Assembly (NCBI GenBank): GCA_025062155.1
Contig: JANXAM010000003.1
Location: 62,001-126,000, forward strand
Origin: Gloeomargarita sp. SKYB120
GTDB lineage: Bacteria; Cyanobacteriota; Cyanobacteriia; Gloeomargaritales; Gloeomargaritaceae
Reading direction: 5' to 3'
DNA: 64,000 nucleotides
Positions 1 to 64,000 of this stretch are shown here, one piece after another (within the stretch, counting starts at the first letter, position 1; every line of letters begins with the position of its first letter). Below the pieces are notes generated by a model. The model was not told where the DNA came from. It did no database searches and worked only from the letters and a program-made list of their open reading frames with translations. A program made the position numbers and the translations under genes.

Positions 1-337
1 ACTGGCGCACCCGCTCCCACGAGCGCATGTATTCAATCCGTCGGATTGAGAGCGTCAATTGCCCCTCCTCGTTCTCATCCGAGAGAATAAAAAACTCTCG
101 CGTCTCGTTGGGTCGCAATACTTCTTCCGGGCTATCGACCCGGTTAATGGACATCTCTTGTAGGGGCAGAAACGCCGCCGTCTTCGCGCCAATGTCAATC
201 AGCGCCCCCTTTGGCTCCAGGGCAAACACTGTGCCTTGAACCACGTCCCCTGGACTGAACCGATAGTCGTAGCGGTCTAACAGCGCAGCAAATTCCTCGT
301 GGGTAAACCCCACCTTCGTTTTCTTCTTGTTCCCCAA
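1..337 (-). CDS. rpsA: 30S ribosomal protein S1, N-terminal part (cut by window edge)
   Basis: Binds mRNA on the 30S subunit during initiation. About 112 codons of the 5' part are visible and the 3' part lies beyond the left edge. The translation has the cyanobacterial/chloroplast S1 beginning (GFTHEEFAALLDRYDY) followed by the first S1 OB-fold (FSPGDVVQGTVFALEPKGAL, then DIGAKTAAFLP). The start chosen is TTG at 337-335, because a perfect AGGAGG lies at 353-348, 10 nt upstream, and the frame opens there as LGNKKKTKVGFTHEEF. The GTG at 313-311 is an alternative that would remove eight residues. The gene is divergent from rnpB. Identity is secure; the start codon is less so. Confidence 0.9.
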   Translation of the reverse strand, partial: MGNKKKTKVGFTHEEFAALLDRYDYRFSPGDVVQGTVFALEPKGALIDIGAKTAAFLPLQEMSINRVDSPEEVLRPNETREFFILSDENEEGQLTLSIRRIEYMRSWERVRQ

Positions 338-383
338 GCGAACGTAACCTCCTAACCCGCAAACCCGATACGGACAGATACTG

Positions 384-413
384 ATTATAGCCCAGCCCCC
401 AGGGGCTTGCCAA
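384..413 (-). promoter_or_regulatory. Predicted sigma70-type promoter for rpsA
   Basis: On the minus strand TTGGCA (413-408) and a perfect TATAAT (389-384) are separated by 18 nt. The implied transcription start is near 377, giving a leader of about 40 nt before the TTG start. The spacer contains a GC-rich inverted repeat (AGCCCC/GGGGCT). Inferred from motifs only. Confidence 0.5.
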
Positions 414-421
414 ACAGCGAG

Positions 422-428
422 TTAAAAT
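422..428 (+). promoter_or_regulatory. -10 element for rnpB
   Basis: TTAAAAT ends 7 nt before the first base of helix P1 of the RNase P RNA, which is the right distance for a transcription start at about 435. No good -35 hexamer is visible at the matching distance. Confidence 0.4.
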
Positions 429-435
429 AGAGCTA

Positions 436-786
436 GGGGAGTAGGTGTGGCGATTGCGGATGCTACGGCATCTGAGGAAAGTCCGGGCTCTCGAAAGACC
501 AAACCGCTGGGTAACGCCCAGTACGCGCGAGCGTGAGGAAAGTGCCACAGAAACATACCGCCGATGGAGGGTAACCTCACAGGCAAGGGTGCAAAGGTGC
601 GGTAAGAGCGCACCAGCAGTACCGCGAGGTGCTGGCTCGGTAAACCCCGGTTGAGAGCAAGGTGGAGGGACAAGGGTTGGTCTTTTTCCCGTCCCGCTTG
701 TAAGAACCGCTTGAGGTGGCGGGTAACCGTCATCCCAGATAGATAATCGCCCACGAACAGAACCCGGCTTACGGCCTGCTCCCCAA
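436..786 (+). ncRNA. rnpB: RNase P RNA (type A)
   Basis: Catalytic RNA of RNase P, which cleaves the 5' leader from pre-tRNA. The universally conserved blocks are all present in order: GAGGAAAGTCCGGGCTC near 475, the CAGAAACATACCGCC block near 550, GGTGCAAAGGTGCGGTAAG-like sequence near 590-606, and GATAGATAATCGCCC...ACAGAACCCGGCTTAC near 740-770. The ends pair: GGGGAGTAGG (436-445) is complementary over 10 bp, one of them a T-G pair, to CCTGCTCCCC (775-784), which forms helix P1 and sets both boundaries to within a few bases. The downstream protein gene on the minus strand stops at 793, leaving almost no spacer. Confidence 0.95.
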
Positions 787-792
787 AGCTTT

Positions 793-1215
793 TCAACGTC
801 GCACCTTGGCGCTAAACCCTAGGGCCTTAAACTGGGTCAACCGCAGGGGGGGTGGTTGCGCCGCTGGCACCATGATGGGCAGATGAAACTCGCTGATGCC
901 AGGCGGGATTTCCTCAATCGTGCCCAGACGCCCGCGCTTGGGGATGGCGGGTTCCCCGTTGGCGTCGTACACCCGTCCAAACACATCGGCGTCGTACACG
1001 GTGCGATTGGTAGGATTTTCCGCCTGGCCGCTGATCCAGTAGCAACGGGCCGGCAATGTGTTACCCCCGCTCGTCACAGCCCCCTCCGCCAGTTCTGGGG
1101 GGCAATCTCCCACGCTGAGATTGAACAAGCGCACTTCCGTCAGGGCCTGAGTGGCGGTTATGGGTCCCCACCACAGTCCCAGCACCATTACCACCACCAT
1201 CAACCAGCGCAACAT
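793..1215 (-). CDS. Small exported protein of unknown function
   Basis: A 140-residue protein. The first 25 residues (MLRWLMVVVMVLGLWWG... ending near ATQA) look like a signal peptide, so the mature protein is probably periplasmic or outer-layer. It contains two cysteines about 20 residues apart (VGDCPPEL and PARCYWISG) that could form a disulfide, and a Tyr/Asp-rich segment (TVYDADVFGRVYDANGE) suggestive of a beta-sandwich. ATG at 1215 was chosen because GGGGGGAG sits just upstream and the signal peptide starts there; the reading frame stays open for 86 further codons upstream but these read like leader sequence. I do not recognise the family. It converges on rnpB with only a few bases between them. 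Confidence 0.7.
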   Translation of the reverse strand: MLRWLMVVVMVLGLWWGPITATQALTEVRLFNLSVGDCPPELAEGAVTSGGNTLPARCYWISGQAENPTNRTVYDADVFGRVYDANGEPAIPKRGRLGTIEEIPPGISEFHLPIMVPAAQPPPLRLTQFKALGFSAKVRR

Positions 1216-1726
1216 CCCATCTCCCCCCTTTTTCGCTAGACTACCAGAACCGCGCTCCTTTAAACCAATATCTCCCTGCATCAAACTCTGCAAAGACTTA
1301 TCACAAATGCGTAATAAATTCCCTGCGCTGGACGGAGATTTTCTATAGTGATAGTAGGCACCTAAAAGGCAGCAAAAAATGGGATCGAGACGTAGGTGCC
1401 CCGGTCGAGATCCTACCCAATTCCCGGCAGGGAGGGGATGAAACCCAGTGATTGCCCAATCGAGTTGGTTCAACCCATTAGTGCTGAGTCGGGTGGCAAA
1501 ATAGAGAGGGCGCAGTTCAAGAAACGGCTCTGAAGTTGGGTCTGGATCGACCTAGGCCACCGTCAGCCCCGCAGCGTGGGATTGGGTTCTGTGTAAACCG
1601 TCCACTTAACCTGACGAAAGCTGATGAGGATGTCCTGAGGGTCTGGCGCTGCTGACAGCCAGGCCCTTGCCGCGTTTTGGGGAACTCGTTTGCGCTAGCC
1701 TGAAAGACAGTGGTGGAGGCAAACGC
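1216..1726. other. 510-nt intergenic region upstream of rpiA with inverted repeats
   Basis: No convincing protein gene is visible. It contains a plus-strand -10-like TATAGT at 1344-1349. Just after it is an inverted repeat GGCACCTA (1357-1364)/TAGGTGCC (1393-1400). A strong hairpin follows in front of rpiA (see separate entry). The pattern could represent an untranslated leader or a small RNA, but no known RNA family was recognised. Confidence 0.5.
1639..1666 (+). promoter_or_regulatory. Hairpin in the rpiA leader
   Basis: GGGTCTGGC (1639-1647) can pair over 9 bp, with one G-U, with GCCAGGCCC (1658-1666), leaving a 10-nt loop. It lies about 60 nt upstream of the rpiA start. It could be an attenuator, an mRNA-stabilising stem or the end of a small RNA. 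No U tract directly follows, so a simple rho-independent terminator is not a clean fit. Confidence 0.35.
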
Positions 1727-2437
1727 ATGACAGTATCCCCCGAACTCATCCAACTGGCCAAGCAGGCGGTGGGGCAACAGGCGGCGCAACTGGTGACCTC
1801 GGGCATGGTGGTGGGGCTAGGGACCGGTTCGACGGCGGCGTGGATGATTCAGGCGCTTGGGGAGCGGCTGCGGCGGGGGGAAATCCAGGACATCCGGGGC
1901 GTGCCCACGTCGTTCCAGGCGACGGTGCTGGCCCGTCAAGCCGGAATTCCCCTGACCAGCTTGGACGAGGTGGAGACGTTAGACCTGGCCATTGACGGCG
2001 CTGACGAGGTGGACCCCCAGAAAAACTTGATCAAGGGAGGCGGCGCCGCCCACACGCGCGAAAAAATCGTAGACAGCTTGGCGCGTGAGTTGGTGGTGGT
2101 GGTGGATGAATCCAAGTTGGTGGAGCGCCTGGGCAGTCGGTTTCCAGTGCCGGTAGAGGTGTTGCCAATGGCGGTAAGGCCGGTGATGCGGGCGCTAGAA
2201 AAACTCGGGGGTCAGCCGGAGTTGCGCATGGCGGTAAAAAAGGACGGCCCGGTGATTACAGATCTGGGCAACATGGTGGTGGATGTGAAGTTTGCCGCGA
2301 TTCCTGACCCGGCAGCCTTGGAGGCTCGGATCAACAACATCCCCGGCGTGGTGGAAAACGGCCTGTTTGTGGGGTTAGCAGGAAGAGTACTCATCGGGCG
2401 GGTAGTAGATGGCCAGCCCCACGTGCAGGTGTGGTGA
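1727..2437 (+). CDS. rpiA: Ribose-5-phosphate isomerase A
   Basis: Interconverts ribose 5-phosphate and ribulose 5-phosphate in the cytosol, serving the Calvin cycle and the pentose phosphate pathway. The 236-residue length is typical of RpiA. Seen motifs: the phosphate-binding [12 protein letters not shown] near residue 30, the active-site strand [11 protein letters not shown] near residue 85, and [13 protein letters not shown] near residue 100, which carries the catalytic region of the family. ATG at 1727 was chosen over an in-frame start 60 nt upstream because GGTGGAGG lies just before it and family members begin there. plsX follows 45 nt later in the same direction. Confidence 0.95.
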
Positions 2438-2482
2438 GGGAATTCTGATACAATGCGTAACCGACGTGCGGACGAGAATGCC

Positions 2483-3505
2483 ATGGCGCTCAACCGGCCT
2501 CGGATTGCAGTGGATGCGATGGGGGGAGACCACGCTCCCGAGGAAATCGTCACCGGTGCCCTGCGCGCCCAGGCCGAGTTGGAGGCGGAGATTTTGCTGG
2601 TGGGACAACCGGAGCGGTTGCGTCCCCTGCTGGCGGACCATCACCACCGGATGACCATCATTCCGGCGCCGGAGGCGATTGCCATGAACGAGGAGCCATT
2701 GACAGCACTGCGGCAAAAGCCCGGGGCCTCCATTGTGGTGGCGATGAACCTAGTTCGAGACGGAAAGGCGGATGCCGTGTATTCGGCAGGGCATACGGGC
2801 GCGGTGATGGCGGCGGCGTTGCTGCAACTGGGGCGTTTACCCGGAATTGACCGTCCAGCCATTGGCGTGGCGCTCCCCACGCTTATCCCCGATAAATCCG
2901 TGTTGTTGCTGGATGTGGGCGCCAATGTGGATTGCCGGCCCAAGTTTTTGAACCAGTTTGCCCTGATGGGTTCGATTTACAGCCAGTGCGTGCTGGGGGT
3001 TCCCCGCCCTAGGGTGGGCCTGTTGAATATTGGTGAGGAAGCCTGCAAGGGGAACGACGTGGCGGTGCGCGCCTATCAGCTCCTGGCCCAGAACCCTGAA
3101 ATCGAATTTGTGGGCAATGCCGAGGGCCGGGATGTGATGTCAGGAAATTATGATGTCGTGGTGTGCGACGGGTTTGTGGGCAACATTCTGTTGAAATTCG
3201 CCGAAGGGGTGGGGCGAGTGATTGTGCAGTTATTGCGCGATGAATTGCCCCGCGGCTGGCGCGGGCAGATCGGTGTGCCCCTGCTGCGGGAAAACCTGCG
3301 GCGGGTCAAGCAACGCCTGGACGAAGCGGAACGGGGTGGCGCTTTGTTGTTGGGGGTGCCGGGCGTCTGTGTCATCGGCCACGGCAGTTCCCATGCCCCC
3401 TCCGTGTTCAACGCCATTCGGTTGGCGGCGGAAGCGGTGGAGCAGCGGGTGGTGCAGCGCCTGGCGGCAAAAGTGGGCGCCCTGACGCGGCAGGACGGTC
3501 GCTAG
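2483..3505 (+). CDS. plsX: Phosphate acyltransferase PlsX
   Basis: Converts acyl-ACP and phosphate to acyl-phosphate, the donor for PlsY in membrane glycerolipid synthesis; a peripheral membrane enzyme. The 340-residue protein has the family signatures IAVDAMGGDHAP at the N-terminus, AVYSAGHTGAVMAAAL and the late segment DGFVGNILLKFAEG. Start ATG 2483 gives MALNRPRIAVDAMGGD, matching other PlsX proteins. An ATG at 2453 would add ten residues but falls directly after TGATACAAT (2443-2451), which resembles a -10 element, so the shorter form is preferred. The stop codon overlaps the fabH start by one base, indicating translational coupling. Confidence 0.95.
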   Translation: MALNRPRIAVDAMGGDHAPEEIVTGALRAQAELEAEILLVGQPERLRPLLADHHHRMTIIPAPEAIAMNEEPLTALRQKPGASIVVAMNLVRDGKADAVYSAGHTGAVMAAALLQLGRLPGIDRPAIGVALPTLIPDKSVLLLDVGANVDCRPKFLNQFALMGSIYSQCVLGVPRPRVGLLNIGEEACKGNDVAVRAYQLLAQNPEIEFVGNAEGRDVMSGNYDVVVCDGFVGNILLKFAEGVGRVIVQLLRDELPRGWRGQIGVPLLRENLRRVKQRLDEAERGGALLLGVPGVCVIGHGSSHAPSVFNAIRLAAEAVEQRVVQRLAAKVGALTRQDGR

Positions 3506-4488
3506 TGCTGGGCGTGCGCTTGACGGGGACGGGACGGGCCGATGTGGCTCCCGCGTTGGACAATCACCAGTTGAGCCGGTTGGTGGACACCAGTGATGAA
3601 TGGATTGTCACCCGCACCGGTATCCGCACTCGTCGGCTGGCGGCTCCCCACCAGGGGGTTACCGACCTAGCGGTTCAGGCGGCGCAAAACGCCCTGGTCT
3701 CGGCGGGTTTAAGTCCCTTGGAAGTGGAGTTGGTCATCCTGGCGACCTCCACCCCGGACGACTTGTTTGGCTCGGCCAGCCTGGTGCTAGAGCAGTTGGG
3801 GGCCAAGCGGGCGGTGGCCTTTGACCTGACGGCGGCCTGTTCCGGGTTTGTGTTTGGTCTGGTGACGGCGGCCCAATTTCTCAAAACCGGGACCTACCGG
3901 CGGGCGGTGGTGATTGGGGCAGATGTGCTCTCGCGCTGGGTGGACTGGCGGGACCGGCGCACCTGTGTGTTGTTTGGCGATGGCGCCGGCGCTGTCGTTT
4001 TGGAGACCAGCCCCCAGGAAGGACTGTTGGGGTTTGAATTGCAAAACGATGGCAGCCAGAATGCCTGTCTCACCCTGGCCTACCAGGGCCAACCCCAGCC
4101 CTTGATCGACGACCTGACGGTAACCCTAGGCGCTTACCAGCCTATCGCCATGAACGGCCAGGAAGTGTATAAATTTGCCGTGAAACGGGTGCCGGAGGTG
4201 ATTGAAAAGGCCTTATTTCGGGCGGGACTCACCAGCGACCAGATTGATTACTTCGTACTGCACCAGGCCAACCAGCGAATCTTAGAGGCGGTGGCGACCC
4301 GATTGGGCGTGCCTCCGGAACGCATGCTGAGCAACGTGGCCCGTTATGGCAACACGTCGGCGGCCTCGATTCCCCTGGTGCTGGACGAGGCGGTGCGGGC
4401 TGGGCAAATCCAAGCTGGGCATACCCTGGTGTTAGCAGGCTTCGGCGCGGGCCTGACCCTGGGAGCTGTGGTGTGTCGCTGGGGATAG
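3505..4488 (+). CDS. fabH: Beta-ketoacyl-ACP synthase III (FabH)
   Basis: Condenses acetyl-CoA with malonyl-ACP to start type II fatty acid synthesis. The 327-residue protein shows the full catalytic triad: Cys112 in DLTAACSGFVFG (the same number as in E. coli FabH), His253 in VLHQANQRI and Asn283 in YGNTSAAS. It starts with GTG at 3505, overlapping the last base of plsX (TAGTG). The plsX-fabH pair is a common lipid-synthesis arrangement; the ATP synthase genes follow after 61 nt. Confidence 0.96.
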   Translation: MLGVRLTGTGRADVAPALDNHQLSRLVDTSDEWIVTRTGIRTRRLAAPHQGVTDLAVQAAQNALVSAGLSPLEVELVILATSTPDDLFGSASLVLEQLGAKRAVAFDLTAACSGFVFGLVTAAQFLKTGTYRRAVVIGADVLSRWVDWRDRRTCVLFGDGAGAVVLETSPQEGLLGFELQNDGSQNACLTLAYQGQPQPLIDDLTVTLGAYQPIAMNGQEVYKFAVKRVPEVIEKALFRAGLTSDQIDYFVLHQANQRILEAVATRLGVPPERMLSNVARYGNTSAASIPLVLDEAVRAGQIQAGHTLVLAGFGAGLTLGAVVCRWG

Positions 4489-4490
4489 CG

Positions 4491-4520
4491 TTGCCTTGGA
4501 TGGGCAAGGCGGCTTACACT
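4491..4520 (+). promoter_or_regulatory. Possible promoter of the atp operon
   Basis: TTGCCT (4491-4496) and TACACT (4515-4520) are 18 nt apart, just after the fabH stop and 30 nt before the subunit a gene. The same bases contain a GCCTTG/CAAGGC inverted repeat, so this could equally be a weak fabH terminator stem. Confidence 0.3.
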
Positions 4521-4549
4521 GGGTCTGATGTGTCACAGCAGGGATCACT

Positions 4550-5293
4550 ATGTTCTTACCCTTGGCCAGTTTGGAGGTTGGGGAACACTTTTACTGGCGG
4601 CTTGGCAATTTAAAGGTTCACGGCCAGGTGTTGATGACCTCCTGGGTGGTGATGGCGCTGCTAATCCTGGCGGCCTTTCTGGCGACGCGCAACGCCCAGC
4701 GGGTGCCCCACGGCTGGCAGAACTTTATGGAGTATGTCCTGGATTTTGTACGCGGTCTGGCCCGGAATCAGTTGGGCGAAAAGGAGTACCGGGCCTGGTT
4801 ACCCTTTGTGGGCACCCTGTTCCTGTTCATCTTTACCTGCAACTGGACGGGGATTTTAGTGCCCTGGCGGTTAATTGAACTGCCGGCGGGGGAACTGGCG
4901 GCCAGCACGAACGACATTAACACTACAGCGGCCTTGGCCCTGTTGACGTCCCTGGCCTACTTCTATGCGGGATTCAGCCGCAAGGGGTTGCTAGGGTACT
5001 TCAAGGGCTATCTCTACCCCTCGCCCATTATGCTGCCGTTCAAGGTGATTGAAGACTTCACCAAGCCCCTGTCCCTGAGCTTCCGTCTTTTTGGCAACAT
5101 CCTAGCGGACGAACTGGTGGTGGGGGTGCTGGTGTTGCTGGTGCCGGTGCTAGTGCCCGTGCCGCTGATGGTACTTGGGCTGTTCCTGAGTGGGATTCAG
5201 GCGGTGATTTTTGCCACCCTGGCGGCCACCTACATCGCTGAGGCCCTGGAGGACCACGAACACGCCGAGGCGGCCGAGCAGGAAATGGCCTAA
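4550..5293 (+). CDS. atpB: ATP synthase subunit a
   Basis: Stator membrane subunit of the F0 sector that forms the two proton half-channels next to the c ring, in the thylakoid membrane. The 247-residue protein has several hydrophobic helices and the diagnostic segment [20 protein letters not shown], which carries the essential arginine, followed by the last helix pair [22 protein letters not shown]. It opens an operon in the order a-c-b'-b-delta-alpha-gamma. Many cyanobacteria have a small atp1 gene before subunit a; the 61-nt gap here cannot hold one. Named atpI in some cyanobacterial annotations. Confidence 0.97.
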
Positions 5294-5635
<342 letters not shown>

Positions 5636-5639
5636 GCCC

Positions 5640-6101
5640 ATGACCGGATGGCTGGGGATAGCGTTGTTGGCCGAAGCCGGGGGTCTGTTTGACCTGGACG
5701 CTACCTTGCCGGTGATGGCAGCGCAGTTTCTGGTGCTGGTGGCGATTCTGAATGTCATCTTCTACAAACCGCTGCTGCGGGTGGTGGACGAGCGGGAGGA
5801 ATACATCCGGTTCCACAGGGCGCAGGCCAAGGAATTACAGGCGAAGGCCGACAACCTTACCCGGCAGTACGACCAAGAGCTGGCCTTAGCGCGGCGGGAT
5901 GCCCAACAGATTGTGGCCACCGCCCAGGCTCAGGCTAAGCAGGAGGCACAAGCCCAGATCCGGGTGGCCCAGCAGGAGGCGACAATGCAACTGGCGCAGG
6001 CTCGGGCGGAACTCGCTGAGCAGCAGGAAAAAGCCTTGGCCCAACTGGAACCCCAGGTGCAAACTCTAGGGGAAGCGATTTTGGCGAAGTTATTGAGTTG
6101 A
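5640..6101 (+). CDS. atpF2: ATP synthase subunit b' (peripheral stalk)
   Basis: One of two non-identical b-type subunits of the peripheral stalk, a duplication typical of photosynthetic organisms. The 153-residue protein has one N-terminal membrane helix (VMAAQFLVLVAILNVIFYKPL) and a long charged coiled coil rich in Ala, Gln and Glu. The start at 5640 was chosen over an in-frame codon at 5613, which lies inside the subunit c gene. Also called atpG. Confidence 0.94.
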   Translation: MTGWLGIALLAEAGGLFDLDATLPVMAAQFLVLVAILNVIFYKPLLRVVDEREEYIRFHRAQAKELQAKADNLTRQYDQELALARRDAQQIVATAQAQAKQEAQAQIRVAQQEATMQLAQARAELAEQQEKALAQLEPQVQTLGEAILAKLLS

Positions 6102-6104
6102 GGT

Positions 6105-6623
6105 ATGGATTCCCTTTTCTTAGCGGCGGAGGCGGGGGTACGTTTTAATCCGGATTTGCTGGGGACCAATACCCTCAATATCGCCGTGGTGCTGGGCCTG
6201 CTGGTCTACTACGGGCGCAGGTTTTTGGGGCGGTTGTTGCAGGAACGGCAACAGAGCATCGTCCAGGCAATCACCGAGGCGGAAACGGCCTATCAGCAGG
6301 CTAAGGCCGCACTTGCTGCAGCGCAACAGAATCTCGCCCAGGCCCAAACCCAAGCGGCCCAGATCCGGCAAGATGGGCAGGCCACAGCGGAACGGCTCCG
6401 GGAAACCCTGCTGGCCCAAGCAGCGCAGGAGGCAGAACGGATTGGTTTACAGGCCCAGCGCCGCATTGAGGTGGAGCAAGAACAGGCGGTAGCGGCGATT
6501 CGTCGGCGGCTAGCGGAACTGACCCTGGCCTACGTGACCGCCCAGTTGCAGCAACGGTTGACGCCGGAGCTCCACGCCCGCTTGATTGACGAAGGGATTG
6601 CGCGGTTGGGAGGTGAGCCATGA
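6105..6623 (+). CDS. atpF: ATP synthase subunit b (peripheral stalk)
   Basis: Second peripheral-stalk subunit, 172 residues. An N-terminal segment precedes a membrane helix (NTLNIAVVLGLLVYYG), followed by the RRFLGRLLQERQQSIVQAI elbow and a long coiled coil. It lies 3 nt after b' and overlaps the delta gene by the four bases ATGA, so the stalk subunits are probably translated in a coupled way. Confidence 0.95.
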   Translation: MDSLFLAAEAGVRFNPDLLGTNTLNIAVVLGLLVYYGRRFLGRLLQERQQSIVQAITEAETAYQQAKAALAAAQQNLAQAQTQAAQIRQDGQATAERLRETLLAQAAQEAERIGLQAQRRIEVEQEQAVAAIRRRLAELTLAYVTAQLQQRLTPELHARLIDEGIARLGGEP

Positions 6624-7174
6624 CGGTGGCGGTGGCCCGCTTGACGGAACCCTACGCCGAGGCCCTGTTGGCGCTGGCCCAAGCCCACAACCAGTTGGAC
6701 GCGATGGAACAGGAATTGACAGCCATCCAGCAACTGGTGCGACAAACACCGGAGCTAGCCAGTGTGTTGCAAAGGCCCACCATTCGCCCGGAGCAGAAAA
6801 AGGCTTTACTGCGGCGGATTTTCGGCACTCAGGTGCAGCCGCTGGTGTTGAACTTCCTGCTGCTGTTGGTGGACCGGGGCCGGATTGCTCTGCTCGAACG
6901 CATCATCAGTGCCTTTCAGGAACGGGCCAGGCAGGCGCGGGGAACCCAGTTGGCGCGGGTACGGGCGGCGGTGCCCTTGACGGCGGAACAGGCGGAACGT
7001 TTGAGCCAACGGCTAGCCCAACTGAGCGGTGCCCGGCGGGTGGAACTCGACGTGCAGGTGGACCCGTCGTTGCTAGGGGGATTCACGGTGCAGATGGGTT
7101 CCCAATTTTTAGACACCAGTTTGCGGAGCCAGTTGCAGCGACTAGCTTTACGATTGAGTCAGAGTGTTGTTTAG
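6620..7174 (+). CDS. atpH: ATP synthase subunit delta
   Basis: Joins the peripheral stalk to the top of the F1 head (the OSCP equivalent). The 184-residue protein has the family N-terminal helical domain (VARLTEPYAEALLALAQAHN), the NFLLLLVDRGRIALLERII segment in the middle and the C-terminal DPSLLGGFTVQMGSQFLDTS signature. It overlaps subunit b by 4 nt. Also called atpD in cyanobacteria. Confidence 0.96.
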   Translation: MTVAVARLTEPYAEALLALAQAHNQLDAMEQELTAIQQLVRQTPELASVLQRPTIRPEQKKALLRRIFGTQVQPLVLNFLLLLVDRGRIALLERIISAFQERARQARGTQLARVRAAVPLTAEQAERLSQRLAQLSGARRVELDVQVDPSLLGGFTVQMGSQFLDTSLRSQLQRLALRLSQSVV

Positions 7175-7195
7175 TCCCCACACAAAAGGAGGGTT

Positions 7196-8710
7196 ATGAT
7201 CAGCATTCGCCCCGATGAAATTAGCCAGATTATCCGGCAGCAGATTGAGCAGTACGACCAGGCGGTCGAGGTCAGCAACGTGGGCACGGTGCTCCAGGTG
7301 GGGGACGGCATTGCCCGCATTTACGGCCTGGAACGGGTGATGGCCTCGGAATTGCTGGAGTTTGAGGACGGCACCATCGGCATTGCCTTGAACCTGGAGC
7401 AGGACAATGTGGGGGCGGTGTTGATGGGGGATGGGCGCAACATCTCCGAAGGCAGCACGGTGAAAGCGACGGGTCGCATTGCGCAGGTGCCGGTGGGTGA
7501 AGCCCTGCTGGGGCGGGTGGTCAATCCCCTGGGACAACCCTTGGACGGCAAGGGACCCATTCACACGACCGAGAGCCGGTTGATTGAATCACCAGCGCCA
7601 GGCATCGTTGTGCGGCGGTCGGTGTACGAACCCTTGCAAACGGGGATTACGGCGATTGATGCGATGATTCCCATTGGGCGGGGCCAGCGGGAGTTGATCA
7701 TTGGCGACCGGCAAACCGGGAAGACCGCCATCGCCATAGACACCATCCTCAACCAGGCTGACCAAGATGTGATTTGCGTCTACGTCGCCATCGGGCAAAA
7801 GGCTTCGTCAGTGGCCCAGGTGGTGGGGATTTTGGAGGAACGGGGCGCGATGAAGTACACCATTGTGGTGGCGGCCAATGCCGACGACCCGGCCACGTTA
7901 CAGTATCTGGCGCCCTATGCCGGTGCGTCCATGGCGGAGTATTTCATGTACAAGGGCCGGGCCACGCTGGTGGTTTACGACGACCTGTCCAAGCAGGCCC
8001 AAGCGTACCGGCAGATGTCCCTGTTGTTGCGGCGGCCACCGGGACGGGAGGCCTATCCAGGGGATGTGTTTTACCTGCACTCGCGGCTGTTGGAACGGGC
8101 GGCCAAGTTGAACGATACCCTGGGTGGGGGCAGCATGACCGCCTTGCCGATTGTGGAAACCCAAGCGGGGGACGTGGCGGCCTACATTCCCACCAACGTG
8201 ATTTCGATTACCGACGGGCAGATTTTCCTGTCAGCAGACCTGTTCAACGCTGGCGTGCGTCCTGCTATCAACGTGGGGATTTCCGTGTCGCGGGTGGGGT
8301 CGGCAGCCCAGATTAAGGCCATGAAGCAGGTGGCGGGGAAACTGAAACTGGAGCTGGCTCAGTTTGCCGAGCTTGAGGCCTTTTCCCAATTCGCGTCCGA
8401 TTTGGACAAGGCCACCCAGGAGCAATTGGCGCGGGGGCAACGGATTCGGGAAATGCTCAAGCAACCCCAGTTTTCGCCGATTCCGGTGGAGGAGCAGGTG
8501 GCGATGATTTACACCTGTACCAATGGTTATGTGGATGATTTGGCGCTAGAGCAGGTGCAACCGTTTTTGACGGGGTTGCGGGAGTACCTGCGCACCAACA
8601 AGCCCCAATTTGGCGAGATCATCCGCACCACCAAGCAACTGACGCCTGAGGCGGAAGGATTGCTCAAGGAGGCCATTGCCGAGTACAAGGCCGGTTTCAC
8701 GGCGGCCTAG
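7196..8710 (+). CDS. atpA: ATP synthase subunit alpha
   Basis: Regulatory nucleotide-binding subunit of the F1 hexamer. The 504-residue length is standard. The P-loop GDRQTGKT is at residues 170-177, and the alpha signature [19 protein letters not shown] follows in the second half. The ribosome-binding site AAAAGGAGG lies directly before ATG 7196. It sits between delta and gamma; the beta and epsilon genes are not in this window, in line with the separate beta-epsilon operon of cyanobacteria. Confidence 0.98.
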
Positions 8711-8720
8711 GAGGGTAAAG

Positions 8721-9674
8721 ATGCCCAGTTTGAAAGCTATTCGGGACCGGATCAATTCGGTCAAGAACACTCGCAAGATTACCGAGGCGATGCGGTTGGT
8801 GGCGGCGGCCAAGGTGCGGCGAGCGCAGGAGCAGGTCTTGGCGACCCGTCCCTTTGCCGACCGGTTGGCCCAGGTCCTGTATGGTCTCCAGTCCCGCTTA
8901 CAGTTGGAGAATCTGGAGGTGCCGCTGTTGCAGCAACGGCCTGTGCGGCGGGTGGCCCTGGTGATTTTGTCGGGCGACCGAGGCTTGTGTGGGGCCTATA
9001 ACGCCAACATCATCCGTCGGGCCGAGCAACGGATTCGTGAGCTAGGGGAGCTGGGCCTGGACTACACCCTGGTGCTGGTGGGGCGCAAGGCTGCCCAGTA
9101 CTTCAGCCGGCGGCAACACCCGATTGACCGCTCGTTTACTGGTTTGGAGCAGATTCCTACCGCCGCTGAGGCGCGTCGGATTAGTCAAGAGATGCTCAGC
9201 CTTTTTCTGTCGGAGGACGTGGACCGGGTGGAGTTAATCTATACCCGCTTTGTGTCCCTGATCAGCTCTCGCCCGGTGGTGCAGACCCTCCTGCCCATGA
9301 CGCTGCAAGGTTTGGAGCCCCAGGATGACGAAATTTTCCGGCTGACGACGCGGGAAGGGCGCTTTGCCGTGGAACGCCGTCCCCAAGCCCAACCGCCGAG
9401 GATGGTATTTCCTCAGGAAATGATCTTTGAGCAGGACCCGGTGCAAATCTTCAGCGCCCTCTTGCCCCTTTATCTCAACAACCAGGTGCTGCGGGCGCTC
9501 CAGGAGGCCGCCGCCAGTGAACTCGCCGCCCGGATGACGGCCATGAGCAACGCCAGCGACAACGCCAAGGCGCTCATCAAAAATCTCACCATTTCCTACA
9601 ACAAAGCGCGGCAAGCGGCCATTACCCAGCAGATTATGGAGGTGGTCGCTGGAGCTAATGCGTTGAAGGACTAG
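8721..9674 (+). CDS. atpG: ATP synthase subunit gamma
   Basis: Central rotor shaft of F1. The 317-residue protein begins with [26 protein letters not shown] and ends with the matching C-terminal helix [26 protein letters not shown]. It is longer than E. coli gamma because of the photosynthetic-type insertion around residues 195-235 ([18 protein letters not shown] region). This segment lacks the cysteine pair that makes the chloroplast enzyme redox-regulated, as is usual for cyanobacteria. ATG 8721 follows GGAGGG; an in-frame start at 8676 lies within atpA. Also called atpC. Confidence 0.97.
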
Positions 9675-9684
9675 GGGAGTGCTT

Positions 9685-9703
9685 CAGGCGATAGCTGCGC
9701 CTG
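9685..9703. terminator. Possible hairpin between convergent genes
   Basis: CAGGCG (9685-9690) pairs with CGCCTG (9698-9703) across a 7-nt loop in the 77-nt gap between the gamma gene and the convergent glycosyltransferase gene. There is no T tract on either side, so termination is only suggested by position. Confidence 0.3.
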
Positions 9704-9751
9704 CTAGCCATAGAGTGGGAACCAACAACGAGTCCAGGTCCTGCAAACAAG

Positions 9752-11890
9752 CTAAACGTCTTTAGCCACCGCTTCGGTGTATTTTTCCCACATCTGCTGA
9801 AATGCCGCCCCTAACTGCTGGGCAAAGCGTTGGCCATTCCACAGCGGCGACGTGTGCCGACTCTCTAGCAGGCGTTGTCGAATCTGCTGTCGCAAAGCCG
9901 CATCGGTACCCAGCCGCACCCCCCAGGCCACGTACTCCTCCGGCGTCTGGGCCATCCCTTCCGCAATCCCGCACTGGGTCAAAAACGCATAGCTACTGCG
10001 GGCCGCAAACTGCTGGCCCACGCGGGTCACCAGGGGAATCCCCAGCCACAGGGCCTCGAGCGCTGTTGTTGCGCCGTTGTAGGGGTAGGTATCGAGCACC
10101 ACATCGGCTAAGGCTTGCAGGTTCGCCCGCTGGATAAACTCATTCGCAACGGGGGGTAGAAATCGCAGGCGGGCTGGGTCCACCCCCAACACCTGCGCTT
10201 GAGACAGAAGTTGCTCCTGCAGTCGTTTCTCATCGCCTTTCACACATAGGTAACTACCAGGCACCTGGCGCAGGATACGCAACTGCAAATCCACAGTAGC
10301 GGGGTGGCGTTCGTAGCTGCTTTGGGCCGTGTAGAAGATAACCGCGTCTGGCTCGATTCCCAGGTCTTCCCGCCGCAGGGTCGGCACATCCACCTCAAAC
10401 CCGTCCACCGCGATGTAGGTCTCTGGCAAGCGCCAAATCGTTTCTTGATAGTAATCTTGGGCGTTCGCCGGTAGCACCAGGGGGTCTGCGATGAAGTAAT
10501 CCACACTGTCTAATCCGCTGGCGTCCCAGCCTAACCAGGTCACCTGCACCGGTGCCGGTTTTTTCGCTAGCACCAAACAACTGCTGTCTACGGTCAAGCT
10601 GTCCATGTCCACCAGCACCTGGATGCCATCGCGGGCAATCTGCGCCGCCAGCACGCTAGGGTTCGTGTGGTAGTAGCAATGGTCGCACCGCTTCACAAAC
10701 CAGGCGTGCCCAAACTCGTCCGGGGGCTGGCTGATGCAGTACAAAAACAGTTCCAACCGCTCTCGGTCATAGTGCTCGAAAAACCAGCGAGCTAGCCACC
10801 CCACCGCATGCTGGCGAAATGTCGAGGACAAAAAGCCCACCCGCAGTCGCTGGGACGTCGCCGGCGGTTGCCCAAACAGGGGTGTCGCACCCCGCACCGC
10901 TCGACCCATGCGCGTGCTGATGCAGTTGCACAAGGGGCGGTCCAGCGCCGGTTCATCCCGCAGGTAGGGGAGAAAAAAGGGTATCTGGAACAAAAGGGCG
11001 CCCAGGGTTTTCAAAGCTGGGGCAAAGTCGGTAGCAGGGTCGGCAATCGCCCGCAGCAACTGCAGGTAGGATTCCGCTTCGGCAAGGATTTCCGACCAGG
11101 CATCGCCGCCAGCGTCAAATAGCATTTGCAACCGGCAGTACTGGGCATAGCCCTGGGCCACCAGGGAATGGGTCTGCGCGACCGCCTTTTGCCGGTCACA
11201 CCACTGCCGAGCTTGGTTGTACTGGCGCATTTCTCCGTACAGGTGCGCCAGCAGCCCGAGCACGTCCACGTTGTCCGGGTCCGTCTCCAGCGCCAGCAGC
11301 AGCCATTTCTCCCGCACGGCCGGCGGCGCATGCTCCCGCACTCGGCGGCTAACGGTCGCCAACGCTTGGGCGTAGGTCTGCGCTGGTAAATGCGCCTGGC
11401 AAGCCCCCACCAACCGCTCTACCAGGGGATTGAATTCCACGTGCGATGCCACTGCGACCAAGGTGGCGCAAAGGGGTGCCACCGGAAAGGTTGCCGTCGT
11501 CTCAAGGGCTTGAACCAAGCGCTCGAGGGCGTCGGCGGTTAACTGGTCCTGCACAGCGGCGGTTTCAATCCAGCAGCATAGCCGCTCGGGGGTAGGAGCC
11601 ACTTCATAAGCCGCCTGGTACAGTCCCAAACCCACCGCCGGTTGCGTCGTCAGATAGGATTGCGCCTGGGTTTCCAACCACTGGGCCAATGCCGCTGCTT
11701 GGGAAACCGGCAAACGCGCCCTTGCCTGGCACCACCACGCCTGGGCCGCTTCAGGGTCCGCCTGCAACAGGTGCGCCAATCCCCCGTAGCCCCAAGCGCT
11801 CACATCTTCAGGTTCCTGGGCCAGCGCCCGTTCCACTTCCGCACGCAAGCCTGCGTAGTCCTGGGCGTCCAGCCAGGTTTGGGCATTCAT
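9752..11890 (-). CDS. TPR protein with SPINDLY/OGT-type (GT41) glycosyltransferase domain
   Basis: A 712-residue cytosolic protein. The N-terminal 350 or so residues are TPR-like helices (for example the ALETDPDNVDVLGLLAHLYGE repeat). From about residue 370 a GT41-like domain follows: LRVGFLSSTFRQHAVGWL, then PVQVTWLGWDASGLDSVDYF, which parallels the APIQVTWLGYPNT motif of O-GlcNAc transferase, and VVLDTYPYNGATTALEALWL near residue 600, which parallels the OGT nucleotide-sugar site. Known relatives transfer GlcNAc or fucose to Ser/Thr of proteins; the substrate here is unknown. ATG 11890 overlaps the stop of the upstream MerR gene by ATGA, so the two are co-translated. Family assignment is good; activity is inferred. 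Confidence 0.85.
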   Translation of the reverse strand: MNAQTWLDAQDYAGLRAEVERALAQEPEDVSAWGYGGLAHLLQADPEAAQAWWCQARARLPVSQAAALAQWLETQAQSYLTTQPAVGLGLYQAAYEVAPTPERLCCWIETAAVQDQLTADALERLVQALETTATFPVAPLCATLVAVASHVEFNPLVERLVGACQAHLPAQTYAQALATVSRRVREHAPPAVREKWLLLALETDPDNVDVLGLLAHLYGEMRQYNQARQWCDRQKAVAQTHSLVAQGYAQYCRLQMLFDAGGDAWSEILAEAESYLQLLRAIADPATDFAPALKTLGALLFQIPFFLPYLRDEPALDRPLCNCISTRMGRAVRGATPLFGQPPATSQRLRVGFLSSTFRQHAVGWLARWFFEHYDRERLELFLYCISQPPDEFGHAWFVKRCDHCYYHTNPSVLAAQIARDGIQVLVDMDSLTVDSSCLVLAKKPAPVQVTWLGWDASGLDSVDYFIADPLVLPANAQDYYQETIWRLPETYIAVDGFEVDVPTLRREDLGIEPDAVIFYTAQSSYERHPATVDLQLRILRQVPGSYLCVKGDEKRLQEQLLSQAQVLGVDPARLRFLPPVANEFIQRANLQALADVVLDTYPYNGATTALEALWLGIPLVTRVGQQFAARSSYAFLTQCGIAEGMAQTPEEYVAWGVRLGTDAALRQQIRQRLLESRHTSPLWNGQRFAQQLGAAFQQMWEKYTEAVAKDV

Positions 11891-12891
11891 GGCATTTCTA
11901 GCGAAGGCGGGTACAGCTCGCCGCTGGGTAGCGTGGCTCCCCACAGATTCGCCGTTGACAGGCTGTTGGGGTCTAAACGGGCGCCCGTCAAGTCCGCGCC
12001 GCTCAGGTTCGCACCCCACAACGACGCGCCCATCAGATTGGCCTCGCGTAAATTTGCCCCGATCAGCAGCGCCTCGCTCAAATTAGCCTCCTGCAGATTG
12101 GCCGCTGTCAGATTGGCCCCGCCTAGATTGGCACCCACCAAATTGGCCGCCATGAGATCCGCTTCACTCAGGTCCGTGCCAATCATCACCGCTCCAATCA
12201 TCTGGCTATGGCGAAAATAGCCCCCAATCGCATCAGCGCCCGTAAGATTAGCGCCAATCAACCGGCTGTTCTCCAAAACTACCTCAGCCAAATTCGCCAG
12301 CATCAGGTGCGCACGGCTCAAGTCCACGCCGCTCAGGTTCACCCCCGCCAGATTCACCTGGAGCAGGTCCCATCCCTGGAAATTCCGTTCCCCAGCCCCA
12401 TAGCGCTGCAACAACTGTTCGCGGTTCGAAGTGGCCGGGGTGGGCGATGGAGGCACGGGGGTCGGATTAGCGGCCTCCGCCAACCATTGTGTCAGCGTCC
12501 GGCTCCCATTCATGCGGCGGTCCGTCTCCGGCAACCGCGTCAACAGCCACTCCAACCGCTGGCTAATTGCCTGGTGGGTCGCCTGCAACTGTTGCATTTG
12601 TTGGGAGAGCATCGCCAGGCGTTCCTTGACCAAACGCCGGAAACTCCCGCAGGGGTCAATTCCCTGGGCCTGCAGTTGCACCAGTTGCTTGATGTCCTCC
12701 AGCGACAGGCCAAATTGTTTACAGTGCTGGATAAACCACAGGCGGGTCAGGGATTCCGGAGGATACAGCCGATAGCCACTCTTGTTGCGCTCTGGCGGCG
12801 CCAGCAGGCCCTCCCGCTCGTAGAACCGAATCGTCTGGGGCGACACCCCCGCCTGGCTACTCAATTCCCCAATCAACCAGCCCCGTACCAT
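11887..12891 (-). CDS. MerR-family regulator fused to a pentapeptide-repeat domain
   Basis: A 334-residue fusion. Residues 1-70 are a MerR winged helix-turn-helix (IGELSSQAGVSPQTIRFYEREGLL, then PPERNKSGYRLYPPESLTRL), residues 70-130 the usual MerR dimer coiled coil, and residues 140-155 a Pro/Thr linker (PTPVPPSPTPATS). From about 160 to 320 there are tandem pentapeptide repeats of the A(D/N)LXX kind, headed by LLQRYGAGERNFQGWDL. Ordinary MerR proteins carry a metal- or drug-sensing tail here; a right-handed beta helix could instead act as a protein-interaction or DNA-mimic domain. It is coupled to the GT41-like gene and divergent from the tubulin-like gene 111 nt away, so it may control both. 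Domain calls are firm; role inferred. Confidence 0.88.
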   Translation of the reverse strand: MVRGWLIGELSSQAGVSPQTIRFYEREGLLAPPERNKSGYRLYPPESLTRLWFIQHCKQFGLSLEDIKQLVQLQAQGIDPCGSFRRLVKERLAMLSQQMQQLQATHQAISQRLEWLLTRLPETDRRMNGSRTLTQWLAEAANPTPVPPSPTPATSNREQLLQRYGAGERNFQGWDLLQVNLAGVNLSGVDLSRAHLMLANLAEVVLENSRLIGANLTGADAIGGYFRHSQMIGAVMIGTDLSEADLMAANLVGANLGGANLTAANLQEANLSEALLIGANLREANLMGASLWGANLSGADLTGARLDPNSLSTANLWGATLPSGELYPPSLEMP

Positions 12892-13002
12892 GCCTGCTGC
12901 CTTGCCCTACTGTCGTCCATTGTAGCGTTCGTTCAAGTTGAGGACAAAACCGCAGAAATTGCATACAATACAGCCAACGGCATCCCTCGAGAAACGGAAG
13001 CT

Positions 13003-16000
13003 ATGGCGGAATACCAAGGCATGACCCCCAGCATCGTGGTGGGACTGGGCGGCACCGGCAAGGAAGTCATCATGAAAATCCGGCGGATGATTGTCGAGAC
13101 CTACGGCAGTTTGGATGCGTTGCCGATTGTCTCTTTCCTGCACGTGGACACGGAACAAAACGCCAAGGTGTCGGAACCCCAGGTGGTGTTGAAACAAGAT
13201 ATTTCCCTGCGACCGGTGGAGCAAGTTTGGGCCAAAGTCGATAACGCCAAGGCTATTTTGAATCGCATCGCCGACTACGACTATCTCACCGAATGGTTTC
13301 CCCCCGAACTTACTGGTACGGACTCCATCTTGGCGGGCGCGGGGCAAATCCGAGCGCTGGGAAAATTCGCCTTTACCGTCAATTACCAGACCATCAAAAA
13401 CGCCTTTGCCAATGCCCGTGCTCGCATTGTCGGTCATGAAAAATTCATGCTGGACCGCTGGGGCGTGCAACTGGATAAAGGCATCAACATTTTCATCGTG
13501 TGTTCCCTCAGCGGCGGGACGGGTTCTGGCATGGTGCTGGATATGGCCTACAACGTGCGGGAATGGGTGCCGCCGTCGGATTTACCCCAAACCTGTGCGT
13601 TTCTGGTGTTGCCGGGGGCCTTTTCGGGTCTGGGGGACCGCGTGATTGCCAATGCCTACGCCGCCCTGATGGAACTCGACCACTACTCCCGTCCCAACAC
13701 GCGTTTTGAAACGCAATACAGCCACAACATTGCCGACCGGATCAGCAGTCAAAACGCGCAAGATACCCCCTTTGGTTTTTGTTACCTGGTGGGCAACAGC
13801 AACGACAAGGTCACCCTGCCCACTTTAGAGGCCGTTTTGGAAATGGTGGCCCAGAATATCTTTTTGGATTTCTCGTCTGGGTTTAGCCAATACAAAAAGC
13901 TGGTGCGGGACAACATTCGCAAGCACTGGTCCAGCCCTGACCCCCTTGGGTTTCCACAAAACTACATCACCTTTGGGTTGGCGAGTATCCAATTTCCGGT
14001 ACAGCGGGTGCTCAATGCCTGTGCGTCACGGTTGGCCGTTGCACTCGTCGACTGGTGGGCCAATCCCACGCCGGCTCCGACGGCGATGCGGGATGTGATC
14101 AAAACAGAAATCTTACCCAACTTGGGCCTGGCCGAATCCGAAAACAATCACCAATTGCTGGATAGCATCAGCGTGGGCGACAACATGAAACCCTACAGCA
14201 AAGAAGTGTCGGATTGGGTGGCCAGCCTGCGCAAGCGTCGCAATGATTTAAACATTCCCTTTGAGAATTTGCAGCGGTTTATTTCAGTGGAGGAAGAAAA
14301 ATATCGGGTGCATTTTAACGATGCCGATAGCGACCCCCGCCGCTGGAGTGATTACTTCCAAAAGATGTGGGATAACCTAAACCGGCTGATTCCCCAGAAA
14401 ACCAGAGAACTGCGAGAGACAGTGGCACAGATGGTCGAAGACCGGTTCCGGGGGCCGAAATGGACGCGCCAGTTTTTAGAAGTCTTGATGGAAGTTTGGC
14501 TGGAGTTTCGCACCACCTTTGACCAGTCTCGCCAGAAGGAGTGGTTAGCCCGCGAGCGTTCCGCTAGTCAAGCCCTGCAAATCCTGCTCAAACAGATTGA
14601 TAACCACGCCCGCCAGGTGATGCTGCTGAATCGCAAAAAAGTGATTGATGATGACTTCAACGCCATTATGCAGGCGCTGGAGTCCCTGTACGTATCCAAA
14701 GTTGAAGTCAAGGCGCGGGCGCTGGCGATTCCCCTGCTCGATGCCCTGCGCGAAGAAACCCAACGCCTGCTCAACGACCTGAATAACTTTGATAGAAACC
14801 TAGAGAATTTACGGCGGCAATTGGCGGAGCGGGAGGAAGTTTATACGCGCGAAACCAGCACCTTAACTGTCAATGGCATCCTACTCTATGACCCCAAAGA
14901 CATCGAACAAATTTACCAAAAAACCCTAGCAAACCGGGGCGACAGTGTGTTTCAGAGCATGACCCAAGACATTTGGGGCGGGATGGGAGGACGCTTGTTT
15001 GATTTGCACACCTTTGAACACTTGCGGCAACAGGATTTGTATCAACGCATCCTCAACCGGGCGATTGACGAGTTCAGCAACAGTGAGCAACTCAAAGTTT
15101 CGGTGGCGGAGAAATTCATTGCCCAATATCCGACGGTGGAGCAACAGGAAGCCCAACTGAAAAGCACTTTTGAAAAAAGCGAAGCCTTTTTACGGTTCAG
15201 CCAGGAACAGGCGCGACTGGGTTGGGATGACCGCCCCGAAAAACGGCAAACCTTAGTGGGGATTCAAGGGGGCAATAAACCGACAGACCCCGCCGTCGCA
15301 GCGCTGCTACCCCTGCTGCGCAAAGCCACCACCTTGACGGACAAGGACATTCGGCCCTACAACGACCCCCACCACATCTATTTCGTGCGGGAAATTGGGG
15401 CGTTTCCCCTGCGCTTGATTGAGGGGATGGAACGGATGCGCACCATTTACCGAACCGTTGCCCAGATGGACCGCAATCCCCTGCATACTCACCACAATCG
15501 CCAGCAATTTGCCGACATCATGCCCGCTTCCAGCGAAGAAATTCAACTGCGGGAGAATTTGGTCTTGGGCCGCGTGTTTCAATTGCTCACCGAATCCCAA
15601 AATCAAATCACCGGCTACACGGAAATCAAGCTGAATTACCGGGATAGTGCGACGGGTTTAGCGCGGAGTTTGAACCTAGGGAGTACCTGGGAGGAAGCGG
15701 AGCAGTATTTATTAGCAGACCAGAACCGACGGGCGCGGGAATTGCTCAACGATGAGATCCAAAAAATTCTCAAGCAAGCGACCACCAAAGACGCCAAACG
15801 CGCCCTTTACGAACAGTTAATGAGCTACCTGCAAACCGTAGAACAAACGGTAGTAGGCGGGCGCGATAACCCCGAATACCAACGTGTCGAAGAAGCTATT
15901 AGCAACTGTGTGCGCACCTACCGCTTGTTTGAGCCGGGGATGACCACGAGTTCTACGCCCAAATCTACGGCAACGCCAACGGTGAGCAAGTCCACTTCTA

Positions 16001-16383
16001 CATCTCGGCCCGTCGCTGAACCTGCTATCAGCGGCACCGATAGCGCCCTTGAAAAATTTACCAAGCTCGTCGAAGCCTGTTTCAAAGGAGGCAAAAAACC
16101 ATCAGACAAAGAGTTAGACATCCTTGATAAATTGCGGGAAAAATACGGGGTGAGTAAGGAAAAAGCCCAAGAAATTATTGCCCGTTACCAGCCAAAGCAA
16201 AATGACCCCGAACTAGCGGCCTACGAATACGCCCTGATGTTCCGAGCCTTCTTGGAAAATGATGGTGAAATTGGCCTTGAGGAACGCGCGCAACTGCTGG
16301 AATTGCAAGAGGAATTGGGCCTAACGGATGAACAAGTAGCAACCATTGAAGCCAACATCCGGGATGAACTGGGCCTCGCCTGA
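13003..16383 (+). CDS. Tubulin/FtsZ-superfamily protein with TerB-like C-terminal repeats
   Basis: A 1126-residue protein. It begins SIVVGLGGTGKEVIMKIRR, a glycine-rich nucleotide-binding loop, and has the tubulin/FtsZ signature CSLSGGTGSGMVLDMAY at residues 167-183, so GTP binding is expected; it matches the Tubulin_2-like bacterial family. The middle (about residues 500-970) is helical with coiled coil. A Ser/Thr/Pro linker near residues 978-1010 leads to two tandem helical units resembling TerB, the second being RAFLENDGEIGLEERAQLL. The frame stays open upstream to 12208, but that part is antisense to the MerR gene; ATG 13003 (MAEYQGM) is preferred, with ATG 13021 as alternative. Function is not established. 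Confidence 0.82.
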   Translation: MAEYQGMTPSIVVGLGGTGKEVIMKIRRMIVETYGSLDALPIVSFLHVDTEQNAKVSEPQVVLKQDISLRPVEQVWAKVDNAKAILNRIADYDYLTEWFPPELTGTDSILAGAGQIRALGKFAFTVNYQTIKNAFANARARIVGHEKFMLDRWGVQLDKGINIFIVCSLSGGTGSGMVLDMAYNVREWVPPSDLPQTCAFLVLPGAFSGLGDRVIANAYAALMELDHYSRPNTRFETQYSHNIADRISSQNAQDTPFGFCYLVGNSNDKVTLPTLEAVLEMVAQNIFLDFSSGFSQYKKLVRDNIRKHWSSPDPLGFPQNYITFGLASIQFPVQRVLNACASRLAVALVDWWANPTPAPTAMRDVIKTEILPNLGLAESENNHQLLDSISVGDNMKPYSKEVSDWVASLRKRRNDLNIPFENLQRFISVEEEKYRVHFNDADSDPRRWSDYFQKMWDNLNRLIPQKTRELRETVAQMVEDRFRGPKWTRQFLEVLMEVWLEFRTTFDQSRQKEWLARERSASQALQILLKQIDNHARQVMLLNRKKVIDDDFNAIMQALESLYVSKVEVKARALAIPLLDALREETQRLLNDLNNFDRNLENLRRQLAEREEVYTRETSTLTVNGILLYDPKDIEQIYQKTLANRGDSVFQSMTQDIWGGMGGRLFDLHTFEHLRQQDLYQRILNRAIDEFSNSEQLKVSVAEKFIAQYPTVEQQEAQLKSTFEKSEAFLRFSQEQARLGWDDRPEKRQTLVGIQGGNKPTDPAVAALLPLLRKATTLTDKDIRPYNDPHHIYFVREIGAFPLRLIEGMERMRTIYRTVAQMDRNPLHTHHNRQQFADIMPASSEEIQLRENLVLGRVFQLLTESQNQITGYTEIKLNYRDSATGLARSLNLGSTWEEAEQYLLADQNRRARELLNDEIQKILKQATTKDAKRALYEQLMSYLQTVEQTVVGGRDNPEYQRVEEAISNCVRTYRLFEPGMTTSSTPKSTATPTVSKSTSTSRPVAEPAISGTDSALEKFTKLVEACFKGGKKPSDKELDILDKLREKYGVSKEKAQEIIARYQPKQNDPELAAYEYALMFRAFLENDGEIGLEERAQLLELQEELGLTDEQVATIEANIRDELGLA

Positions 16384-16421
16384 TGTGTTAAGTTACGAGG
16401 GATTGTTGCGTCGGATTGCCC

Positions 16422-17348
16422 ATGCGCATCTTACTCACAGGTGGGGCAGGGTTTATTGGCTCCGCCGTACAAGATATTTACATCCAAGCCGGCCATGAAG
16501 TAGCAATTCTGGATAATTTCAGCACGGGCAACCCCGCCTATATCCATCCCTGCAGCCGGGTCTATCGAGCCGATTTGCGGGATGCCGCTGCGGTAGAACG
16601 CATTGTGCAGGAATGGCGACCGGAAGTTATCAATCATCACGCGGCCCAAATTGACGTGCGGTTTTCGGTGGCCCAACCGGTGGTAGATGCCCAAATGAAC
16701 ATCCTGGGGTCGCTTTATCTTCTCGATGCGGCAGTGCGAACTGGGGTGAAACAATTTATCTTTGCCTCGTCGGGAGGCGCTTGTTATGGGGAATTGCAGC
16801 AGATTCCTGCGCCGGAAACCCACCCGTTGCAACCCATTTCACCCTACGGCATCGGCAAAGTGACGGTGGAACGTTACCTGCATTTTTATCACCAAACCTA
16901 TGGACTGCCCTACGTGATTTTGCGCTATGCCAATGTGTACGGCCCGCGCCAGGGAATGAAGGGTGAAGCAGGGGTGATTACGGCGTTTATTCGCGCTTTT
17001 TTGACCGGACAAACGCCGGTGATCTACGGCCAGGGCACCCAAACGCGGGATTATATCTATGTTGCAGATGTGGCGCAGGTGAATTTGCAAGTTCTGGGCT
17101 GGCCAGAACCGTTGACGCTCAATATCGGTACCGGCCAGGAAACGTCGGTTTTGGAGCTATACGAGTTGCTCCGGCAATTGATTCCGGCGAAGGCAACGCC
17201 CCAATTTCTACCGGCGCGTCCAGGGGAAGTGGCCCGCAGTGTGCTAGACATTTCCTATGCTCGCCAGGTACTAGGCTGGCAACCACAGACATCGTTGGCA
17301 CAGGGACTCCAAGCCACCCTCGATTGGTATCGCCAGGTGCTACAGTAG
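16422..17348 (+). CDS. NAD-dependent epimerase/dehydratase, UDP-glucose 4-epimerase-like
   Basis: A 308-residue extended short-chain dehydrogenase acting on nucleotide sugars, probably supplying cell-surface polysaccharide precursors. The N-terminal Rossmann motif is LLTGGAGFIGS, Asp in VAILDNFSTG would bind the NAD ribose, and the catalytic pair is Tyr142 and Lys146 in SPYGIGK. LRYANVYGPRQ and TRDYIYVADVA are typical of GalE-like enzymes. ATG 16422 is preferred; a TTG two codons upstream is in frame. The exact sugar substrate cannot be told from sequence, so no symbol is given. Confidence 0.9.
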   Translation: MRILLTGGAGFIGSAVQDIYIQAGHEVAILDNFSTGNPAYIHPCSRVYRADLRDAAAVERIVQEWRPEVINHHAAQIDVRFSVAQPVVDAQMNILGSLYLLDAAVRTGVKQFIFASSGGACYGELQQIPAPETHPLQPISPYGIGKVTVERYLHFYHQTYGLPYVILRYANVYGPRQGMKGEAGVITAFIRAFLTGQTPVIYGQGTQTRDYIYVADVAQVNLQVLGWPEPLTLNIGTGQETSVLELYELLRQLIPAKATPQFLPARPGEVARSVLDISYARQVLGWQPQTSLAQGLQATLDWYRQVLQ

Positions 17349-17375
17349 ATTACAATTCGCACGGATGTTGAGACC

Positions 17376-17759
17376 ATGAACGTCTGTATCCTGCAAGCGG
17401 AAATCATCCGAGAGCCGCAACTGCGCTACACCCAGGACCAGCAACTGCCAGTGACGGATATGCTGGTGCAGTTTCCGGGTCTGCGGCCCGAGGACCCCTG
17501 TGGACGGTTGCGCGTCGTGGCCTGGGGCAATCTGGCGGAACAGACGGCCAAACAGTTCAAGGTGGGGGACCACATCATTATCGAAGGCCGGTTGGGGATG
17601 ATCAAGGCGGATTTGCCGGGCGGCCTACGCACTACGCGAGCAGAGTTGACAGCGGCGCGGATTTTCCCTATTCAGGTGGGGACACCTGTGACGAGCGAAG
17701 CTCCTGCACCGGTGACGCCCGTTCTGGAAACGGAAGAGGAATATGCCACCCCCTTTTGA
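17376..17759 (+). CDS. ssb: Single-stranded DNA-binding protein
   Basis: Coats single-stranded DNA during replication and repair. The 127-residue protein has an OB fold (RLRVVAWGNLAEQTAKQFKVGDHIIIEGRLG) and a short acidic tail ending EEEYATPF, comparable to the Asp-rich tip ending in PF that recruits partner enzymes in E. coli Ssb. It is shorter than the E. coli protein, as is common in cyanobacteria. The last 17 nt overlap the start of rdgB, indicating coupled translation. Confidence 0.85.
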   Translation: MNVCILQAEIIREPQLRYTQDQQLPVTDMLVQFPGLRPEDPCGRLRVVAWGNLAEQTAKQFKVGDHIIIEGRLGMIKADLPGGLRTTRAELTAARIFPIQVGTPVTSEAPAPVTPVLETEEEYATPF

Positions 17760-18318
17760 CCTGGTGCTCGGGACGACCAACCCAGGCAAGGTGCGGGAAA
17801 TTCGGGCTTACCTACGGGAATGGAATTGCCTGATCCCGCCAGCAGACCTGATCCTGGAGGAAACGGGGGAGACGTTTGCGGAAAATGCGCGGATGAAGGC
17901 GGTGCAGACGGCCCTGGCCTTGGGGTGTTGGGCGCTGGCGGACGATTCCGGCTTGGAAGTTACGAGTTTAGACGGGGCACCGGGAGTGTATTCGTCCCGC
18001 TATGGCCGGACTGATGCCGAGCGGATTGAGCGCCTTTTGTTGGAGCTGGGGGATGAACCGGAACGCTCAGCGCGGTTTGTCTGTGTGGTGGCGGTCGCGA
18101 ATCCCCAGGGAGACATCGTGGCGGAGGCAACGGGCATTTGCGAAGGAGAAATTCTTACCGCCCCTAGGGGCACCGGTGGTTTCGGGTATGACCCCATCTT
18201 TTATGTGCCGGCGCTGGGCATGACCTTTGCGGAAATGACACCCGCCCAAAAACAGCAGGTGAGTCATCGCGGTCGGGCTTTGCAGGCGCTGGTGCCCCAA
18301 CTGCGTGCCCTGCGGTGA
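17743..18318 (+). CDS. rdgB: XTP/dITP pyrophosphatase (RdgB/HAM1)
   Basis: Hydrolyses deaminated purine nucleoside triphosphates to monophosphates so that they do not enter DNA or RNA. The 191-residue protein shows the family motifs LGTTNPGKVREI, ETGETFAENARMKA, ADDSGLEV, GTGGFGYDPIFYVP and the terminal VSHRGRALQAL. It begins inside the end of ssb and its stop overlaps the next gene's GTG. Confidence 0.95.
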   Translation: MPPPFDLVLGTTNPGKVREIRAYLREWNCLIPPADLILEETGETFAENARMKAVQTALALGCWALADDSGLEVTSLDGAPGVYSSRYGRTDAERIERLLLELGDEPERSARFVCVVAVANPQGDIVAEATGICEGEILTAPRGTGGFGYDPIFYVPALGMTFAEMTPAQKQQVSHRGRALQALVPQLRALR

Positions 18319-19202
18319 AACGTTACTGGCGCTGGCTGGCCTGGGCGCTGGTGCTAGGGTTTCTCGGGCGCAAGCTGGTTCAGTCCTGGAGCGACGTGCA
18401 GCAGTTGTCCTGGCAACCGGGCTGGGAACAGTGGTGGCTCATGGCCGGGCTGGTGACCACCAGTGCGCACCTGTGGGCTGGCTGGCTTTGGGGACAAAGT
18501 TTAGGCTTCCTGGGCTATCCCGTGCCGAGTCGCTGGGCGGTGCCGTTGTATGTGCAGACCAATCTGGCGAAATACATTCCAGGCAATGTCTGGCATTTTT
18601 ACGGGCGGGTGCGGGCGGCCCAAGCGCGGCAGATTCCCACCGGGATTGTGCTGGTGAGTATTTTGCTGGAGGCGCTGTTGCTGGCGGCGGCGGCGTTGCT
18701 GGTGGGAATCCATCGCTGGCAACAGGGGTCGTGGCCGTTGCTGGCGCTGGTGGTGGTGCTGGTGGGCATTCATCCCTGGTGTTTGAACCGCTTGTTGACC
18801 TGGGTGGGACGTCGTAAAGTTCAGGGGACAGCTTTACCCCCGTTGCGCCAGTACCCGTTGCCCTTGCTGCTGGGCAATCTCTTGTTTCTGGGATTGCGGG
18901 GATTGGGATTTTTGTGCGTGCTTGGGACCTGGGTGTCGCTTTCTTGGCGTCTGCTACCCGTCCTGTGGGGCGCTTTTGGGCTGGCCTGGCTGTTAGGGTT
19001 TATCGTGCCGCTAGCACCGGGTGGCTTGGGCGTTTTTGAAGCGACCTTGACCGTCAGTTTGCAGGGTGTGATCCCTACCGGCACCGTTTTGGCGGCGGCA
19101 ATTGGGTATCGCCTGGTGAGTGTGCTGGCGGAAATCGCAGCGGCGGCGGTGGGTGTGGGCATCGAATGGGGGCGGAGGGACTTGAACCCTCACGACCTTT
19201 AG
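18315..19202 (+). CDS. Membrane protein of the LPG-synthase transmembrane (UPF0104) family
   Basis: A 295-residue integral membrane protein with about seven hydrophobic segments and the family motifs TNLAKYIPGNVWHFYGR and VPLAPGGLGVFEATL. It corresponds to the transmembrane flippase-like half of lysylphosphatidylglycerol synthases and lacks their soluble aminoacyltransferase domain, so its substrate is unknown. The GTG start overlaps the rdgB stop (GTGA). The last 12 codons run antisense through the 3' exon of the tRNA-Leu gene; the tail GRRDLNPHDL is tRNA-derived and the stop lies inside the tRNA T arm/variable region. Confidence 0.85.
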   Translation: MKRYWRWLAWALVLGFLGRKLVQSWSDVQQLSWQPGWEQWWLMAGLVTTSAHLWAGWLWGQSLGFLGYPVPSRWAVPLYVQTNLAKYIPGNVWHFYGRVRAAQARQIPTGIVLVSILLEALLLAAAALLVGIHRWQQGSWPLLALVVVLVGIHPWCLNRLLTWVGRRKVQGTALPPLRQYPLPLLLGNLLFLGLRGLGFLCVLGTWVSLSWRLLPVLWGAFGLAWLLGFIVPLAPGGLGVFEATLTVSLQGVIPTGTVLAAAIGYRLVSVLAEIAAAAVGVGIEWGRRDLNPHDL

Positions 19203-19477
19203 GGTCAACGGATTTTCATTCTCCACCGACTTTCGCCGGAGGGCCTAGGCCCCTGGAGAATTGGACTCTCCCTTTACCCACGACCATCCGTCGCTAGGGT
19301 AGCTCCCGTCGAGTCTCTGCACCTTCCGAACGGTTCCGCGTCCGGCTTGGCTCAGGATTGCCGTATCTGCATGCGCAGACGTAGGTTCCCCTGAATTTGA
19401 GAGCGTTCACTTGCAGGATTTCTCCCACAAGGCTCAATTGCTTAAGTCCGTAGCGTCTACCATTCCGCCACGCCCCC
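19167..19477 (-). tRNA. trnL-UAA: tRNA-Leu(UAA) with group I intron
   Basis: The 5' exon is 19477-19444 (34 nt, starting GGGGGCGTGGCGGAATGG) and the 3' exon is 19216-19167 (50 nt, including the T arm GGGTTCAAGTCCC). The acceptor stem pairs 19477-19471 with 19174-19168, and the discriminator A is at 19167. The anticodon U-A-A is split after the U by the intron. A long variable arm, as expected for leucine tRNA, is present. CCA is not encoded. The 3' end overlaps the membrane protein gene on the other strand. Confidence 0.96.
19217..19443 (-). other. Group I intron in tRNA-Leu(UAA)
   Basis: A 227-nt self-splicing intron of the kind shared by cyanobacteria and chloroplasts. It starts AAGCAATTGAGCCTTG and carries the conserved core blocks AAATTCAGGGGAACCTACG and GGCAATCCTGAGCCAAGCC, then GACTCGACGGGAGCTACCC, and ends with the terminal guanosine at 19217. 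It contains no open reading frame. Boundaries follow the exon sequences and are reliable to a base. Confidence 0.95.
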
Positions 19478-19489
19478 AGGTGAGTAATA

Positions 19490-19498
19490 AGCATAGCA
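19490..19498 (-). promoter_or_regulatory. Possible extended -10 for tRNA-Leu
   Basis: The minus strand reads TGCTATGCT at 19498-19490, an extended -10 form located 12 nt before the tRNA 5' end and within the short gap after purN. Motif evidence only. Confidence 0.35.
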
Positions 19499-19501
19499 CA
19501 T

Positions 19502-20113
19502 CTACTCCTGCACCGCCGCCCAGAGAATCGCCGGGGGATACAGCCGGTGTTCCTGTTCCTGAATGCGGGCATGGAGCGTCGCCACCGTATCACCCGGAAG
19601 GACGGGCACCGCTGCCTGCGCAATAATCGGCCCCTGGTCCACCGCCAAGATCACCCGATGCACCGTACAGCCCGTGATTTTCACTCCAGCAGCCAGCGCC
19701 TGTTCCACCGCACGGGTACCGGGAAACGACGGCAGCAAACTGGGATGGATGTTGAGAATCCGCGACCCAAAGGGTTCCAGCAAAACCGTCGTCGCTCGGC
19801 GCATCCACCCCGCCATGATCACCCACTCCGCTCCCCAGCGCTGCAACGTCTGGACAACGGCTGCATCAAAGCTCTCCCGGTCGGGATAATCGCGGTGGTT
19901 GATCAACGCACAGGGAACGCCCGCTTCCTTCGCCCGTTCTCGCACCGGCGCCTCAGGATTGTTATAGACCACGCCCGTGACTATCGCCGGTAATTTTCCC
20001 GTCGCAATCGCCTGCGCAATCGCCGTAAAGTTACTCCCCTTGCCGGAGGCCAAAACGCCCAATCGCAAAGGTTCGCCTCGGTATTCCGGCCAGTCTGGCG
20101 GCACGAGCAACAC
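19502..20113 (-). CDS. purN: Phosphoribosylglycinamide formyltransferase
   Basis: Transfers a formyl group from 10-formyl-THF to GAR, the third step of purine synthesis. The 203-residue protein has LGVLASGKGSNFTAIAQAI at the N-terminus, the catalytic Asn-His set in RILNIHPSLLPSFPG and the catalytic aspartate in AVDQGPIIAQAAV. GTG 20113 directly follows the stop of the upstream small gene, so the pair is probably co-transcribed. It is followed by the tRNA-Leu gene in the same direction. Confidence 0.95.
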   Translation of the reverse strand: MLLVPPDWPEYRGEPLRLGVLASGKGSNFTAIAQAIATGKLPAIVTGVVYNNPEAPVRERAKEAGVPCALINHRDYPDRESFDAAVVQTLQRWGAEWVIMAGWMRRATTVLLEPFGSRILNIHPSLLPSFPGTRAVEQALAAGVKITGCTVHRVILAVDQGPIIAQAAVPVLPGDTVATLHARIQEQEHRLYPPAILWAAVQE

Positions 20114-20410
20114 CTACCAGGCCCCCAACCAGTCCGCCAGCAGGAGTCCCAGCAACGTGCCAATCACTATCGGCAGATTGTTCCAGATGGGAGTGGGAAT
20201 GCGGTCGAGCCAGGCGTTGATCCTATCGGCCAGCGTCGGCGGTTTGGGGGGCGTAGAGACCTTGGGCTTTACCCAGTGGGGGGGATGGTTTTGGAAATGG
20301 GCAATACCCGCACGCACTACGCTCTGGGTCTCCCGTACCGCTTCCCATGACGCCTGCCGACTCTGGGCTAACCGTTCCAAACGCCGGTCCAGCTCCTCCA
20401 CATCCACCAT
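20114..20410 (-). CDS. Small membrane-anchored protein of unknown function
   Basis: A 98-residue protein beginning MVDVEELDRRLERLAQSRQASWEAVRE, a charged helix, followed by a Pro/Lys-rich stretch and one C-terminal membrane helix (WNNLPIVIGTLLGLLLADWLG). ATG 20410 was chosen because GGGAACGGG lies just before it; a longer frame from 20542 would overlap the divergent radical SAM gene start. The stop abuts the purN start codon. No family recognised. Confidence 0.65.
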   Translation of the reverse strand: MVDVEELDRRLERLAQSRQASWEAVRETQSVVRAGIAHFQNHPPHWVKPKVSTPPKPPTLADRINAWLDRIPTPIWNNLPIVIGTLLGLLLADWLGAW

Positions 20411-20520
20411 TCCCGTTCCCCAGGCTCTCCCAGACTGTGCTAACGTTAGAAATACCCTTCGCTTGTCTATTCTACGCAAGTCCGTCTTGGAAAACCAAGC
20501 CCTTTCGGTGGGGAGTACCG

Positions 20521-23097
20521 ATGGCGGTAGCAATTGAATCATTACTCCATTCCGGCATCAGTAAACCAGCGCGCTATTTAGGACAAGAGCTGGGGGCGGT
20601 GCGCAAACCCTGGGAAAGTGCTCAGGTGCGGTGGGTATTGAGCTATCCCGAACTGTACGAAGTGGGTGCCTCCAACCTAGGGCACATCATTCTCTACAAC
20701 ATCATCAACGCCCAGCCTGATCAACTATGCGACCGCGCCTATTTACCCGCTCCCGATTTAGCTGCCAAATTACGCGCAACCCAAACACCTTTATTCGCTG
20801 TGGAATCCCGCCGCAGTTTACGCGAATTTGACATTATTGGCTTCAGCTTGAGTTACGAATTGGGGGCGACCAATATCTTAGAAATGCTCGATTTGGCTGG
20901 GATTCCGTTAACGACACAGGAACGGCGCGACGGTCACTATCCACTCATTTTTGCCGGCGGTCCGACCGCAACCGGAAATCCAGAACCCTACGCGGACTTT
21001 TTTGACTTCTTTGCTATTGGGGATGGGGAAGAATTACTCCCCGAAATCGGCTTGGTGCTCTTAGAAGGGAAAGCCGCCGGTTTATCGCGTCAGGAATTAC
21101 TCCTGGATTTGGCGCAAATTCCTGGGGTTTACGTGCCCGAGTTTTATGCGCCCCAGCCGGATGGCGCCGTTGTTCCCATTCGCGATGATGTGCCCCCGCG
21201 CATCCTACGTCGGGTTGCTGCGCCCATTCCTGCCTACGGCATTGGATTGGTCCCTTATGTGGAAACGGTGCATGACCGGTTGACGGTGGAAATTCGCCGG
21301 GGATGCACGCGGGGATGCCGGTTTTGCCAGCCGGGAATGCTCACTCGTCCGGCGCGGGATGTGGACCCGGAAACGGTGATTCAAACCATCGAAAAAGGGA
21401 TGCGGGCAACGGGGTTCAATGAGTTTTCATTGCTGTCTTTGAGTTGCTCGGATTATTTGTCTTTGCCTGCTGTTGGGTTAGAAATTAAACGTCGTTTAGC
21501 CGACCAACCGGTGAGTTTATCCTTGCCCAGTCAACGGGTGGACCGTTTTGATGAACATATCGCCGAAATTGTGGGGGGAATGCGCAAAAGCGGACTCACC
21601 TTTGCGCCCGAAGCAGGCACCCAAAGGATGCGGGATATTATTAACAAGGGTCTCACGAATGAAGAGCTACTCCGGGGCGTCAAAACTGCTTGGGAACAAG
21701 GTTGGGACCGGGTGAAATTGTATTTCATGATTGGGTTGCCAGGCGAAACCGACGCGGATGTGATTGGCATTGCGGAGACGTTGAAATGGTTGCAGCGGGA
21801 ATGCCGGGGCAATGGTCGCAAACCCATTGGTTTTAACGTCACCATTTCTAATTTCACGCCCAAGCCCCACACGCCCTTTCAATGGCATTCTGTGGCCACG
21901 TCAGAGTTCCTGCGCAAACAGGAATTACTCCGGCAAGAATTTAAGCATGTGCGCGCTCTCAAAGCCAATTTCACCGATGTCCGGATTTCGGCGATGGAAG
22001 ACTTTTTGGGGCGGGGGGACCGCTCGTTAGGAAAAGTGATCCGCCGGGCTTGGGAATTGGGCGCTGGCATGGACGCCTGGTGGGAATCGCTCGACCGAGC
22101 TTATGCCGCCTGGGAGCAAGCAATCCGAGAAGCAGGGTTGACGTGGAAATATCGCTCGATTGAACAAGGACAATGGTTTGAAAAACTAGACAAAGCTTAC
22201 CTGCTAAACCAGCCCTTGCCCTGGGACCATATTGATACGGGGATTGATAAAAAGTGGCTGGTGGAAGATTTAGAACGCGCTTTGGCTGCTGCCACCGTTC
22301 CCGACTGTTCCTTTGATAGCTGTTCCCATTGCGGCGTGTGTGGCGTGGATTTGGGTCACAATGTGGTCGTGCCCCCGCCGCCTTTACCAACGGCAAAAAT
22401 CACGCCGAACATTCCCACGCAACGGGTGCAACGGTTACGGGTGCGATTTGGCAAATTAGGGGAAATGGCGCTGCTGAGTCACCTGGATTTAATGCGCTTG
22501 TTTGACCGGGCCATCCGGCGGGCAAATTTACCCATTGCCTTTACGGAAGGGTTTCATCCGAGTCCCCGCATTGTGCCTGCGACGGCCTTACCTTTGGGGG
22601 TAACCAGCACCGGTGAAATTGTGGATTTTGAGTTGCACCAAGTGTGTGATCCCCAAGCGTTTTTACAAGCATTGCAGGCGCAATTACCCGCCGATATTCC
22701 CCTGTATGAAGTGCAGGAAATTCCTGTGCGAGCGCCGGCCAGTACCGAATTGCTAGAAGCGGTCGAATACCGGTTAACATTCGCCCTTGATGCACCAGAT
22801 GCCCGCGCCGATTGGTCCACGTGGATTCACCAGATTTTAGCGATGGAAGCCCTGTGGTGGGAAGGCCAGACCAAAAGCGGGAAACCAAAACGGATCAATT
22901 TGCGCGAAAAACTGTACCGGTTGGAGTTGGTGACAACCCAAGACCAGCAAGCAGACATTCTTTATCAAGGGTCATGGAGCGCTGATGGTCAATCCCTGCA
23001 ACCCGAACACGTTTTATTCCTATTCCAAACCGTCGGGTCGCCGGACGTTCATCTGGTTCATATTCATCGAGAGCGGTTGATTTTCCGCAGCAGTTGA
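20521..23097 (+). CDS. B12-binding-type radical SAM protein with C-terminal DUF2344 domain
   Basis: An 858-residue protein of the TIGR03960 type. Residues 1-230 resemble a cobalamin-binding-like domain; the radical SAM cluster motif CTRGCRFC (C-X3-C-X2-C) lies near residue 262 and is followed by a TIM-barrel-like region. A cysteine-rich stretch near residue 600 ([15 protein letters not shown]) may hold another metal site. From about 640 onward [26 protein letters not shown] marks the DUF2344 domain, a separate protein in some bacteria. ATG 20521 is preceded by GGGGAG. Its substrate is unknown. It overlaps mnmE by one base (TGATG). Confidence 0.85.
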
Positions 23098-24464
23098 TGC
23101 TGGATTTAGGGGATACAATTGCGGCGATTGCGACGGCGGTGGCACCGGAGCAAGGGAGTATTGCCATTGTGCGCTTGTCAGGCAAAGAGAGCGTTGCGAT
23201 TGCTCGTAAAATTTTTCATGCGCCGGGGAAGCAAGTATGGGAAAGCCATCGCATTCTGTATGGTTTTGTGCGCACACCAGCGGGGCAAGTCATTGATGAA
23301 GCGCTGTTACTCCTGATGCTAGCTCCCCGTTCCTACACCCGCGAAGATGTGGTGGAATTTCACTGTCACGGGGGCATTATTACGGTGCAAAAGGTGTTGA
23401 ATTTGTGTATTGAACAGGGAGCGCGACTGGCTCGACCGGGTGAGTTTACTTTGCGGGCGGTTCTGAATGGCCGGATTGACCTGACCCAAGCAGAAGCGAT
23501 TGCCGATCTCATCGGGGCAAAATCATCGCTATCGGCGGAAATGGCGCTGGGTAGTTTGCAGGGGAAACTGGGACAACGCATTCGGCAACTGCGCAATCAA
23601 TGTTTGGACATTCTGGCGGAACTGGAAGCTCGGATTGATTTCGATGAAGATTTACCACCGCTCAATTCGCAAGAGATTCAAGACCGGATTGGCGATATAC
23701 TCCGCCAGATTGAAGAATTATTGGCAACAGCAGAGCGGGGTGTTTGGTTGCGGCGCGGGATCAAGGTGGCGATTGTCGGGCGTCCGAATGTGGGCAAATC
23801 GAGCTTGCTGAATGCTTGGAGTCAAACGGAACGGGCCATTGTTACCGATTTGCCGGGAACTACACGGGATGTGGTGGATGCCTATCTGGTAGTGCAGGGA
23901 ATTCCAGTCGAAATTCTGGATACCGCCGGGATTCGTCATACAGATGACCCCGTGGAGCAAATCGGCATTCACCGTTCTCGCCAGGCCATGCAAAATGCCG
24001 ATGTGATTTTACTGGTGATCAATGCTGCGGAAGGATGGACAGAAATGGACCAAGCTTTGTATCAAGAATTAGACGCTAGCAAAGTGATTTTTGTGGTTAA
24101 TAAAACTGATTTGGTTCCATCTCTCCCGCGGCTACCTGCGCACCTACAACCGGTGGTTTATACATCTGCCCTGCAACGGAGCGGTATCGACCAGTTAGAG
24201 TCGGTCTTGCTAGAGCGGATTTTTCAAGGGAAAGTGCAGCAAACCAATCTCACCTATACGATTAACCAGCGACAGCAAACAGCTTTGCTCCAAGCCCAAA
24301 AAGCGCTGCAACAAATGCAAACGACTATGGCGCAACAATTGCCGGTGGATTTTTGGACGATTGACCTGCGCACAGCGATTCAAGCGCTGGGGAGTATTAC
24401 TGGTGAAGAAATCACCGAAGCGATGCTGGATCGCATCTTCAGTAAGTTTTGTATCGGCAAATAA
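23097..24464 (+). CDS. mnmE: tRNA modification GTPase MnmE
   Basis: With MnmG, installs the carboxymethylaminomethyl group on wobble uridine of certain tRNAs. The 455-residue protein begins with the folate-binding N-terminal domain ([20 protein letters not shown]), has the inserted G domain with P-loop GRPNVGKS at residues 228-235, the DTAG switch in [11 protein letters not shown] and NKTD, and ends with the family's C-terminal FCIGK, whose cysteine is needed for modification. ATG 23097 overlaps the upstream stop. Confidence 0.97.
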
Positions 24465-24474
24465 ACGCTTGGGG

Positions 24475-24480
24475 TATAAT
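24475..24480 (+). promoter_or_regulatory. -10 element upstream of mutS
   Basis: A perfect TATAAT between mnmE and mutS, 27 nt before the mutS start. A matching -35 at 17 nt is not obvious (TTGTAT lies 20 nt upstream), so it is a candidate only. Confidence 0.4.
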
Positions 24481-24506
24481 CGGGGAGCAGTGGGGGAGCT
24501 GGAGCC

Positions 24507-27059
24507 ATGTTGGAAAATAGCGACTATCGCCAGGTAGACCGTGAGCAATTGGTGGATATGTTGCGCCACTATTGCCAGGTCAAAGACCAGTACCAGCACG
24601 CGCTTTTGCTCTATCGGGTGGGCGATTTCTATGAGACGTTTTTCCAAGATGCCATAACGGTGGCGCGGGAGTTAGAACTCTATTTGACCAGTAAATACGG
24701 GGGCAAAGAAATTGGCAAAGTTCCCATGGCTGGCATCCCCTACCACGCGCTAGAACGATATGCCAATCAATTACTCAAAAAAGGCTATGCCGTAGCGATT
24801 TGCGACCAGACGGAAGATGCAGCGATTGCCGAAAAAGAACGACGCATGGTGCGGCGAGAAGTCACGCGGGTCTTTACACCGGGGACGCTGTTAGAAGAAG
24901 CGCTTTTGCCGGCACGGGAAAATAACTTTTTGGCGGCTTTGGTGTTGCAAGGGGAACACTGGGGATTGGCGCATGGAGATGTCTCGACAGGGGAATTTCG
25001 TTTGACGCAGGCGCAAGGTTTGGACAATCTCACGCAAGAACTGCTGCGCATTCAACCGGCGGAAATTGTTTTGCCCACGGAAATTCCTGATTTGATTGGG
25101 CTATTACGACCTGGGGAATCAGAAGGGAAAATTCCTGCTGGTCTGCCCACCCAATTTACCTATACATTGCAGCCGCAACGTTTTTTTCAACTGGCCCAGG
25201 CGCGACAACAATTGTTAGAAACCTATGGGTTGAAGTCGCTGGAAGGGCTGGGATGTGAGCATTTGCCGCTGGCGATTCGGGCGGCGGGGGGATTACTGGC
25301 GTATTTGGCGCAACATCAAGGGCACTACCATACGGGGCTGCAGTTGCCCACGACCTACTTCATCAGCGAGTTCATGCGGCTGGACCAGCAGACGCGCCGG
25401 AATTTGGAACTGACGCAGACCGTGCGGGAAGGGGCGTTTCACGGGTCGTTGCTCTGGGCGATTGACCGGACGGTGACGGGGATGGGGGCGCGTCTGCTCC
25501 GGCGTTGGCTGCTGCAACCGCTGCTGGATGTGGAGGCCATCAATGCCCGCCTGGATGCGATTGCAGAGCTGGTTAACAAGGGGTTGTTGCGGCAACAGGT
25601 GCGGGAGCATATCAAGCAAGTGTATGACCTAGAGCGGTTGCTAGGGCGGGTGCAGGCGGGAACGGCCAATGCCCGAGATTTGCTGGCGCTGGCGGATTCC
25701 CTGTTGGCGGCAAGTCGGCTGGCCCAGGTGCTGGCTGATGTCCAGTCCCAGTACTTGCGGGATTTGCAGTCCATACCGCCGGAACTAGAAGCGCTGGGGG
25801 AACGCATACGGGAATCTCTGGTGGAATCGCCGCCGGTGACGTTGACCGAAGGGGGGTTGATTCGTGCTGGCGTTGATGCAGAACTCGACCGCTTGCGCCA
25901 AACGCTCGCCGATGACCAAAACTGGATTGCCCAATTGGAAGTGACGGAAAAACAACGCACAGGGATTCCGACGCTGAAGGTGGGCTTTAATAAAACCTTT
26001 GGCTATTACATCAGCATCACCCGCTCCAAAAGTGAACAGGCGCCGCCGGATTATATTCGCAAGCAAACGCTCACCAACGAAGAACGTTACATTACACCAG
26101 AGTTGAAAGAGCGGGAAATTCGGATTTTGAATCTACAGACGGAAATCAATCAACGGGAGTATGAATTGTTTTTGCAATTGCGCCAGGCAGTGTCTTTGCA
26201 CCAGCATCTAATCCGGCCCTTGGCCCAAAAAATTGCGCAGGTGGATGTGCTGGCGGGACTGGCGGAAGTGGCAGTGATCCACAACTATCACCGGCCAGAG
26301 ATTGTCCAGGGACGGGAACTGGTGATCAAACAGGGACGGCACCCAGTAGTGGAGCAATTGTTACCGGCGGGGTGTTTTGTCCCGAACGATACGGAATTAG
26401 GCACGGGTACCGATTTGATGATCTTGACGGGGCCAAACGCCAGTGGCAAAAGCTGTTATTTGCGACAGGTGGGCTTGATTCAGTTGCTGGCCCAAATGGG
26501 TAGTTTTGTCCCAGCGACGCAGGCCAAAGTTGGCATTTGCGACCGCATTTTTACCCGCGTGGGGGCGGTGGATGACTTGGCAATGGGACAGTCCACGTTC
26601 ATGGTAGAAATGTGCGAAACGGCCAACATTTTGCATCATGCGACGGACCGTTCGCTGGTGTTGCTGGATGAAATTGGACGGGGGACGGCCACCTTTGATG
26701 GGCTGGCGATTGCTTGGTCGGTGGCGGAATACCTGGCGGTTTATTTGCGTTGCCGGGCGATTTTTGCCACGCACTACCACGAGTTAAATCAACTGGAAAA
26801 TACTTTGAAAAATGTGGCGAATTATCAAGTGGTGGTGCAGGAGCTAGCGGACCAGATTGTGTTTTTGCACCAGGTGCGACCGGGGGGCGCCGACCGTTCC
26901 TATGGCATTGAAGCCGGACGTTTGGCTGGTTTACCCCCCATCGTTATTAACCGGGCGCGGGAGATCATGCACCGGTTAGAAAAGCATTCTCAGATCACTT
27001 TGGGGGATACGGCGGTACAGGGAGAGTTGCCACTGTTTGCGCCTAACGCCACTGGCTGA
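24507..27059 (+). CDS. mutS: DNA mismatch repair protein MutS
   Basis: Recognises mismatches and small loops and starts repair. The 850-residue length fits MutS1. The N-terminal mismatch-binding domain shows the Phe-X-Glu motif in [14 protein letters not shown], the middle holds the lever and clamp helices, and the ATPase has P-loop GPNASGKS at 642-649, then [28 protein letters not shown] and [20 protein letters not shown] precedes the ATG. The 3' end overlaps the convergent SpoIID-like gene by 17 nt. Confidence 0.97.
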
Positions 27060-28179
27060 TTTCCACACCCTGGTAGTAGTACTGGAGAATTTGCTGGTAG
27101 TTGTACCCGCGTTGGGCCAAGGCGTAGGCTCCCCATTGACTCATGCCCAGCCCATGCCCGAAGCCCCGTCCTTGAAACGTAAAACCGCCAGGTGTGGGGT
27201 GGAGCAAATCGGCGCTGGCGACATCGCTGGGGGTAGGAATGACGTCAAACAAGGTACTGCGCAAGTCCAGCAGTTGCCGGAGTTCAGCCCCGCTGAAGGT
27301 GCGACTGCCCTGGGTGCCTGTGACCCGTATCTGGAGAACGCGACCACGGGGAGTGCGGCGCTCGACGGTAAAGCCCGTGACTCGACCCACGCCGGGGAGC
27401 AGGCGACTGAGTTCTGCCGGGGTAAAGGTTTTCTGCCAGCTATAAACAGGCGCTTCCTGGTCAAAGTCGGGTACACCGCGCAGGTAGGGCCGGGGCGACG
27501 CCCAAATATCTTCCACATTTTCCGTATGGCCCCCCGACGCCGCATGATACACCGCTTCGATGATCTGGCCCCGGTAGGTGAGCACTTGACCGGTGGTGGC
27601 TAACACGGCTTCGCGGGTGCGGTCCGATTCGCGGCTGTAGCCCTTGTAGGCTTGCCAAGTCACCGTGCGGCCCACGTCGAAATCCCGGTCAGCCGGGCGG
27701 CGCAGCCGGTACAGGACAAAGGAACGGGCGGCTACGGCCTGGGCTTTCAGGGCTTCCAAGGGCCAATCGGGGTACATTTCCGAACCCACCACGCTGAAGA
27801 GATACGCTTCCAACGGCACGTGATTGACCGCCAGCAGCCCGTCGGTTCGCGCCACTAAGCGCAGGCGTCCTCGGTACCAATCATCACTGATATAGACAAA
27901 CCCGCCATCGGTCGGTCGCACCCACAAATCCCGCGCCTGGTAGGTGTGTAGCCGGACTTGTCCCCCCTGGAGTTGCGCCGTGAATCCCAGCATCGGTGGC
28001 AAAGGTCCCAGGGTGCGTCCAGCTCCATCGGTCACCACTGCTGCGCCGGAAACGCCGACCCGCACTGTTTTGACCCCTTGCTGAATACACACCCGCAGTT
28101 CGGTGGCCCAGGCGACGGCTCCCCAACTTAGCGCGATGACCCCAGCGACAACCGTCGTGCGCAACCAAAATAAGCTCAT
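27043..28179 (-). CDS. SpoIID/LytB domain protein
   Basis: A 378-residue exported protein. Residues 1-26 form a signal peptide ([18 protein letters not shown]). The SpoIID region includes [50 protein letters not shown] and the C-terminal [25 protein letters not shown]. In Bacillus SpoIID is a lytic transglycosylase acting on denuded glycan; in cyanobacteria the family has a presumed peptidoglycan-remodelling role that is not tied to sporulation. It is divergent from the agmatine deiminase gene and its end overlaps mutS. Confidence 0.92.
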
Positions 28180-28210
28180 GAGCCATCACTCCCCAGCCCA
28201 ACCCCCAAAA

Positions 28211-28239
28211 AGTATAACAGGGCACTCCAGTAGGTACAA
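28211..28239 (-). promoter_or_regulatory. Predicted promoter of the SpoIID-like gene
   Basis: On the minus strand TTGTAC (28239-28234) and TATACT (28216-28211) are separated by exactly 17 nt, placing transcription start near 28204 and giving a 25-nt leader. Good motif and spacing, no experimental support. Confidence 0.55.
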
Positions 28240-28265
28240 TCAGGGGGACGTGTAACGCTGTCCCA

Positions 28266-29267
28266 ATGTCCCCCAAACGCCGCTTGCCTGCCGAATGGGA
28301 ACCCCACCAAGCTACCTGGTTGTCCTGGCCCCACAACCGGGAAACCTGGCCGGAACACTTAGCCGCAGCCGAACAGGCGTTAGCCCAAGCGGTTGGTTAC
28401 CTACAGCGGGGGGAAGTCGTGCATATCAACGTACTAGATGAAGCGCACCAAGCTCACGTGCAAACGCTATTAGGTGACTGTACAAACGTTATTTTTCATA
28501 TCCTGCCCACCAACGATGCCTGGTGCCGCGACCACGGAGCCATCTTTATCGAGGAAGACCAAAAGCTCGTCGCCACCTGCTGGCAATACAACGCTTGGGG
28601 CCAAAAATATCCCCCCTGGGACCGCGACCAGCAAGTAGCCAGGCAAATGGCAGCCATTTTAGGCGTTCCCCGTCTCACGTTTGACCTGGTGTTGGAGGGA
28701 GGAGCGATTGAATCCAACGGCCAGGGAACCTTGCTGGCGTCTCGGTCCTGTTTGCTCCATCCCCAGCGCAATCCTGGGTTAACCACCGCCCAGTGGGACG
28801 CGATTTTTCGGGAAGTTTTTGGGGCGGCGCAGGTGATTTGGCTAGAGGTCGAAATTCAAGGCGATGACACCGATGGCCATGTGGATGTCACAACCCGTTT
28901 TGTTGCGCCCGATACGCTGGTGGTCGCGCGCGAAGCCAATCCCGGTGACCCCAACTACCCAGCGCTGGAGGCGAATTGGCAACAGCTGCAGGCCATTGCT
29001 GCCACCCAGGGCTGGCAACTCATCGCCTTACCCATGCCCCAGCCGGTATGCCAGCGCGGCCAGCGGTTACCCGCCAGCTACGCCAATTTCTACATCGGGA
29101 ACCAGGTGGTGCTCGTTCCCACGTTTGCTGACCCCCAGGATGAGGTTGCCCTGACGCTCCTGCAAAAGTGCTTTCCCGAGCGGCGCGTCGTGGGCATTGA
29201 TAGCCGGGCCATTATTGAAGGCTTGGGCGGGCTGCACTGTTTGACCCAACCGGTACCAGCGCTTTAG
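28266..29267 (+). CDS. aguA: Agmatine deiminase
   Basis: Hydrolyses agmatine to N-carbamoylputrescine and ammonia, part of arginine catabolism and polyamine synthesis. The 333-residue length is slightly short for the family. Motifs: EWEPHQATWLSWPH at the N-terminus, NDAWCRDHGAIFI, EGGAIESNGQGTLL, DDTDGHVDVTTRFV and the catalytic cysteine 325 in GGLHCLTQ. GTG and TTG alternatives were not needed; ATG 28266 matches family starts. It converges on the pentapeptide-repeat gene with a 4-nt overlap. Confidence 0.95.
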   Translation: MSPKRRLPAEWEPHQATWLSWPHNRETWPEHLAAAEQALAQAVGYLQRGEVVHINVLDEAHQAHVQTLLGDCTNVIFHILPTNDAWCRDHGAIFIEEDQKLVATCWQYNAWGQKYPPWDRDQQVARQMAAILGVPRLTFDLVLEGGAIESNGQGTLLASRSCLLHPQRNPGLTTAQWDAIFREVFGAAQVIWLEVEIQGDDTDGHVDVTTRFVAPDTLVVAREANPGDPNYPALEANWQQLQAIAATQGWQLIALPMPQPVCQRGQRLPASYANFYIGNQVVLVPTFADPQDEVALTLLQKCFPERRVVGIDSRAIIEGLGGLHCLTQPVPAL

Positions 29268-30265
29268 GTGACGCGACCATCCGGCATGGTGGTGTGGCGC
29301 AAAATCGCACCATTGAGATTGGCTCCCCCAATGTCGGCTCGGGCTAGGTTGGCGTGGCTCAGGTCGGCATCCCGCAAGTCCGCCTTGGTGAGATAGGCTT
29401 CGTGAAGTACTGCGTGGGTCAAACGGGCCTGGCACAGGTTCGTCAGGGTGAGGTCGGCGCGGGCGCATTTGGCTTCATCCATCTGGCAGCGCAGGAAAAT
29501 GGCTTTGCTGGCCTTGGCTTCGGTTAAATTGGCCTGCTGGAATTGCGCGTCGGTGCAATCAGTTTCCAGTAGTACAGCTCGCACCAGTTGCGCCAGGTTC
29601 AGTTGGGTTCGATGCAGGATGGCTTGGCTCAGGTCCGCTTCGTTGAGATTGGCTTCATCCAAGATGGCATGGCTGAGGTTGGCATTCGCCAGGTGACAGT
29701 TTTGCAATTTCGCTCCCCTGAGATTGGCCCGGCGCAAGTCCGCCCAGCACAAATCCGCCCCCCGCAAATCCGCTCCCTGTAAATCCGCGCCCTGCAAATC
29801 TGCCCGGCGGAGGTTCACCCGCTCGCTACCGCCTTTGGCGGCTTTGCCCAAATTGGCATTCCGTAGGCAAGCCCCGCGCAACGTGGCACTGGAGAGATTG
29901 GCGCCCTGAAGATTGGCTTCCACCAGGCTGGCGTCTAGGAAATTGGCAAAGATGGCGTGGGCGCGGGAGAGATTGGCCCGGTACAAGACACTGCCATGCA
30001 ACTGGGCGGCGTTCAGGTCGCTGGCCGAGAGATTGGCTTGCGAGAGATAGGCGCCGCTGAGGTTGGCCTGGTTGAGTTTGGCTTCCTGAAAATTCACCCG
30101 GCTGAGATAGGCAAAGACAAACTCGGCGCTGTGTAAATCGCAACGAGACAAGTTCACATTAATTAAATCCGCTCGGTTTAGCCGAACGCCCCGCAGGTCT
30201 TGCCCTGAAAAGTCGCTCTCTCCCTGGCTGTAGCGCTGGAGCAGTTCGGCGGCATCCATCGTCAC
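29264..30265 (-). CDS. Pentapeptide-repeat protein
   Basis: A 333-residue protein made almost wholly of A(D/N)LXX-type pentapeptide repeats, predicted to form a long right-handed quadrilateral beta helix. It opens with LLQRYSQGESDFSGQDL, the same cap motif that precedes the repeats in the MerR fusion at 11887-12891. No signal peptide or membrane segment is seen, so it is probably cytosolic. The role of such proteins in cyanobacteria is mostly unknown. The GTG at 30265 overlaps the upstream stop (GTGA); ATG 30259 is an alternative start. Confidence 0.9.
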   Translation of the reverse strand: MTMDAAELLQRYSQGESDFSGQDLRGVRLNRADLINVNLSRCDLHSAEFVFAYLSRVNFQEAKLNQANLSGAYLSQANLSASDLNAAQLHGSVLYRANLSRAHAIFANFLDASLVEANLQGANLSSATLRGACLRNANLGKAAKGGSERVNLRRADLQGADLQGADLRGADLCWADLRRANLRGAKLQNCHLANANLSHAILDEANLNEADLSQAILHRTQLNLAQLVRAVLLETDCTDAQFQQANLTEAKASKAIFLRCQMDEAKCARADLTLTNLCQARLTHAVLHEAYLTKADLRDADLSHANLARADIGGANLNGAILRHTTMPDGRVT

Positions 30266-31323
30266 GCCCCCCCTTGGTCTAACCGGTCAAGAATCTGGGT
30301 CAACCGGTTGGCAACGGCTTGCACCTGGCCGACAAACTCTCGCAGGTAACGGTAACGCAGCGAAGGCGGTAAATCACGGGCGACCGCTTCCAAATCCCCC
30401 TCCAACTGGCGAAAGACCTGCTCGATATGGGCCATGACCTGCTCCACCGCCGTGGATACTCGCTGGCGCAACACCACTTCCGTCGAAAGTTCCTGCCGTA
30501 ACAAGTCGCTCACCCGTTCCACTGCTGGCGCGTCCGGTTCCGTGACCACTGGCGCGATGACCGGTTCGGGGGACATCTCCGGCTCAGGGCCGATGACCAC
30601 CACCGGTTCCGGAGGCGACTCCACCGGCGGACTTGGTTGCACATCGGCAATGGTGGGGCGTTTTTGCAACCGTTGATACACGGGCTGGAGCACTTCTCGC
30701 AGCGTCCCAGCCACCTGTTGATATTCCTCCGGTTCTTCCAATTGTTCCGCAGTAGTCTCTAGGCGCTGGCATAGCTCGTCGTAATCGGGAAACGCCAACA
30801 ACAGGTCCCGCAGCAGCCGTTCCAGCTCCAACCCCTTGACCATCAGCCAGGGAGCTGTCAGCAACATGTCGCCCTGGCGCAACACTCGGGCCACCAAGAT
30901 TTTTAAGCGCAAGGGGTTGGTGCGGTTGAACAGTTCCAGGCGCAGGTCAAACCACTCTTGGGGCGGCAGAATCGCTGCTTGGTCCGGGGGTGTCTGGGTG
31001 CGCAACCACTCGGTAGGGTCTTCATCGGGGTAAAGGGCGGCCATCGCCCGCAGGATGGTTTCCGCCACCGCCATGTACTCCACCGGCTTATTCAAGTTGC
31101 GCACCAGATTTTCCAAGGTGGGTCGCAACTCCCGCATCGTGGGCCGCACCTCGAGGGTCTTGACCAGCAGGTCCCGCAGGTCCACCGCCGCCAACCGCTC
31201 CGGCTCGGTCTCCCACGTCCCAGTGCAGGCGAAAATCAATAACTTTTTAATCCGCAGGTAATGTGGGCTTTGCTCCAACTGGGCGCTGACGCTGGCAATC
31301 GTCGCCTCTTCGGTCAGGGTCAT
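30262..31323 (-). CDS. Conserved-looking acidic protein of unknown function
   Basis: A 353-residue soluble protein rich in leucine, glutamate and arginine. Three parts are visible: a helical N-terminal domain (about 1-215), a Pro/Glu-rich linker around 225-275 (SPPVESPPEPVVVIG), and a C-terminal helical segment with coiled-coil character (VEQVMAHIEQVFRQLEGDLEAV). It starts 31 nt after the coiled-coil gene ends and overlaps the pentapeptide-repeat gene by 4 nt, so it sits in an operon with both. I do not recognise the family. Confidence 0.75.
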   Translation of the reverse strand: MTLTEEATIASVSAQLEQSPHYLRIKKLLIFACTGTWETEPERLAAVDLRDLLVKTLEVRPTMRELRPTLENLVRNLNKPVEYMAVAETILRAMAALYPDEDPTEWLRTQTPPDQAAILPPQEWFDLRLELFNRTNPLRLKILVARVLRQGDMLLTAPWLMVKGLELERLLRDLLLAFPDYDELCQRLETTAEQLEEPEEYQQVAGTLREVLQPVYQRLQKRPTIADVQPSPPVESPPEPVVVIGPEPEMSPEPVIAPVVTEPDAPAVERVSDLLRQELSTEVVLRQRVSTAVEQVMAHIEQVFRQLEGDLEAVARDLPPSLRYRYLREFVGQVQAVANRLTQILDRLDQGGA

Positions 31324-31354
31324 CGCTGTCCTCCGCCCCTACTCTTAGATAACT

Positions 31355-31963
31355 TTACCGCGAGGCTTCCGGCTGGCGTTGCTGCAACTGTTGCCGCCCC
31401 TGCTGCACCCGCTGGAGATTTTCGCCTAGCACCTGCTCTAGCAACGTCAACACCTGCTGGGCGTAGGTTTGCGCGCCCTGGATCAACTGTTGCCGTTCCG
31501 CCTCCGCCTGTTGCCGTTGCCGCGCTAATTCCTCCTGGGTTTGCTGGCGCAGGTGTTGCAACTCGGCAATCGTACTCTGGCGGAGCGCTGCGCATTCCTG
31601 CTGCACCTGATGCCGGAGACGCTGGGCCTCCTGTTGAGCCTGTTGCAGGATCACGTGCTGGTCCAGTAACCGCGCCGCCTGCTGCTCAGCTTGCAGGACA
31701 ATCTGCTGGGCCTGGGTCTGGGCGTGGCGCAAGATCTGCTCCCGCTGCTGCAACACCTGCTCCGCTTCGACCACCAACGCCGGTAAGTTGTGGCGGATGT
31801 GGTCTAGCTGGGCAAAAATCATCTGCTCGTTCACCAGAAGCCGGCCACTCAGGGGCACGCGCGGGCTGTCGGCCACCAGGATTTCCTCCAGGCGGTCCAG
31901 TTCCTGGCGCAGGTGCAGGGTGGCCAATTGGGTCACGTCGCTGACATGCGAGGTCGGAAGCAT
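31355..31963 (-). CDS. Long coiled-coil protein, possibly DivIVA/Cdv3-like
   Basis: A 202-residue protein dominated by heptad-like Gln/Glu/Arg/Leu sequence from about residue 65 to the end, for example [21 protein letters not shown]. The first 60 residues are more globular ([32 protein letters not shown]). Such architecture recalls DivIVA-like cell-division proteins of cyanobacteria, but the characteristic DivIVA N-terminal membrane-binding motif is not clear, so this remains a suggestion. ATG 31963 lies 31 nt inside the end of coaD and is preceded by GGAG. Confidence 0.72.
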
Positions 31964-32442
31964 TGTTCAATCTCCGCAACAAGGGATGGGGGTACCAGAT
32001 GGTCAATACTGCCGCCGAAGCGAGCAATTTCCTTGACCACGCTACTACTTAAAAAACTGTACTCAGTGGTGGTAGTGAGAAACACGGTTTCAATCTCGGG
32101 AGCCAGGGAGCGGTTGGTGTGGGCCATCTGCAACTCGTACTCAAAGTCCGACAGCACCCGCAACCCCCGCAAGATTACCCGTGCCTGGCGCCGGCGAGCA
32201 TAGGCCACCGTCAAGCCATCGAAGCTGTCCACCTCCACGTTGGGCAAATGGGCCGTCGCCTGCTTGATCTGCCGCACCCGCTGGGCGACCGGAAATAGAG
32301 GCGTTTTGCTGGGATTGGCCAGCACCGCGACAATCACCCGACTGAACAACCGGCTCCCCCGCTCGATGATGTCCAGATGACCCAGGGTAATAGGGTCAAA
32401 ACTACCAGGGTAAACCGCAATCGCCAAGCCATCGCCAGCCAT
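31933..32442 (-). CDS. coaD: Phosphopantetheine adenylyltransferase
   Basis: Penultimate step of coenzyme A synthesis: ATP plus 4'-phosphopantetheine gives dephospho-CoA. The 169-residue protein has [21 protein letters not shown] at the N-terminus (the nucleotidyltransferase motif), the [18 protein letters not shown] block and the C-terminal [17 protein letters not shown] signature. Length is standard. It heads a four-gene minus-strand run with the coiled-coil, acidic and pentapeptide-repeat genes. Confidence 0.96.
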
Positions 32443-32494
32443 ATACTCCTGTTAGCTTAACATTCCACTGCGCCCACAACCAAGCCGTTTTTTT

Positions 32495-33505
32495 CTAGTC
32501 CAAGGAAACAGGTTCCCGCTGGAATTGGATGCGCGGGTCCGCCCATTGCAGGAGTAGATCCGCCAGTAAATTGCCCACGATCAACATCACTGACCCCAGC
32601 ATCAAACTGGCCATCACCAAGTACAGGTCCTGGGCGGTTACCGCCTGCAAAATCAAGCGTCCCAACCCCGGCCAATTGAAGAAATATTCCGAGATAAACG
32701 CCCCGCTCAACAGGGTAGCGAATTCAAACCCCAGCAGGGTAATCAAGGGATTAATGGCATTGCGCAGCGCATGGACGTAGATCACCCGCGTTTCCGGCAA
32801 CCCCTTGGCCCTGGCCGTGCGGATATATTCCTGGCGCAACACGTCCAGCAAGTTTCCTCGCATCAAGCGTTGCAACCCGGCAAAACTGATAATCGTCAAC
32901 GTCAACGCCGGCAAGCACAAGTGCCACAGCACATCCAATATCTTTCCCAACAACGTTAAATCCTCAAAATCCAGGCTTGTCATATCCCCGACCGGAAACC
33001 AGCCCGTGCGCTGGGCGATAAACAGCAGGATTAAACCGGCGATAAAACTGGGAAATCCCTGGGCGATATAACTCACTCCCTGCAGCAAATAATCCAACCG
33101 CCGGTTCTGGTTGACCGCCGCCACAATCCCCAAGGGAATCGCCAGGCCCCAGGTCAAGACCAGCGATGCGACTGCCAGGAGCAGTGTAGCTGGCACCCGT
33201 TCCCAGAGCAACAGGGCCACCGGTCGCCGATAGACAAAACTCTCCCCAAAATTGCCCCGCAACACCTGAGACAACCACAGAAAATACTGTTCCACCGGCG
33301 GTTTATCCAACCCAAATTGCTGGCGCAGGGCCTCCACCGTTTCCGCGGAAATCGTCGGGTTCTGCTGCAGTGTATTCAAATAATCCCCCGGCGCCAGTTG
33401 CATGATGGCAAACGACAGCGCCGACGCCAACCACAGGGTCAATAGAGCTTGCAACAGCCGCTTGAACCAATAGCTACCCAGCAGTCGCGTAACCAGGCGT
33501 TTCAT
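32495..33505 (-). CDS. ABC transporter permease, dipeptide/oligopeptide type (DppB-like)
   Basis: A 336-residue inner-membrane permease with about six membrane helices. The N-terminal helix is followed by the APGDYLNTLQQNPTISAETVEALRQQFGLD periplasmic segment typical of DppB/OppB, and the ATPase-contacting EAA loop reads EYIRTARAKGLPETRVIYVHALRNAINPL. No binding protein, second permease or ATPase gene lies next to it, so its partners must be encoded elsewhere; dispersal of such genes is common in cyanobacteria. Substrate cannot be inferred beyond peptides or nickel-like ligands. Confidence 0.9.
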   Translation of the reverse strand: MKRLVTRLLGSYWFKRLLQALLTLWLASALSFAIMQLAPGDYLNTLQQNPTISAETVEALRQQFGLDKPPVEQYFLWLSQVLRGNFGESFVYRRPVALLLWERVPATLLLAVASLVLTWGLAIPLGIVAAVNQNRRLDYLLQGVSYIAQGFPSFIAGLILLFIAQRTGWFPVGDMTSLDFEDLTLLGKILDVLWHLCLPALTLTIISFAGLQRLMRGNLLDVLRQEYIRTARAKGLPETRVIYVHALRNAINPLITLLGFEFATLLSGAFISEYFFNWPGLGRLILQAVTAQDLYLVMASLMLGSVMLIVGNLLADLLLQWADPRIQFQREPVSLD

Positions 33506-33508
33506 CCC

Positions 33509-34024
33509 TTACTCGTAGGTCACCAAGGTTTCGATCACCGTGTCTGGCAAGCGTTTCCGTCCGCCCAGATAGGCCAACTCGATGATGAACCCAAACCCGA
33601 TGAGTTCCCCTTGGGCCTGTTGCACCAGTTCGCCGACGGCTCGGGCGGTTCCGCCGGTTGCCAGCAAATCATCCACCACCAGCACCCGCTGCCCTGGCTG
33701 AATCCCGTCCTGATGAATTTCCAACTGGTCCGTTCCGTACTCTAGAGCGTATTCCCGCCGATGGACCGGCCCCGGTAATTTTCCCGGCTTGCGCACCGGC
33801 ACAAAACCACATCCCAGCGCATAGGCCAACGGCACGCCAAAAATAAACCCCCGCGATTCCGGCCCAACAATGACATCAACCTGATGGTCGCGAAACCGCC
33901 GTGCCAACTCGTCAATCGTGTAACGCAATCCTTCGGGGTGTGCCAGTAGCGTGGTGATGTCGCGGAATAGAATGCCTGGCTGGGGAAAATCGGGAATTTC
34001 ACGAATCAGGGCCTTCAAATCCAT
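33509..34024 (-). CDS. apt: Adenine phosphoribosyltransferase
   Basis: Salvages adenine to AMP with PRPP. The 171-residue length is standard. Motifs: [18 protein letters not shown] at the N-terminus, the PRPP-binding [16 protein letters not shown] and [18 protein letters not shown]. It is 3 nt upstream of the permease gene on the same strand and may be co-transcribed with it. Confidence 0.96.
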
Positions 34025-34054
34025 ACCGCACTACCCGAGGGCCACCGGTTTTTA

Positions 34055-36898
34055 TTATGCCGGATTTGACGGCGGGGGATGTTGCGCCAGCACCTTTTTC
34101 AGGTAGCGACCGGTGTGGGAATGGGGATTGTCCGCCACCTGTTCGGGCGTCCCCGTGGCCACAATTTCCCCACCCCGTTCACCTCCTTCCGGCCCCAAAT
34201 CAATCACCCAATCACAACAGCGAATCACATCCAAATTGTGCTCAATCACCAGCACCGTATTTCCCTTGTCCACCAGCCGCTGGATGATGTCCAACAGGCG
34301 ATGCACGTCATAAAACGATAAACCGGTGGTGGGTTCATCAATCAGGTAAAGCGTTTTACCCGTCGCCCGGCGGGACAGCTCGGTAGCCAGTTTAATCCGC
34401 TGCGCTTCCCCTCCCGACAGCGTAGGTGCCGTTTGCCCCAGGCGAATATACCCTAGCCCCACATCCACCAGCGTTTGCAGGCGGCTGACCGCCTGGGGAA
34501 TTGCCGCAAAAAACTCGCAGGCCTCCTCCACTGTCATATCCAGCACGTCGGCAATGGATTTGCCCTTGTATTTCACCTCCAGCGTCTCGCGGCTATAGCG
34601 TTTGCCCTGGCACACCTCGCACTGCACATAGACATTGGGCAAAAAATTCATCTCAATTACATTCACCCCTTGGCCGCCGCAGGCTTCGCAGCGCCCCCCT
34701 TTGACATTGAAGGAAAAATGGCCCGCCTTGTAACCCCTGGCTTTAGCCGCTGGCGTCTCGGCAAAAATGGCTCGGATCACGTCAAACGCCCCCGTGTAGG
34801 TGGCCGGATTGGAACGGGGGGTGCGCCCAATCGGGGATTGGTCAATCACAATGACCTTATCCAGCGCTTCCAGGCCCTCAATCGCTCGCAGTTCCGATGG
34901 AAAGGGAATTTTGTGCCCGAAATGGTGCGCCAGCGCCGGATAGAGCAACTCGTTGATCAGGGTGGATTTGCCCGACCCCGACACCCCCGTCACACACACA
35001 AACATCCCGAGGGGAATCTCCACATCAATATGTTTGAGATTGTGGCGATGGGCGTCGAGTAATCGCAGGGTTTTGCCATTGCCAGGCCGTCGTCGGGCGG
35101 GTGTGACAATTTCTTTGCGGCCCGATAAATAGGCACCCGTGATGGACTCAGGATGGTTCAGAATGTCTTCCAACTTGCCTTGAGCGACAATGCGCCCGCC
35201 GTGGACCCCCGCGCCTGGGCCAATATCCACGATGTGGTCGGCACTGCGAATCGTCTCCTCGTCGTGCTCCACCACGATCAACGTATTGCCCAAATCCCGC
35301 AGGCGTTTGAGGGTGGCCAATAGCCGGCTGTTGTCCCGCTGGTGCAAGCCGATGCTCGGCTCATCCAACACGTACAAAACGCCGGTCAGTCCTGAGCCGA
35401 TTTGAGTCGCCAGGCGGATGCGCTGGGCTTCCCCACCGGAAAGGGTCATGGCTGGGCGGTCCAGCGTTAAATAGTCCAGCCCCACGTCCACCAAAAACTG
35501 CAACCGCGCCCGGATTTCCTTAAGCACCAGATGGGCAATTTGGGCCTGGCGGGGCGTCAGTTCCAAGCGGTCGAGACGCTGCAGACATTCCTGTACCGAA
35601 ACGCTGGTGAAATCGGTGATGCGGTAGCCGCCAACTCGCACCGCTAGCGCTTCCGGTTTCAAACGGGTTCCCAGGCACGTAGGGCAGAGAGCATCGAACC
35701 GGTACTGGTCTAACTTTTGCTGCACCAATTCTGACGTCGTTTCCCGATACTGGCGTTCCAAGATGTTTAACACCCCTTCGTATTTTTTCCAGTAGCCCTG
35801 CCGTGAGCCGCCTATCCAGATGGGTTCCGGCGCGCCATGCAGGATGATGTCCTGCTGTGCTGGCGTGAGCTTGTACCAGGGGGTCGCCAAATCAAAGCCG
35901 TAGGTTTTCCCCAAACTGTCCAACAGCCCCAAGTAATAGTCATGGGGCTTATCCGACCAGGGAGCAATCGCTTGATAAAGGGGCAATTTGGGATTGGGCA
36001 CGACCAGTTCTGGGCTAAAGCGGCGCAAAAACCCCAAACCATGACATTCAGGACAGGCGCCATAGGGAGAATTAAAGGAAAATAAACGGGGCGACAACTC
36101 TGACATGACAGCCCCATGTTCAGGACAAGCAAATTTTTCTGAAAACACCCAATCGCGCCAGGTTTCCCCCTGCTGAATACTGGCAATCACCACCCCTTCG
36201 CCGTGCTGCAAACACGTTGTCAACGAATCCACCAAACGGCTGTGCAAATCCGGTTTGATGACCAAACGGTCTACCACGATTTCGATGCGATGGTTGTGGT
36301 TTTTATCCAGGGGCGGCACCTCGCTCAAGCTATAGACCGTGCCATTCACCCGCACCCGTGCAAATCCCTGCTGGGCAATATGGGCCAAGATTTTTTGGTG
36401 GGTTCCTTTTTTGCCCCTGACCACCGGCGCCAGGAGCTGGAAACGGGTTCCGGCGGGCAAGCTGAGAATCTGGTCGGCGATTTGGTCCACCGTTTGCGGG
36501 CTAATGTTGTGGTCGCAAATGGGGCAATGGGGCACACCGGCGCGCCCAAATAACAGGCGAAAATAATCGTAAATTTCTGTGACCGTTCCCACCGTCGAGC
36601 GGGGGTTGTGGGACGTGGATTTTTGGTCAATGGAAATCGCTGGACTCAATCCTTCAATCGCATCCACATCCGGCTTGTCCAGTTGACCCACAAACTGGCG
36701 GGCATAGGCGCTCAGGGACTCTACGTAGCGCCGCTGTCCTTCGGCAAAAATCGTGTCGAAGGCCAACGAAGATTTACCCGACCCCGATACCCCCGTAAAC
36801 ACAATCAACTGGTTGCGGGGCAATTCCAGGTCAATATTTTTGAGATTGTGCTGGCGGGCACCGCGAATCCGAATGACCTCGCCGCTACCGGATGCCAT
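34055..36898 (-). CDS. uvrA: Excinuclease ABC subunit A
   Basis: DNA damage recognition subunit of nucleotide excision repair. The 947-residue protein has two ABC ATPase modules: P-loops [16 protein letters not shown] near residue 35 and [16 protein letters not shown] near 645, ABC signatures [16 protein letters not shown] and [16 protein letters not shown], and zinc-binding cysteine clusters ([23 protein letters not shown] with CEVCQG). Length and order are normal. Confidence 0.98.
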
Positions 36899-36910
36899 GG
36901 CAATGCTCGG

Positions 36911-37255
36911 CTAGGCCCCCAGGAGCCTAAACAGCACCCCATTCAGCACGGTCAACAGGATGGGGCCGACCAGCGCACTCACCCAACTGTCCAGCCGAAA
37001 GCCTTTCACTAGCGATGCAGCCAGGGCGAAAATCAGAGCGTTAATCACCAACGTAAACAGCCCCAGCGTCAGGAGATTCAGGGGCAACGTCAGCAGCAGC
37101 AACACCGGTCGCACCAAGGCGTTGAGCAGCCCCAGCACCAACGCGGTCCACAGCGCCGTGCCAAATCCCTGCAGCCGAATCCCCAGCGGCAACCGCGAGA
37201 GAATCCACAAACTCAGGGCATTGACCACCCAGGTCACCAGCAACTTGGTCAACAT
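36911..37255 (-). CDS. Small four-helix membrane protein (phage-holin-like / DUF360-type)
   Basis: A 114-residue hydrophobic protein with about four membrane helices. The motif LGLLNALVRPVLLLLTLPLNLLTLGLFTLVINA is characteristic of the so-called phage holin family IV membrane proteins, which are common in bacterial chromosomes and not evidently phage genes. Its ATG overlaps the stop of the truncated ribonucleotide reductase gene (ATGTTGA), and it ends 12 nt before uvrA starts. Function unknown. Confidence 0.82.
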   Translation of the reverse strand: MLTKLLVTWVVNALSLWILSRLPLGIRLQGFGTALWTALVLGLLNALVRPVLLLLTLPLNLLTLGLFTLVINALIFALAASLVKGFRLDSWVSALVGPILLTVLNGVLFRLLGA

Positions 37256-38433
37256 GGCGTTTCGGCGTCCTCGGAACGATGGTGCGCAATGAGCAATTCC
37301 CGCAAGTAGGCCCTGGCCTGCTCCCGACTTTCATTATACAGAGCCAAAAAACGAGCCTTTTTCTCCGGCGTGTTCAGCAAGTCACAATTGGCCCGCGCAA
37401 TCGCTTCACCCGCCCACTGAATCGCCCCTTCCCCAGAGTAAAACTGGCTGCGGACGGACTCCACACATTCTTCGCGCGTCGGTTTGCGGTGAAAGACGCG
37501 GGTGTGGTTCGCCATGCGCAGGGCGTCCCGTTCCGGGTCAATCCGCCAGTTGCCCTGCTCGTCCTGTTGCCAGAGATTGGCCTTGGCGTAGGCCGCCTCC
37601 TGGTCTTCAGCGGCAAATTGCCGCATGCCCGCCGAGCGCCGGATATTGCCCGCCACAATCGTAGCCGCCGCCTCATCAATCAACAAACAACACTCTAAGG
37701 GCGTCAACCGCCGACCGACGGCCTTGTTCAGAATCCGCGCCACCCGGGGAAACAAGGGCGGCAACAGAGCCGGATTGGCAATCCCGCCGAACCCTTTGAG
37801 CACTTCCCCCTTGGGCCGCACATGGCCCACATCCACGGTGACCGTCCACACACCCCCGTCTACTGGTTCGCTGGCCAGTTCCAGCAGGCTTTGATACGCC
37901 CGCACCCAACCTTGCCGTGAATCTCCCACCCAAATCGTTACCTGGGTGCCCTGGCGTTCGATGCGGGTCTCCTGCCAGCGTTGCTCCGGCGGCACATCCC
38001 CCGGCTGCCCGACGACTTGCACCTCCAAACGGGTTACAATCGGCGGCAACTGGTTGACGTATTGGGGTTCCAGCACCGCGCCCGTCCCCGAACCTTGCAT
38101 CGCCAGGTCCATCATCAGGCCAAAACCGCGCCAGTCCACAATCCGCTGCGACGTGCAGTTATAGGCTCCCGAGAAGTTTTCTGGCCGGTGAATCCAGTCG
38201 GTGCCCCCCACCCATAGCCAGCGGCCTGAAGTCAGCGCCTTCAGCGTTTGCTGCATTTCCATCACCAGCGCTTTTTCTTCGGGGGTGAAGCGCCCCAGGA
38301 CGGCCAAATCCTCCACCGTGCGCTGGCACACCTGCGCCCAGGATTCCCGTTGTCCGTTGACCCGGCGGCTGTAGGTGCGGAAAAAGACAGGGTAGGCACA
38401 GGGCGCTTGCAGCGATAGTTCGGGATGCGTCAT
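37249..38433 (-). CDS. nrdJ: Class II (B12-dependent) ribonucleotide reductase, N-terminal half only
   Basis: A 394-residue protein matching the N-terminal half of adenosylcobalamin-dependent ribonucleoside-triphosphate reductase: AYPVFFRTYSRRV at the start, Cys93 in SGAYNCTSQRIVDW (the first of the redox cysteine pair), MDLAMQGSGTGAVLEPQYV, VAGNIRRSAGM and GAIQWAGEAIARANCDLL. Full enzymes run to 700 residues or more; here the frame stops at EDAETPC, about where the radical-forming NPCGEI motif should lie. That motif, the second pair member and the C-terminal cysteines are missing. It could be a remnant or half of a split gene. ATG 38433 gives the usual start; ATG 38475 is possible. Confidence 0.85.
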   Translation of the reverse strand: MTHPELSLQAPCAYPVFFRTYSRRVNGQRESWAQVCQRTVEDLAVLGRFTPEEKALVMEMQQTLKALTSGRWLWVGGTDWIHRPENFSGAYNCTSQRIVDWRGFGLMMDLAMQGSGTGAVLEPQYVNQLPPIVTRLEVQVVGQPGDVPPEQRWQETRIERQGTQVTIWVGDSRQGWVRAYQSLLELASEPVDGGVWTVTVDVGHVRPKGEVLKGFGGIANPALLPPLFPRVARILNKAVGRRLTPLECCLLIDEAAATIVAGNIRRSAGMRQFAAEDQEAAYAKANLWQQDEQGNWRIDPERDALRMANHTRVFHRKPTREECVESVRSQFYSGEGAIQWAGEAIARANCDLLNTPEKKARFLALYNESREQARAYLRELLIAHHRSEDAETPC

Positions 38434-38567
38434 GGGCCATCGGTCAGGAAAAACCTCACCAGCACTATAGCGCATCGCCTGGTCCGGCAAAGCAGTCCGC
38501 CCACTCCTTAGCATAAAAAATGCAGCGCTCGTGTATTTTAGAGAAATTAGCCCTTGCGATGGACTCC

Positions 38568-38831
38568 ATGACCGGCGAATCCTATCTCAACCATCCCAAC
38601 TTTGGCCTGCTCTACCGGATTTGCCGCCTGGGAGATGGAAGTGAACTGTACATAACCCTGTACGCCCATCGCCTGTTTTTTCACGTGCGGTACCAGGGCG
38701 ACCAGCTTGAAATCGAACCGGTGAGCCGTCATCAAGCCAAGATGCTCTTGGAAATGCACTTGCGCGACCTGCGACGCCTGGGCAAACACCAGGAGTACCA
38801 GAAACTCCAGCAGTGGGAAAAAGGGCTGTGA
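38568..38831 (+). CDS. pipX: PipX, PII-interacting coactivator of NtcA
   Basis: Small cyanobacterial regulator that swaps between the PII signal protein and the nitrogen regulator NtcA, activating NtcA when nitrogen is low. The 87-residue protein has the Tudor-like N-terminal domain (ESYLNHPNFGLLYRICRLGD, then YAHRLFFHV) and a C-terminal helical part (LLEMHLRDLRRLGKHQEYQKLQ) as in known PipX of 89 residues. ATG 38568 aligns with the family start; ATG 38559 and 38520 are in-frame alternatives. It overlaps pipY by GTGA. A likely target of its partner NtcA, the urt promoter, is in this window. Confidence 0.9.
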   Translation: MTGESYLNHPNFGLLYRICRLGDGSELYITLYAHRLFFHVRYQGDQLEIEPVSRHQAKMLLEMHLRDLRRLGKHQEYQKLQQWEKGL

Positions 38832-39502
38832 TCTCCGAACAACAGCTTGCCCAGAACTGGGAGCGCCTGCGCCGCCAGATTCCTTCCCACGTGCGAGTGG
38901 TGGCTGTGACCAAACAGGTGCCGGTGGAGTTAGTGCGCCACGCCTATCATCTGGGGTTACGCGACTTTGGGGAAAACCGCATCCAGGAGGCCGTGCCCAA
39001 AATCCAAGCGCTCCAGGATCTACCCGACATTACCTGGCATTTCATTGGTCATTTACAAAGCAACAAAGCCCGCCAAGCGCTGACCTACTTCTCCTGGATT
39101 CACAGCGTGGACGACCTGGCCCTGGCGCAACGGCTCGACCACCTCAATCAAACCCTGCAGCGCCCCGTCCAGTTGCTCCTGCAGGTGAAACTCCGTCCCG
39201 ACCCCAACAAGTACGGCTGGACTGTGCCTGCATTGCTCCAAGCGTTACCAGCGTTGGCCCAATTGCGCCACGTACGCATCAAGGGGTTAATGACCATTGC
39301 ACCCTTGGGTTTATCGCCGGTGGAACTCCAAATGCTGTTTTCAGAACTGGTGGCGCTGGGCCATCAAATTAGCAGCCAATTGCCTCTCCAGGAATACTCG
39401 ATGGGCATGTCCGATGATTATCCCTACGCGATAGCCGCTGGCGCAACCATGGTCCGTTTGGGACGCTGCTTGTTTGGCGAACGCCCCCAGCAAACCCGTT
39501 AA
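38828..39502 (+). CDS. pipY: PipY, YggS-family PLP homeostasis protein
   Basis: Pyridoxal-phosphate-binding protein of the YggS/PROSC family, which buffers PLP levels rather than catalysing a reaction. The 224-residue protein shows VAVTKQVPVELVRHAYHLG with the PLP lysine, DFGENRIQEAVPKI, WHFIGHLQSNKAR and the C-terminal YSMGMSDDYPYAIAAGATMVRLG. GTG 38828 overlaps the pipX stop by 4 nt, the linkage seen in other cyanobacteria where the two genes are co-expressed. sepF and proC follow. Confidence 0.94.
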   Translation: MISEQQLAQNWERLRRQIPSHVRVVAVTKQVPVELVRHAYHLGLRDFGENRIQEAVPKIQALQDLPDITWHFIGHLQSNKARQALTYFSWIHSVDDLALAQRLDHLNQTLQRPVQLLLQVKLRPDPNKYGWTVPALLQALPALAQLRHVRIKGLMTIAPLGLSPVELQMLFSELVALGHQISSQLPLQEYSMGMSDDYPYAIAAGATMVRLGRCLFGERPQQTR

Positions 39503-39829
39503 AAACTTGTGAAAATCCCCCGCGCTATCCGAGAACGCTCCCTATAATGACTCGAAACCGGTGAGCTTGGGCGCGTCCATGGGCAAAATCAACAAAATAA
39601 AAGGGTGGTGGATATTGATTTTGACGAAAAAAAGGGTTACGGTTCAGGTATCATCCCTTGTATTAAAGTACATTGGTAGGCCAACACCTGGCCAATCACC
39701 TGCAAGGGTGACCGGTCAAGGTTTGATGATGCACAGGCTCTACCAATGGCTGACAAACGCTTTGCCTCCTCAACACCTGGTTGATGCTTTAATGTCTACC
39801 TATACGCCTGTAGCGGGAGTACACATCCC
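39503..39829 (+). other. 327-nt intergenic region between pipY and sepF
   Basis: Contains a perfect -10 hexamer TATAAT at 39543-39548, without a clear -35, which could drive sepF with a long leader. A short open frame at 39561-39842 runs through it into sepF but has no ribosome-binding site and no recognisable composition, so I do not call it a gene. No riboswitch or tRNA is visible. Confidence 0.45.
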
Positions 39830-40396
39830 ATGCAACTGCTAAAACGCTTGCGGGAATGGATCAGCCTGGGAGAACCGGTGGAGTACGACTACGACCCCGG
39901 TCAATCTCAGAGCGCTCCTACACCCATGACGCCACCAACGACCGAGTACCGGGACGCCCCGCGCCGACGGGAACGTTCGCCGGTGACCACTACCCCAGAA
40001 CCCTCTACCTCCCGAACGCCGATGAACAACGTGATTGGTTTGCCGACGGCCCACAACCAGCCCTTTGAGGTGGTAGTGATGGAGCCGCGTTCGTTTGAGG
40101 AAATGCCCCAGGCGATTCAAGCCCTGCGGGAGCGGAAATCGGTGGTGCTCAACGTCACGCTGATGGAACCGGAGCTGGCCCAGCGGGCGGTGGACTTTGT
40201 CGCCGGCGGCACCTATGCCATTGATGGGCACCAGGAGCGACTGGGGGAGAGCATTTTTCTCTTCACGCCCAGCGGGGTGCAGGTGACCACGCGGACCTCG
40301 ATTCCCAATCCGACGCCCCTGGAGGCGCCCAGTTCTCTGCGCAACACGCCGCCGATTTGGACGCCAGAGTCCATGCCGGCCTACTTGGCTCAGTAG
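39830..40396 (+). CDS. sepF: Cell division protein SepF (Cdv2)
   Basis: Cytosolic membrane anchor for the FtsZ ring. The 188-residue protein begins with an amphipathic helix ([16 protein letters not shown]), has a Pro/Thr-rich linker (residues 28-65) and the SepF core [31 protein letters not shown]...[15 protein letters not shown] at about 78-150, with a variable tail. It precedes proC by 3 nt, a conserved neighbourhood in cyanobacteria. Confidence 0.95.
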
Positions 40397-40399
40397 GGG

Positions 40400-41194
40400 A
40401 TGACCAACCGGTTGGGCATCATTGGCGGGGGCGCTTTGGCCGAAGCCCTCGTCCAGGGTTGGTTGTCGGAAAAATTGCTTGCCCCTGGGGAAGTGGTCGT
40501 TAGCCATCCCCGTTTGGAACGGCGACGGTACTGGCAGGAGACCTATGGAGTGGCGGTCAGCAGTGAAAATCGGGTCGCCGCCGCTGCTAGCGAAGGGGTA
40601 CTTGTCGCGGTGAAACCTCATCAGTTCAGCCAAATTGCGCCAGCCCTTCGTCACGCCCAACCGCAAGCAGTCCTAGTGTCGGTGCTGGCGGGAGTGGCTC
40701 TCGTGACTTTAGAGCAAGCTGTGCCGGAAGCGGCTTGGGTGCGCGCGATGCCTAACGCGCCGGTGCGAGTGCGGGCGGGAATCACGGCGGTGGCTTGGGG
40801 ACAGCAGGTGAATGAAGAGCAAAAAGCGTGGGTGGAGCGACTGTTTCGCGCTGTCGGCCAGGTGGTGACGGTGCCAGAAACCTACATGAATGCCGTGACG
40901 GCCCTAGCCGGCTCAGGACCGGCCTACGTGGCGGTGCTGGTGGAGGGATTGATTGACGGCGGCGTGCTGGTGGGCTTACCCCGCGCATTGGCCACCCAGT
41001 TGGCGGTGCAGACGGTTGCTGGGACCGTGGCGCTGCTCCAGCAGCAGGACATCACGCCAGCGGAGCTGAAGGCCCAAGTGATGAGTCCAGCAGGAACCAC
41101 GGCAGCCGGTCTGTTGTGTTTGGAATCCCAGGGTGTGCGGGGGCTTTTGATGCAGACGGTGCAGGCGGCCTACCAGCGGGCCCAAACCCTTTAG
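40400..41194 (+). CDS. proC: Pyrroline-5-carboxylate reductase
   Basis: Last step of proline synthesis, reducing P5C with NAD(P)H. The 264-residue protein has the Rossmann motif LGIIGGGALAEALVQG, the VLVAVKPHQF strand and the C-terminal signature MSPAGTTAAGLLCLESQGVRG. It starts 3 nt after sepF, and its end overlaps the convergent TPR gene by 4 nt. Confidence 0.96.
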   Translation: MTNRLGIIGGGALAEALVQGWLSEKLLAPGEVVVSHPRLERRRYWQETYGVAVSSENRVAAAASEGVLVAVKPHQFSQIAPALRHAQPQAVLVSVLAGVALVTLEQAVPEAAWVRAMPNAPVRVRAGITAVAWGQQVNEEQKAWVERLFRAVGQVVTVPETYMNAVTALAGSGPAYVAVLVEGLIDGGVLVGLPRALATQLAVQTVAGTVALLQQQDITPAELKAQVMSPAGTTAAGLLCLESQGVRGLLMQTVQAAYQRAQTL

Positions 41195-42018
41195 CCCATT
41201 TTTTCCAGCATTTGCTCCCGCTGTTGCTGAATCTGGCTGGCTTGAGGTTGCAGCGCTAGGGCCTTCTCAAAACAGGTCAGGGCGTCGTTGTAGCGCTGGC
41301 CATAGCTGAAGGCCACCCCCAAGTGATACCACACTTCCCAGGCGTCCGGTTGCTTTTGACTAGCCTGTTGCAAGTAAGCCACGGCATGGTCCCATCGCCC
41401 CAAGCGTTGCCAAACCCGCCCAAGCAGCAGGCAATCCTGAGCGCTCAAGGTGGGTTGGTCTGGCCGGAATTGCTCAAGCTGCTGGGATAAGTCTGCGGGC
41501 AACTCAAGACTCTCCTGGGCGAGCCACTGGCGCAGGCGTTCCAGCGGTGATGGCGTGGGTGGGACGGCAGTCAGGGGTTCGGTCACCTCCAGAGCGTGCA
41601 GCCGCTTTTGCCACTCCTGCTCCAGGGCTTGGCGGCTCTGGGCGGCGAGGGCGGCCAGCGTGAGCTGGTAGTGAGTCAGTTGCTGGGCCAACACCTCCGC
41701 CACGATGGTTTCTGCTTGGGTGCGCATGGGTTGTCGGGCTTGGTCAGCGGCCATTTGAACCAATTGCTGGAGAATGCTGCGGCGCAACCACCACAATCCC
41801 ATGCCTGTCGCCACTAGCAACAGCACCAGCACCAGCAGCAAGAGATTCAACAGCAAGGTCGTGTGGCGAAAAGCCCGGTCCACTTCCATCTGCACCACCT
41901 CTTGCCAGGGCCGGTAAGCCGACGGTTCACCTCGATTCCCCCCACCACCGCCGCCTTGGGCTAGTACCGGTTGCATCGCCAGGAGCAGTCCCAATCCCAG
42001 CCAAACCCAGCGCGCCAT
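41191..42018 (-). CDS. Membrane-anchored TPR protein
   Basis: A 275-residue protein. An N-terminal signal-like helix (WVWLGLGLLLAMQPVLAQ) is followed by a Gly-rich stretch, a second membrane helix (LLLNLLLLVLVLLLVATGMGLWWL), a coiled-coil part and two or three TPR motifs near the C-terminus (AWEVWYHLGVAFSYGQRYNDALTCFEKALALQP). It probably scaffolds a complex at the membrane. ATG 42018 was chosen over ATG 42024 because AGGTGG then lies at the right distance. No specific family recognised. Confidence 0.78.
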   Translation of the reverse strand: MARWVWLGLGLLLAMQPVLAQGGGGGGNRGEPSAYRPWQEVVQMEVDRAFRHTTLLLNLLLLVLVLLLVATGMGLWWLRRSILQQLVQMAADQARQPMRTQAETIVAEVLAQQLTHYQLTLAALAAQSRQALEQEWQKRLHALEVTEPLTAVPPTPSPLERLRQWLAQESLELPADLSQQLEQFRPDQPTLSAQDCLLLGRVWQRLGRWDHAVAYLQQASQKQPDAWEVWYHLGVAFSYGQRYNDALTCFEKALALQPQASQIQQQREQMLEKMG

Positions 42019-42110
42019 AGTCATTCCCACCTTTTCTCTCCATCTTAACGCCCGCTGCAGGGGCCAAAGAGACGGATTAAAATGCGAGAAGACAGTCTTG
42101 ATGGCCCGCC

Positions 42111-42599
42111 ATGTCCCTTTGCCCAGTCCCTCTTGAGCAACAGCCACTTCAGGAATATCGAACTCTGCGGGATTCCTGGTTTTATTGCTGGCCGGCCTTG
42201 AGTTGGGGGGCCTATGTGCGGCGACTCCTGGCAGCGGCGGGGTTAGGGGCGCTTGTGGCACTGCCGGTGGCGGCAGCCAGCTTTGACCCCTGGCGACAAC
42301 CGTGGCTGTTTGGTTGCGCTTCGGTCGCGGGCGCGGGTCTCCTGCCGAGTTTTTTGCTGTTGCGGCTGTACCTGGGATGGCGATATGTCCAGCAACGCTT
42401 GGCCAGTCGTACCATCGTGTACGAGGAATCTGGCTGGTATGATGGACGAACGTGGGAAAAACCCCCGACGCTGTTGGCGCAGGAACGACTGGTGAGCATC
42501 TATGAGGTGGGACCCCTGCTGCGGCGATTGCGGTGGAGTCTCGCGGGTGTAGCCCTGCTGTACGCCGTGCTTATGGGATTGGGGTGGCTGTGGCGGTAG
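42111..42599 (+). CDS. ycf36: Ycf36/CGLD27-family membrane protein
   Basis: A 162-residue protein conserved in cyanobacteria and plastids, of unknown biochemical function. It has the family opening CPVPLEQQPLQEYRTLRDSWFYCW, two membrane helices around residues 40-90, the loop TIVYEESGWYDGRTWEKPPTLLAQERLV and a last membrane helix. It is divergent from the TPR gene (92-nt gap with a TTAAAAT -10-like element near 42078) and overlaps the asparaginase gene downstream. Confidence 0.88.
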   Translation: MSLCPVPLEQQPLQEYRTLRDSWFYCWPALSWGAYVRRLLAAAGLGALVALPVAAASFDPWRQPWLFGCASVAGAGLLPSFLLLRLYLGWRYVQQRLASRTIVYEESGWYDGRTWEKPPTLLAQERLVSIYEVGPLLRRLRWSLAGVALLYAVLMGLGWLWR

Positions 42600-43549
42600 C
42601 GCGGGGAAAACGCACCCAGGCGGAACCCCTCACCGTGCATCTGTTGCGGGAGGGCATTCCCGAGTCATTGCACTATGTCCACGCCGCCTTGGCCGATGAA
42701 CGAGGACGGTTGTTGGCGGTCGCCGGGGATGGGGAAACGACAACCTTTGCCCGCAGTAGCCTCAAACCCTTCCAAGCGCTGGCGGTCGTCACCACCGGGA
42801 CACTCGAGCACTTTCACCTGGGAGAACGGGATTTGGCGGTTATTTGCAGTTCGCATCAGGGGCAGGTAGCTGCTACCCGCCAGGTGTTTCGCATCCTCTG
42901 GCAGGCGGATATTGACCCGGCAGAACTCCAGTGCCCCGTGCCCCCTGGCAAACGCAGTGCATTGGAGCATGGCTGTTCTGGTAAACACGCGGGGATGTTA
43001 GCCGTATGCGCTCGCTATGATTGGCCCCGTCACACCTATCTCCAGCGGCAACACCCGGTGCAGGAGTTGATTCTCCGCCAGGTGGGCGAGCTACTGGGCG
43101 TACCCGGCGCTGAATTCATTGCCGTGCATGACGACTGCGGCGCACCCACCTATCTTTTGCAACTCCATCAACTGGCCGCCCTGTACAGTCGTTTGGCGAC
43201 GGGACAACACCTGGGACTGGCGCAGATCAGCCGGGCGATGACCCAACATGCGGAATTGGTGGCGGGTGTTGGCCATTTCGACACCGAACTCATGCTGGCG
43301 ACCCAGGGAACCCTTGTAAGCAAGGCCGGGGCTGAAGGGGTGCAGTGTCTCGCGCATCTGGAAACGGGGATGGGCTTGGCGATTCGAGTGCTAGACGGCG
43401 CGAAACGCGCCAAATATGCCACCGCCATTCATCTCCTGCACCAGTTGGGTTGGATTTCCCCAAGCATCCGTGAGCGCCTAGCAGAACAGTTCGTCCAATT
43501 GGGGCCCTACGTGCGGCTAGAGGTGCAGGGGGAATTGTCCTTGCTGTAA
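42590..43549 (+). CDS. L-asparaginase II-type protein
   Basis: Predicted to hydrolyse asparagine to aspartate and ammonia. The 319-residue protein belongs to the thermolabile AnsA/asparaginase II family: LREGIPESLHYVHAALAD, FARSSLKPFQALAVVTTG, ICSSHQGQ, LEHGCSGKHAGMLAVC, AVHDDCGAPTYLLQL and GAKRAKYATAI. The start is uncertain; GTG 42590 (ten bases inside ycf36) gives MAVARGKRTQAEPL, and GTG 42584 is equally in frame. Activity is inferred from family membership. Confidence 0.9.
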   Translation: MAVARGKRTQAEPLTVHLLREGIPESLHYVHAALADERGRLLAVAGDGETTTFARSSLKPFQALAVVTTGTLEHFHLGERDLAVICSSHQGQVAATRQVFRILWQADIDPAELQCPVPPGKRSALEHGCSGKHAGMLAVCARYDWPRHTYLQRQHPVQELILRQVGELLGVPGAEFIAVHDDCGAPTYLLQLHQLAALYSRLATGQHLGLAQISRAMTQHAELVAGVGHFDTELMLATQGTLVSKAGAEGVQCLAHLETGMGLAIRVLDGAKRAKYATAIHLLHQLGWISPSIRERLAEQFVQLGPYVRLEVQGELSLL

Positions 43550-43554
43550 CGAAC

Positions 43555-43584
43555 TTGTCAGTACCCGAGAAATTGCGTTATGAT
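43555..43584 (+). promoter_or_regulatory. Predicted promoter of initiator tRNA
   Basis: TTGTCA (43555-43560) and TATGAT (43579-43584) lie 18 nt apart; transcription would start near 43591, six bases before the tRNA 5' end. Confidence 0.6.
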
Positions 43585-43596
43585 ACATATCTGCAC

Positions 43597-43670
<74 letters not shown>

Positions 43671-43890
43671 TTTCAGCCACACTAAGCTCATGTCGTAGGG
43701 TTCCAAGTAGGGGGGAGGTGCAACGAGCGTCCCCGTGGCGCCACCCAAGCTGAGCAGTGGGACCCCAGCCAACTCCCAGGGAAATCGCGTAACTTGGATC
43801 GTAGAGACAACCGTGCCTCTGTTTTTATCCGCTGGTTTAACCATTGCCCTGGTGTTCCTCGCTCAGCGTTTATCCCTGGGACGTCCCACA

Positions 43891-44559
43891 ATGAAATTCC
43901 CTGCTTTTCGCAATCGGGTTGAGGCGGGTCGCCAACTGGCCCACCGGCTGGAGCATTATGCGCGTCATTCCAACGGTATTGTGCTGGCATTGCCCCGAGG
44001 TGGTGTCCCCATCGGCGCGGAAATCGCTCGTTATCTCCATCTACCGCTGGAGGTACTGGTGGTGCGCAAGCTGGGTGTCCCTCGGCAGCCGGAACTGGCG
44101 ATGGGCGCTATTGGGGGCGGAGAGGTTGTCCTATGGCAAGCGCTGATTAATGCCCTGGGAATTACAGACGAAGAAATCAGAGCGGTGATTGCGCGGGAAA
44201 GGCAAGAAGTGGACCGGCGAGAACAGCGCTACCGGGCTGGTCGCCCCCCCCTTGCGTTGCACAACCGGGTGGTCATCCTCACCGATGATGGCGTGGCCAC
44301 TGGCGCCACCATGCTCGTTGCTGTGCGCGTTGTCCGCCGGCATCAACCGGAGCGTATTGTGGTTGCTGCACCCGTCATTGCCCTAGAGAGCCTGGCGACG
44401 TTGCGGCAGGAAGCGGATGAAGTGGTTTATCTGGTCGCCCCTTTAGAGCTAGACGGCATCGGCCTCTGGTACGAGGACTTCCGGCAATTGACCGATGAGG
44501 AGGTACTCAAAACCCTAGAATGTCTGGGTGACCGTGACAGTCCGGTGGAGCAGGGTTAG
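43891..44559 (+). CDS. Phosphoribosyltransferase-domain protein
   Basis: A 222-residue protein of the COG1926-like PRTase group. The PRPP-binding motif is VVILTDDGVATGATMLVAV near residue 130, and the N-terminal part has NGIVLALPRGGVPIGAEIAR. It is not a recognised purine or pyrimidine salvage enzyme; the substrate is unknown. ATG 43891 is preferred because relatives begin near FRNRVEAGRQLAHRL. The frame is open back to GTG 43735 and that extension would add a hydrophobic helix (VPLFLSAGLTIALVFLAQ), so a membrane-anchored form cannot be excluded. The 220 nt between the tRNA and this start hold no other gene. Confidence 0.82.
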   Translation: MKFPAFRNRVEAGRQLAHRLEHYARHSNGIVLALPRGGVPIGAEIARYLHLPLEVLVVRKLGVPRQPELAMGAIGGGEVVLWQALINALGITDEEIRAVIARERQEVDRREQRYRAGRPPLALHNRVVILTDDGVATGATMLVAVRVVRRHQPERIVVAAPVIALESLATLRQEADEVVYLVAPLELDGIGLWYEDFRQLTDEEVLKTLECLGDRDSPVEQG

Positions 44560-44831
44560 CAGTGGCCTTTGCCAAGACCCCTGTAGCTAAACCACCTTAG
44601 ATTGTCATCAAAAGAAACCGAGCTTTGCCCTGCGACTGATATAGCTAAGTCATCTATGCTTGTCATGTCTCAGGGTCGCAGGGCGTAGCCCCGTCTTGGG
44701 TTTTCCTGTCATCTTCTTGGCCAACCCAAGCAGCTCAGCTATCGCCTAAGCACACAATGTTTGGCATGAGCAGCAACTGGAAACCTTAACGTTTTCGCCT
44801 TGCCTGCTGCTTAAGCATGCCAACCTAGCCG
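44560..44831. other. Convergent intergenic region with three inverted repeats
   Basis: A 272-nt gap between convergent genes. It has GCCCTGCGAC (44627-44636)/GTCGCAGGGC (44675-44684), then CTTGGGTT (44695-44702)/AACCCAAG (44723-44730), then an imperfect pair: GGCATG...GCAGCA (44763-44775) with TGCTGC...CATGCC (44805-44821). Any could terminate transcription from either side. None is followed by a long T tract. Confidence 0.5.
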
Positions 44832-45380
44832 TTACTTCGGCAACACCACCCGGTCGATCACATGGATCACCCCGTTGCTGGCGGGAATGTCCGTCTTGAT
44901 GATGCGAGCGTTGTCCACTCGGGGTTGGCCCATGAGACTCACCGTGAGCGATTGCCCCTGCACCGTTTTGAGCGGCCCCGCCTTCAGGTCTTTAGACGTA
45001 ACCCGCCCCGGCACCACGTGATAGGTCAAAATTGCCCGTAGCCTGTCCCGGTTTTCCGGTTTAAGCAGACTCTCCAACGTCCCCTTGGGCAACGCGGCGA
45101 AGGCTTCATCCGTCGGTGCAAATACAGTAAACGGCCCAGGACCGGATAACACGTCCACCAATCCTGCTGCCTGCACCGCCTGCACCAAAGTCTTGAACTG
45201 ACCCGCCTGCTGCGCCACTTGCACAATTGTCCCTTGAGTCGCCGCTTGTTGGCCAGGATTGCCTGTCGCCACAACCGACGTTTTCCCTAGCTGGCCGCCA
45301 GCATTACCAGCCACAACTGGCCCAGCCTGTCCCATACTTAACCCGAGCGCAACAGCCAATACAGGCCACAACTTCCACAT
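44832..45380 (-). CDS. Secreted fasciclin (FAS1) domain protein
   Basis: A 182-residue protein with a signal peptide ([19 protein letters not shown]) and one FAS1 domain: [40 protein letters not shown] (the H1/FAPT motif), [10 protein letters not shown] and the C-terminal [16 protein letters not shown]1 domains mediate adhesion; small secreted forms are common in cyanobacteria and may act at the cell surface. ATG 45380 has GGAGG eight bases upstream; the frame is open for 46 further codons upstream without signal-like content. Confidence 0.92.
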
Positions 45381-45465
45381 AAACCCAACCTCCAACGCCA
45401 CTAATGTAAACGAATATGTAGATTCATCCAGTTTTATTACGGCGTTGGTCGGTGTCTGGTTTGCC

Positions 45466-45813
45466 TTAGGCGCTAGGATTTTGCAATTCGGCGAGGGCGT
45501 CAAGGGCGTGGGTCGCATACATCAGAGCCGGGCCGCCGCCCATCATCACTGCAACACTCAAGGTTTCCATAATTTCCTGCGCCGTCGCGCCCGCCTGCAA
45601 TGCCGCCCGCGTGTGAAACCCGATACAGCCGTCGCACCGCAGTACCACGCCAATGGCCAGGGCCATCAGTTCCTTGGTTTTGGTGTCGAGAGCGCCAGGG
45701 GTCGAAGCCGACTTGCTCAGGGCATAAAACGCCTTCATGGTTTCGGGTACCGCTTGAGACAGTTGTCCCGTCCCCCGTTTAATCCGCTCCATTTCCTGCT
45801 GAAACGTGCTCAT
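45466..45813 (-). CDS. Carboxymuconolactone decarboxylase/AhpD-like protein
   Basis: A 115-residue alpha-helical protein of the AhpD-like superfamily. The AhpD-type motif E-X11-C-X2-C-X3-H is complete: Glu48, Cys60, Cys63 and His67 in [18 protein letters not shown]. This motif carries a redox-active thiol pair in AhpD, so a disulfide-reductase or peroxide-related role is likelier than decarboxylation. It lies 11 nt after the radical SAM gene on the same strand and may be in its operon. Confidence 0.9.
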
Positions 45814-45824
45814 GGCATCCCCTG

Positions 45825-46412
45825 TCAGTCGGCAACGAATTGGCCTAGAAAACCGGTAAAGATGCGAGTGCCGTCTTTCAAAACATGCACTTCCGCCTGG
45901 TTACTGGCCCAGTCCAGCCGGTTTTGGAGCGCTGGGTTGAACACATGCACCCGCTGGTTCCGTGACGACACTAGGGAATGGGGGTCGTTGACCGCCAGGG
46001 ACGCCACGTAGGGACCATCTACCAAGATATCGAGCTGGGAAAGTAAATCAGCAGCGCCCGGTGGGGCTTGGGGGCTTTGCAACTCGGCGAGGGTGTAACC
46101 GCTAAAGGACATGACATTGCGACCGGCGGCTTTCACAGCCCGAGCGACCTGAGCCAAGGCCACTGCCTGGAGAAACGGCTCGCCACCGGAAAAGGTCACC
46201 CCTTCATCGTCGGGGTCGGCCAAAATCCAGTCCACCAGTTCTGGCACCGGCACCAGCTCGCGAATTTCCCAGGCCCAGGATTGGGGGTTAAAACAGCCCG
46301 GACAAGCGCGGTAACACCCCTGCACCCAAACTACCGCGCGTCGCCCTGGCCCGTTCACTTCCGAGCCATGCACCCGCCCCATGAGATTCACATAACCTGC
46401 GGGAATTTCCAT
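45825..46412 (-). CDS. NrdG-like radical SAM activating enzyme
   Basis: A 195-residue single-domain radical SAM protein. The cluster motif C-X3-C-X2-C is Cys33, Cys37, Cys40 in VQGCYRACPGC, and the SAM-binding GGEPF motif follows in DEGVTFSGGEPFLQ. It resembles activases of anaerobic (class III) ribonucleotide reductase, but no glycyl-radical enzyme is nearby, so the target protein is unknown. ATG 46412 was preferred to the TTG at 46418. The gene is followed at close range by the AhpD-like gene. Confidence 0.85.
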   Translation of the reverse strand: MEIPAGYVNLMGRVHGSEVNGPGRRAVVWVQGCYRACPGCFNPQSWAWEIRELVPVPELVDWILADPDDEGVTFSGGEPFLQAVALAQVARAVKAAGRNVMSFSGYTLAELQSPQAPPGAADLLSQLDILVDGPYVASLAVNDPHSLVSSRNQRVHVFNPALQNRLDWASNQAEVHVLKDGTRIFTGFLGQFVAD

Positions 46413-46494
46413 CACCAAGTTGCCGAATCCTTCCCTTTCTCACCTTAGCAATCCGGCCAACCCAACCCTGGCTTTTTTGGCAATCTCTTAACTT

Positions 46495-47199
46495 CTACAC
46501 CGACAGATAGCGTTGGATAATTTCAGCCGTTAGTTCACTCGTGGGTCCCGCCGCCACAATCCCCCCTTTCTGCATGGCGTAGTAGAAATCCGCCTGCTTC
46601 ACAAAATGCAAATGCTGTTCCACCAGCAAAACGCCAATGCCGCGGGTGCTGACAATTTGCCGGACTGCCGCTTCGATTTCCAACACAATTGAAGGTTGAA
46701 TCCCTTCCGTCGGTTCATCCAGCAGCAGGAGACGGGGATGACTGACCAGCGCCCTGGCAATGGCCAACTGTTGTTGTTGCCCGCCGCTTAAGTTTCCCCC
46801 CAGGCGATGCTGCATCGCCTCGAGCGCGGGAAACAGGGTGAAGGCTTCGGTCAAGGCTCTCTCTTGCAGGGCAGCCGACGGTTCCGGATGAGCCGCCAGT
46901 CCCAGCAGCAGATTTTCCCGTACCGTCAAGCGCGGCAGAATTTCTCGGCCCTGGGGCACGTACCCAATCCCCAGTTTCGCCCGCGCGTAGGGAGGCAGGG
47001 GCAAAAGAGACTGATTTTGCCAGCGAATGTCCCCCTGGCGGGGCGTCAGTAAACCCATGATGGTTTTGAGAAGCGTGGTTTTCCCCACCCCATTGCGGCC
47101 AATCAAACAGACAATTTCCCCCGGATTTACCTTCAGGTCCACCTGCCGGAGAATGTGGCTTTCGCCGTAAAAAACATCCAAGTTACTGACATGCAACAT
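46495..47199 (-). CDS. urtE: Urea ABC transporter ATP-binding protein UrtE
   Basis: One of two ATPases of the high-affinity urea importer. The 234-residue protein has P-loop GRNGVGKTT, signature LSGGQQQQLAIARAL and Walker B LLLLDEPTEGIQPS, of the LivF-like subgroup. ATG 47199 (MLHVSNLDVFYGES) was preferred to an in-frame start at 47232; it lies 17 nt inside the end of urtD. Last gene of the urtABCDE operon. Confidence 0.94.
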   Translation of the reverse strand: MLHVSNLDVFYGESHILRQVDLKVNPGEIVCLIGRNGVGKTTLLKTIMGLLTPRQGDIRWQNQSLLPLPPYARAKLGIGYVPQGREILPRLTVRENLLLGLAAHPEPSAALQERALTEAFTLFPALEAMQHRLGGNLSGGQQQQLAIARALVSHPRLLLLDEPTEGIQPSIVLEIEAAVRQIVSTRGIGVLLVEQHLHFVKQADFYYAMQKGGIVAAGPTSELTAEIIQRYLSV

Positions 47200-47941
47200 C
47201 TGGCTGCTCCTGGCTACCCAAATAGACAGCAATCACGCGGGGGTCGGACTGAATCTCCGCAATCGTTCCTTCGCAGAGCACCGTCCCTTGATGCAAGACC
47301 GTTACTTTCTGGGCAATTTGCCGGACAAATTCCATGTCATGTTCGATGACGATAATCGAATGGTCCCCCGCCAGAGACAGCAGCAAATTGCCCGTTTTCT
47401 CTGTTTCTTCATCGGTGAGACCGGCCACCGGTTCATCCACCAACAACAGGTCTGGCGATTGGGCAACCAACATACCGATTTCCAACCACTGTTTTTCGCC
47501 GTGGGACAGTAAACCCGCCGGCCAGTCTTGCTTTTTAGCCAGACCGATAAAGGCCAGCAGTTCCTGAACCGACCGCTGTTCCGAAGGTTTGGGGCGCCCC
47601 CACAGCGTGTGCCACAGCGTCTTGCGACGGTTGCTGGCCAGTTCCAAATTCTCCCGCACCGACAGTTTGAGATACACGCGGGGCGTTTGAAACTTGCGAC
47701 CTATCCCCATACGGGCAATGGCAAATTCTGGATAGCGGCTCAAGTCTTTTCCTTTGAACCGCACCTGCCCTGACGTTGGTTTCACCTTCCCTGTAATCAC
47801 ATCCAAAAACGTGGTTTTGCCAGCGCCGTTGGGACCAATAATGGTGCGGAGTTCTCCCGGTGCCATGCAGAAGTTCAAGTTATTGAGAGCCTTGAAACCA
47901 TCAAAGCTAACCGTTAAGTTTTCAGTCTCGAGAAGGTTCAT
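47183..47941 (-). CDS. urtD: Urea ABC transporter ATP-binding protein UrtD
   Basis: Second ATPase of the urea importer, 252 residues, LivG-like. It shows P-loop GPNGAGKTT near residue 37, the subgroup-specific signature LLSHGEKQWLEIGMLV in place of the classical LSGGQ, Walker B LLLVDEPVAGL and the switch histidine in IVIEHDMEFVRQ. It overlaps both urtC (20 nt) and urtE (17 nt). Confidence 0.94.
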   Translation of the reverse strand: MNLLETENLTVSFDGFKALNNLNFCMAPGELRTIIGPNGAGKTTFLDVITGKVKPTSGQVRFKGKDLSRYPEFAIARMGIGRKFQTPRVYLKLSVRENLELASNRRKTLWHTLWGRPKPSEQRSVQELLAFIGLAKKQDWPAGLLSHGEKQWLEIGMLVAQSPDLLLVDEPVAGLTDEETEKTGNLLLSLAGDHSIIVIEHDMEFVRQIAQKVTVLHQGTVLCEGTIAEIQSDPRVIAVYLGSQEQPDVACQ

Positions 47942-49064
47942 AGGACTCGTCCATCTCCAGTTCTAATTTGGGATAGGTGCGCAATTGCCGTTTGCCGGTG
48001 AGTTTTTCCCACCATTCCCAACCCGATGTGCGCAGCCAGCCCACGATGCCATCTGGCAATAGCATCACAATCGCTAGAAATAAGCCGCCTAGGAAAAACA
48101 ACCAGACCTGGGGAAATGTCTCACTTAACAAACTTTTGGCAAAATTCACCACCAATGTCCCCAAAATGGCGCCTACTAGCGAAGCCCGTCCCCCGACCGC
48201 TACCCAGATCACCATCTCAATGGAAAAGGCAATGTCCATGGCTTTTGGCGAAATGATGCCTGTCTGGGGCGTGTACAGGGCGCCAGCAATCCCCGCCAGT
48301 GCTGCCGAAATCGCAAAAACAAACACCTTGACCGTCGTGGGATTGTAACCGGTCATGCGCACCCGAGGTTCATCATCGCGAATCGCCACCAATAGGCAAC
48401 CAAATCGCCCACTGGTCAACCACCGGCACAGGGCATAGGCACCTACCAGACCCAGCACCGTCAGCCAATAAAACCACATCTGGGTTTGGGGGTCGCTGAT
48501 GCGATAGCCAAATATGGTTTGGAAATCGGTCAATCCATTGGTGCCGTTGATGAGTTTCTGCTGCCCATTGAAAAAGTTAAAGAAAATGATGGTTAACGCC
48601 TGGGTCAGGATTGAAAAGTAAACCCCCCGGATGCGGTTGCGAAAGATCAAATATCCAATTAGCGCCCCGAACAAAGCCGGCACCAAAATCACCGCCGCTA
48701 CGGTAAAGGGAAAAGAGAAAAAAGGCTTCCACAACCAGGGCAATTCCGTAACCCCATACAGGGGCATAAAGGAGGGAAGTTTGATTTCGGCATCGGGAGG
48801 AAACTGCAACTTCAGGTGCATCGCCAGCGCATAACCCCCCAGGCCAAAAAACACCCCATGACCTAAGCTCAATAAGCCCGTATAACCCCAAATCAAATCA
48901 ATCGCCAGACCCACAATCGCCAATGCTAAAAATCGCCCCAGCAAATTCACCCGGAATCCTTGCCCCAACGCCACCAAAACAGGCGGCACCACAAACATCA
49001 GCACCAGCGCGATAGCGATGACTATCCCAACTTCCAGTAGGAGCGCCTGCTGCTTGTTTTTCAT
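47922..49064 (-). CDS. urtC: Urea ABC transporter permease UrtC
   Basis: LivM-like membrane subunit, 380 residues, with about ten membrane helices. Typical segments are GRFLALAIVGLAIDLIWGYTGLLSLGHGVFFGLGGYA and the EAA-like ALAGIAGALYTPQTGIISPKAMD. ATG 49064 lies 4 nt after the urtB stop; an in-frame start at 49136 would fall deep in urtB. Overlaps urtD by 20 nt. Confidence 0.94.
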   Translation of the reverse strand: MKNKQQALLLEVGIVIAIALVLMFVVPPVLVALGQGFRVNLLGRFLALAIVGLAIDLIWGYTGLLSLGHGVFFGLGGYALAMHLKLQFPPDAEIKLPSFMPLYGVTELPWLWKPFFSFPFTVAAVILVPALFGALIGYLIFRNRIRGVYFSILTQALTIIFFNFFNGQQKLINGTNGLTDFQTIFGYRISDPQTQMWFYWLTVLGLVGAYALCRWLTSGRFGCLLVAIRDDEPRVRMTGYNPTTVKVFVFAISAALAGIAGALYTPQTGIISPKAMDIAFSIEMVIWVAVGGRASLVGAILGTLVVNFAKSLLSETFPQVWLFFLGGLFLAIVMLLPDGIVGWLRTSGWEWWEKLTGKRQLRTYPKLELEMDESYEPSRD

Positions 49065-49068
49065 GGCC

Positions 49069-50220
49069 TTAGCTCTCCACCATACGACCCCGCTGCGGGA
49101 ATAAACCAGCCGGACGGTACTGCAAGAAAGCCACAATCAACGCAAACAGCAGCACCTTGGCCATACTGGTACTGGCAAAAAAGTTGAAAAAGTCATAGAT
49201 GCCTGGAAGCGGTTGCACCAAGGCGGCAATCGTCCCCGAACCCAGCAAGTAATTCAGCGTGCCAATGCCCAAGGCCGCCAGGATGGTTCCCAGTAGGTTG
49301 CCGACGCCCCCCACGACCACCACCATGAACATGTCCACGATGTAGTTTTGCCCGGTATTCGGCCCGACCGACCCCAAGAAACTCACCGCACAACCGGCAA
49401 TGCCCGCCAGCCCCGACCCCAGCGCAAACGTCAAGGCATCTACATGGTCAGTATTGATCCCCAGACAGGCGCTCATGGCCCGGTTTTGGGTGACCGCCCG
49501 GATGCGCAACCCCCACGGCGAACGGTACAAAAACAACCACACCCCCACCAGGCAAAGGGTCGTCAGCACGATGATGAAAATGCGCGTGTAAGGAAGCTGC
49601 AACGTTTCGCTGACCCGCAACCCCGTCCGCAACCAGGCCGGCGCCGTCACATCCACATTCTGGGCACCAAACCAGGGTTTATTGACCGCCAGCCCGAACT
49701 GGCGCCCCAGCACCACCATCGTAGTGAGACCAATCGCCGCCGCCAGGGCCAGAAATACCCACTTTCCCCAGTCGGGTAAGCGTCGCCGCTGCCATTGCAA
49801 ACAGCCCAACGCTCCCCAAAACAGCAGGACGAAGACCGCCAACCCCGCCACCAAGGCCCAATTCACGCTACGGACAAACTGCTGCAGGATGAGACTCACC
49901 CCCCAGGTCGCCAGCAGCGTTTCTAGAGGCCGGTCGTACAGGAAGCGAACCACCAGGCGCTCCAGGAACAACCCAAACAGGGCCGTGACGGCAAAAGCCG
50001 CAACCAGCGCCACGAACACGTAACTCTCCTGCCAAGGCTGTCCCCAATTTTTGAACGCATTTTGCACCACAAAGGTGGTGTAGGCCCCTAGCATCATGAA
50101 TTCGCCCTGGGCCATGTTGATAACCCCCATCAGCCCGAAGGTGATGGCCAACCCCAGGGCCGCCAGCAGGAGAACCGAACCGGTGGCAATCCCGTTAAAA
50201 ACCGCCTCCAGTAGCTCCAT
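49069..50220 (-). CDS. urtB: Urea ABC transporter permease UrtB
   Basis: LivH-like membrane subunit, 383 residues. The N-terminal EAVFNGIATGSVLLLAALGLAITFGLMGVINMAQGEFMMLGAYTTF block is diagnostic of UrtB. It has about eight to ten membrane helices. ATG 50220 overlaps the urtA stop (TAATG), so the two are translationally coupled. Confidence 0.94.
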   Translation of the reverse strand: MELLEAVFNGIATGSVLLLAALGLAITFGLMGVINMAQGEFMMLGAYTTFVVQNAFKNWGQPWQESYVFVALVAAFAVTALFGLFLERLVVRFLYDRPLETLLATWGVSLILQQFVRSVNWALVAGLAVFVLLFWGALGCLQWQRRRLPDWGKWVFLALAAAIGLTTMVVLGRQFGLAVNKPWFGAQNVDVTAPAWLRTGLRVSETLQLPYTRIFIIVLTTLCLVGVWLFLYRSPWGLRIRAVTQNRAMSACLGINTDHVDALTFALGSGLAGIAGCAVSFLGSVGPNTGQNYIVDMFMVVVVGGVGNLLGTILAALGIGTLNYLLGSGTIAALVQPLPGIYDFFNFFASTSMAKVLLFALIVAFLQYRPAGLFPQRGRMVES

Positions 50221-51485
50221 TAGACCTTGTATTTCCCTCCTTTCGCCGGGTCTGACCAATCACAAGCAAACCCCTTCGTCTCGGCCACGTACTGGTTCCA
50301 GGGCACCGGGTCCACCGGTTTATCCGTCGAAAACACAATGTCAAACAGGCCATCATCCCGGACTTGACCGATGCGCACAAACTTAGACAGGTGGTGATTG
50401 CTGTTCATTTTGACGAGACCTTCCGGCGCATCGAAAGTGAGACCATAGGCTGCCTGGCGCACCTTTTCCAAGTCCTCAAAGGTACCCGCCTTTTCCACCG
50501 CCTGTTTCCACATGTAAACCGCGATGTAAGCCGCTTCCATGGGGTCATTCACCACCCGGTCTGCCCCATATTTGGCCTTGAAACTCTCCACAAATTTTTT
50601 ACTTGCCGGTGTATTTACCGTCTGGAAGTAATTCCAGGCAGCGTAATGCCCCTTTAGGAATTCCACCCCGATGGCCTTGACCTCCTCCTCGGCAATACTG
50701 ACGGACATCGAAGGGTACTTATCTGGCCCCAAACCTGCCCCCTTCAACTGTTTGAAGAAAGCCACATTACTGTCCCCGTTCAGCGTGTTATAAATCACTC
50801 CCCCATTCGGCAAGGCGGCTTTGATTTTGGTGATAATAGGCGTGACCTCCGTACTGCCCAGAGGAACGTAATCTTCCCCCACCACCTTGCCACCTTTGGC
50901 TGCTAATTGGGCTTTGATAATCGTGTTGGCGGTGCGAGGGAAAACGTAGTCCGAACCAACGAGGAAAAATTCTTTCCCCTTGTTTTTCAAGAGCCAGTCC
51001 ACTGAGGGTTCAATTTGCTGGTTCGGTGCCGCGCCGGTATAGAAGATATTTTTGGAGCACTCCTGGCCCTCGTACTGCACGGGATACCAGAGCATGTGCT
51101 GCTTTTCTTCAAACACAGGCAAAACGGCTTTGCGACTGGCTGACGTCCAACAACCAAAGACTGTCGCCACCTTATCCTGGTCAATCAGTTTCTTCGCTTT
51201 TTCGGCGAACGTGGGCCAGTCTGAGGCGCCGTCCTCTACAATTGGCTCAATCTTTTTGCCCAGAACCCCACCGGCGGCATTAATCTCGTCAATGGCCAGC
51301 ATTTCCGCGTCCACAACGCTTTTTTCACTGATGGCCATCGTCCCGCTCAACGAGTGCAGAATACCAACTTTGATTGTGTCGCCGGCCCCTGGCCCCGGTG
51401 GTGTACCACAGGCTTTCATCAACACACTTGTGCCTACAAATAGGGAGCCTGAAACCAAAAAACGACGACGCTTAATCCCAGTCAT
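50220..51485 (-). CDS. urtA: Urea ABC transporter substrate-binding lipoprotein UrtA
   Basis: Periplasmic urea receptor, 421 residues. The N-terminus [23 protein letters not shown] has a twin-arginine-like stretch and a lipobox ending at Cys26, so it is probably a membrane-tethered lipoprotein. The mature part is a LivJ-like binding protein: [37 protein letters not shown] and [14 protein letters not shown]. It is the first gene of urtABCDE, with AGGAGGACGG close to the start and an NtcA-type site about 114 nt upstream. Confidence 0.95.
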
Positions 51486-51598
51486 GAAAGACCGTCCTCC
51501 TCATCTGTAAAACTAACAGCTTTGAACAGCATGAATTTGTCACTACAGACACAATTCAGACTATGGGCCATCATCAGCCAAAGGCCAGGCAATTAACT

Positions 51599-51612
51599 GT
51601 ATCCAACTATAC
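51599..51612 (-). promoter_or_regulatory. NtcA-type binding site upstream of urtA
   Basis: The minus strand reads GTATAGTTGGATAC, a perfect GTA-N8-TAC palindrome frame, located between ureG and urtA. A TAGTCT -10-like hexamer follows 35 nt downstream, further than the 20-24 nt usual for NtcA class II promoters, so the exact promoter geometry is unclear. NtcA control of urea transport under nitrogen limitation is known in cyanobacteria. Confidence 0.6.
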
Positions 51613-51624
51613 AAAAACTTCAGG

Positions 51625-52239
51625 TCAAACCCGAACAGTTTTCTGGGGAAGGAATTGCAACAGGAAGTCGAGGACGTGGGACAGTCCGAATCCTGTCTTG
51701 AGATTGGTAAAGACAAAGGGTTTATCGCCGCGCATTTTGCGGGCATCTCGCTCCATCACCTGCAGGTCAGCGCCGACGTAGGGCGCTAGGTCAATCTTGT
51801 TAATCACCAGCAGGTCGGATTTGGTGATGCCAGGGCCGCCCTTGCGGGGAATCTTGTCGCCGGCGGCCACGTCAATGACAAAGATGGTAATGTCCACCAG
51901 TTCGGGGCTAAAGGTGGCTGAGAGATTGTCGCCGCCGCTTTCGACCAGCAGCAGTTCCAGGTCGGGAAACTGTTGTTCTAGGGCTTGAATCGCCGCTAGA
52001 TTGATGGACACATCATCCCGAATGGCGGTGTGGGGGCAACCGCCGGTCTCGACGCCGACAATCCGGTCAGGACTGAGAGCTTGGGCGCGGGTCAAGATGA
52101 GAGCGTCCTCCTTGGTGTAAATGTCATTGGTCACCACGGCAATGCTGTACTTATCCCGTAGTGATTTGCAAAGCGCTTCCGCTAGGGCGGTTTTTCCTGA
52201 CCCTACGGGTCCAGCAATGCCGACGTGTAAGACCGCCAT
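51625..52239 (-). CDS. ureG: Urease accessory GTPase UreG
   Basis: Hydrolyses GTP to drive nickel insertion into urease. The 204-residue protein has P-loop GPVGSGKT at residues 10-17, the Glu-rich switch [12 protein letters not shown], the nickel/zinc CPH motif in [13 protein letters not shown] and the NKIDLAP guanine motif. It is divergent from ureE and upstream of urtA on the same strand with a 139-nt gap. Confidence 0.97.
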
Positions 52240-52301
52240 TTCTGTTGCTCCTAACCCCTATAATGCGATGGTAAAGATAGCCCAAAGGACGATTCGTAAC
52301 A

Positions 52302-52739
52302 ATGGCTACCTACGCTGCTGTGTTACTGGAGCGGGGTACGTCAGCGCCGGTGACAGGGACGTTAGCCTTGACGGCAGAGGAGCGACGCAAGCGCCTTTTG
52401 AGTTGGCAAGACCCCCAGGGGGAACAGGTCTATTTGGAATTGCCTCGGGGCCTTCATCTTCAAGACGAAGATTTATTGCATGTGCCGGCGCGCCATTGGG
52501 TGTTGCAGGTAACAGCACGACCGGAGCCGGTACTCACGGTGACAGCTTGTCATCCCCTGTTACTGTTGCGGGCGGCCTATCACCTGGGCAACCGCCATGT
52601 GCCGTTGCAGCTCAGCGAACAGTGGTTGCGGCTTGCCCCTGACCCAGTCCTAGCCGATATGTTGCGGGAGATGGGATTATCGGTGATAGAAGAAACAGCA
52701 CCCTTTTACCCGGAAACCGGCGCTTACCACCACCATTGA
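52302..52739 (+). CDS. ureE: Urease accessory protein UreE
   Basis: Nickel metallochaperone, 145 residues. The C-terminal domain shows TACHPLLLLRAAYHLGNRHVPLQL, the metal-site region of UreE, and the tail ends with a short His run (GAYHHH) instead of the long His-rich tail of some species. The stop overlaps the TTG start of ureF. Confidence 0.93.
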   Translation: MATYAAVLLERGTSAPVTGTLALTAEERRKRLLSWQDPQGEQVYLELPRGLHLQDEDLLHVPARHWVLQVTARPEPVLTVTACHPLLLLRAAYHLGNRHVPLQLSEQWLRLAPDPVLADMLREMGLSVIEETAPFYPETGAYHHH

Positions 52740-53404
52740 ACGGCACGAATCTGCTGGCGATGCTGCAACTGGCTAGCCCGGCGCTTCCTGTGGGGGCCTA
52801 TAGCTACTCGGAAGGCGTCGAATGGCTGGTGGAACGGGGTGTGATCCGCAGCGCCGCAGACTTGGAACAGTGGCTGCGCCACGAGTTGCAGTATGGCTCC
52901 GTGCAGTTGGACGGGCGGGTGCTCCGGCGGCTGTATGGGGTGATGGAGCAGGCGGACCCTACTGCCTTGGCCTATTGGAACCAGTGGCTATCGGCGCAAC
53001 GGGATACGGAAGAGCTGCGGTATCAAAGCTGGCAAATGGGCAATGCGCTCATTAAGTTGTTAAAGGACATGGGTTTGTTTCCGTCCTGGATAACAACTGC
53101 TCTCCAGCCCTGCAACTATGGGGTGGCCTTCGCGGTGACGGCTTACCAGTGGGGCATTTCCCTGGCAGACAGTCTCAAGATTTATCTGTTTAGTTGGACG
53201 GCCAATATCATCAGCGCTGGCATTCGCACCATTCCGATAGGCCAGACTGAAGGACAAAAAATGCTCTTTCGCCTGCATCCGCTCATCCAGGAGCAAAGCG
53301 ACCTGCTCACGAAGGAAGCTGGCGAGCTAGAAAGCTGCACGATTGGCCTGGGGCTGGCCAGCATGTACCATGAGACCCAATACAGCCGTCTGTTTCGGAG
53401 CTGA
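52736..53404 (+). CDS. ureF: Urease accessory protein UreF
   Basis: Part of the UreDFG maturation complex, possibly a regulator of UreG GTPase. The 222-residue all-helical protein has the family start LLAMLQLASPALPVGAYSYSEGVEWLV. TTG 52736 overlaps the ureE stop by four bases and places the usual N-terminus correctly; no ATG fits better. The ureD gene begins 3 nt after its stop. Confidence 0.93.
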   Translation: MNGTNLLAMLQLASPALPVGAYSYSEGVEWLVERGVIRSAADLEQWLRHELQYGSVQLDGRVLRRLYGVMEQADPTALAYWNQWLSAQRDTEELRYQSWQMGNALIKLLKDMGLFPSWITTALQPCNYGVAFAVTAYQWGISLADSLKIYLFSWTANIISAGIRTIPIGQTEGQKMLFRLHPLIQEQSDLLTKEAGELESCTIGLGLASMYHETQYSRLFRS

Positions 53405-53406
53405 GG

Positions 53407-54261
53407 GTGGGTTACTGGCAGGGGGAACTCATCGCAACTTGGAGCCGCCAGGAGACAGCCACCGTTTTAACGTCCGCTTACGTGACCACGCCCTGGCAAC
53501 TCCAGCGCCCGTTTTACCCGGAAGGCCCTGACTGGTGCCATACAGTGGCGCTGCAACTTGGTGGGGGGATGGTGGGTGGCGACCAACTCTGGCTCCGGGG
53601 GCATTTGCAAGCAGGAACTAGGGTGTGCTGGACCACTGCCACCGCCGGCAAGGTTTATCGCAGCCTGGCGCCTGAAGTCCGGCAGGTGAGCAAGAGCCAC
53701 TGGCGGGTGGAGGCCCAGGCGATTCTGGAACTGTTTCCCCAGGAAACCATCCTGTTTGCCGGCGCCCAGTTCCACCAGCATTTGCTAATTGAACTGCATC
53801 CGACGGCGCTCTGTTGTGGCTGGGAAATTTACCGCTTCGGACGGACAGCGCGGGGGGAACGCTTCCTGGGGGGCACTTGGCGCAGTTACACGGAAATCTG
53901 GTGCCAGGACCAACCCCTGTGGATTGACCGGCAATTTCTGAGGGGGACACCGGAGTTTTTAGACAGCCCCAACGCCCTGGCGGGTCAACCGGTGGTGGGC
54001 ACGTTTTGGCTGGTGGGCTGGGAAGTGACCGCCGATAGAGTAGGCAAGCTGCGCGAGTTGCTGGCGACGTGTGCCGGTGAGATAGCGCTGACCCGTTTGC
54101 TCAAGGGCCTGATGGGCCGGTATCGGGGCAGGTCTACCGCCGAGTGCAAACACTACTTCATATCCCTGTGGCAAGCGCTGCGGCAGGAATATGCCCACCG
54201 GCCCGCCTGTCTCCCCCGCGTCTGGCAACTAAAAGAGGAAGTACCGCTGGGCCATGGGTAG
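53407..54261 (+). CDS. ureD: Urease accessory protein UreD
   Basis: Scaffold that binds apo-urease and guides nickel delivery. The 284-residue protein has [24 protein letters not shown] and [11 protein letters not shown], typical of UreD/UreH. It starts with GTG 53407. The last 33 nt overlap the 3' end of ureC on the other strand. Confidence 0.92.
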
Positions 54262-55935
54262 TTCCTTGGCTGGCTCGCAGGTCAGAACTTCTCCATTGGC
54301 CCGCACGATGTAGGTTTCGGGGTCCACCTCGATGTGGGGGAGCGCGTCGTTGAGCTTTAAATCCTTCTTGCTCAAACGGCGGATGTTTTCCACTGGCAGT
54401 ACCCGCTTTTGCAAGCCCAACTGCTGGGGAACGCCCTCCTCCAGGGCCACTTTGGAGACAAACGTAAACGACGTGCTGTAGCTGCAGCGGCCAAAACTGG
54501 CAAACATGGGCCGCATATGCACCGGCTGAGGCGTGGGGATACTGGCGTTGGCATCGCCCATTTGACTCCAAACAATTGCACCCGCTTTGAGCACCATTTC
54601 CGGTTTGACCCCAAAAAACGCCGGTTTCCAGAGACACAGGTCGGCGAATTTCCCCACCTCCACCGACCCCACATAGCGGGCAATCCCGTGGGTGATGGCG
54701 GGGTTAATGGTGTACTTGGCCACGTAGCGCCGTACCCGGAAGTTGTCAGCTCGCTCCTCTTCCGGCAACGGTCCCCGCTGCACCTTCATCTTGTGGGCGG
54801 TCTGCCAGGTGCGAATGATTACTTCCCCCACCCGGCCCATCGCTTGGGAGTCGGAAGAGATGATGCTCAGCGCCCCCATGTCGTGCAGGATGTCTTCAGC
54901 GGCAATGGTTTCGCGGCGGATGCGGGATTCGGCAAAGGCCACATCTTCCGGAATGTTGGGGTCTAGGTGGTGGCACACCATCAACATATCCAGATGCTCT
55001 TCCAGGGTGTTGACGGTGTAGGGACGGGTGGGGTTGGTCGAAGAGGGTAAAACGTTTGGTTCGCCACAGACTTTGATGATGTCGGGTGCATGGCCTCCGC
55101 CAGCGCCCTCGGTGTGGTAGGTGTGAATCACCCGCCCTTTAAAGGCCCGAATCGTATCCTCCACAAAGCCCGCCTCGTTCAAGGTGTCAGTGTGAATCGC
55201 CACCTGCACGTCAAACTCTTCGGCCACGCCTAAGCACACATCAATGGCGGCGGGGGTCGAGCCCCAGTCCTCATGGAGTTTCAAGCCAATGGCGCCCGCC
55301 CGGATTTGTTCCCGCAGTCCTTCTGGTTTGGCGCTGTTGCCCTTGCCCAAAAACCCGAGGTTGATGGGAAAGCCATCGGCGGCCTCCAACATACGGTAGA
55401 TATGCCAAGGTCCAGGGGTGCAGGTGGTGGCGCAGGTTCCTACTGCCGGTCCCGTGCCGCCGCCAATCATGGTGGTGATGCCCGAAGCGAGAGCCACTTC
55501 AATTTGCTGGGGACAAATGAAATGAATGTGCGTATCAATGCCCCCCGCCGTCAGGATCAAGCCTTCTCCAGCAATAATCTCAGTTCCCGGCCCAATGATG
55601 ATGGTCACCCCATCTTGGGTGTAGGGGTTACCGGCTTTACCGATAGCCGCAATCTTACCGTCTTTAATCCCCACATCCGCCTTGACAATGCCCCACCAGT
55701 CCAGGATGAGGGCGTTGGTGATCACCGTGTCCATCGCCCCAGCGCCCCGCGAGATAGGTGATTGCCCCATGCCATCCCGAATCACCTTCCCCCCGCCGAA
55801 TTTCACCTCCTCCCCGTAGATAGTGAAATCCTTTTCCACCTCTATGAAGAGTTCCGTGTCAGCCAGGCGTACCCGGTCTCCGACCGTTGGTCCATAGGTA
55901 TCGGCGTAGGCCCGCCGGCTCATCCGGTAGCTCAT
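54229..55935 (-). CDS. ureC: Urease alpha subunit
   Basis: Catalytic subunit that hydrolyses urea to ammonia and carbamate. The 568-residue length is standard. Key regions seen: [14 protein letters not shown] with the first nickel histidines, [12 protein letters not shown] with the carbamylated bridging lysine, [31 protein letters not shown] and the flap [16 protein letters not shown] overlaps ureB by ATGA. Its end overlaps convergent ureD. Confidence 0.98.
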
Positions 55936-56237
55936 AGTTTGCCTTCCACCTTCGCGTTGAACCCGTAAACTTCGCGACTGCCGCCGTAGGGCACCAGCGT
56001 GACCTCCTTCGTGTCGCCTGGTTCAAAGCGCACGGCTGTGCCTGCTGGAATATCTAGGCGCATTCCCCTGGTTTTTTCCCGGTCAAACTCCAGGAACGAA
56101 TTCACTTCGTAGAAGTGATAGTGAGAACCCACTTGAATGGGCCGGTCGCCTCGGTTGGAAACGGTGATGGTGAGCGTTGGTCTGCCCGCATTCAACTCAA
56201 TCTCGCCGTCGGGGGTGATGATTTCGCCGGGGATCAT
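55932..56237 (-). CDS. ureB: Urease beta subunit
   Basis: Structural subunit, 101 residues: [19 protein letters not shown] at the start, [15 protein letters not shown] in the middle and [16 protein letters not shown]. It overlaps ureC by ATGA and starts 4 nt after ureA stops. Confidence 0.97.
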
Positions 56238-56241
56238 GGCG

Positions 56242-56547
56242 CTAGTCGCGAATCGGTTGATGGACCGTCACCAGTTTCGTGCCATCGGGAAAGGTCGCCT
56301 CCACTTGCACTTCGGGGATCATTTCGGCAACACCCTCCATGACGTCCGCCTTCTTGAGAATCTGCGTGCCTTCACTCATCAGTTGGGCGACCGTTTTGCC
56401 CTCGCGTGCCCCCTCCAAGATGGCAGCGGTAATCAACGCCACCGCTTCCGGGTAGTTCAATTTTAATCCCCGACTCCGGCGCCGCTCCGCCACCAACGCC
56501 GCTGTGAAGATGAGCAGCTTGTCCTTCTCCTGAGGCGTCAGATGCAT
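56242..56547 (-). CDS. ureA: Urease gamma subunit
   Basis: Structural subunit, 101 residues: [37 protein letters not shown], then [33 protein letters not shown] 56547 ([10 protein letters not shown]) is the family start; an in-frame GTG or ATG upstream to 56601 is not needed. First gene of ureABC. Confidence 0.96.
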
Positions 56548-56606
56548 TGCCCACACCTGTCCCTTTTCGCCCGAACCAGTATCAAGCGGCAGCCAACCCA
56601 CTTTCT

Positions 56607-56620
56607 GTTACGGTTTATAC
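56607..56620 (-). promoter_or_regulatory. Imperfect NtcA-like site upstream of ureA
   Basis: On the minus strand GTATAAACCGTAAC matches GTA-N8-TAC except for one base. The overlapping TGTATAAA could instead simply be a -10 element for ureABC. Weak evidence either way. Confidence 0.3.
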
Positions 56621-56705
56621 AGAGTTTGGTTTTGGCCGTCCTGCGCTGCGGGCCGGTCTAGGTATGGCTTTGCTAAAATGACCGAAAGAAAATGCCAGTT
56701 GAGCA

Positions 56706-57998
56706 ATGCTCCCGAACCCAAAAGTTATTGCTGCTGTTGAGAAGTTAAATCACCAGGTCACGGTTGCTGATGTGGCTGCGGAGACGGGTTTAGCCCTACC
56801 CATTGCCAACCGCGAATTGGCCAACTTAGCCAGTTTGACCCTAGGGCATTTAGTGGTCTCGGAAAGCGGCGAGATTCTCTACAAATTTAGTCCCAACCTA
56901 CGCATCATCCTGTTGCAACGCTCGTTAGCTGCTAGGGTCCGTGAAACTTTAAAGCAAATCTGGCGGTTTGTTTTCTATCTCATCCGGATTTCCTTTGGGA
57001 TCGTGTTAGTTATCTCGATTATTTTGGTGTTTATTGCGATTGGGGTAGCGCTAGTGGTCATCAGCAGCAGTGGTCGCCAAGGTGACAGCGAACGAGGTGG
57101 CGGCTATCGGGGCGAATGGAGCGGTGGATTTGGCGGCGGTTTTTGGTTGAGCCCCTTCGACATTTTCTGGTTAAGTTATGACTATGACCGTCCACGAGTA
57201 AAAGAGACTTCCGAACCTAAAAAAAGCAGGGGATTTTTAGAAAATGTGTTTGCCTTTTTGTTTGGCGATGGCAATCCCAACTATGACCTGGAGGAGCGAC
57301 GCTGGCGCCTGATTGCCCAAGTGATTCGCAATCATGATGGGGTGGTGGTTGGAGAGCAGATTTTGCCCTATTTAGACGAGATACCCCCTGGCGCTCTGGA
57401 ATCGGAAGACTACATGTTGCCGGTGCTAGCGAAATTCAATGGTTATCCAGAAGTAACGCCTCAAGGGGGATTGGTATATCGCTTCCCCGACCTGCAACGG
57501 GTGGCATCCCGACGGCCTAAAAAAGAGGTGCCTGTTTATTTGGAAGAAAAGCGCTGGGTGTTTAACGAGGCGGGCTGGGGAGCGAACATTCTGTCGGCAA
57601 GTTTGGGGGGATTGTACTTGGGGGGTTCCTTGGTTTTGGGTTCACTTTTGGCTGACCCAGTGGTGCAAGCGCAAACCACAGGTTTCTTGGGCTTTATCCA
57701 GGGCATCTATAACTTTTTGCTGGGCTATGCCATTTTGTTTTTGACGATTCCCACCGTCCGTTACTTGTGGTTGCAGTGGCTCAATCGCAGGATTCAACAG
57801 CGCAATACTATTCGCCGACAAAGAACCCAATTATTAAATCAACCGCCAGTGCAAGAGAAATTGGCCTTTGCACGCCAACTGGCCATTGCCCAAACCGCTG
57901 TGGCCGAAGAGCAGGTGATTTACACCACAGAAAAGAGCTTGTTACAACAGGAATTTGAGCAATTGTTTGCTGGCGAACAACTGCTTGAGAGCGCCTAG
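56706..57998 (+). CDS. Membrane protein of unknown function, possibly At5g03900-like
   Basis: A 430-residue protein. Residues 1-65 look like a winged-helix-like domain (HQVTVADVAAETGLALPIANRELANLA), followed by a membrane helix near 85-120 (ISFGIVLVISIILVFIAIGVALVVI), a Gly-rich stretch, a second repeat of the winged-helix pattern around 195-265 and two further membrane helices near 295-360, then a helical tail. It resembles a cyanobacterial family shared with a chloroplast protein (At5g03900) sometimes loosely linked to iron-sulfur proteins; this is from memory and unverified. It is the first of three same-strand genes of unknown function. Confidence 0.75.
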   Translation: MLPNPKVIAAVEKLNHQVTVADVAAETGLALPIANRELANLASLTLGHLVVSESGEILYKFSPNLRIILLQRSLAARVRETLKQIWRFVFYLIRISFGIVLVISIILVFIAIGVALVVISSSGRQGDSERGGGYRGEWSGGFGGGFWLSPFDIFWLSYDYDRPRVKETSEPKKSRGFLENVFAFLFGDGNPNYDLEERRWRLIAQVIRNHDGVVVGEQILPYLDEIPPGALESEDYMLPVLAKFNGYPEVTPQGGLVYRFPDLQRVASRRPKKEVPVYLEEKRWVFNEAGWGANILSASLGGLYLGGSLVLGSLLADPVVQAQTTGFLGFIQGIYNFLLGYAILFLTIPTVRYLWLQWLNRRIQQRNTIRRQRTQLLNQPPVQEKLAFARQLAIAQTAVAEEQVIYTTEKSLLQQEFEQLFAGEQLLESA

Positions 57999-58038
57999 TG
58001 TTACCCTGTAAAACAGGGGTGTTGGAGCAGGACAGGTC

Positions 58039-59016
58039 ATGGTTTTTGTGCCAGTAGTACTGGGAGCTGTGGCGCTAGGTACGGCGTTGCAGGGAGTTGC
58101 CAAAGGAATTGAAGGCTGGCAAAAGCTGGAGATGGCCAAGGAACTGGGTCAGGGTGCAGAACGCCGCTATCGCCAGAAACGACAAGAATTGGCGCAGTGT
58201 GAAAGTGAAATTCGTGCCCTGGTTCTGGACCATGAATTTTTGCGGCGGCGGGTCATGGGCGAAACGGTGGGGCGTTTTGTTCAACTGGCAGAGCGGCTGC
58301 GGCAGAAGGTTTCAACGCGCGACATGGTCACACTGCAAGCGTTCAACGGTGCCAGCCCAGCAGAGTTGCGCCGCTATCAAGACAGTGTGATGGAGGCAAC
58401 GGAGCAGCTTGTCAAAGCAGGTGTTGCCCTGGGGTCTATGGCAAGTACCGCTGTAGCGGCGTCCAGTAGCGCCTTTGCTCTCGCCTCCTTAGTCGGCACT
58501 GCGAGTACAGGAACAGCCATCGGCAGTCTCAGTGGAGCGGCGGCGACCAATGCGACGCTTGCCTGGCTTGGCGGTGGTGCGCTTGCAGCAGGTGGCGGCG
58601 GCATGGCGCTAGGAGCGGCGATTTTAGGAGGGATAACGATTGGGCCGGCCCTGTTAGTTGGAGGCTTTATGCTTGCCGGTCAGGGGGAAGAAGCCTGGAC
58701 CCAAGCGCAAGAATATGACGCCCAAGTGCGGGTTGCCATTGCCAAAATTGACGCTTACATCCAGTTTCTAAAAACGGGTGTGCAGCCGCGCCTTCAAGAA
58801 GTGATGACAGCGATTAACCAGTTGAATCGTTCGAGTCAACAGGCGCTGGATGAACTCGAAGCGGCAATTGACAGGGGATTTGACCTAGAACGAGATGCCT
58901 TTGTGTTTCAACGAGCAGCCCTTTTGATCAAAAGTCTAGTGGAGTTGCTACACACACCAATTTTAGATAAAGAGACACAAATACAGGCACAGCGGCTGAT
59001 GGGTTCAGGAAGCTAG
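58039..59016 (+). CDS. Glycine-zipper membrane protein of unknown function
   Basis: A 325-residue protein. A short hydrophobic N-terminus (VVLGAVALGTALQGVAKG) leads into a charged coiled coil (about 30-130). A long Ala/Gly-rich hydrophobic region at about 140-225 follows, with GGGALAAGGGGMALGAAILGG near residue 185 and another membrane-type helix after it; a second helical region ends the protein. The coil, hydrophobic hairpin, coil layout is what membrane-inserting helical-bundle proteins look like, but no family is recognised. ATG 58039 is preceded by GGAGCAGGACAGG. It is 40 nt after the previous gene and 11 nt before the next. Confidence 0.75.
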   Translation: MVFVPVVLGAVALGTALQGVAKGIEGWQKLEMAKELGQGAERRYRQKRQELAQCESEIRALVLDHEFLRRRVMGETVGRFVQLAERLRQKVSTRDMVTLQAFNGASPAELRRYQDSVMEATEQLVKAGVALGSMASTAVAASSSAFALASLVGTASTGTAIGSLSGAAATNATLAWLGGGALAAGGGGMALGAAILGGITIGPALLVGGFMLAGQGEEAWTQAQEYDAQVRVAIAKIDAYIQFLKTGVQPRLQEVMTAINQLNRSSQQALDELEAAIDRGFDLERDAFVFQRAALLIKSLVELLHTPILDKETQIQAQRLMGSGS

Positions 59017-59027
59017 TTTGAAAAGCC

Positions 59028-59438
59028 ATGATGCCACCTCTATTCGCCCCCCGAAATGCGCTGGCGCTGGCACCGGAAGTGCTAAACCTGGTTTATTCCC
59101 TGACCAAGGCTTACCAAGACTATCAACAAAAGTGTAAACAGGAAACCACACGTCGCCAGCAAATCGCTACCTGGGAAAAAGCAGTCCTAGCCGAAATCGA
59201 AACCAAACGCCAATTACTGTTGGGTTATCTGGAACATTCGTTTGCCGAACGCCGCCGCAATTTTCAGGAGTTGTTTGCCAAAATTGACCAGGCGATTGCC
59301 CAGCGGGATAACACGCAGTTATCAGTTCTCTTGCAGGCCCTGGTGATGCTTGCCCAAAGTACGCCCTTCAAAGACTTGGCAACACTCCAGCAGGTGCAGG
59401 CGAATCTCGCCAACCCCAACCACGTCTGGGAGCTTTGA
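59028..59438 (+). CDS. Small helical protein of unknown function
   Basis: A 136-residue, mostly helical, charged protein (SLTKAYQDYQQKCKQETTRRQQIATWEKAVLAEIETKR) with coiled-coil character and no membrane segment or signal. It starts 11 nt after the glycine-zipper gene, so the two are probably one operon and their products may interact. ATG 59028 is followed by a second ATG, which could also serve. Family unknown. Confidence 0.7.
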   Translation: MMPPLFAPRNALALAPEVLNLVYSLTKAYQDYQQKCKQETTRRQQIATWEKAVLAEIETKRQLLLGYLEHSFAERRRNFQELFAKIDQAIAQRDNTQLSVLLQALVMLAQSTPFKDLATLQQVQANLANPNHVWEL

Positions 59439-59525
59439 TGCTGTAGATGGGGCAGCGTTTGCTCGCAATCCTACCCCAAGGCGTGCCCGCACCGGCAAAA
59501 CCTAGGCAGTAGGGTAGTATCTGCA

Positions 59526-59597
<72 letters not shown>

Positions 59598-59608
59598 GCA
59601 GGAACCCT

Positions 59609-59617
59609 ATTATACCA
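59609..59617 (-). promoter_or_regulatory. Extended -10 promoter of tRNA-Val
   Basis: The minus strand reads TGGTATAAT at 59617-59609, an extended -10 with perfect hexamer 11 nt before the tRNA 5' end. No good -35 is seen, which fits an extended -10 promoter. It sits between the tRNA and the stop of the RND pump gene. Confidence 0.5.
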
Positions 59618-59620
59618 GAA

Positions 59621-62600
59621 CTAGATGCTCTCCGAGGGAGAGTGCTTCCAAAAGCGAGCTTCCAGATTCTTAATCACAATATACAGCACAGGCACCACGA
59701 ACAAGCTCAGTAAACTGGCAATGCCCATCCCGCCAACGATACAGGTTCCCAGCGAACGTCGTGCTGCTGCCCCGGCGCCTGTGGCAATCCACAAGGGAAA
59801 CGCCCCAATAATGGTGGACAAAGCGGTCATCAAAATTGGACGCAACCGCTCCTGACAGGCTTCCATCGCCGCCTTGGTGATACTAAACCCTTCCGCCACC
59901 AACTGGTTGGCAAATTCCACAATCAGAATGGCGTTTTTACTAGCCATGCCGATTAACATCACAAACCCGATTTGGGTGTAAACATCAACGGTCAAGCCCC
60001 GCAGAAAAATGGCAATCAAAGCCCCCAAAACCGCCAGCGGCACCGTCAGCATGATGATAAAGGGGTCCACGTAGTTTTCGTACTGAGCCGCTAAGGTCAA
60101 AAACACAAACACCACCCCCAGCGCAAAGATGCCCACGGCCTGGCCCGCTGATTCCACTTCTTCTAGCGACAACCCCGACCACTCAAACCCAAACCCGCGC
60201 GGGAGGGATTGCTTGGCGACAGTTTCTAATGCTTGAATCGCTTGCCCCGATGATTTTCCTGGACTGGCAACCCCGTTAATTTCCACCGCCCGAAACAGGT
60301 TGTAGTGACTGATGACCGAAGGCGCGGTTATTTGCCGAATGGTGACTAAATTGCCCAGGGGAATCATCTGGTTATTGCTGGAGCGGACGTAGAACTGGTT
60401 GATGCTTTCGGGATTCGCGCGAAAAGCGCCGTCAGCCTGCACATACACCCGGTAGGTGCGTTGAAACTGCTCAAAATCATTGACGTAGGTCGAACCCAGC
60501 AACGTCTGCAACGTATCGAAAATATCGGTGATTTTGACGCCCAAGGCATTCGCCCGGTCCCGATTCACCTGCACTTCAATTTGGGGCGTATTGCCACTGA
60601 ATTCAGCGCGCAAGCGAGTGACTGCCGGACGATTAGGACTGGGGAAATTGCGCACAGCAGTTAAAAATTGCTCTAACGTTTCCCCGAGCGTTTGAAACCC
60701 TAAACCAATGCGGTCTTGCAACTGGAATTCAAACCCGCCAAAGTTGCCCACCCCTGGAATCGCTGGCGGCGCAAAAGGAACCACAGTCGCTTCCTTGATG
60801 CTGAGAAACTGGGGGAATAAACCCCGAGGGGGCGGTGGGAAAAATCCCCCGATAATCCCGCTTACGGATTGCTCAGGTCGAGGGCGTTCTGCCCAAGGGC
60901 GTAGCGTCGTGAAAATAATGCCGACATTTGGCGTTGCGCCGCTGAAGCTAAACCCCCCCACTGCAAAAATATTGCGTACTTCCGGTCGCTGTTTTAGGAT
61001 ATTTTCGACCTTTTCTAAAACCTTTTCCGTATATTCCAACGATACCCCTTCCGGCGCCCGCACCACCGTAATGAAATACCCCTGGTCTTCTTCCGGTAAA
61101 AAGGCTTTGGGCATCAGGTTGTAAAGGCCATAGCTAGCCACCAGTAGCAGGGCAAATATCCCGACAATCCAATGCTTGCGTTGCACCAGTTTGGGTAAGA
61201 GCCGGCCATATTGTTCTCGCAGGGAAGTGATCCATTGATTGATGGTGCGAAATACCCAATGGTCGGGGGCCTGATTGGGACGGATGAGCAGGGCGGCCAG
61301 GGTCGGGGTCAACGTGATGGCATTAAAGGTTGAAATGGTGATGGAAAAGGCGATGGTTAAAGCAAATTGGCGATAGAGTTGCCCCGTTGTACCAGGTAAA
61401 AAAGCCACAGGGATAAATACAGTGATCAAAACGACGGATGTGGCAATAACCGCCCCGAACAAGGCGTCCATCGAAGCCATGGCTGCTGGCAACGGCGCCA
61501 TCCGTTGTTCCTGAATACGCTTGGTAATGTCTTCGACAATGACAATCGCATCGTCCACCACTAGACCGGTGGCGAGAGTTAACCCAAACAGGGTTAGCGT
61601 ATTGATGGAAAACCCAAAGACTTTCACAAAAATAAAGGTTCCCACCAGCGCCACCGGAATGGCAATCGAAGTGATCAACGCCGACCGCCAGTTTTGTAGG
61701 AATAGAAAGATAATGGTGACCACTAGAACAATGGCCATGATTAACGAAACAATCACTTCCTTGGTGCCGGCTTCTACAAACGCTGTGGTGTCAAAAGCAA
61801 TTTCATATTTCATTCCCGGCGGAAAACTCTTTTGCAATTCCTGCATTTTTTCTTTCACTTGCCGGGCCACCACCAGCGCATTGCTCCCTAGTTCCTGGCG
61901 AATGCCTAGGCCCACACCCCGGTGCGACACACCGTCTTCAGAGGTAAACCGCAGCACTGAACTGTAATTTTCTGCGCCGAGTTCCACCCGCGCGACGTCT
62001 TGCAAGCGAATCAGAGAGCCATTCGGTTCAGTGCGCAACACCAGCTTGCCAAACTCTTCCGCGCTCTGGAATCGCCCCCGCGCCGTGACCGAGTATTGAT
62101 ACTGCTGGCCTTCTGGCACCGGCGGTTGACCAATTTGCCCGGCGCCCACCTGTAAATTCTGCTCCCGAATCGCCCGTACTACATCCTGGGGCGTGAGATT
62201 GCGTGCTGCCAACTTGAGCGGGTCCAACCAGATACGCATCGCATATTGCCGCTCCCCAAAAATCTGCACGCTCTCGACCCCTTTGATGCGTTTCAGCGCG
62301 TCATTGATATACAAATCGGCGTAGTTACTGAGATAGATATCGTCGTAGCGGTCTTTACCGGTTTCATCAGGTTCGGCATACAAACCGATAGCGAGTAAAA
62401 AACTGCTGTTAGCTTTGTTGACCTGAATGCCGGTGCGATTGACCACATCGGGCAACCGTGACCGTACTGCGGCTACCCGGTTTTGCACTTCGTTGGCGGC
62501 AATGTCTTGGTCCCGTCCCAACTCAAACGTCAAGGCAATGTTGCTGGTGCCGTCGTTGGCGCTAGTGGATTTGATGTAACGCACCCCCTGAATGCCGTTG

Positions 62601-62818
62601 AGTTCTCGCTCCAGGATGTTGGTCACGGTGGATTCCACCACTTCCGCATTGGCCCCCACATAGCGCGAGGTCACCACAATTTGCGGCGGCGTCACGTTGG
62701 GGTATTGCGCCACTGGCAAGGTGGGAATTGATGCCGCTCCCAAAATCACAATCACCAGGGACAACACCGTGGCAAACACCGGACGGCGGATAAAGAAATT
62801 AGAAACAGAAAAAATCAT
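59621..62818 (-). CDS. RND multidrug efflux transporter (AcrB/HAE1-like)
   Basis: Inner-membrane proton antiporter that exports hydrophobic or amphiphilic compounds through a tripartite pump. The 1065-residue protein begins with NFFIRRPVFATVLSLVIVILG, has the proton-relay Asp-Asp in GLVVDDAIVIVED of the fourth helix region, and repeats of twelve membrane helices with two large periplasmic loops (NGVASPGKSSGQAIQALE in the second). Its ATG overlaps the stop of the membrane-fusion gene by four bases, so both are one operon. Substrate is unknown. Confidence 0.95.
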   Translation of the reverse strand: MIFSVSNFFIRRPVFATVLSLVIVILGAASIPTLPVAQYPNVTPPQIVVTSRYVGANAEVVESTVTNILERELNGIQGVRYIKSTSANDGTSNIALTFELGRDQDIAANEVQNRVAAVRSRLPDVVNRTGIQVNKANSSFLLAIGLYAEPDETGKDRYDDIYLSNYADLYINDALKRIKGVESVQIFGERQYAMRIWLDPLKLAARNLTPQDVVRAIREQNLQVGAGQIGQPPVPEGQQYQYSVTARGRFQSAEEFGKLVLRTEPNGSLIRLQDVARVELGAENYSSVLRFTSEDGVSHRGVGLGIRQELGSNALVVARQVKEKMQELQKSFPPGMKYEIAFDTTAFVEAGTKEVIVSLIMAIVLVVTIIFLFLQNWRSALITSIAIPVALVGTFIFVKVFGFSINTLTLFGLTLATGLVVDDAIVIVEDITKRIQEQRMAPLPAAMASMDALFGAVIATSVVLITVFIPVAFLPGTTGQLYRQFALTIAFSITISTFNAITLTPTLAALLIRPNQAPDHWVFRTINQWITSLREQYGRLLPKLVQRKHWIVGIFALLLVASYGLYNLMPKAFLPEEDQGYFITVVRAPEGVSLEYTEKVLEKVENILKQRPEVRNIFAVGGFSFSGATPNVGIIFTTLRPWAERPRPEQSVSGIIGGFFPPPPRGLFPQFLSIKEATVVPFAPPAIPGVGNFGGFEFQLQDRIGLGFQTLGETLEQFLTAVRNFPSPNRPAVTRLRAEFSGNTPQIEVQVNRDRANALGVKITDIFDTLQTLLGSTYVNDFEQFQRTYRVYVQADGAFRANPESINQFYVRSSNNQMIPLGNLVTIRQITAPSVISHYNLFRAVEINGVASPGKSSGQAIQALETVAKQSLPRGFGFEWSGLSLEEVESAGQAVGIFALGVVFVFLTLAAQYENYVDPFIIMLTVPLAVLGALIAIFLRGLTVDVYTQIGFVMLIGMASKNAILIVEFANQLVAEGFSITKAAMEACQERLRPILMTALSTIIGAFPLWIATGAGAAARRSLGTCIVGGMGIASLLSLFVVPVLYIVIKNLEARFWKHSPSESI

Positions 62819-64000
62819 GGCTGCTTCCGGGATGAAAGTGGACGTTGTTCAGCAATCCAAGCGCAGTGATTCAGTTGCAAAATACCTATCGGCACCAAGC
62901 GATCCGCCGGCGTCAGTCCCGTCAAGACTTCCTGTTTATCCCCCACGATTCTACCCAATTGCACGGGTGTCTGCACGGCCACCAATTCATCGGGCGTGAC
63001 AGGCGGCGGCGGTCCCGGACTGGTGGACACCACGTTTTGACACCCCGATTGCGCCAAGGGTTTGGCGACGAATACAAAATTTTGCCCCCCTAAGCGAGAA
63101 ATGGCGGTTACCGGCACCAAAACGCCCGGTCGGCGTTGCCACACCACCCGCACCCGCACGAATTCGTTGCTGCGCAATTGCCCCTGGGGATTGGTAAAGT
63201 TGGCTTTGACCTGCACCGTCTGGCTCTGGGTGTTCACCGTCGGCGAAATAAAGGCAATGCGCCCCGTTTGTACAACCCGTCCCTGCCCATCCAGCATTTC
63301 CACTGGCAACCCCAGCCGCAGGTCGGTGGCGCGCTCGAGGGGGATGTCCAAATTCAGTTCCAAATCCCGATTCTGGGCCAAGGTGAGCAACGGTGTATTG
63401 GCATTGACCAAATCCCCGACTTTTACGGGAATATCTCCGACTTCCCCCGCAAAGGGCGCGCGAATGTTGTAGAGGTCTAAGTTGGCGCGGGCGCGAGCGA
63501 GATTGGCCTGGGCTTGGCGTAAGTCGGCTTGGGCGCGCACGAACCGGGCCTGGGCGCGGGCAATCGTAGCCTGTTGGGTGCGAATTTGGGCGTTGGCTTC
63601 TTCCAGGCGGGCTTGGGCTACCTGTTGTTGATTAATTTGCCGGTCCAGTTCCTGGCGGCTGATCGCACCTTCGCGGTAAAGCTGTTGCAATCGCTGGGTT
63701 TCTCGCTGCGCCAATTCCACATCGGCCCGCCGCGCCTGTTGATTGGCCTGGAGCGATTTCAAGGTGGCCTGTTCCGCTTGGATATCCATTTGGGCGGCTT
63801 GCACGGCGGCGCGGGCGTTTTCGACAGCGGCCTGCTGGCTTTGCACCTGCGCTTGCTGTTCCCGGGCATCCAATTGCATCAACAATTGTCCTGCTCGTAC
63901 CGTCGCCCCCGGCTGCACCAGAATCCGCCGTACCTGGGCACTCACCTGGGGCTGCAAGGTCACCGACTGACGCGAATCCAACCGCGCTACAAACTCGGAT
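62815..64000 (-). CDS. RND efflux membrane-fusion protein (AcrA-like), N-terminus beyond window
   Basis: Periplasmic adaptor linking the RND pump to an outer-membrane channel. At least 394 codons are visible and the frame remains open to the right edge (SEFVARLDSRQSVTLQPQVSAQV), so the signal peptide or lipobox lies outside. The lipoyl half-motif VQPGATVRAGQLLMQLDAREQQ is followed by a long coiled-coil hairpin (about residues 35-135 of the visible part), then the second lipoyl half NIRAPFAGEVGDIPVKVGDLVN and beta-barrel domain with QVKANFTNPQGQLRSNEFVRVRV. Translationally coupled to the transporter. Confidence 0.93.
   Translation of the reverse strand, partial: SEFVARLDSRQSVTLQPQVSAQVRRILVQPGATVRAGQLLMQLDAREQQAQVQSQQAAVENARAAVQAAQMDIQAEQATLKSLQANQQARRADVELAQRETQRLQQLYREGAISRQELDRQINQQQVAQARLEEANAQIRTQQATIARAQARFVRAQADLRQAQANLARARANLDLYNIRAPFAGEVGDIPVKVGDLVNANTPLLTLAQNRDLELNLDIPLERATDLRLGLPVEMLDGQGRVVQTGRIAFISPTVNTQSQTVQVKANFTNPQGQLRSNEFVRVRVVWQRRPGVLVPVTAISRLGGQNFVFVAKPLAQSGCQNVVSTSPGPPPPVTPDELVAVQTPVQLGRIVGDKQEVLTGLTPADRLVPIGILQLNHCAWIAEQRPLSSRKQP

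Follow-up and report, generated by a model that had tools for sequence, protein, structure and literature searches.

The window analysed here, a stretch of 64,000 nucleotides from Gloeomargarita sp. SKYB120, encodes a Tubulin_2 (FtsZl1) protein whose C-terminal tail is homologous to a six-helix module of cyanobacterial caspase, kinase, TIR and CHAT proteins. The orthologues carrying this tail are inherited almost without exception together with, and usually next to, a gene for a zinc-ribbon/transmembrane (TM)/sensor protein, and the same sensor types are reused in the caspase and kinase proteins. We give roughly even chances to the reading that the Tubulin_2 GTPase acts as the output, on the cytoplasmic side, of a sensor pair, being a GTP-driven tubulin-like assembly under the control of a receptor. 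For the FtsZl1/Tubulin_2 family, membrane remodelling was proposed in 2010 and signalling was raised by a reviewer. For one clade, the co-inherited receptor gene and the adaptor shared with caspases and kinases provide a concrete partner and tip the case to signalling.

The gene is a stop-free frame opening with an ATG at position 13003 (Table 1). Another in-frame ATG lies farther upstream at 12208; because the orthologues share the initial methionine of the window protein, with N-termini reading MAEYQGMT or MSEYTGMT, 13003 is likely the start codon. The host assembly (2.48 Mb, 91 contigs) is about 96% complete, and the nearest named relative of the protein, from Gloeomargarita sp. SKYG116, shows 96% full-length identity. 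Conservation is very high over the whole protein, with a mean column identity of 77% among 15 orthologues. The gene is solitary at the window locus. The divergent upstream gene adjoins Tubulin_2 in loci L004 and L013 and not in other cyanobacteria, and is not thought to be a component. An NAD-epimerase-like gene was read from the window sequence downstream; an operon with it was rejected because this neighbour is seen in Gloeomargarita only.

Table 1 Features of the Tubulin_2 locus, with window positions and, for parts of the protein, residue numbers.
Feature	Residues	Position	Strand	Basis
Tubulin_2/FtsZl1 gene with TerB-like C-terminal module	1126 aa	13003..16383	+	PF13809, orthologue alignment
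Divergent upstream gene, MerR-type HTH and pentapeptide-type repeats		11887..12891	-	Read from sequence
Tubulin_2 GTP-binding domain	11-349	13033..14049	+	PF13809, Foldseek
T1-like Gly-rich loop VVGLGGTG	12-19	13036..13059	+	Conservation
T3-like loop GAGQIRALGKFA	112-123	13336..13371	+	Conservation; weak profile alignment
T4 signature loop SLSGGTGSGM	168-177	13504..13533	+	Conservation
Long helical, coiled-coil-like middle	446-618	14338..14856	+	Low-confidence model
Alpha/beta C-terminal domain	844-972	15532..15918	+	Model, local pLDDT 65-81
Ser/Thr/Pro-rich linker	977-1011	15931..16035	+	Sequence; pLDDT ~25
Six-helix TerB-like module	1012-1122	16036..16368	+	Profile comparisons, model

The N-terminal domain covers positions 1-355 of the 356 in the Pfam model PF13809 (E 1.4e-96, 324 bits against a cut-off of 27). 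The best 50 Foldseek matches of the full-length model in the PDB are all tubulins or TubZ, with probabilities of 0.91-1.0 and a best E of 3e-3 for what is a low-confidence model. Both results support membership in the tubulin/FtsZ superfamily, as the preliminary description had proposed. The full-length model is poor (mean pLDDT 51, from only 17 closely related rows); therefore its use was confined to the tubulin matches and the tail, which was refolded on its own. A PDB sequence search with the protein or its profiles gave no match. The N-terminal glycine-rich loop (VVGLGGTGKE, residues 12-21) and the GGTGSG at 171-176, both noted earlier, are kept in the 15 orthologues and in 23 Tubulin_2 proteins from three groups. 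Among these 23 proteins, G14, G16, G17, T18 and G19 of the T1-like loop and G112, A113, R117, G120 and A123 of the T3-like loop are invariant, and S168 and the GGTGSG of the T4 loop are 100% conserved. A weak profile alignment places GAGQIRALGKFA opposite the T3 loop of FtsZ and finds T2, T3 and T5 in FtsZ order, but with a P of only 0.016 it is not taken as proof despite the correct loop order. FtsZ-type T7 acidic catalytic residues were not identified in the alignment of the 23 proteins, where the invariant RDN at 302-304 is no more than a candidate; the T6-H7 region was likewise not found in FtsZl1 by the authors of 2010 (PMC2875224). A canonical FtsZ is encoded separately in the same genome (G000:C17).

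The window protein had been singled out as far longer than FtsZ, which is true but unremarkable. The FtsZl1 family was described by Makarova & Koonin in 2010, with an FtsZ-like N-terminus, a coiled coil and a helical C-terminus, a founding archaeal member of 1051 aa, and an alignment that includes Gloeobacter, Nostoc and Thermosynechococcus (PMC2875224). Because this family was already known, and cyanobacterial Tubulin_2 proteins here are mostly 1050-1170 aa long, the size and the GGTGSG motif are ordinary for the family. The same order of an FtsZ-like N-domain, a helical or coiled-coil middle and a helical C-terminal part was found in the window protein from its sequence and the low-confidence model. 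The modelled alpha/beta domain matches no known fold, and the linker behind it is unconserved among the 15 orthologues. A search of plasmids and phages returned distant relatives from other clades only, labelled 'tubulin-like' proteins in plasmid records, and no close orthologue.

The tail beyond the linker had been described as two tandem helical units, the last with the acidic pattern of TerB-like domains. The helical units are confirmed: modelled alone, the tail forms six helices arranged 2 x 3 (mean pLDDT 85, pTM 0.52). Its relation to TerB proved to be a distant one. Pfam TerB (PF05099) scores the window tail at E 0.03-0.04 and 14.8-15.1 bits, under the cut-off of 24.4, and a TerB scan of the host genome returned six matches with the window tail not among them. 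TerB is nonetheless the Pfam family touched by most tails (6 of 12, as is DUF533), always below cut-off. When the tail profile was compared with a TerB alignment built from the host-genome scan loci, P reached 8.5e-10 over 96 columns in register, against 0.51 for the reversed control, 0.021 for the best of 60 shuffles and at least 0.039 for other regions of the protein. Because of this P and its clean controls, we call the tail a remote TerB relative although it stays under the Pfam cut-off; the evidence supports remote homology and nothing closer. Foldseek against the PDB with the tail model gave no significant TerB-type structure; 2h5n, which we take to be one, ranks sixth (E 1.8, TM about 0.3). 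The acidic pattern survives in part: the second repeat carries AFLENDGEIGLEERAQLL at residues 1082-1099 and retains DGEI...E, with D1087 and E1094 nearly invariant, whereas the TerB Asp is absent from the first repeat. Weak tail matches in Pfam to MCM_WH, ENT and EF-hand were discounted; ENT turns up in the Foldseek list as well (probability 0.98, but E 2.4 over 54 columns), a match that may reflect a common three-helix unit.

The tail profile was then run across 386 cyanobacterial genomes and matched proteins in 26 of them in which the present Tubulin_2 orthologue is missing. In ten such proteins examined, any C14 caspase, Ser/Thr kinase, TIR or CHAT domain lies ahead of the module, and FGE, WD40, Peripla_BP_6, PBP_like_2, GUN4 or DnaJ_C domains lie behind it. 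The architectures include C14-module-Peripla_BP_6, C14-module-PBP_like_2, C14-module-GUN4, kinase-module-WD40, TIR-module-WD40 and CHAT-module-FGE. A reverse profile built from 25 caspase/kinase-type segments and no tubulin tails matches the window tail with E 8.1e-14 and 49 bits, which far exceeds the threshold, with some selection bias since the segments were originally gathered with the tail profile. This reverse profile also recovers other orthologues with the same tail, and gives zero matches among Tubulin_2 proteins with zinc-ribbon, SHOCT-like or GYF_2-like tails. Pfam leaves the module unmarked in all of these proteins, and no further copy was found in the host genome. Within the open-access literature, this sharing of the module looks new. 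A TM helix is predicted between module and sensor in three of four proteins checked (L064, L066 and L084, not L074), and the sensors resemble those of the Tubulin_2 partners described below: the L084 sensor matches the PstS-type partner of the host genome (40% over 292 aa, E 3e-62), and the L066 sensor matches the L007 partner (32% over 452 aa, E 8e-37).

Different tails follow a similar linker in other cyanobacterial Tubulin_2 proteins, namely a zinc ribbon at 8 loci, a SHOCT-like tail in about six proteins and a GYF_2-like tail in one, the last two types judged by eye. Because the tails differ in type at the same place, the Tubulin_2 C-terminus looks like a swappable adaptor position. The tree of the N-terminal domain places the proteins bearing the present tail, including one broken tail, on one side of a branch with support 94/91; long branches elsewhere leave the deeper order unsure.

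At 14 of the 15 loci outside Gloeomargarita with sufficient sequence downstream, the partner gene follows on the same strand, mostly after a gap of 5-206 bp (12 loci within about 210 bp); at L024 no partner was found in the sequence examined there. The partner consists of a CxxC...CxxC motif, a single predicted TM helix and a periplasmic domain of changing type. By Pfam labels, this is Peripla_BP_6 in the Nodosilinea group, NMT1+OmpA at L006 and L017, and PstS-type/PBP_like_2 at L010, L015, L018 and L041; the types may also be given as PstS-, LivJ- or NMT1-OmpA-type. In the phylum sample, the full-length orthologue occurs in 4 of 386 genomes, three of them from one genus, and the full zinc-ribbon/TM domain in exactly those 4. 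In the sample of the family of G064, the orthologue occurs in 4 of 218 genomes, with the partner in the same 4 and adjacent in all; three of these positives (G451, G493 and G511) were outside model building, and the two samples overlap in G064. Absences in both samples are approximate because only a few pre-selected candidates per genome were scored after a loose first look. In a second Tubulin_2 clade, roughly half of 14 loci have a Cys-rich/TM/PBP gene close by, often accompanied by a gene for a membrane protein with a vWA-like DLSxST motif.

In the host genome the partner is unlinked and present in three copies, two tandem PstS-type (C15) and one WD40-type (C1), and in four Gloeomargarita genomes the two genes are never adjacent. 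Because of this separation the partner was invisible to the preliminary description; the membrane association suggested there gains support by another route, through the conserved partner. On the strength of isolated PBP neighbours, a reviewer in PMC2875224 had suggested transport or signalling, to which the authors replied that these were not conserved. Contrary to that reply, PBP-type neighbours are conserved in the present clade. The conserved sensor partner also looks new in the open-access literature.

Since the partner and the caspase/kinase proteins share sensor types, two layouts can be distinguished: enzyme, module and sensor in one chain, or Tubulin_2 and module in one protein with a separate zinc-ribbon/TM sensor. 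The analogy concerns domain position only, because the caspase and kinase proteins have the one-chain layout and no zinc ribbon. As a possible but tentative model, we propose a receptor-switched tubulin relative, whose polymerisation would be placed under extracytoplasmic ligands by the zinc-ribbon/TM receptor and wired by a TerB-derived adaptor of the caspase/kinase/TIR/CHAT type. The partner would cross the membrane once, with its zinc ribbon in the cytoplasm and a ligand-binding domain of interchangeable type on the extracytoplasmic side. Ligand binding on the outside would change the partner, which would then contact the tubulin-like protein at its six-helix module, its helical middle or both, and in this way set the place and time of GTP binding and assembly at the inner membrane. 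The computation establishes the domain order, the homology of the module, the co-inheritance and the reuse of sensors; we infer physical contact between the two proteins, ligand-dependent control in this direction, assembly driven by GTP at the inner membrane and the eventual effect on the cell.

Makarova & Koonin proposed that FtsZl1 is a membrane-remodelling or vesicle-forming machine, for which the sensor proteins here would be mere anchors or cargo receptors. The family as a whole is frequently encoded with vWA, OmpA and membrane proteins (PMC2875224), and the host paralogue (G000:C7) lies in a vWA/Tubulin_2/MotA-like/OmpA-like operon, both in keeping with this proposal; at the window locus, vWA, GTPase and OmpA genes, frequent in the family and not required, are absent. 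However, the partner carries ligand-binding domains of varying type in place of remodelling domains, the tail module is one found in signalling proteins, and the reviewer in PMC2875224 preferred transport or signalling. We regard such a machine as unlikely. A housekeeping cytoskeletal filament, with a tail that regulates polymerisation only and has no link to sensing, would agree with the tubulin fold and the high conservation of the whole protein, but stands at a slim chance given the rare and patchy occurrence among cyanobacteria, the strict co-inheritance with a receptor-like gene and the separate canonical FtsZ.

The module common to caspase, TIR and CHAT proteins also brings to mind a cell-death or anti-phage system, in which the tubulin-like protein would be an effector or a threshold-setting scaffold on this adaptor set. 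The patchy distribution (4/386 and 4/218) fits this idea, and GTPase-centric conflict systems with tubulin and vWA exist in Firmicutes and Actinobacteria (Kaur et al. 2020, PMC7159879). Against it, PADLOC gives no match for the window protein, and the module occurs only once in the host genome. In addition, the sensors look more like solute-binding proteins than like known phage sensors, and no gene for a toxic enzyme accompanies the Tubulin_2 gene. All this makes it distinctly unlikely. Highly improbable is the fusion of a GTPase to a TerB-type module for metal or stress response, close to the stress module suggested in the preliminary description. The profile-profile homology and the DGEI...E pattern of the second repeat speak for it, but the tail misses the Pfam cut-off and has lost the first-repeat Asp, the caspase/kinase relatives have lost the acidic pattern, TerD (PF02342) has no match in the roughly 96% complete host genome, and no ter genes lie near the Tubulin_2 gene. 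A stress module in the sense of a Ter system is thus not supported. Receptor-controlled assembly is the reading that we retain.

Compared with known systems, FtsZl1/Tubulin_2 as described in PMC2875224 has the same N-domain, helical middle, helical C-terminal part and size as the window protein, but neither a TerB-like tail in common with caspases and kinases nor an exchange of tails nor a conserved zinc-ribbon/TM/sensor partner is described in that paper. The TerB superfamily (PF05099, DUF533) shares with the tail a two-repeat helical domain of similar length; the tail differs in its sub-cut-off Pfam score, the missing acidic residue of repeat 1, its place outside a Ter operon and the lack of a significant PDB match. 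The MotA-like and OmpA-like proteins of the paralogous operon match the ZorA and ZorB models of Zorya (PADLOC), but this concerns the other Tubulin_2 locus, where no ZorC, ZorD or ZorE was seen. The systems of PMC7159879, which include GAP1-N2, likewise contain a tubulin-domain protein with a helical C-terminal part, whose gene accompanies genes for vWA and membrane proteins in signalling or conflict loci; the DO-GTPases and GAP1 found there were not seen beside the window gene. The cyanobacterial caspase/kinase/TIR/CHAT sensor proteins carry the same six-helix module and the sensor types of the Tubulin_2 partners, but hold both in a single chain, with a protease, kinase, TIR or CHAT domain at the N-terminus where the Tubulin_2 protein has its tubulin-like GTPase. 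One and the same module, for which Pfam has no model, connects tubulin-like GTPases with caspases, kinases, and TIR and CHAT proteins in a single combinatorial network of cyanobacteria.

Next to the main Tubulin_2 gene, and divergently oriented relative to it, lies a gene whose product joins a MerR-type HTH to pentapeptide-type repeats. In the orthologue of the main gene at locus L014, the break lies near the end of the tail and the remainder is intact; either a frameshift or an insertion may account for it. The caspase-like protein of L088 carries the six-helix module several times in tandem. The second FtsZ-like fragment of the own genome could come from a further ftsZ gene, or else from contamination or an artefact of the assembly.

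Features in the window, the own genome (G000; C, contigs) and the searched loci (L)
Feature	Position	Strand	E-value	Remark
MerR-type HTH/pentapeptide-type repeats	window 11887-12891	-		
Main-gene orthologue	L014:8001-11357			broken tail
FtsZ-like fragment	G000:C62:1-540		1.5e-65	contig end
Two tandem Zn-ribbon/TM/PstS-type genes	L029:8300-10703			
Zn-ribbon/TM/WD40 protein	L030:7399-8508			
Operon with the second Tubulin_2 gene	L003:8186-14870 (G000:C7:about 36185-42870)			

Within the partner family, the tandem genes of L029 share 77% identity, and the gene after them resembles a Dam-type DNA adenine methylase (judged by eye); a beta-propeller (WD40) fills the sensor position in the L030 protein. 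A Cys-rich/TM/periplasmic-binding-protein gene also occurs at six further Tubulin_2 loci (L040, L042, L045, L047, L049 and L050), most with a membrane protein carrying a vWA-like DLSxST motif; several of their Tubulin_2 proteins end C-terminally in a zinc ribbon.

The operon that holds the second Tubulin_2 gene of the own genome is arranged as vWA-like, Tubulin_2, MotA-like and OmpA-like genes. Because the MotA-like and OmpA-like proteins match the models of ZorA and ZorB (E 1.8e-12 and 1.2e-14, respectively), this operon seems to pair a Zorya-type motor with a tubulin-like GTPase.
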